Source of the DNA: a virus
DNA length: 24,846 nucleotides
Reading direction: 5' to 3' (one strand)
IMG/VR virus record: IMGVR_UViG_3300023440_000025
Coordinates: 1 to 24,846 of that record
The translations under genes were made by a program, and so were the position numbers. The notes under the pieces are model-generated. The model was not told the origin of the DNA and made no database searches. It was given only the letters and a program-made list of their open reading frames with translations. Positions 1-24,846 of the stretch are shown here, piece after piece; the stretch's first letter is position 1, and each line of letters begins with the position of its first letter.

Positions 1-2
1 TT

Positions 3-131
3 GCTAATAAAATGGTTAAAATGGAACAAGTAAAAATGAGTAGAGTTGCTAGAGGCGAATTAACGAGGGCAGCATCTGCTACAATTTCTAGAGCAGGCCG
101 TGATGGCGGCAGGCGCTCAAGGATAGGGTGA
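3..131 (+). CDS. C-terminal end of an unidentified phage protein (5' partial)
   Basis: An open frame enters from the left edge and ends at TGA 129-131, giving about 42 residues. The tail is strongly basic (SRAGRDGGRRSRIG) with little sequence complexity. Its stop overlaps the GTG start of the next gene in a GTGA arrangement, so the two are probably translationally coupled. The basic, Gly/Arg-rich ending resembles the C-terminal parts of the next four genes, so it may be one more member of that group, but too little is present to say. The function cannot be assigned. Confidence 0.55.
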   Translation, partial: ANKMVKMEQVKMSRVARGELTRAASATISRAGRDGGRRSRIG

Positions 132-637
132 TCTTATTGTTTATTGCTGAAGTAATGAAGGCAGCTGGTCGATTTGGAGCAAGCGTTACAAGGGGAGCAG
201 CAAGGGCTGGTGCCTACGCTATTGAAAATCCAGCTCGTGCAGTAGGCAAAGTTGCATTAGCTGGTGGAAAGCAAGTCGGTAAAGCTGCTCTATCCGGGAC
301 AGCACTAGCCGCTAGGGGTGCCTATTCCATGAGTGGCATAGGGGTTCGTGCAGGTATAAAATATGGGCCAGGGGCCTATAGAAAGACCAATGCCTTTTCA
401 AAGATGGCCCTTGGTTCGTCAATACCTGAAATTGCAGCAGTCGGTGGGGCCGGTCTAGCCACTTATGCAGCATTGTCTGACGACCCAATGGGGGGAATAC
501 AGCAAGCTGGAAGACTGTTGGGAGCCACAGGTGACCAGATGCAAGCAGCTAGGAGACCTACATATAGCACTACTGTTTTCCAGCAAAGTACGCAGGGGCT
601 TACTTTCGGACTTAACTCTAGAAGGACTGCTTACTAA
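128..637 (+). CDS. Small Gly/Ala-rich basic protein 1 (glycine-zipper-like)
   Basis: A protein of 169 residues, not recognised as a named family. The N-terminal half is rich in Ala, Gly, Lys and Arg (for example GKVALAGGKQVGKAALSG), followed by a Gly/Ala-rich apolar stretch around residues 98-115 (IPEIAAVGGAGLATYAAL) that could be a membrane-active helix. The C-terminus ends in a distinct peptide, FQQSTQGLTFGLNSRRTAY. The GTG start at 128 overlaps the upstream stop, with AAGGA four bases before it; an in-frame ATG at 155 without a good ribosome site is the alternative. The stop overlaps the next gene's ATG (TAATG). The position just before the terminase and the shared composition with the next three genes suggest a virion or DNA-delivery role, which is inference. 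Confidence 0.7.
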   Translation: MILLFIAEVMKAAGRFGASVTRGAARAGAYAIENPARAVGKVALAGGKQVGKAALSGTALAARGAYSMSGIGVRAGIKYGPGAYRKTNAFSKMALGSSIPEIAAVGGAGLATYAALSDDPMGGIQQAGRLLGATGDQMQAARRPTYSTTVFQQSTQGLTFGLNSRRTAY

Positions 638-1092
638 TGATCGGACACTTTATTAGAACTGGTCTTTCTAAGATAGGCAGAGAGCATCACGTTAGATCTG
701 CTTCTCAATTTATGAAGCGTGGAGCCACAGGTACACTAGCAGTTGCTGGATATGGAGCAGGCGGAGCGTCTGGTTATTACTCATATGGTAATAATTATGG
801 AGCAGGAGCAGGTGTATTAATTGGTGTAGGCGAAGCTGCAGCCTATGAACTTGCCTTTGCCACTGGTCCTACAGGCATGATTATTGGTGTAGCAGCAATA
901 GGTAGTTATTTTGCCTATCAGCGTGGTAGAGAGATTTATACAAAAAATCGTAGAATGAACATGGGTAGGCCAATGATTGATAATTATGGTACAATCAATC
1001 AGATGCGTATTCAGTCTATTCAAAATTTATCAAGGAGCAGAGCAGGCGCATCTAGAGTTCTGGGCAACGAAGCTCGTATGCTCCATCGGTAG
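637..1092 (+). CDS. Small Gly/Ala-rich basic protein 2 (glycine-zipper-like)
   Basis: A protein of 151 residues with a central, mostly uncharged Gly/Ala/Tyr stretch at about residues 28-90. It contains GxxxG-type spacing (AVAGYGAGGASGYYSYG, GAGAGVLIGVG) and a second apolar run (TGMIIGVAAIGSYFAY), so two membrane-associating helices are plausible. The basic C-terminal third ends in MRIQSIQNLSRSRAGASRV followed by LGNEARMLHR, which looks like a conserved terminal tag rather than low-complexity filler. The start is the ATG of a TAATG overlap with the gene before. The family is not recognised. A role as internal virion or membrane-interacting protein is inferred from composition and from its place in a run of four similar genes before the terminase. 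Confidence 0.7.
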   Translation: MIGHFIRTGLSKIGREHHVRSASQFMKRGATGTLAVAGYGAGGASGYYSYGNNYGAGAGVLIGVGEAAAYELAFATGPTGMIIGVAAIGSYFAYQRGREIYTKNRRMNMGRPMIDNYGTINQMRIQSIQNLSRSRAGASRVLGNEARMLHR

Positions 1093-1101
1093 GTGTTATA
1101 A

Positions 1102-1548
1102 ATGTCATTTATGTCAATGATCGAAAAAGGCTTTGGATATGCAGGCATGTCCATCGGTTTCGCAAATAGTGCTTACTCAAGAGGTGTACGTAAAATTGGT
1201 TCTGCAAATATGGCCACACTCGCAGGCGCAGGTGCAGGTGCTCTCTATGGTGGAGCTAGCTCTGACACCTCAATAATGGGTGGAGCACTTATGGGAGCAG
1301 GCATGGGCCGCTATGGTCGCGCCTTCGCAACGGGTGCAGGAATAGGGTTTCGGTCAGGCTATATGTCAGGCATGCGCAATATCACAGGGCCTACCTCTGG
1401 AATGCAGAGACTAGGGATTGGTGCAATGCGTGGCACTGCAGGTGCCTACGGACAGGTTAATAGAGATTTTAGATCAATGATGAATATGGGCAGAAAAGCT
1501 GCAAGAAACATAGGCCCAAAACTACGTAGTAATCAGGCAGTAAGATAA
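1102..1548 (+). CDS. Small Gly-rich basic protein 3 (glycine-zipper-like)
   Basis: A protein of 148 residues. The segment from about residue 38 to 90 is dominated by Gly, Ala and Met with repeated small-xxx-small spacing (LAGAGAGALYGG, MGGALMGAGMGRYG, FATGAGIGF). This is the pattern of glycine zippers, which pack helices in membranes. The N- and C-terminal arms are basic. It closely resembles the following gene in layout: a basic/aromatic N-terminus, a GAGxGAxxGG block, a short polar linker and a second GxxMGAxMGxGM block, so the two are likely paralogs. The ATG lies 9 bases after the previous stop. No enzymatic motif is visible. The function is unknown; pore-forming or DNA-ejection roles are possible but unproven. 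Confidence 0.7.
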   Translation: MSFMSMIEKGFGYAGMSIGFANSAYSRGVRKIGSANMATLAGAGAGALYGGASSDTSIMGGALMGAGMGRYGRAFATGAGIGFRSGYMSGMRNITGPTSGMQRLGIGAMRGTAGAYGQVNRDFRSMMNMGRKAARNIGPKLRSNQAVR

Positions 1549-1549
1549 T

Positions 1550-2143
1550 ATGCCAGGAAGATTTAGCAATATGACGAAGGCATTTTCTTATGCCTTTAAA
1601 TCTACACCAATGATGACTGGTGCAGGTATCGGCGCCGTTAGTGGTGGTATCTATGGTGGTTACTCAGGCCAAGGCATTGTGAGCGGCATGGCAAATGGCG
1701 CAATGTATGGTGCATTAGGCATGGGTATGATGCACCATGGTGGAGCAGGCTATAGAGCTGGACTAAAAGCCTATGAGAGAGGGGCTAATACGATGAGCAT
1801 CGCTAGGGCGGCAGGCGCTGCTAGTGGTAGACGTCTGTATGGTGAAGCCAGAAGATCAGCTGCTCTCATCGGTAGGGGTCTTGAATCTAATCAGGGGTTT
1901 GCTCGAATTCAGAGAGCTTACAGATCTCGGAGATCTAGAGCCACAGCAGCTAGTAACACTAGAAGGGTTCCAGCTCCTATAGACTTTGGACGCTTTGATC
2001 CTATGGGCAGAACAAGCCCACGAATGGCATCTATATTAGAAGCAAGGAGGGTTGCTAATAGACTAGGATGGAGACCTAGCCCAATAGGATCCACATGGCA
2101 ACGCAATAGAATGGCGCGTGGGTTAGCATATTATGGCACTTAA
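1550..2143 (+). CDS. Small Gly-rich basic protein 4 with long basic tail
   Basis: A protein of 197 residues. The N-terminal 70 residues resemble protein 3 (TGAGIGAVSGGIYGGYSG, then MANGAMYGALGMGMMHHGG), again with glycine-zipper spacing. The remaining ~120 residues are strongly basic and Arg/Ala-rich (for example RAYRSRRSRATAASNTRR), as expected for nucleic-acid contact, and end in RMARGLAYYGT. The start ATG is one base after the preceding stop. The 3' end overlaps the terminase start by 11 bases, tying expression of the two together. The family is not recognised. Adjacency to the terminase could suggest a packaging accessory or small terminase, but nothing like a small-terminase helix-turn-helix is evident, so that is not claimed. 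Confidence 0.7.
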   Translation: MPGRFSNMTKAFSYAFKSTPMMTGAGIGAVSGGIYGGYSGQGIVSGMANGAMYGALGMGMMHHGGAGYRAGLKAYERGANTMSIARAAGAASGRRLYGEARRSAALIGRGLESNQGFARIQRAYRSRRSRATAASNTRRVPAPIDFGRFDPMGRTSPRMASILEARRVANRLGWRPSPIGSTWQRNRMARGLAYYGT

Positions 2144-4106
2144 TATACTAAATACAGATGAAGCTTGCCACGGTTGCATTAAACACTACGCATGTAAACA
2201 TAAACTAAGGAAGGGTGGACAGTTCGAAATAGATTGTAGCGGTATTCCTAAGAGCTACGTCAGCGACGAACACGCCGCAGCATTACCAGCGGCCCACAAT
2301 GCTGCTATCCTCCTGGATCCAGTTAGATGGGCTGCTGAAGTATTAGACTGGCATTGTCTAGATGAAGATGGTTCTGTTTGGGAGCGTAAAGCCCCTGAAG
2401 AGTATTATCGTTTAACTGAAGAGTATCCAGGAAGAGCAAGTAAATTCCACCGTCCTTATCAGGCAGAAATGCTTCGCTGTACTTCTAGGCGAAAAGTATT
2501 CAGAATTGGACGTCAGGCGGGTAAAACTGAAACACTAGTTATATCAATGCTGTTTAACATGTTTACGAATAGCAACTTTAAGATCGTCCTAATTACACCA
2601 TTCCAGTCTCAGATTGACTTGATCTTCAAGAGGCTAGAGGAGCTAATTAAGAGCAGGCCAGCTTTGGCTAACTCTATTAAAAGAAATGTTAAAGCTCCAC
2701 AATATTCAATGGAGCTTTACAACGGTTCATATGTCAAGGGTTTTACTGCCGGTACTAAGTCTGGCAGTGGCGCAGCCTCAGCGCGTGGTCAGCCAGCTAA
2801 TATGCTGGTATTTGATGAGGCTGATTACCTAAACCCAGCAGATATGGATGCTGCCATGGCGATTATTACAAACTGTCCAGACGCTACTATCTGGATGAGT
2901 TCTACGCCATCTGGTAAACGTGAGAAGTTTTATGATTCCTGCCTAGATACAGAATGGAAAGAATTCCACCATCCTTCTTCTGTTAACCCCAACTGGACCC
3001 CTAAGCTTGAGCGCTTCTTTAGAAGAACTCTTACTGACATTGGCTTTAGACACGAGGTTCTTGCTGACTTCGGTGAGCAAGAGGAAGGTGTGTTTCAGGT
3101 CGAGTATGTTGAGGCTGCTCAGGCTGAATACACCTATGATGATATGTCTCCACAAGCTAGCTGGTTATACAGCATTGGTGTTGATTGGAACTCTCCAGCA
3201 GTTGGCACAACCATTAGAGTTGTTGGCTTTAACCCAGCTAATAGTAAATTCTATGTCGTAGATAGAGAAATTGTACAAAGAGCAGGATGGACTCAGCTTT
3301 CAGCTTGTGAAGCTATTGCAAAGATGAACAGAAAGTGGCGACCATTTGCGATCTATGTAGATAAGGGTTATGGAGCTACTCAAGTAGAAATTCTTCATAA
3401 GTTTGGTTACGACTCTTTGGCAGATCCAGAAAAGGGTCCGAGCCATGTGGATTCACGTTTGCCGCATATTGTTAAGGCGTATGACTTCGGTAGCAAGATT
3501 GAAACTCGAGACCCATTTACTAAACAGAAACTATCTAAGCCTGCTAAGGGGTTCTTGGTAGAAAGTTCAATACGTCGCTTTGAGTCAAAGGATATCTTCT
3601 TTCCAGAAGATGATCAGCAGCTAGCGGCAGAGCTGATGGGTTATGTTATCAAGAATGTCACTCCTACTGGTCAGCTTATATATGGAACAAATAGTGATAC
3701 TATTGGTGATCACAATCTTGACGCTCTTATGCTTTCTCTAGTTGCCTTTACACTAGAAAAAACTAATTTTGGCAAACCACCTTCAAATGAATCTATTAAT
3801 TTCACCACGATTCTTGGTGATGATCCAACTGATGTGGGAATTAAAGTAAAGTCCGAAGCTAGAAAGAGTAGAGCAGAGGCAAGTAGACCAAATCATGATC
3901 GTTCTAACTTTATGAATCAAGCATCTGCCCATGGCCATCGTGACCGTAATTCGTTACCCTCGTGGACAGAGCCATCAGAAAAAAGAGAACGTATCAAGGA
4001 AGCAGCATTTATTTCAAACCGCTCCGATTCCACGAGAGGAAGAAGTGGTGTATTATCTGGTGGAAGAAGAGGTCGGGATGGTCCTCCAAAACGTAGGAAT
4101 ATTTGA
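2133..4106 (+). CDS. terL: Terminase large subunit (DNA-packaging ATPase/nuclease)
   Basis: A protein of 657 residues. It is the motor that drives phage DNA through the portal and cuts the concatemer. ATPase motifs are Walker A GRQAGKTE at residues 126-133 (Lys131, Thr132) and Walker B MLVFDEAD with Asp228 and Glu229. The C-terminal RNase H-like nuclease shows the expected acidic residues: Asp351 in SIGVDWN, Asp410 in IYVDKGYG and Asp526/Asp530 in DHNLDALML. The N-terminus carries a Cys cluster (C12-x2-C15-x5-C21-x13-C35) that could bind zinc, outside the usual core. The last ~80 residues are basic, low in complexity and probably disordered. The start overlaps the previous gene by 11 bases. 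The length is on the large side for terminases because of these terminal extensions. The family call is secure. Confidence 0.97.
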   Translation: MALNILNTDEACHGCIKHYACKHKLRKGGQFEIDCSGIPKSYVSDEHAAALPAAHNAAILLDPVRWAAEVLDWHCLDEDGSVWERKAPEEYYRLTEEYPGRASKFHRPYQAEMLRCTSRRKVFRIGRQAGKTETLVISMLFNMFTNSNFKIVLITPFQSQIDLIFKRLEELIKSRPALANSIKRNVKAPQYSMELYNGSYVKGFTAGTKSGSGAASARGQPANMLVFDEADYLNPADMDAAMAIITNCPDATIWMSSTPSGKREKFYDSCLDTEWKEFHHPSSVNPNWTPKLERFFRRTLTDIGFRHEVLADFGEQEEGVFQVEYVEAAQAEYTYDDMSPQASWLYSIGVDWNSPAVGTTIRVVGFNPANSKFYVVDREIVQRAGWTQLSACEAIAKMNRKWRPFAIYVDKGYGATQVEILHKFGYDSLADPEKGPSHVDSRLPHIVKAYDFGSKIETRDPFTKQKLSKPAKGFLVESSIRRFESKDIFFPEDDQQLAAELMGYVIKNVTPTGQLIYGTNSDTIGDHNLDALMLSLVAFTLEKTNFGKPPSNESINFTTILGDDPTDVGIKVKSEARKSRAEASRPNHDRSNFMNQASAHGHRDRNSLPSWTEPSEKRERIKEAAFISNRSDSTRGRSGVLSGGRRGRDGPPKRRNI

Positions 4107-4116
4107 GGTGTAGTTA

Positions 4117-4563
4117 ATGGCTCTTGGTATTTATTTACTTCCTTCAGTTGACGCTAAAATTTCCCAGAATGGAGATTTTACTAATCCGTTTGCCTTGACA
4201 TTTGATGGTCGCTCTGGTGGAGTGAAACAAGTTCGGTTATACATTAGAAACGATGACCAATTGCTCTACTACACAAATATTACACTTAAGATGCAAGATC
4301 TAAGTGGAGATGACATTATTAATCGTATAGATGATGGCTTTGCTTGGAAACTTTCTGAGGGTGACGTCCAGCCTACTCAAAACGACTGGAACAACATTGC
4401 CGCGGCAAATACCATTTCACTACCAGATATTGGAGCGAATGGCACACCCGACAGCAGCTCATTCCTACCCTTCTGGGTATATGTTCAGGTTCCACCAGGA
4501 TTAAATGTGCAAACCTTTAATCTTGTTCAGTTTGTGCTTCAAGGCGAGGAGAACCTTGTCTAA
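4117..4563 (+). CDS. Hypothetical probable virion protein (148 aa)
   Basis: Not recognised. The protein is acidic to neutral, with alternating polar and apolar strands (VKQVRLYIRNDDQLLYYTNITLK; FWVYVQVPPGLNVQTFNLVQFVLQG) suggesting an all-beta fold such as a small beta-sandwich. No Cys, signal peptide or membrane segment is seen. A GAGGTG ribosome site lies just upstream of the ATG. The stop overlaps the next gene's start (TAATG), implying coupled expression. The position between terminase and portal suggests a head-related role, but that is context only. Confidence 0.75.
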   Translation: MALGIYLLPSVDAKISQNGDFTNPFALTFDGRSGGVKQVRLYIRNDDQLLYYTNITLKMQDLSGDDIINRIDDGFAWKLSEGDVQPTQNDWNNIAAANTISLPDIGANGTPDSSSFLPFWVYVQVPPGLNVQTFNLVQFVLQGEENLV

Positions 4564-5234
4564 TGCTAGACGCCTTCTCAAAACAAATTCTCAATCGTAG
4601 GCCAAATATTACGTTTGTAGGTCCAAGATCAATAGAGACTATTCCTGAACCTTCACCTGCGGTTGAGAATTTAGAGCAGCCACAACGCATCCAACAGCTG
4701 ATTGATGGCTTTACAAATCTTAATACAGCAGCAGAGCTAGCAGAAGATCTCATCGCAGAAAGAGCAAAAGAGGTAACCCTTCAGCTCGACCTGGATGACC
4801 CAGAAGATTTTGCTACAGCACAGGCCGCTGCAAGGCAGTTCCCGGAACTAGCAGAGGATATACCTGACCTTCCAGGCGTTAGAGTAGTTTCAACCATTAC
4901 CTTTCCTATGTATCAGGCTTGTATGCAGGATCTAAAAAAGCATGGAAAGGAAATGGGGCAGAAGAACCAAATTCCAGCAGTTGTACCTGGTCCAAAGACA
5001 GATTTTGGTGGTATTGAAGCTGACTCGCGCCCACAGCTTAATGGTTCATCTGTCATTATTCCACCTGTACCTATTCCTGCATATTTGATTGCTACGATTC
5101 CTCTTCTATTCTTAATGCTACATCCACTTAGATTGCTATACACTAATACAAAAGTTGTTGGCCATATTCACAATGTTGTTGCGCCAATACCTGGTACGCC
5201 AGTTGGTCCTGGTATTCCAGTTAACCCTGCATAA
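4563..5234 (+). CDS. Hypothetical membrane-anchored protein (223 aa)
   Basis: Not recognised. The N-terminal two thirds are helical and charged, including an acidic stretch near residues 74-84 (LQLDLDDPEDF). A single strong hydrophobic segment lies at about residues 171-193 (PAYLIATIPLLFLMLHPLRL), bracketed by proline-rich sequence. The C-terminus is Pro/Gly-rich with a collagen-like feel (PGTPVGPGIPVNPA). This is the most convincing transmembrane helix in the head-gene block and implies attachment to a membrane, or a hydrophobic contact in the virion. It is expressed with its neighbours: the start overlaps the previous stop by one base and the next gene begins two bases after its stop. Confidence 0.72.
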   Translation: MLDAFSKQILNRRPNITFVGPRSIETIPEPSPAVENLEQPQRIQQLIDGFTNLNTAAELAEDLIAERAKEVTLQLDLDDPEDFATAQAAARQFPELAEDIPDLPGVRVVSTITFPMYQACMQDLKKHGKEMGQKNQIPAVVPGPKTDFGGIEADSRPQLNGSSVIIPPVPIPAYLIATIPLLFLMLHPLRLLYTNTKVVGHIHNVVAPIPGTPVGPGIPVNPA

Positions 5235-5236
5235 TT

Positions 5237-6757
5237 ATGGAAGCCACTAGAATTCAAGACTGTTCGCAGATCGCAAAAGCATTTCAGAAGCGTATGCTTA
5301 GCGCTGGAGATGAAGGCGCTATTATGGGCGGTATGATGTCCAACACTGTTATGATGCAAGTGAATGCAACCAGTGTAGCTAATAACCTATCCAACTCTAT
5401 CGCCCCACCAATTCCTGACATTATTCTCCAGGCCTTGGCTGCTGCTTCAGAAGCGGGTCCGAAAGTAGATCTACCTACAGATGCAGAAGGCATCCTCGCT
5501 GCTGGAAACCAATTAGCGGGTCTTGGCCTTGAATGGCTAGAGAAGTGTGTACCTTGTGCATTGCGCATTAAATTCAGAGCAGACTTGGCCCTTAATCTCA
5601 GCGATGTATTACTGAATACGCTTGAGCAGATGCTCAATAATTATCTACGAGAGTTAGCATTCATTATGAATATGCTCAACTCTACAGATGTTTATCAAGA
5701 TGCATGCCTACTGCTTAATGCGCTAAATGGCATTTGTATTCCAGATATTCAGAGAATGATCTCTTTATTCGCAGGTATGTTATATAGACAGACCAGTAAA
5801 GAGATTTTTCAGTCTGTAGATATTATGAAATTGCTGATTCAGCCTATCTTTCAGCCAATTTTTACCAATATTACGCAAGTCTTTAATCAATATAAAACAC
5901 TTGTAACTGATCCCCTTCAATGCGTAGTTGCACAACTGAATGCGTCACTCGAGCGTATTAAGACTGGTGGGTTCTTGAATAACTCACAGATTAGCTCCAT
6001 TGAGGCTAGAACAAATGAGCTAGAAACTGCTGCACAGATTACTGGTGTGTCGCAGTCTAAAGTAGATTTTGCAAGTGATAATGTAAAGAATGCGCTAGGA
6101 GCTGCTCAGTCTGCAGGTCTAGGCTATGATGACACTATTAGCCAGATGCAAAATGCCTTAGGTTCTTCAGTGTTTCATCTACGTAGAATGGTAATGAGTG
6201 GAATAGTGGAAGTAGAAAGTATCCTTGGAGAACTACAGCGTGAACTCCAGAAATTTGTTGGTGGTGGCCAGGAGGAAAACATTCAGTTTCTGCTTAGACA
6301 ATATGACAAGCTTTTAATTGTCCGCATGATCGCATTCCTCACTGCTATGGTTCAGGCACTGGCTGGTGGATTCTCTTGTGAGATTCCAAACAAAGAATCT
6401 GCCAATGTTGTACTTACACAATTCTTTGATCAGTTCCTTGGACCTTTGAGCCCAGTAGTCGTTCAAGTAGATCCTGTGACAAACGATGTTATCCTAAGCT
6501 TAGACTCAGAGGTGCTTAAACCATTAAGAGAGGCGGGCCAAGCTTCTGCTAATCTGAACACTAACACTGACGTGGCTTCGCCACCTATAATTATTGATCC
6601 AACTGGAAACAGTGAAGTAGATCAAGCAGTTAGTGCTATAATTGAACAAGCGGTCACGCCAGTACAAGTCAAGCCACGTTGTTTCTTTGAGGCACAAACC
6701 CCAGATGACAACAGACTAGCTGCGATATTAGCTGAACTTGACGCTACAGAGGTCTAA
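5237..6757 (+). CDS. Hypothetical helical structural protein (506 aa)
   Basis: Not recognised. It is mostly alpha-helical, with many amphipathic or hydrophobic stretches (LLNTLEQMLNNYLRELAFIM; KLLIQPIFQPIFTNITQVF; IVRMIAFLTAMVQALAGGF) and a Gln/Asn/Ala-rich middle part. Eight cysteines are spread along the chain, including a CxxC (KCVPCALRIKF) and single Cys in GICIP, LQCVV, FSCEI and PRCFF; in a cytoplasmic phage protein these might bind metal or be incidental. No clear Shine-Dalgarno site precedes the ATG two bases after the previous stop, so translation probably depends on re-initiation. The gene lies directly upstream of the portal gene, which suggests but does not prove a head or portal-associated protein. 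Confidence 0.75.
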   Translation: MEATRIQDCSQIAKAFQKRMLSAGDEGAIMGGMMSNTVMMQVNATSVANNLSNSIAPPIPDIILQALAAASEAGPKVDLPTDAEGILAAGNQLAGLGLEWLEKCVPCALRIKFRADLALNLSDVLLNTLEQMLNNYLRELAFIMNMLNSTDVYQDACLLLNALNGICIPDIQRMISLFAGMLYRQTSKEIFQSVDIMKLLIQPIFQPIFTNITQVFNQYKTLVTDPLQCVVAQLNASLERIKTGGFLNNSQISSIEARTNELETAAQITGVSQSKVDFASDNVKNALGAAQSAGLGYDDTISQMQNALGSSVFHLRRMVMSGIVEVESILGELQRELQKFVGGGQEENIQFLLRQYDKLLIVRMIAFLTAMVQALAGGFSCEIPNKESANVVLTQFFDQFLGPLSPVVVQVDPVTNDVILSLDSEVLKPLREAGQASANLNTNTDVASPPIIIDPTGNSEVDQAVSAIIEQAVTPVQVKPRCFFEAQTPDDNRLAAILAELDATEV

Positions 6758-6763
6758 TAAGGA

Positions 6764-9700
6764 ATGAACATATTTGGCTTTCAAATTGGTAGAGATTCAA
6801 CGAACTTTCCGATTATACCGGACAACAATATCAATGTTCGGATTGCTGACCAGGGTCCCACCATTCGCCCTGAGTTAAAAGGCATTAGTATCCCAGAAGA
6901 GAAGCGTCCGGCTAATATTGTCCCTGTTAAGCCTAACGTGCTTACATACAATACTGACAGGTCTAGACGTGGTGATTTTATAGAATCTGAATATGATCTA
7001 GCACAGATTGGACGCGTAGAGGATACTGATAGTTACGTTGCACAAGCGTTTATCAAAAAGATCGGTCTTTTATTTAAGGAAGGTTATGAATTAGTAGGCC
7101 CTGATCCAAGAACTATTCAGTACATCAAAATGCGGTTTGAGCAAATAGCTCGTGCTACCGGAATTCCAACTGATGAACTTATCCGCTCCATTGGATCTGG
7201 CCTTATCAAGAAATCAAATGCATTCTTGATCAAGGTACGTAAAGAGTCTGCTTCTGGCGGTAGGCGTAGACAGGAACCAGGCAAAGAAACATTATTAGAG
7301 CCCGTGGCTGGTTATTTTGTTGCCCCTCCAGAGACTATGGAGGTTGATGCAGATCAGCATGGAAAGATCCGTAGGTGGAAGCAGCGCACCCATCAAGGCA
7401 ACTTTAAATACTTCCAGCCACAAGATGTAATTCATTTTTACTTCAATAAGAAGGAAGGGCTAATGTTTGGTACACCAACACTAGTTCCTGTAATTGATGA
7501 TATTCGTGCTCTCCGTAAGATTGAGGAGAATGTTGAACTTCTTATTTATCAACACCTATTTCCACTTTTTCACTACAAGATTGGCACTGATGACCAACCT
7601 GCTAGTGTTACTGAGCTTGGAGAAAGCGAAATTGAAGTAGCACAGCGTGAAATACGATATATGCCATCTGAGGGTGGTATCGTTACCTCTCACAGACATC
7701 AAATTCAACTTATCGGTACCGAGAATAGAGCCTTACGTGCTGAAGCATATCTTGAGCACTTCAAGAAGCGTGTATTCTCGGGTCTTGGCATTTCTGCAGT
7801 CGATATGGGTGAGGGTGAATGTTATGACGAAAGCACCCAAACTCTTACAGAAAATGGCTGGAAATTTCACTGGGCTATCGATCATCAGAATGAAAAGATT
7901 GCTACGTATAACCCAGTAAGCAAGCGCATAGAATTTCATCTTGCTAATTATAAGTATGAAGCTCCATATCTTGGCAAGATGATTAGGTTCAAGAATATAT
8001 TTTTAGATATGCAGGTTACACCTAGCCATGATATGTGGGTTCTATGCAATTCAGATAGAGTCTGGCGCAAGATGACTGCCCAGCAAGTGGCTGATGGAAA
8101 GGCGGGTTACCGATGCTCAGTCCTACAAACTGCTGCGTTTTGGGATGATGCATGTCCAGTTCTTCCACATGAAGACACCCTTTCTCTAGCTGCTCTTGCA
8201 GGCTTTGTTGCAGGTAGGGGCTATGAGAATAGAGATGGCCATCTTTATATTAGGAAGAGAAAGTTTCCTGGCCTTGGTATCGTCTGTGAGACCTTATCTG
8301 CTCTAGGTATTCCCTGGACCATCGAAGGCAAGGGATATAATGAATCCGTCAAAATTGATGAAAACACTCTAGGAGGCTTCTTTAAACAGTTTCTTGATGT
8401 CAGCGGCCTTAAATTTGCTGAAAAATTCCCGCTTCCAGCACGCAAGCTATTTGTATGCAACTTCGTACGGACAAGCTTTGACCATAGAGTAGACAGTATT
8501 GGCAAAACTGGAAATAAGTTTGTTACTCGTTTCACTGAACAGCCTGCCGTAGACATTGTCCAGAGATTAGTAATATCTGCTGGTTATAGTCTACATGTAA
8601 CGGAAGATCATAACACAAAGCTAGGTCACCACTTTAAGTTGCGAGCCAATCTACGTGAGAAGAATGACCAAACTCGCCTCATGATTGTTAAGCGTGATGT
8701 AAGTGAAGTAGATTATGGCGGTATTATTTACTGCTATAATGTTCCAAATCACCTATTTGTAACCAGAAGGAACAATTACATCGCTATTCAGGGCAACACT
8801 GCGAACCGTGCTACTTCTGACAATATGTCCCGTAATCTAGTTGACTCTGTCAAGGACATTCAGCGTACCATTGAGTGCCAGATTAATGATTTTATCATTA
8901 ATGAATTGCTACTCGAGTCCACTTTTGGACCCATGGTCCTAAATGAGGAACATAAAGTTAAACTTAAGTTCAAAGAGATTGATCTTGATCACCAGATTAA
9001 GAAAGAAACCCACTACGCTGACTTATTCAATAAGAACACTATTACATTCCATGAAGCCCGCATGGGAATGGGCTATCAGCCTATCCGTATCCCAACCATA
9101 GAAGAAATTGAAAATGACCAGAATTTAGAAGAGCGGTACCCAGAATGGTTCGCAACTAGGTGGAAACTCTTTGATGAGCCCAAAACTCTCATCCAGGCCA
9201 TTGATGAGCCTTACTCACCAGCTGCTAAAGCAGCAGCAGCTTCTACCTCTACCTCTCTAACCGAGCAACAAAGAGTTCAGGCAGGAGAGGAGCGTGCGCA
9301 GAACTCTGAAAGAGAGGCTCGTGCCAGTAAGCAAAATGCGCCAACCACTAAAACCCAGGACTTCCTAACACCTAAATACAATGATCTCGAAAGCGATCTC
9401 GTACAGATGGTGAACAAGAACAGTTTTGACTTCTTCTTCTTTAGACAACTAGCTATGTCTACTAAAGAATTAATGATCAAAGATCTAAAAAGCCGCTCCA
9501 TGGCATCATTTATGTCAGGCTATAGATCCTTAAATGGAAGCGTTCGTGATCAAGCTGAAGCTTCAATCCGTTCAAGAGGGAAGATCGAGAGTCGTGTTGA
9601 GTTCTATGTAAATAGGCTTATTAATGACACAGTAAATGCGGTAAAGAGACAGGGCATTGCGGATTTACCAAACGATGATAAAATCCACAGAGTTAAGGCT

Positions 9701-9955
9701 GTTTTTGATTCCTTTAAGTATCGCAACAGGTTCATGGAAGATGTAGAAATTAGAAAGGCATTCAACTTAGGCTTCTTAGAAGCAGCTAAAGACCAGGATT
9801 TTACTAAATGGAAAATAGTTGCACCATCCGATGCCTGCGACACCTGCAAGAGAGCATCGGCAGAACCTCAGCCATTACAATCTAATTTTGAACTTGAGGA
9901 TATCCCTCCACTACACGCAAATGCTAGAGCTGAGATTGAAGTACTTAAGGAGTAG
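6764..9955 (+). CDS. Portal protein precursor with intein and C-terminal Mu gpF-like domain
   Basis: A precursor of 1063 residues. The portal forms the dodecameric ring at one capsid vertex through which terminase pumps DNA. N-extein (1-352): typical portal sequence, including FFNKKEGLMFGTPTLVPV-like core text and, before the junction, FSGLGISAVDMGEGE. Intein: residues 353-678 (nt 7820-8797). C-extein (679-1063) resumes with TANRATSDNMSRNLVDSVK, a conserved portal motif, so the spliced portal would be 737 residues. The last ~170 residues form a helical domain ending in W1016...D1023-A-C-D-T-C1028 and PPLH1051ANARAEI, resembling the SPP1 gp7/Mu gpF minor-head domain but without the final Cys-rich signature. 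The start ATG follows AAGGA directly, and no better start exists. Portal and intein calls are strong; the gpF-like domain is probable. Confidence 0.95.
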   Translation: MNIFGFQIGRDSTNFPIIPDNNINVRIADQGPTIRPELKGISIPEEKRPANIVPVKPNVLTYNTDRSRRGDFIESEYDLAQIGRVEDTDSYVAQAFIKKIGLLFKEGYELVGPDPRTIQYIKMRFEQIARATGIPTDELIRSIGSGLIKKSNAFLIKVRKESASGGRRRQEPGKETLLEPVAGYFVAPPETMEVDADQHGKIRRWKQRTHQGNFKYFQPQDVIHFYFNKKEGLMFGTPTLVPVIDDIRALRKIEENVELLIYQHLFPLFHYKIGTDDQPASVTELGESEIEVAQREIRYMPSEGGIVTSHRHQIQLIGTENRALRAEAYLEHFKKRVFSGLGISAVDMGEGECYDESTQTLTENGWKFHWAIDHQNEKIATYNPVSKRIEFHLANYKYEAPYLGKMIRFKNIFLDMQVTPSHDMWVLCNSDRVWRKMTAQQVADGKAGYRCSVLQTAAFWDDACPVLPHEDTLSLAALAGFVAGRGYENRDGHLYIRKRKFPGLGIVCETLSALGIPWTIEGKGYNESVKIDENTLGGFFKQFLDVSGLKFAEKFPLPARKLFVCNFVRTSFDHRVDSIGKTGNKFVTRFTEQPAVDIVQRLVISAGYSLHVTEDHNTKLGHHFKLRANLREKNDQTRLMIVKRDVSEVDYGGIIYCYNVPNHLFVTRRNNYIAIQGNTANRATSDNMSRNLVDSVKDIQRTIECQINDFIINELLLESTFGPMVLNEEHKVKLKFKEIDLDHQIKKETHYADLFNKNTITFHEARMGMGYQPIRIPTIEEIENDQNLEERYPEWFATRWKLFDEPKTLIQAIDEPYSPAAKAAAASTSTSLTEQQRVQAGEERAQNSEREARASKQNAPTTKTQDFLTPKYNDLESDLVQMVNKNSFDFFFFRQLAMSTKELMIKDLKSRSMASFMSGYRSLNGSVRDQAEASIRSRGKIESRVEFYVNRLINDTVNAVKRQGIADLPNDDKIHRVKAVFDSFKYRNRFMEDVEIRKAFNLGFLEAAKDQDFTKWKIVAPSDACDTCKRASAEPQPLQSNFELEDIPPLHANARAEIEVLKE
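7820..8797 (+). mobile_element. Intein in the portal protein, with degenerate LAGLIDADG endonuclease domain
   Basis: A protein-splicing element of 326 residues. Block A begins with Cys1 (CYDESTQTLTENGWK). Block B is TPSHDMWV, with Thr67 and His70 of the intein. Block F is YCYNVPNHLFVTRR, and block G ends NYIAIQGN followed by Thr as the +1 residue. Chemistry is therefore class 1: Cys1, terminal Asn326, Thr+1. The penultimate residue is Gly instead of the commoner His. Between the splicing halves, LAALAGFVAGRGY at intein residues 123-135 aligns with a LAGLIDADG helix, but the acidic metal-binding residue position (GDG in active enzymes) reads GRG. A second, weaker helix, PAVDIVQRLVISAGYS, aligns with the second motif region. 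The nuclease is likely inactive while splicing is probably retained, because removal restores an uninterrupted portal motif. Confidence 0.93.
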
Positions 9956-9963
9956 ATTTGCTT

Positions 9964-12315
9964 ATGAGCATTAATAATGGACGCATCACTGATCGTGGCT
10001 GGGAGTTTTCTGATAAAGCTACCTTTCATGTAGTTGATGTAAATAAAGATTCTCTAGAAAAGGTAAGGGACGATTATCCTGGAGCCTTTAAGCCTCAAGC
10101 TGGCGGCACACCACATCCAACTGGTCTTGGAACTATTGCTAATCCACAAGAGCCTGACGAATCTGTCACCCCCTCTTCTGGACGTGGTCTTGTTATTCGT
10201 CTTGCAGCTACGCATGCTGGCCTTGTCACCCGCAATAACGGTTTTTATCTACCTGATAAAATGCGTGATGGCGTAAAGACATTTACTGACTTATATCCAA
10301 AACCAATCCAGGTTCACCATGAAGACCATACAGACCCAGTGGGTCGCGTACTTGCTGCACGCTATGTAGAGACTGTAAGCGCAGTTGCAGATCGTTTTAA
10401 GAATTCTATCTTGCGTGACTCTCGCAATAAGGATGTTGGACGCGCTGACCTAGAGTTCTGGAAGGACTTTTGTGGTAGCGATAAGTCCTTTATTGAAAAG
10501 CTTCAGATGATCAAGCTGATGGACAACGTTCTATCAGATAAGCATTATCGTGGTGTTGGTTATATTGAGCTAACTGCTGATATTACTGACCCAGATGCCA
10601 TCCAGAAAGTTCTTGATGGTAGATTCCTAACCGGCTCTGTTGGTGCTGTATCCGACAAGGCTGTGTGTTCTATTTGTAATACAAACTGGCTCGAAGAAGA
10701 GTATTGCGACCATAGACCCGGAAGGGTTTATGATGGTAAGAAGTGTTTTGTTATTGCTGGTGGACTCGAATACGATGAATATTCATTCGTAAACACCCCG
10801 GCTGACAGGCACTCTACAATTCTCTCCATTGAGTCAAATAATTTCCGAGACAGCGTAAAAGATGACAAGAAGCCTAATCTCTTCTTTTATCCTATCGCTG
10901 ATTATTTCCACGAGGAGGATTCTGCAATGGATAAAAACCCCACGGCAACCGAATCCGAAGTTGAGGTCAAAGATGAGGCCCAGGCTTCTGATGAAACCGC
11001 AACAGGATCTACAAAAACTGTTGCCACGCCAGATGCAGAAGCTGGAGCAAACGCTGACGTTAAGGACGCTGCCGAGGCTTCTGCAGAATCTGGAGAAAAA
11101 ACAGATGAGACTATTAAGGATAAGTCTACTGAAGAAAAAGTTGAAGATGCGGCCCAAGATGACCCAGTTCTAGTGCTGCTAGACAAGGTCTTTAGCGGTG
11201 AAGAGGTCAGCCTGACAGATGCAGATTCTGACGTTCTCTATGATGCTCTGGTTGCAGAGTTTCCAGAAGAATTCAAGGATGCTGCTCTTTCTGCTAATCA
11301 GCGCAAGAAGCTTCCAAAGAGTTCTTTCTGCGGACCGGGTCGCTCGTTCCCAGTTCTTGATTGCGCACACGTAACTGCCGCACGTCGCCTTGCGAGTCGT
11401 TACAAGGGCCCAGGTAGCAAGAAAGCTATCATGGACCGTATAGACCGTAAGGCTAAGGCCTTGGGCTGCAATAGCGAGGATGGAGTATGCAATGTTCCAG
11501 TAAAAGACTCTACTGGACCTCAAGAGAAGGTAGAGGATGGCCGCCTAACAGGTGATGTTGTCCGCTCTATACTCGCCGCTCTAGACCTTGGTCTATATGG
11601 ATCTTCATGGGATGAGACTGAGACAGAGGCACCAGTCCTAACTAGCAAGGAGATAGAGTCTCTTCGCATGATGGTTGTTGAGCTTGTGAAACGAATTGGC
11701 AAAGACAACCTCGAAGGAGCTTTAGTTGCCGAAGGTCTAATCACCAACAAGGAAGATCTCGATGCACAGGTAGCAGAGGCAACCAGACTAGAGGATGAGC
11801 TTGGTAATAAAAATACCCAGCTCAATGCTCTACGTCAGGAGCTACGTGCAACTTACGCCGATGTTGCAAACCTAACTGATCAGCTAGTCGATGCTAACGC
11901 AAAGATTCGTGACCAGAAGGTGAGGCGTGCTGGAGATCTATATAAATTAGATGGTTCATTCACTGATGAACTTACTGATAAACTCATTAAGTTAAGTGAC
12001 GAAGTGCTTGACAATACACTAGAAACACTCTCTAGCAAGGTTGACATCACTAAAATCGCTGCTAAAGTCAATGATGGACTCTCAAGAACACCAGAAGAAA
12101 CCGTAGATAACCCTACCGAAGTAACGACGCCTTCTGTTACTGAGGAAAATAAGGATACAGTAGACAGCAAGCCTACTTTTCATACACAGGACCAGGTAGA
12201 CAGAGAATATCGTCGTATTCTCGTTAAAATGCAAAATCCAGTCGCTGCTAAGGCCTTTTATGAGGATGCAGTAGCAAAGGGTCTCGCAGCACCAAAGCCT
12301 GGTTTTGATAACTAA
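9964..12315 (+). CDS. Prohead protease-scaffold fusion protein
   Basis: A protein of 783 residues from ATG 9964; a TTG at 9958 nearer to the GGAG site is an alternative start. Residues ~50-310 look like a phage prohead (U35/S78-type) serine protease: IQVHHEDHTDPVGRVL supplies His118/His119 and LTGSVGAVS supplies candidate nucleophile Ser225, followed by EYSFVNTPADR. A zinc-knuckle-like insert, C235-x2-C238-x9-C248-x-H250, lies after the Ser motif. The rest is scaffold-like: an acidic, Ala/Glu/Asp-rich linker (322-440), a compact motif resembling DUF6582 (LSANQRKKLPKSSF... then PVLDCAHVTAARRLASRY, ~443-500) and a coiled coil (~600-652). The protease would mature capsid proteins, and the scaffold would template the procapsid and then be degraded. 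It lies between portal and capsid genes, the standard order. Confidence 0.88.
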   Translation: MSINNGRITDRGWEFSDKATFHVVDVNKDSLEKVRDDYPGAFKPQAGGTPHPTGLGTIANPQEPDESVTPSSGRGLVIRLAATHAGLVTRNNGFYLPDKMRDGVKTFTDLYPKPIQVHHEDHTDPVGRVLAARYVETVSAVADRFKNSILRDSRNKDVGRADLEFWKDFCGSDKSFIEKLQMIKLMDNVLSDKHYRGVGYIELTADITDPDAIQKVLDGRFLTGSVGAVSDKAVCSICNTNWLEEEYCDHRPGRVYDGKKCFVIAGGLEYDEYSFVNTPADRHSTILSIESNNFRDSVKDDKKPNLFFYPIADYFHEEDSAMDKNPTATESEVEVKDEAQASDETATGSTKTVATPDAEAGANADVKDAAEASAESGEKTDETIKDKSTEEKVEDAAQDDPVLVLLDKVFSGEEVSLTDADSDVLYDALVAEFPEEFKDAALSANQRKKLPKSSFCGPGRSFPVLDCAHVTAARRLASRYKGPGSKKAIMDRIDRKAKALGCNSEDGVCNVPVKDSTGPQEKVEDGRLTGDVVRSILAALDLGLYGSSWDETETEAPVLTSKEIESLRMMVVELVKRIGKDNLEGALVAEGLITNKEDLDAQVAEATRLEDELGNKNTQLNALRQELRATYADVANLTDQLVDANAKIRDQKVRRAGDLYKLDGSFTDELTDKLIKLSDEVLDNTLETLSSKVDITKIAAKVNDGLSRTPEETVDNPTEVTTPSVTEENKDTVDSKPTFHTQDQVDREYRRILVKMQNPVAAKAFYEDAVAKGLAAPKPGFDN
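10912..10918 (+). promoter_or_regulatory. Strong internal ribosome-binding site for scaffold-only product
   Basis: GAGGAGG lies inside the protease-scaffold frame, eight bases before an in-frame ATG at 10927. The same GAGGAGG core precedes the next gene (12316-12322), and AAGGAGG precedes the capsid gene (13594-13600), while most other genes in the window have weaker sites. The placement is exactly at the boundary between protease and acidic scaffold sequence. Confidence 0.7.
10927..12315 (+). CDS. Putative separate scaffold protein from internal in-frame start
   Basis: The ATG at 10927 is in frame with the protease-scaffold gene and would give a 462-residue protein beginning MDKNPTATESEVEVKDEAQ. 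It contains the whole acidic region, the DUF6582-like motif and the coiled coil, and none of the protease. It is preceded by GAGGAGG with ideal spacing. Nested scaffold genes sharing the 3' end of a protease gene are established in other phages (lambda C/Nu3 is the classic case), since many more scaffold copies than protease copies are needed. That this start is used is inferred from the ribosome site and the domain boundary; it has not been shown. The long gene is certain, the nested product probable. Confidence 0.68.
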   Translation: MDKNPTATESEVEVKDEAQASDETATGSTKTVATPDAEAGANADVKDAAEASAESGEKTDETIKDKSTEEKVEDAAQDDPVLVLLDKVFSGEEVSLTDADSDVLYDALVAEFPEEFKDAALSANQRKKLPKSSFCGPGRSFPVLDCAHVTAARRLASRYKGPGSKKAIMDRIDRKAKALGCNSEDGVCNVPVKDSTGPQEKVEDGRLTGDVVRSILAALDLGLYGSSWDETETEAPVLTSKEIESLRMMVVELVKRIGKDNLEGALVAEGLITNKEDLDAQVAEATRLEDELGNKNTQLNALRQELRATYADVANLTDQLVDANAKIRDQKVRRAGDLYKLDGSFTDELTDKLIKLSDEVLDNTLETLSSKVDITKIAAKVNDGLSRTPEETVDNPTEVTTPSVTEENKDTVDSKPTFHTQDQVDREYRRILVKMQNPVAAKAFYEDAVAKGLAAPKPGFDN

Positions 12316-12332
12316 GAGGAGGAAGAATCAAC

Positions 12333-13595
12333 ATGTCTTTTAATGCTTTTGGGCAGTATACTGCTGACCACAAGACTTGGGATCACGTAGGTAACATTCT
12401 TCCAAATGTTGAGCACTCTGAGGGTGTTCGACCAGCTATCGAATATGCACCAGCCGAATGGCTTCCAGTGCAATTCTTTGATAAGCATTACGAGAATTAC
12501 TTTGTGATCATGCCAGGCAAGGTTGTGGCTTGTGATCCTAATGGCAACCTCGTTCCTGCCGGTCTAAAAATTCCAGCTGAATTGGCTGGATCTGGTGACG
12601 TAGTCACCTATACGACCAGGGACGTGGAAGCAGGGGTTATCAACGTAGCAACCGGTAATCCGGTCACCCTGGCCGAGCTTACAGACCCAGGCTCTACTCG
12701 AGGATACACCAAGGCGGAAATTGACGCCGCAGGTTTCCTCGGGGTTTCTGGTCTCGCTTTGACCATTTCTGAGCCAGTCGGTGTCGCTCCTTACGCCTAT
12801 TTACAATGGGCTGGTGGCGATGGCTCTAACCCAGCCGAATACAATAAGCACAACTACAATATGCAGCATCAGGTAGCTATCCTGTGTGACTACGTATTGG
12901 AGTTACCACTCGTTCCAGCTACGGCTACTACGGAAAACATTGGATTTGGTGCTCCTGACGGAAACAACCTTTCCACTTCTGATCCGCTAGATAACCTTCC
13001 AGCTGCCGCTAACACCATTCGTACTCCTATCACTTTTGCTGGCGGAGCTTCTGCTACGCTATTTGTGAATCAGAAGGATGCGGTTGCTGATGTTAAGGCA
13101 TCTGGTGACTGGCACGTTGATCTAACCACAGGCGTTGTAACTGTTTACGCTACTGCTACCCCTACTGGTATCACAGTTAGCTACAGCCACTACGCTGCTT
13201 CACCAGCTTCTGTCTCTGCTTTTGCATGCGCTGTTGGTGATCTCAAGGGCGGAGACCTACTCACTTTTGATGTAAATTCTAATCTCCGTAAGGCTACTGC
13301 AGCTAACCTCTTCATTGGAGACACCTCTGTTGGAGACGAGTCCGCGAACATCGCTCGCGCTCTTGGATTGATTGTAGGCCAGGTTCTAGACCGTGATGTC
13401 GGTCCTAAGGACTACCTTGAAAGGGTACGCACTTCCTACAGCCCTGCTATCGGAACCGATGCTACTGGCGGTAAGCCAGGATACCTTGGACAGCTTGACC
13501 AGATGCCTGGTACAGCTAACAAGGGAGCACGCGGAAATGTTCATTATGCAGGCGCTGCGGATACAGTAGTGCGTGTCAACCTAACACGGTTCTAA
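12333..13595 (+). CDS. Probable capsid decoration/structural protein (420 aa)
   Basis: A protein of 420 residues between the scaffold and major capsid genes, preceded by a strong GAGGAGG site, so it is probably made in quantity. The N-terminus (FNAFGQYTADHKTWDHVGN) leads into FVIMPGKVVACDPNGNLVPAG. A related pattern recurs near the C-terminus (CAVGDLKGGDLLTFDVNSNL followed by ALGLIVGQVL), reminiscent of the beta-rich repeats of head-decoration proteins. In between is a beta-sandwich-like stretch (ASGDWHVDLTTGVVTVYATA, then TGITVSYSHY). No catalytic motif is seen. A decoration or capsid-fibre role fits the position and apparent expression level, but the family was not identified with certainty. 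Codon use looks more GC-rich than in the flanking hypothetical genes, consistent with a highly expressed virion gene. Confidence 0.75.
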   Translation: MSFNAFGQYTADHKTWDHVGNILPNVEHSEGVRPAIEYAPAEWLPVQFFDKHYENYFVIMPGKVVACDPNGNLVPAGLKIPAELAGSGDVVTYTTRDVEAGVINVATGNPVTLAELTDPGSTRGYTKAEIDAAGFLGVSGLALTISEPVGVAPYAYLQWAGGDGSNPAEYNKHNYNMQHQVAILCDYVLELPLVPATATTENIGFGAPDGNNLSTSDPLDNLPAAANTIRTPITFAGGASATLFVNQKDAVADVKASGDWHVDLTTGVVTVYATATPTGITVSYSHYAASPASVSAFACAVGDLKGGDLLTFDVNSNLRKATAANLFIGDTSVGDESANIARALGLIVGQVLDRDVGPKDYLERVRTSYSPAIGTDATGGKPGYLGQLDQMPGTANKGARGNVHYAGAADTVVRVNLTRF

Positions 13596-13600
13596 GGAGG
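13594..13600 (+). promoter_or_regulatory. Strong ribosome-binding site of the major capsid gene
   Basis: AAGGAGG (followed by T) is essentially the full anti-Shine-Dalgarno complement. It overlaps the stop codon of the preceding gene, with nine bases to the ATG at 13610. This is the best ribosome site in the window, as expected for the most abundant virion protein. Confidence 0.75.
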
Positions 13601-13609
13601 TAACAGAGG

Positions 13610-14869
13610 ATGGAGAATATGAACTTTGTTCCAGCTAACGAACTAAAGATCAACGACTCTGCCCAGATGGAATACGTCTGGCGCACAGGAAAAGATCCCA
13701 ACTCTGGCGGATTAGTGAAGCTAACTGACGCACTATCCGTACCAGACGCACCACTACTTTTACCTAAGGTAATGAGTAACGTTGTGCGTGAAGCCCAAGA
13801 GCCTCTTCTTGTAGGTACCTCTCTACTTCAGAGAATTCAGTATAGCTATGGACAGACAATCACCTTCCCTGCGGTTGGTGCCCTGGTAGCAGCTGATATC
13901 GCTGAGGGACAGGAGTATCCAGAGCAGCGCCTCCAGATGGGCGGAAGCACTGTAACGGCAACCATCGGTAAGAGCGGCGTCGCCGTTAAGGTTACCGAGG
14001 AAATGATCCGTTACAGCCAATTCGATGTAATTGGAATGCATCTCCGTGCAGCTGGTCGAGCGCTTGCTCGACACAAGGAGCAGAAGATCTTTAATATGAT
14101 TCGCTCCATGGGTGTAAACGTCTTTGATAACGTCAATCCAACGCAATCTCTAAAGGGTGTCACCACTGGTCGCTCTCTAGATGGTTCTCCAAATGGTTCT
14201 GTAACCATGGACGATGTCTTTGATTGCTTTGGACAGGTTATGACTCAGGGCTTCATGCCAGATACCCTTCTCATGCATCCACTTACCTGGATTATGTTTG
14301 TGAAGGATCCCACTCTGCGCATGTTTGCTTTGATGAGTGGTGGCGGAACCTTCTTCGCCAACTGGACAGGACGTGTAAACCAGCAGTTTAATCCACAAGC
14401 CTCCCAAGGCGGACTGGGTACTGGTGCTGGTCAGAACGTAATCGCTCCTGGTGACCGCGCTGGTCCAGGCGCTCCAAGTGATCTAGCTGACTTTAGCCAG
14501 GTCATGAATAGTGCCCCAGTTCTACCTAGCTTCCTAGGAATGAACTTCAGGATCATCGTGTCTCCATTCGTGCCATTCGACCCACGCACAAGACTAACGG
14601 ATATCTACATGTTCGATAGCTCTGAGCTTGGTGCTCTCGTGGTAGATGAGGATGTCATGACTGAGGAGTTTAATGATCCTAAGGTTGAAATCCGTAAGAT
14701 CAAGCTTCGTGAGCGCTATGCTGTTGCTATCCTCCATGAGGGTCAGGGCGTAGCGACTATGAAGAACGTACATGTCGTACCAAATGAGGTTGTACTACCT
14801 GCTCAGGCAAATATCAATGTTGCTACCTCACAGCTTGGAACTATCGATCCAACAGCTGACGTCCTATAA
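13610..14869 (+). CDS. Major capsid protein (HK97 fold)
   Basis: A protein of 419 residues, the shell-forming subunit. Recognisable HK97-type features are an N-terminal arm, then VREAQEPLLVGTSLLQRI and YGQTITFPAVGAL (start of the main fold and E-loop region), AEGQEYPE, the P-domain spine helix region EEMIRYSQFDVIGMHLRAAG followed by RALARHKEQKIFN, and the A-domain text TMDDVFDCFGQVMTQGFMPD with LLMHPLTWIMF. The C-terminal part reads LGMNFRIIVSPFVPFD and VVDEDVMTEEFNDP, typical of the closing strands. The N-terminal segment before the fold is short, so the scaffold is supplied by the separate upstream gene. Its strong ribosome site indicates high expression, and a terminator follows 40 bases downstream, which would close the head transcript here. 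Confidence 0.95.
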   Translation: MENMNFVPANELKINDSAQMEYVWRTGKDPNSGGLVKLTDALSVPDAPLLLPKVMSNVVREAQEPLLVGTSLLQRIQYSYGQTITFPAVGALVAADIAEGQEYPEQRLQMGGSTVTATIGKSGVAVKVTEEMIRYSQFDVIGMHLRAAGRALARHKEQKIFNMIRSMGVNVFDNVNPTQSLKGVTTGRSLDGSPNGSVTMDDVFDCFGQVMTQGFMPDTLLMHPLTWIMFVKDPTLRMFALMSGGGTFFANWTGRVNQQFNPQASQGGLGTGAGQNVIAPGDRAGPGAPSDLADFSQVMNSAPVLPSFLGMNFRIIVSPFVPFDPRTRLTDIYMFDSSELGALVVDEDVMTEEFNDPKVEIRKIKLRERYAVAILHEGQGVATMKNVHVVPNEVVLPAQANINVATSQLGTIDPTADVL

Positions 14870-14875
14870 CGAAAG

Positions 14876-14904
14876 CTGACAGTTGATAGCTAAACAGCTA
14901 TAAT
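14876..14904 (+). promoter_or_regulatory. Sigma70-type promoter (CTGACA, 17 bp, TATAAT)
   Basis: A -35 box CTGACA at 14876-14881 (five of six to consensus) is followed by a 17-base spacer and a perfect -10 box TATAAT at 14899-14904. The expected start point is around 14911, inside the 5' arm of the terminator hairpin that follows. It would drive the neck and fibre genes from 14954 onward. Placement in the only clear non-coding gap of the window supports it. Confidence 0.72.
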
Positions 14905-14907
14905 AGA

Positions 14908-14941
14908 CGCGAGTGGCCTAACAGCCCTCGCGTTTATTTTT
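14908..14941 (+). terminator. Intrinsic terminator after the major capsid gene
   Basis: Stem CGCGAG (14908-14913) pairs with CTCGCG (14927-14932). An inner GGC (14915-14917) pairs with GCC (14924-14926) across a loop of CTAACA, with one unpaired T. The run TTTATTTTT follows directly. This is a textbook rho-independent terminator placed 38 bases after the capsid stop codon. Confidence 0.85.
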
Positions 14942-14953
14942 ATGGGAGTAGAT

Positions 14954-15574
14954 ATGGAACCAGTTACTATTGAATTGGCCGAAGCGCCACTCTTTATTGT
15001 TCCTGGCAAAATACATTTAAGTATTGAGGAGCCAGGTCCAGTTGAGTTTGATCCTACAAGCCTCTCTGATCAAGAGAAGCAGTGGATTAATAATGCTCAT
15101 AGACTTAGAAAGGTTAAGGTTATAAACCCCAATGGTCCTTCTGAGAAGAAAGTAGTCCAACCTCCATCGCCACCACCTGCTTCAGAGCAGAAACCAATCA
15201 TGCAGCAGGATAAAGATGTTGAAATTGAGAAAGTAAAAGAGTTACTCAAGTCACCCTTACCTGCTCTAAAGAAAAGTATCTCTACAAGTGAGGATCTTAG
15301 ATCTTTACGCCTTCTAAAGACTGTTGAAGAGAAGAAGAAGAAGCCTCGTAAAGGTCTGATCAAGATCATCGATCAACGCATTGCCTATATGAATGATCTT
15401 GTAGCCAAGAAAATTGGCGGTCAGGATGTTGGTGATAAACTAAACCCAATTAGAGTTGCTAAGGAAGATCCTAACATTGTTGAGCTTCTTGAAGACGAAG
15501 AAGAGCGTCAAATCGTAATTCGCCCAGCTAGAGCAGAGGACTTCCAAAATGCCAACCTAGAAGTTACTGATTAG
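14954..15574 (+). CDS. Hypothetical head/neck-region protein (206 aa)
   Basis: Not firmly recognised. The N-terminal ~40 residues look beta-rich (TIELAEAPLFIVPGKIHLSI). Then comes a proline-rich linker (VVQPPSPPPASEQK), followed by a compact helical unit, VKELLKSPLPALKKSISTSE then DLRSLRLLKTVEEKKKKPRK and GLIKIIDQRIAYM. This follows the pattern of small two- or three-helix modules that occur in phage head proteins (helix, short turn, helix, Arg/Lys-rich helix). The C-terminus is acidic. ATG 14954 is preferred over ATG 14942 because GGGAG stands five bases before it, while the earlier ATG sits against the terminator's T-run with no ribosome site. It is the first gene after the promoter. Confidence 0.7.
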   Translation: MEPVTIELAEAPLFIVPGKIHLSIEEPGPVEFDPTSLSDQEKQWINNAHRLRKVKVINPNGPSEKKVVQPPSPPPASEQKPIMQQDKDVEIEKVKELLKSPLPALKKSISTSEDLRSLRLLKTVEEKKKKPRKGLIKIIDQRIAYMNDLVAKKIGGQDVGDKLNPIRVAKEDPNIVELLEDEEERQIVIRPARAEDFQNANLEVTD

Positions 15575-15590
15575 TAGGAGCTGATACCTG

Positions 15591-16694
15591 ATGGCTAATA
15601 TCGGGGACATACTAGAGAGTGTATACCCAAGTAATGGTTCTGTAGGAGTTATTCTTACAGATACCATTCGTATTACCTTTGATAGAGCGATGGACGAAGA
15701 GTGTCTTAAAGAAGCCATCGTAGTTGAAGGTCCAGATAGTGATGAAATAATTTATAATTCATACTTACCTGCAGAGTTAAATCCAGGAGCAGAGGACAGG
15801 TTGCTCGAGACACCAGGATATGACGGCCTTGTCCCAGGCACTTTAACATTTGAACGACTTGATCCTGTCACAGGGCTTCCTGTTTCAATAGTAGATACTA
15901 CTGGTAACGGGGCGCTCTATAAAACTAGGGTTACCTTTAAAGCTGATCAGCCATTTGCACCAGATACTACTTATCGGGTACATATTATCGGAGACGAAGA
16001 TCTTAGTGATGACGAAGAATTCGGTGCGAAAAATCGATCTGTTTACGATGGCGTTGCTGGTGTAAGTAATACTTCTACAGGCTCACCAGTTGTTGCTGGT
16101 ACTTATACGGGTGGACTAACTACAGATACAGTAAATATTAAAATTACTGCCTCAGGTATACTCGGTAAGGCTGAGTTTGAATGGTGGCTAGACAGTGTGC
16201 CCTTTGACCTACGGGGTCCAGCATTGACACACGTAAACACTCTCAATCTTATCAAGGGAACCACCGTCAGGTTTGAGGAAGGGCTCTATGAAGTAGGAGA
16301 CGAATGGAGTTTCGTGCTCAGGCGGCCAGAGTTTTTTCAAGGACATCAAACCTTTGAGTTCACAACAGGTGGTGGAACGATTGTGCCTGTAGCAGATACG
16401 ACAGCTACCTCACCTACCGGAACTCCAATTCCACCCGAACTTGTTCTAGCTGGAACTTTTGCAGTTCAGAAAACCACTCCAGGTGATATGGATGTAAACC
16501 TTAAGCCCGAGCAGTATGATAGAATAGTTATTGAGTTTACTGACACTATCGACCCTGCCTCAGTTACACAGGAAACAGTTCTTGTAACTGCAGAACCTGT
16601 TATTGACCATCCTAATCTGCATATTCAGTCTCCAGATGGTCCAATAGCAAAAATCCTCACCGTTAGTGGAAATAAATTGTTCATTGACATCTAA
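15591..16694 (+). CDS. Ig-like (Big_5) domain protein, apparently truncated in its last domain
   Basis: A protein of 367 residues. The N-terminal domain starts VYPSNGSVGVILTDTIRITF with DRAMDEE, the hallmark of Big_5/SbsA Ig-like domains. The matching closing strand FEFTTGGG appears only near residue 265, after a ~100-residue beta-rich insertion. A second Big_5 domain begins near residue 295 (TTPGDMDVNL, then DRIVIEFTDTIDPASVT) but stops at ILTVSGNKLFIDI, before the strands that normally complete the fold. Sequence resembling those missing strands occurs in the gene at 23275. The ATG has TAGGAG upstream, and the stop overlaps the next start. A neck/adaptor or surface role is likely. Whether the short second domain folds alone is unknown. 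Confidence 0.8.
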   Translation: MANIGDILESVYPSNGSVGVILTDTIRITFDRAMDEECLKEAIVVEGPDSDEIIYNSYLPAELNPGAEDRLLETPGYDGLVPGTLTFERLDPVTGLPVSIVDTTGNGALYKTRVTFKADQPFAPDTTYRVHIIGDEDLSDDEEFGAKNRSVYDGVAGVSNTSTGSPVVAGTYTGGLTTDTVNIKITASGILGKAEFEWWLDSVPFDLRGPALTHVNTLNLIKGTTVRFEEGLYEVGDEWSFVLRRPEFFQGHQTFEFTTGGGTIVPVADTTATSPTGTPIPPELVLAGTFAVQKTTPGDMDVNLKPEQYDRIVIEFTDTIDPASVTQETVLVTAEPVIDHPNLHIQSPDGPIAKILTVSGNKLFIDI

Positions 16695-17080
16695 TGAGTA
16701 ATATCGGAACTAATCATCTAGATACTATTGTTCGTATCTATAAAAATGCAGCTGACAAAACCATCGGTATCCACTGTATCGGTGTACATCAGCGTAAGGA
16801 TGCCAGTCCTACTGGACTAATTGATGATTACCCAAGCTTGGCCGATCGTAGGCGCAGGAGTGTTCACATCTCTGCAGACTTTCAAAGGTTTAACCTTGAG
16901 ATTGGTGGAAGCCGAATTATTGCCACTGTGCAAATGATAGGTAGATATGACGATTTTATCCTTAATCCTAGTGCAAACGATTTTACCCAAGTAGTCTACA
17001 ATGGTAGAGATGATGAAGGCTTAGAGAACGATCTAGTTGTTAGTCTTGAACAATTCCCTACAGTTGGAGACTCTCTATAA
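16694..17080 (+). CDS. Hypothetical small protein of the fibre block (128 aa)
   Basis: Not recognised. The protein is beta-rich with a basic patch (SLADRRRRSVHISADFQRFN). It carries a short motif GLIDDYPSL at residues 41-49 that recurs in variant form in the proteins at 17080 (TIIDGYPTF) and 23275 (GMIHDYPTL). The C-terminal half (IIATVQMIGRYDDFILNPSA) is consistent with strands of a small sandwich. The start overlaps the previous stop and the stop overlaps the next start (TAATG at both ends), so it is translated as part of one tight unit. A small spike, chaperone or fibre-attachment component is possible but not shown. Confidence 0.7.
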   Translation: MSNIGTNHLDTIVRIYKNAADKTIGIHCIGVHQRKDASPTGLIDDYPSLADRRRRSVHISADFQRFNLEIGGSRIIATVQMIGRYDDFILNPSANDFTQVVYNGRDDEGLENDLVVSLEQFPTVGDSL

Positions 17081-17574
17081 TGAGCTGTATCGATCCTAAA
17101 GAAATAGGTAAACATCAGATCATCCACGAGATCTTGGGAGTTAATGCAGGCACTGGTGGAGGAAGCTTAACTATCATCGATGGTTATCCTACGTTTGAAG
17201 ATGGGCTTCGTGGTAATAAAATACTCTCTATTGCTCGCAACACTTTTCACGCAGCCAAGAAGGGCCGTTCGAGAAACGTGTACCTACAGCAAGTTGGAGC
17301 AGGTGTAGCAGGCACAAAGGCTGCTTACCGAATGCCTAGAGATGGAACAATTACAGCTATCTCTGTACAAAATAGTAAAACGAACACATTCACACTAATG
17401 ATTAGAAAAAATAATGACGTTACAAATCTTGCTTCAGTACCAGTTGTTGCAGAATTAGGAGCCCATGATAAACTCGTCAATGTTAATTTCGTCGAGGGAG
17501 ATCAACTTCAGTTCTACATCGACGGATTATCAAATGATCCGGTTGCCTGGATAGAGGTGGCTTGGAGATTCTAG
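17080..17574 (+). CDS. Short fibre-tip-like protein sharing its C-terminal domain with the 17590 fibre
   Basis: A protein of 164 residues. From about residue 50 onward (ARNTFHAAKKGRSRNVYLQQ ... YRMPRDGTITAISVQN ... LMIRKNNDVTNLASV ... GDQLQFYIDG ... WIEVAWRF) it lines up with the last ~115 residues of the next protein (YTASKKNKAKDIYLQ ... IRIPADSTITSMAIKVQNN ... IIIRKNDTLTALATV ... GDEIQIYVSG ... LQLHIARRF). The pattern is a jelly-roll-like beta domain as found at fibre tips. It therefore looks like a tip domain carried on a short N-terminal piece that includes the TIIDGYPTF motif. A receptor-binding or decoration role is inferred. The family name is not certain; the relationship of the two genes is clear by eye. 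Confidence 0.75.
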   Translation: MSCIDPKEIGKHQIIHEILGVNAGTGGGSLTIIDGYPTFEDGLRGNKILSIARNTFHAAKKGRSRNVYLQQVGAGVAGTKAAYRMPRDGTITAISVQNSKTNTFTLMIRKNNDVTNLASVPVVAELGAHDKLVNVNFVEGDQLQFYIDGLSNDPVAWIEVAWRF

Positions 17575-17589
17575 GAGTAGTGATCCAAT

Positions 17590-19086
17590 TTGGCTCTTCT
17601 TTATGTACGTAAAACTGGTGGCGCTGGTGGCGCTGATGTTTTAGTTCCAGATCTCGGTATTATCATTCCGTCTGGTACTGGCTGGACTCTTTTATCTTCT
17701 TCTGACCCAGATGAAGCACTTGGTTCTCTAGGTAGCTTTAGCTCTCGAGATATCCGTGATTCACAAGATCTTTTTGATCTGATTACTGGTGGACAGCTTG
17801 ACTGGTCTACAGATGGTTCAATTACTGAACCATCTGCAAACTATAAAGCTGACTACATGATAGTTCAGGATCTAGTTGATGACACACTTGTGTCACCACT
17901 TAATCCACCTTCTTTAACTATTTCTGGTGTAGATGCTACTGCTCACTTTGACGGTAGTCCAAATAAGCATGATGCTTCTGAAATTAATGTTGAAGGCACA
18001 TATACAAATATCCCTTCAGCTCCTACAGATCTTGAGACTGTAATCTCTGAGATCAATACTTCACTTAGCGCTTCTGCTGCTGAGGCTTTTAAGTTTATCC
18101 AGGGTAATTCTGGTATAGCCACAGCTGATGTTCCTGGTGATACTCTAAATATCATAGGTTCTAACGGTGTTGTTACTACAGTTTCTGATGACCCAGAGGT
18201 AGTCGATATCGATGGTAATGCCCTTTTGCCTCGAGATGGCTCTCGAGGAATGACAGGCACCCTGGATATGGCTGGAAATAGCATTGCTTCCGGTCTAAAT
18301 ATCGATGCTACTGGTAATGTAGACTTTGGTTCTGCTCAGCAACTTAAATTACCTCAGGCAGCTGATGTTTCTGCTACCTTCCCAGGTGGCTCTGAGGGTG
18401 ATATTGCCTGGGATATCGATGACGAGACCCTCTATGTACATGATGGTACTCAATGGTTTGGTGTTGCTCCTGCCTCTGGTATTGTTACTGATCACGGTGG
18501 CCTAACTGGTTTAACTGACGATGATCATCCACAGTATGCTAATCTAGGTGGAAGCCGTACTCGAAACACTATCTCTGGTGTATTTGATTATCGTACAACT
18601 GGTGATGTCCTTCTTCCAACAGAGACTGCTGGCCAGACTACTCTAGCTGACGGCAATGCTGTTGTTGAAGGTGCTGCTGCTGTTATTAATGGCTTTCTAG
18701 CTGCTTACGACGGCACCCGAGCCAAGTGGCTATCTGTTGAGCGCCAGGTCTATACAGCTTCTAAGAAGAATAAAGCCAAAGATATTTACCTGCAAGGACC
18801 GAACCGTGTTTCACACCTTGCTGCTGGTATTCGTATTCCTGCTGACTCAACGATTACATCTATGGCAATCAAAGTTCAAAACAACGTTGCTAACAATGTA
18901 GATATTATTATTCGAAAGAATGATACGCTAACTGCACTTGCGACTGTAACAATTGCAGCAGGTAGCAGTGGTGCTACCGATGATGCTCTAAATGTTGATG
19001 TTAACGCTGGAGACGAGATTCAAATCTATGTAAGCGGAAATTGTAGGAATCCACACTTGCAACTTCATATTGCACGTAGATTCTAA
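17590..19086 (+). CDS. Tail fibre-like protein (498 aa), TTG start
   Basis: A protein of 498 residues. Residues 1-95 form an N-terminal module (VPDLGIIIPSG ... RDSQDLFDLITGGQLDW) also present in the next gene, probably the attachment part. The middle has fibre-type text: HDASEINVEGTYTN, a SRGMTGTLDMAGNSI-type segment, WDIDDETLYVHDGTQW, and HGGLTGLTDDDHPQY near residue 300, which is common in trimeric phage fibres. The C-terminal ~115 residues are the jelly-roll-like tip shared with the protein at 17080. No good ATG exists for the N-terminal module; TTG at 17590 with GGAG 12 bases upstream fits the alignment with the paralog's start. The role is probably host-surface binding. Fibre character is confident; the receptor is unknown. 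Confidence 0.85.
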   Translation: MALLYVRKTGGAGGADVLVPDLGIIIPSGTGWTLLSSSDPDEALGSLGSFSSRDIRDSQDLFDLITGGQLDWSTDGSITEPSANYKADYMIVQDLVDDTLVSPLNPPSLTISGVDATAHFDGSPNKHDASEINVEGTYTNIPSAPTDLETVISEINTSLSASAAEAFKFIQGNSGIATADVPGDTLNIIGSNGVVTTVSDDPEVVDIDGNALLPRDGSRGMTGTLDMAGNSIASGLNIDATGNVDFGSAQQLKLPQAADVSATFPGGSEGDIAWDIDDETLYVHDGTQWFGVAPASGIVTDHGGLTGLTDDDHPQYANLGGSRTRNTISGVFDYRTTGDVLLPTETAGQTTLADGNAVVEGAAAVINGFLAAYDGTRAKWLSVERQVYTASKKNKAKDIYLQGPNRVSHLAAGIRIPADSTITSMAIKVQNNVANNVDIIIRKNDTLTALATVTIAAGSSGATDDALNVDVNAGDEIQIYVSGNCRNPHLQLHIARRF

Positions 19087-19096
19087 TAGGTGATAC

Positions 19097-19894
19097 ATGT
19101 CTTTTAAGGTCAGTACAACTGGCTCGGATGTGGTACTAGCAGATCTTGGTCTTATCGTAGAAGATCCTACGGTGGACCGAGATCTTGCTTTAGAATTTAC
19201 ACCCGATGACCTTTCAGAAAGCGAAGATCTTGCTCAGGCTATTGAGGCTGGAGATCTTGAGCTTAAAACAGGTTCAGAAGAATACGGTGAGTATATCGTT
19301 GACCCAACGGAATACTATCCTGGCCTAGCTTTACAGAACCAGCTAATTGAGACTGAAGAAGAGAACTATATTACTGAAGCAGAACTTAGAGCCAATGCCC
19401 TTAGTGTGTTTATTCATCCTGAGGCAACAGGTATTCCTCTAACCTCTACAGCCGATGCCACTAATAATGTTTACGCTACAACTGCTAAGTTCCAGAAGTG
19501 GAAAATTGCTCCTGGCGATAAAGCGGTAATTATAGGTGGCCCAGCTGCAGGTACATATACTGTAGCTAGCGGTATCGACCAGCAACAGTTTCAAACAGTT
19601 GAGAATATTCCTGATTCCGCAGCTGTAGGGACATTGTCTCTTTACCATCCTGTTGGAGTAGAGCGTATTGGGATTGACCCTAACCTGTATACAAGCGTTT
19701 CTGGTGTAAGTAATCTCGGTGATGTTCTTCAGGGCTTTGACATCCAGTTATCTGCTGGTGCAGGGCTGCCTCCAGCTACTGCATCTGGACAAGTATTATA
19801 CTCTAAAGATGGATCGACTTTTACAGTTGAATGCCCTATTCTTGGTAAAGGAGGCTGGCTCTGGACAGAAGATGGCCAGCTATTGGTGATTTAA
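19097..19894 (+). CDS. Fibre-associated protein with shared N-terminal module (265 aa)
   Basis: A protein of 265 residues. The first ~75 residues (VLADLGLIVEDPTVDRDLAL ... DLSESEDLAQAIEAGDLEL) match the N-terminal module of the 17590 fibre in order and spacing, so both probably dock to the same virion site. The remainder is beta-rich and Ala/Gly/Thr-containing (KWKIAPGDKAVIIGGPAAG, TVASGIDQQQFQTVENIPDS), resembling small OB-like or barrel elements seen in baseplate and fibre proteins. It ends in WLWTEDGQLLVI. An AGGTGAT ribosome site precedes the ATG. The next gene starts one base after its stop. It may be an adaptor or short fibre, but the precise role is unknown. Confidence 0.75.
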   Translation: MSFKVSTTGSDVVLADLGLIVEDPTVDRDLALEFTPDDLSESEDLAQAIEAGDLELKTGSEEYGEYIVDPTEYYPGLALQNQLIETEEENYITEAELRANALSVFIHPEATGIPLTSTADATNNVYATTAKFQKWKIAPGDKAVIIGGPAAGTYTVASGIDQQQFQTVENIPDSAAVGTLSLYHPVGVERIGIDPNLYTSVSGVSNLGDVLQGFDIQLSAGAGLPPATASGQVLYSKDGSTFTVECPILGKGGWLWTEDGQLLVI

Positions 19895-19895
19895 T

Positions 19896-21134
19896 ATGAG
19901 CGCTCGACATCGCGATCAACAACTAAATGACGGTTTGCATGCTCCATTGTCATGGACATTTGCAAATGCAGCCGCTCGAACTTCCTTTACCCCCACTTCT
20001 GGATTTCCATCATCACCGACATCAGTTGATGTACTAAAATTTGCTTTACAGCTTGATGACAATAGTGTCTGGGTTCTAACGAGTGTTAGCCCTATTACCT
20101 GGGAGCCAGTTGCTTCTGTTACTGTTGCTGCTCACGCATCTACACATGAAAATGGTGGTATTGATGAAATCAATGTTTCTGGCTTATCCGGTATTTTAGC
20201 TGATCCACAAACCCCTGCAGTCCATACCCATGCAGCTAATGAGATTGTATCTGGCACCTTTGCCGATGCACGTATCGCACAAAGCAACGTGACACAGCAT
20301 GAGGCTGCTCTTTCAATTACAGAATCTCAAATCACAGATATCTCTCCTGCTAATACAGCTCCACCGACAACAGCTCTTGGTGGCCCAAGCGTACTTGGCT
20401 CTGTATCAACAGAGTTTGCTCGAGAAGACCATACTCATGGTCTAGCTACTGGAACTGCAGTAGGGCTTACTGCAAATACCACAAATACTGAGGGTATTGC
20501 AGGATCTGCTGCTAGATCTGACCATACCCATGACATTGATACTACCAATGGAATAATCTCTACTATTGAAGCAACTGATACTGCCCAGGAAGGGACTGGT
20601 ACTGGTGTCTCTAGACGAGATCACCAACACGCAGTCTCCACTGCAAATGTTGAAGAGTTAGACTTTACTGCGCAAGAAGGGACTGGCCTGCCCTTGGCAC
20701 GAGCAGATCATCGTCATCCGTTTCCTAAGCATTATTATGGTGTTAAGACTACTCAGGTAGCTACTACAAGTAGTTCTTTTATACAGGCTGCACGTATGAC
20801 GTGGTCGGGTGCTGACACATTGCCTGCAGGAGATTATACGCTTTGGATTTCAGCAGAGATCTTCAATACCGACTCGAAGGGTCATATGAGATGGCAAGTT
20901 CAGATCAATGATTCATTCACTGTTATTAACGATGTCTCAGATAAAAGTGGTAGAGGAAAAGAGGGTACCGGAGATCACGTAAGCCACGCTTTGGTTTTTC
21001 CATATACACATGCTGGCGGCACTATTAACCTTGACTTCGATATATTACAGCTGGGTAGTGGTACAGCACAAATTCGCAATATGCGTGCAGTGTTTATTCC
21101 ATGTGTATCTGTTAGCGCAACTTCGGTGGTGTAA
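19896..21134 (+). CDS. Tail fibre protein with HxH repeats and C-terminal beta domain (412 aa)
   Basis: A protein of 412 residues. The N-terminus contains fibre text (HASTHENGGIDEINVSGLSG ... DPQTPAVHTHAANEIVSGTF). Residues ~150-275 hold four pseudo-repeats of about 31 residues, each ending in an HxH: DHTH at 178-181, DHTH at 209-212, DHQH at 242-245 and DHRH at 271-274. In T4 gp37, HxH motifs of a trimeric fibre coordinate iron along the axis, so metal-stabilised trimer folding is a reasonable inference here. The final ~135 residues (YYGVKTTQVATTSSSFIQAA ... LDFDILQLGSGTAQIRNM) look like a beta-sandwich/jelly-roll tip different from that of the 17590 fibre. Its stop overlaps the next ATG. 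Fibre identity is strong; receptor specificity is unknown. Confidence 0.87.
   Translation: MSARHRDQQLNDGLHAPLSWTFANAAARTSFTPTSGFPSSPTSVDVLKFALQLDDNSVWVLTSVSPITWEPVASVTVAAHASTHENGGIDEINVSGLSGILADPQTPAVHTHAANEIVSGTFADARIAQSNVTQHEAALSITESQITDISPANTAPPTTALGGPSVLGSVSTEFAREDHTHGLATGTAVGLTANTTNTEGIAGSAARSDHTHDIDTTNGIISTIEATDTAQEGTGTGVSRRDHQHAVSTANVEELDFTAQEGTGLPLARADHRHPFPKHYYGVKTTQVATTSSSFIQAARMTWSGADTLPAGDYTLWISAEIFNTDSKGHMRWQVQINDSFTVINDVSDKSGRGKEGTGDHVSHALVFPYTHAGGTINLDFDILQLGSGTAQIRNMRAVFIPCVSVSATSVV
20427..20717 (+). repeat. Four in-frame ~90-base pseudo-repeats encoding DHxH motifs
   Basis: HxH units start at nt 20427, 20520, 20619 and 20706, a spacing of 93, 99 and 87 bases. The first two share nearly identical DNA (GACCATACTCATG and GACCATACCCATG). 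The last two share an upstream TAQEGTG peptide. This is the internal repeat of the fibre shaft. Confidence 0.75.
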
Positions 21135-21835
21135 TGAAGAAAACATTTAAGCTAAGTTCGATTCCTGGGGGCCATATATCACCAGGCCATCTAGAAGAGA
21201 GAATCTTTACTCTCCTCGGTGTTACTATAAATGGAATTACAGAAGATGAGAGCAACGATCAGCTTGTCATCGATTTTGCTGAACCTATTACTGATACCCA
21301 GTACAATGATGTTATTGCTATTGTTATGAACAGGGGCAATATCGATGGCATGCGTGACGCTAAGGGCTCTCCTGTTGTATCCCAACTTCCCTATGCTTAT
21401 TCTAGTGAAGATGGCTTTTTCTTAGGATCAACAAATCCCTACCTTGCGGTGGCGTCAGGTCTTTCATTTTTCGATGAGCCCGTAGGGCCTAAAACAATCT
21501 TTGTTCAAGGTGGGTTTGGCTGGACTACAGCTGCTAATATTGGTGATTATATTGAGTTCTCAGTTGTAGACAAAGATGGCGTTATCCCTGACCCTACTGG
21601 AACATTTCCAACACTGATGGAACTCTACGGTCTTGCTCCAGGAGTAGATGCTCTTGAAGTAAATAAGTTTGTAGCACGTTTACGCCCACCTCCATGGGAC
21701 GCTGAACTTGACGCCACAGCTAGAACAGCTGGCCAAGTTCTCTCTGGTTTATATCTAAGATTAGCTTACAACAATGTAGGTCCCAATGATGTACACCTAG
21801 CTATAACATATACGACCTATAAGGAGAAAAACTAA
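21134..21835 (+). CDS. Hypothetical fibre-block protein (233 aa)
   Basis: Not recognised. After a short basic start (MKKTFKLSSIPGGHISPGHL), the sequence reads as mixed alpha/beta, then beta-rich (SGLSFFDEPVGPKTIFVQGG, GDYIEFSVVDKDGVIPDP), ending in GQVLSGLYLRLAYNNVGPND and VHLAITYTTYKEKN. The final part resembles the strands of a small beta-sandwich. Start and stop both overlap the neighbouring genes (TAATG on each side), so it belongs to the same translational unit as the fibres. It could be a baseplate, spike or fibre-chaperone component, but no motif decides between these. Confidence 0.7.
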   Translation: MKKTFKLSSIPGGHISPGHLEERIFTLLGVTINGITEDESNDQLVIDFAEPITDTQYNDVIAIVMNRGNIDGMRDAKGSPVVSQLPYAYSSEDGFFLGSTNPYLAVASGLSFFDEPVGPKTIFVQGGFGWTTAANIGDYIEFSVVDKDGVIPDPTGTFPTLMELYGLAPGVDALEVNKFVARLRPPPWDAELDATARTAGQVLSGLYLRLAYNNVGPNDVHLAITYTTYKEKN

Positions 21836-21999
21836 TGGCCAAAGACTTTGATAAACTACTGATTAATGGTAAAGAAACTAAACCCGGAAAGAAAGTAAAG
21901 CTGCGAGAAAAAATGACAGCCAATGAGATAGAGGAATTAATCCGTAAGGCTCGAGAGCAGCAAAAGAACGGTGGTGAGCCACAGCATGGCAAAGGTTAA
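21835..21999 (+). CDS. Small charged helical protein (54 aa)
   Basis: An open frame of 54 codons with a good ribosome site (AAGGAG) ten bases before the ATG. The ATG overlaps the stop of the previous gene (TAATG). The protein is Lys/Glu-rich and predicted helical (TANEIEELIRKAREQQKNGG). Its 3' end overlaps the start of the phospholipase gene by 14 bases, and the phospholipase ribosome site lies inside it. The ribosome site and tight overlaps on both sides argue that it is real. The function is unknown; a small accessory factor for a neighbour is possible. Confidence 0.68.
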   Translation: MAKDFDKLLINGKETKPGKKVKLREKMTANEIEELIRKAREQQKNGGEPQHGKG

Positions 22000-22837
22000 C
22001 CTGTGTTATATCTTCTCAGGATCTGGTACTAAATTCCCAGTCTTTATTGGAGCCCTGAGGGCAATCGAAGAGCATTATGCTGAACAAGGTATTGAGACTG
22101 AAATTGTTCATCTAATTGGCACCTCTGGTGGTGCCATTACGGCAGCAGGAATAGCAAGTGGTTACACAACTAGCGAGGAGATGGAATTATTCTGCAGAAA
22201 GCTTATGCCTGAGCTAGTCAAAACGCTAAAGCCTTCTATTTGGACATTTATCAAGAGTTTTGGGTTCCTAAAAACAGATGGTGTATTAAAAGCACTAACC
22301 AAGCATCTTCCAAAGACTACAGGTGAAACAGATATTCCAGTGGAACTTGTAACGGCCAATATAGATGCAAATAAGGCTAGCAAAGCTCTTAGTATTTACT
22401 CAACGCTTGAAACTCCTAAAACTTCTCTACCTCTTGCTGTTCTAGCCAGCATGTCTATCCCTTTTGTATTTCCTGCTGTAATGATTAATGGTAGACGCCA
22501 TGTAGATGGCGGATGGCTTAAAAACTTTGCCGTAGATGAAGTGGACGGCAATTGTAAAGCTATTGGTTTCTACTTTGGACTTGAAGCTCCTGCTAAAAAG
22601 AAGGTTCCCCTATGGCGCCCATTCTCTAGGCTTTTCAACTACATAGGTAGCCTAGTTGATCTAACTATCACCCAGAACATGATAGAAGCTCTTAACGATG
22701 TTAAGGGCAACGTCGATATCTACGAACTTAAAACTGAGGCTGGTGGACTTGATTTAGATATTACCCAGGATGATATCACCAAGATGATCAATAATGGATA
22801 TCGATCAGTTAAGGAGCAATTAAATGAAAGCCTCTAA
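21986..22837 (+). CDS. Patatin-like phospholipase
   Basis: A protein of 283 residues from ATG 21986, chosen because GGTGAG stands seven bases upstream; GTG codons at 21971 and 21974 are less likely. The patatin Ser-Asp dyad is intact: nucleophile Ser47 in LIGTSGGAI (GxSxG), and Asp174 in HVDGGWLKNF (DGG motif). The Gly-rich oxyanion loop reads FSGSGTKFPVFIGAL at residues 10-24, with Lys where the family often has Arg. Patatin-like enzymes hydrolyse acyl esters of membrane phospholipids. No signal peptide or membrane helix is seen. It lies among fibre and neck genes and overlaps both neighbours, so it is probably expressed late, either as a virion-associated enzyme or one acting on host membranes. 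Family assignment is strong; the biological role is inferred. Confidence 0.92.
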   Translation: MAKVNLCYIFSGSGTKFPVFIGALRAIEEHYAEQGIETEIVHLIGTSGGAITAAGIASGYTTSEEMELFCRKLMPELVKTLKPSIWTFIKSFGFLKTDGVLKALTKHLPKTTGETDIPVELVTANIDANKASKALSIYSTLETPKTSLPLAVLASMSIPFVFPAVMINGRRHVDGGWLKNFAVDEVDGNCKAIGFYFGLEAPAKKKVPLWRPFSRLFNYIGSLVDLTITQNMIEALNDVKGNVDIYELKTEAGGLDLDITQDDITKMINNGYRSVKEQLNESL

Positions 22838-23255
22838 AAGACTAGTTAATCAATGCACTTTAGGTGATGTGATTCTAGTAGGACAATCTAGAAAGAGTCC
22901 AAGCACCTGGACTAAAGCATGCCTTATTGACCAGGGCTACGTCTTGCACTCTATCAAGACAGATCGAGGCTGCCAAGTTGTAAAACAGCATCTAACAGAC
23001 TTTCTTGAACATGAAGGGAAGCCTTTAGGGCTTTTTCGTTTACGAGAGGATCTGATTGTTGCTGAAAGACCCAAGTTAATGCGCTATGTCCTTAAGCATT
23101 TACAGCTTCCTTGGTGGAATACCGTATTTCGTAAAGGGCCTTTTAGTATTGACAGAAATAATAAGTTTGATTTAACTCAGCTTCTTTTAGAATTTTGTAA
23201 GGCTCAAGATGTCTCCGAACTCGATAAGTTGGGGATGTTTGTACGTCTGCTATAA
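22824..23255 (+). CDS. Small protein, possibly a degenerate papain-fold (NlpC/P60-YiiX-like) relative
   Basis: A protein of 143 residues with AAGGAG seven bases before its ATG, overlapping the phospholipase gene by 14 bases. The order of elements resembles the permuted NlpC/P60 (YiiX/LRAT-like) fold: CTLGDVILVGQS at the start, then YVLHSIKTDRGCQVV, TDFLEHEGKPLGLFRLRE, and a C-terminal helical part with LLLEFCKAQDV. However, the usual His following the first block (SHV-type) is replaced (STWTKACL), and the placement of a catalytic Cys is not convincing. If related, it is probably inactive or altered. The assignment is tentative; coupling to the phospholipase is clear. Confidence 0.62.
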   Translation: MKASKRLVNQCTLGDVILVGQSRKSPSTWTKACLIDQGYVLHSIKTDRGCQVVKQHLTDFLEHEGKPLGLFRLREDLIVAERPKLMRYVLKHLQLPWWNTVFRKGPFSIDRNNKFDLTQLLLEFCKAQDVSELDKLGMFVRLL

Positions 23256-23256
23256 T
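23248..23256 (+). promoter_or_regulatory. Candidate extended -10 promoter before the neck/adaptor gene
   Basis: TGCTATAAT gives a TGn extension plus a perfect -10 box ending at 23256, with transcription expected near 23263, just before the GTG start at 23275. The -35 region is poor (TTGGGG at 23229-23234, 16-base spacer), which is tolerated in extended -10 promoters. The -10 box contains the stop codon of the preceding gene, so chance is possible. Confidence 0.42.
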
Positions 23257-23274
23257 CAGTTTGGGTGATGCTAC

Positions 23275-24303
23275 GTGGCAAAGAGAGAACCGATTCGGAC
23301 CTTAGAGGCTGGGGTCCTAAGGGCGCAATTTAAGGATAGCGCAGGAAACCCTATTGAGGCTTCTGGCGTCGAAGTGCTTCTGTTTGAGCCTGGACTTTGT
23401 CCTGGCCCAGACTTACCTACAATTTCTGGTCTAATTCCAAGCTACCTTGGAAATGGAACTTACCAGCTACAATTTACAGCTCAAGGTCCTGGAGGGGGCT
23501 GGATTGACCATTGGCGTGGATATGTACTTGGATCACTAACTACAGTTAATTTTAGTTTTGAAGTATTAGACAGTGGAATGATTCATGACTATCCAACGCT
23601 GGGACCGTGCGAAAATAACCTTATTGAGGTCACTCTCTCTTCTGGAATCAGAAGTCTAGCCGGAGCACCTCTTGAGGAAGAACACTCGTTCTTCTTTACA
23701 ACTACTTATACCCCACTTTACGCAGACGGCAGAAAAGCAAGACTTGCTTCTGGTGGACTATTAGCAAGTGTACCTGACTACACACTTTATAGCGCTCTCT
23801 TAGAAGCTTCTATTGAAGCAGATGCAATCACATTTGTTTATCCACCACTTAATGAAAAACTATTTATTCATGCTCGCCGTGAGTATGTGGCCTGTAAAGC
23901 TGCTATGGAAACAGCCATGAATGTTATAGCAGCGGGCGGAACTCTCAAGAGCAAGCGCTTAGCTGATTTTGCTGTTGAATACGACACTGGGGTCCTTAGT
24001 GATCTTGTTGGTCAATTGATGGATACTTGTAGGCGTTGGCAAGCCCAGGTTGAGGCAGGTGGTGGAGTAAGAGCCACAAGACAACCAAGGGGCGTAATTA
24101 AAGGAGAATTTGATCCAGACCGTCCAATAGTAGGTCGTGACTGGGAACCAATTTCTGCTGGCGACTTGCCTATTGGTAACGCAAAGAGAGTTCCCCATGG
24201 ACTTCGTCGCAGTAAAAAGACTTTCCGTCAGGGTCGATTTAATAAAACTATCCAGCCACGCCTTCGCGGAAAACCAGGCAAACCTCCTTGGGGTGAGTGG
24301 TAA
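23275..24303 (+). CDS. Probable neck/adaptor protein with partial Ig-like domain (342 aa)
   Basis: A protein of 342 residues from GTG 23275 (GGGTGA upstream; the ATG at 23268 is in another frame and stops early). Residues 8-95 form a beta domain (VLRAQFKDSAGNPIEASGVE ... GGWIDHWRGYVLGSL). Then comes GMIHDYPTL (101-109), followed by text resembling the closing strands of a Big_5 Ig domain: ENNLIEVTLSSGIRSLAGAP (113-132) and FFFTTTYTPLY. The C-terminal half is helical with a conserved look (SALLEASIEADAITFVYPPL ... ARREYVACKAAMETAMNV ... KRLADFAVEYD), similar to head-tail adaptor helical domains, and ends in a basic tail. Its position after the fibre/lipase block and before a Cys-rich virion gene fits a neck protein. 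The adaptor role is inferred. Confidence 0.75.
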   Translation: MAKREPIRTLEAGVLRAQFKDSAGNPIEASGVEVLLFEPGLCPGPDLPTISGLIPSYLGNGTYQLQFTAQGPGGGWIDHWRGYVLGSLTTVNFSFEVLDSGMIHDYPTLGPCENNLIEVTLSSGIRSLAGAPLEEEHSFFFTTTYTPLYADGRKARLASGGLLASVPDYTLYSALLEASIEADAITFVYPPLNEKLFIHARREYVACKAAMETAMNVIAAGGTLKSKRLADFAVEYDTGVLSDLVGQLMDTCRRWQAQVEAGGGVRATRQPRGVIKGEFDPDRPIVGRDWEPISAGDLPIGNAKRVPHGLRRSKKTFRQGRFNKTIQPRLRGKPGKPPWGEW

Positions 24304-24846
24304 TGGCTCTAAGAAGAAAAGATAACTTCTACGGAAATTGCTCTAAAAGCGGGGCAACTGAAATTGATCTTAGAACTGAGTTTAATTTTACCGCAGAGGG
24401 AGAATGTCCTGAGATTTCTAAGTTCCAGCCAGGTCTTTTACGCAGATTTCGCAGAGACTCAAATGGGAATAAAATCTTATGCTCTTGTGTCAGTCCTGTA
24501 ACAGGGGAACCTGATAGAGAGCGTAGATGCCCATATTGTCTAGGCGAAAGATATCAATGGGACGAAGAAGATATAACCTTTTATCACACTGAAGTAAACA
24601 CCGCATCTCAAACATCTGATCGAGAATCTTTAAGAGCCCCGGGTGTGATGAACACGCCATTACGTGGTTTTTGGATACAGTCTAAGTACACCTTGACTGA
24701 AGAAGATAAACTGGTACTATTGATCCTTGACAAGGAAGGAAATATAGCATTACCAATGCGGCGTCGGAGGCGTGGGGCTGAGGCCCTGCGGCGCGGAGTC
24801 GAGTCTTCAACAGCCGACCTTACCCCCAGCCGACCTTCCGCCAACC
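24303..24846 (+). CDS. Cys-rich virion-region protein, 3' partial (and probably chimeric at the end)
   Basis: An open frame starts at an ATG overlapping the previous stop (TAATG, GGGGTGAG upstream) and runs off the right edge, giving about 181 codons. A Cys cluster resembles a zinc ribbon: ILCSCVSPVTGEPDRERRCP with the following YCLGERYQW (CxC ... CxxC). After this come a helix-poor, charged region and LVLLILDKEGNIALP. From about nt 24757 the composition changes abruptly to GC-rich and the peptide becomes Arg-rich low complexity (MRRRRRGAEALRRGVESSTA), unlike the rest. The first ~150 codons are credible as a phage gene of the neck region. The last ~30 probably do not belong to it. The function is unknown. 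Confidence 0.7.
   Translation, partial: MALRRKDNFYGNCSKSGATEIDLRTEFNFTAEGECPEISKFQPGLLRRFRRDSNGNKILCSCVSPVTGEPDRERRCPYCLGERYQWDEEDITFYHTEVNTASQTSDRESLRAPGVMNTPLRGFWIQSKYTLTEEDKLVLLILDKEGNIALPMRRRRRGAEALRRGVESSTADLTPSRPSAN
24757..24846. other. GC-rich terminal segment, likely foreign or chimeric
   Basis: Hand counting gives 64 G or C in 90 bases (about 71%), against plainly AT-rich sequence immediately before. The reading frame stays open but encodes Arg-rich, non-phage-like text, and the opposite strand is open as well, as often happens in GC-rich DNA. The sequence lies exactly at the window end, the usual place for an assembly chimera. Confidence 0.6.

Follow-up and report, generated by a model that had tools for sequence, protein, structure and literature searches.

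An intein with a degenerate homing endonuclease in a viral portal gene

The homing cycle of inteins has been described (PMC1654191), and its decay phase matches the model that we propose here for an intein in the portal gene of a virus, the entire record of which (24,846 bases) constitutes the window analysed in this study. Among the systems described so far, PhoVMA of Pyrococcus horikoshii (PDB 7QST) harbours a degenerate homing endonuclease (HEN), reported to be inactive, in which neither helix retains its active-site residues (PMC8966425). Like the window intein, it is a full-length LAGLIDADG element in which the acids of blocks C and E have been lost and the fold has been kept, and it ranked third among the Foldseek matches of the window intein model; it differs in being hosted by an archaeal V-ATPase subunit instead of a phage portal, and the two share 13% identity. 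Portal (PORT) inteins have already been reported in cluster C1 mycobacteriophages (PMC5050341), which resemble the window in the kind of gene that hosts the intein, and an earlier, sequence-only reading of the window, which considered portal inteins to be less familiar, was in this respect overstated. The LAGLIDADG inteins of Corynebacterium phage P1201, Mycobacterium phage LRRHood and others match the window intein in tblastn searches at 23-25% identity, but their hosts are thymidylate synthase, nucleotidyltransferase and DNA methylase genes. Neighbouring intein sites in one conserved protein, sometimes both occupied, are known from the MCM-a and MCM-d sites of Haloarchaea (PMC10643990); by comparison, the portal has two insertion sites, a and b, which flank T-x-N-R-x at a distance of only five residues from each other, and the window has one of them (site a) filled. 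In this study we conclude that the window intein, which is presumed to be splicing-competent, carries a disabled HEN and is inherited with the portal gene, very probably stands in the decay phase of that cycle.

The portal gene, its intein and the empty site

Positions 128-24303 of the window constitute a one-strand module for head and tail, in which a terminase (2133-4106) lies upstream of the portal gene, a 785-aa open reading frame (ORF) without a named family (9958-12315) follows it, and the major capsid protein is encoded at 13610-14869; the majority of the remaining ORFs have no PHROG match. The portal precursor is encoded on the plus strand by an ORF of 1063 aa (6764-9955), identified as a portal protein by the match of the PHROG profile phrog_9232 (portal) over the extein (E 1.4e-48). 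The insert itself matched weakly to phrog_85, a thymidylate synthase family with intein-bearing members, and tblastn searches against phage records related the extein to phage portals and the insert to inteins in unrelated phage genes. Nothing was found when the phage records were searched at the DNA level, Pfam gave no match for the window protein or the intein, and their NCBIfam matches were insignificant.

The identification of the insert at 7820-8797 (plus strand) as a class 1 intein holds on the basis of its sequence and modelled fold. It comprises 326 aa, from the nucleophile Cys1 (portal residue 353, beginning at 7820) to Gly325-Asn326 (Asn326 being portal residue 678, finishing at 8797), with Thr at the +1 position (Ser in the relative L004). 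Alignment to intein-free portals delimits an N-extein (6764-7819, plus strand; portal residues 1-352, ending in DMGEGE) and a C-extein (8798-9952, plus strand; residues 679-1063, beginning with TANRAT). Splice block A (CYDESTQTLTENGW; 7820-7861), block B (VTPSHDMWV; 8015-8041), which includes the TxxH motif as TPSH at intein residues 67-70, and blocks F and G (YCYNVPNHLFVTRRNNYIAIQGN; 8729-8797) are all present on the plus strand. Across 17 aligned related inteins, C1, T6, T8-T10 and G13 are invariant in block A, V66, P68, H70 and M72 in block B, and Y304, C305, V308-L312, T315 and N326 in blocks F and G; C1, P68, H70, Y304, C305, V308-L312 and N326 are the key splice positions among them. In class 1 inteins the penultimate residue is usually His, and the +1 residue is Cys, Ser or Thr. 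The sequence-only reading had placed the element at exactly these coordinates with blocks A, B, F and G readable, and the arithmetic agrees with its predicted products, a portal of 737 residues and an intein of 326 (1063-326 = 737); its description of the penultimate Gly as atypical stands against textbook inteins but not within the site-a family, where Gly is found in every intein.

Structure prediction from the 17-intein alignment yielded an AlphaFold model (pLDDT 88.8, pTM 0.86) with a Hint fold, the top PDB matches of which were TliVMA, PhoVMA and PI-SceI, all of them LAGLIDADG inteins (E 1e-14 to 4e-12); matches among viral entries included the portal of Gordonia phage Lahirium. An intein family profile found PI-PkoII, TliVMA and I-DmoI in the PDB, and a phmmer search of the PDB with the single intein returned chance matches only. 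According to the mechanism that we propose, a class 1 LAGLIDADG intein inserted between GEGE and TANRAT would be translated as part of the 1063-residue precursor and removed by its Hint fold (intein residues about 1-108 and 285-326). Following established intein chemistry, an acyl shift at Cys1 would be succeeded by transesterification to Thr+1, cyclisation of Asn326 and ligation of GEGE to TANRAT, giving the 737-residue portal. The window intein is thus predicted to splice itself out, and we propose that splicing has been kept because portal function needs it.

The comparison with intein-free relatives, set beforehand as a refutation test, revealed homologs without the 326 residues in which the exteins are joined. 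In Moorella phage MTATph1 and Bacillus phage KLEB27-3, the portal aligns without residues 353-678 and its flanks are joined, as GRGD-TANRS and GIGD-SANKS respectively. In a third intein-free allele, that of locus L099, GEGE and TANRAT are contiguous exactly as predicted for excision, and the conserved portal core is joined in the same way in L103 and L111. We surveyed viral portal loci by alignment to the N-extein, and among the best 80 of 288, which include some near-duplicates, 9 harboured an intein at site a or the neighbouring site and 71 had none; one of these loci, L097, comes from the contig that also supplied the intein-bearing L002/L021. The presence of the insert in the window is not due to chance, since some relatives carry it at the identical junction and most others lack it and have their flanks joined. 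Mapped onto the portal tree, the site-a intein requires 12 gains or losses, eight of which are forced by well-supported branches, and its distribution is therefore sporadic overall.

These results also bear on the reading of the insert as a lineage-specific portal domain and not an intein, to which we assign an almost negligible probability. The insert does run uninterrupted within a single ORF; however, it has all the splice blocks and an intein fold, its occurrence in relatives is sporadic, and it is homologous to inteins in other phage proteins. A portal domain is moreover contradicted by the joined flanks of the intein-free homologs.

State of the endonuclease domain

A degenerate two-repeat LAGLIDADG endonuclease domain occupies positions 8144-8671 (plus strand; intein residues about 109-284), as supported by the AlphaFold model, the profile score and a Foldseek match to I-DmoI (E about 4e-6), which identifies the two-repeat fold. 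Its first LAGLIDADG helix (LAALAGFVAGRG; 8186-8221, plus strand) includes LAGFVAGRG at intein residues 126-134, in which Arg133 (8216-8218) occupies the catalytic position. Glu or Asp is found at this position in all 15 site-a relatives whose HEN is intact, where block C terminates in S-E-G or a similar triplet; their block E has Asp, in a terminal G-D-G or S-D-G. The block C acid is likewise missing from the two closest relatives of the window intein, with a different replacement in each lineage (AGRG in the window, AGNE in L001 and VGIG in L006), and the block E acid is missing from all three. The second helix (8432-8476, plus strand) corresponds to residues 205-219 of the model, and its alignment is uncertain: Ser219 occupies the catalytic position when anchored on the shared ARK (207-209) and on the residue at which the modelled helix ends (219), and MAFFT places Ile227 opposite the block E Asp. 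As neither residue is acidic, the block E acid is absent under either alignment, and the window does not have the one acid at the end of each helix that characterizes an active HEN.

A profile built only from intact HENs, from which two site-b control inteins were excluded, scored the window at 6.9 bits, L001 at 6.6 and L006 at 17.1, compared with 146 for the control L007 and 140 for the site-b intein of L012; it did not find L011, a mini-intein. Similarly, Pfam LAGLIDADG_3 matched 13 of 17 family inteins, those without a match being the window, L001, L006 and the same mini-intein. From these residues and scores we infer that the window HEN cannot cut DNA. That it could still be active through acids at neighbouring positions, leaving the element mobile, is very improbable: Asp221 and Asp225 do lie close to the second helix and the fold is predicted to be intact, but the block C acid is unambiguously replaced by Arg133, it is missing in the two closest relatives too, and the profile score is down to 6.9 bits.

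Divergence and inheritance of the degenerate clade

The portal (extein) tree groups the window with L001 and then L006 (SH-aLRT 100 for the clade), and the intein tree recovers the same order (SH-aLRT 99). This congruence fits vertical inheritance of the intein with the portal gene within the clade, for which a search found no further degenerate members beyond L001/L002 and L006. Because synonymous sites are saturated among the three members, formal dN/dS was dropped in favour of relative rates and shuffled controls; given this saturation, a low level of constraint may still act on the HEN of the clade. In codon comparisons, the ratio of HEN dN to portal-core dN was 3.6, 4.0 and 4.0 in the three clade pairs, against 0.7-1.8 in nine pairs with intact HENs. 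HEN identity between the clade and intact relatives (19-27%) is at shuffle level (mean 24%), compared with 38-51% among intact pairs, whereas the N-terminal splicing part retains 42-56% identity to intact inteins (49-64% among intact pairs). Within the clade, the window and L001 HENs are 44% identical, above all shuffles (maximum 34%), and those of the window and L006 are 28% identical, not above shuffles. In the all-family alignment, the HEN/splice distance ratios of the three clade pairs rank with the highest 2.3% among 666 intact pairs, their range partly overlapping that of the latter, since 15 of the 666 reach the window-L001 level and eight the window-L006 level.

This pattern fits a common ancestor in which catalysis was lost, after which the HEN drifted and splicing was maintained, although the differing replacements mean that catalysis may also have been lost separately in the three lineages. 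Under the model that we favour, the HEN would most likely have lost its catalytic function no later than in the ancestor that the window virus shares with its two nearest relatives, and the element would since have passed down together with the portal gene, its HEN sequence drifting and deletion yet to occur. The degeneracy proposed by the sequence-only reading, with Arg at the acidic position of LAGFVAGRG and an eroded second helix, was thus borne out by the catalytic residues lost in three related lineages, the collapsed profile score and the faster divergence of the HEN; its broader claim, that mobility was lost and splicing kept, is supported, HEN decay by residues, profile and rates, and splicing as a prediction from the conserved splice blocks.

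A different reading, which we regard as unlikely, is that the nuclease-dead HEN has been kept for another job, either as a scaffold for Hint splicing (HEN-Hint mutualism) or as a DNA-binding or regulatory module coupling portal maturation to conditions. Mutualism between HEN and Hint was put forward for TliVMA and MvuTFIIB (PMC8966425). All three clade members retain near-full-length inteins (326-338 aa), compared with 156 aa in the mini-intein L011, in spite of deletion being clearly viable at this site, and the window and L001 HENs are still 44% identical despite saturated synonymous sites. Furthermore, a model built from the three degenerate sequences only still resembles I-DmoI (TM-score by target 0.54-0.61, E about 2e-5), at a low confidence (mean pLDDT 57) that makes it soft support only. 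Against this, the HEN has diverged 3.6-4 times as much as the portal core, the window-L006 identity lies within the shuffle range, and the mini-intein apparently manages without the domain. The stronger version, in which splicing depends on the dead HEN as its scaffold or sensor and intein removal gates the assembly of the packaging portal, is less probable still.

Diversity of inteins at the two portal sites

The inteins of sites a and b fall on separate sides of one branch of the intein tree (SH-aLRT 99). At the site of the window intein, L011 (5934-6401) carries the 156-aa mini-intein without a HEN, and the portal gene of L012 (5934-8045) contains two complete inteins of 355 and 344 aa, each in the lineage of its own site and separated by the five extein residues TSNRA (6999-7013). 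Both HEN acids have also been lost at site b, in another group of portal inteins that is distinct from the window clade (L052, L055, L077 and L082); their HENs show ratios of 0.97-2.0 to the splicing part, no faster than intact ones and unlike those of the window clade, and this even divergence may reflect a retained function. A site-b portal intein was also identified in a bacterial assembly contig (L176; Gammaproteobacteria MAG RFGN01000256.1), with ACFLKYGK as block C and a HEN that looks dead too. The L003 portal has a third insertion site close to its N terminus, after IGRIED, which is occupied by an extra Ser1 intein (IED-S...HN-TDCYV), and the site-a intein of the same protein has an intact HEN; another phage gene (L184, from position 3001 onward) has an apparent short intein with a second intein closely behind.

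In a brief literature search we came to know of no report of the paired sites, mini-intein, double intein or site-b dead-HEN group of the portal. The two adjacent sites with separate lineages, the L011 mini-intein, the L012 double intein and the dead HENs of site b are, as far as that search goes, the new elements of this study, and the window intein, taken alone, is a decaying element of an ordinary kind. Site a shows all the stages of the homing cycle, namely empty alleles, inteins with an intact HEN, the dead full-length HEN of the window and a HEN-less mini-intein, and because they occur together the portal is well suited to comparative work on intein decay.
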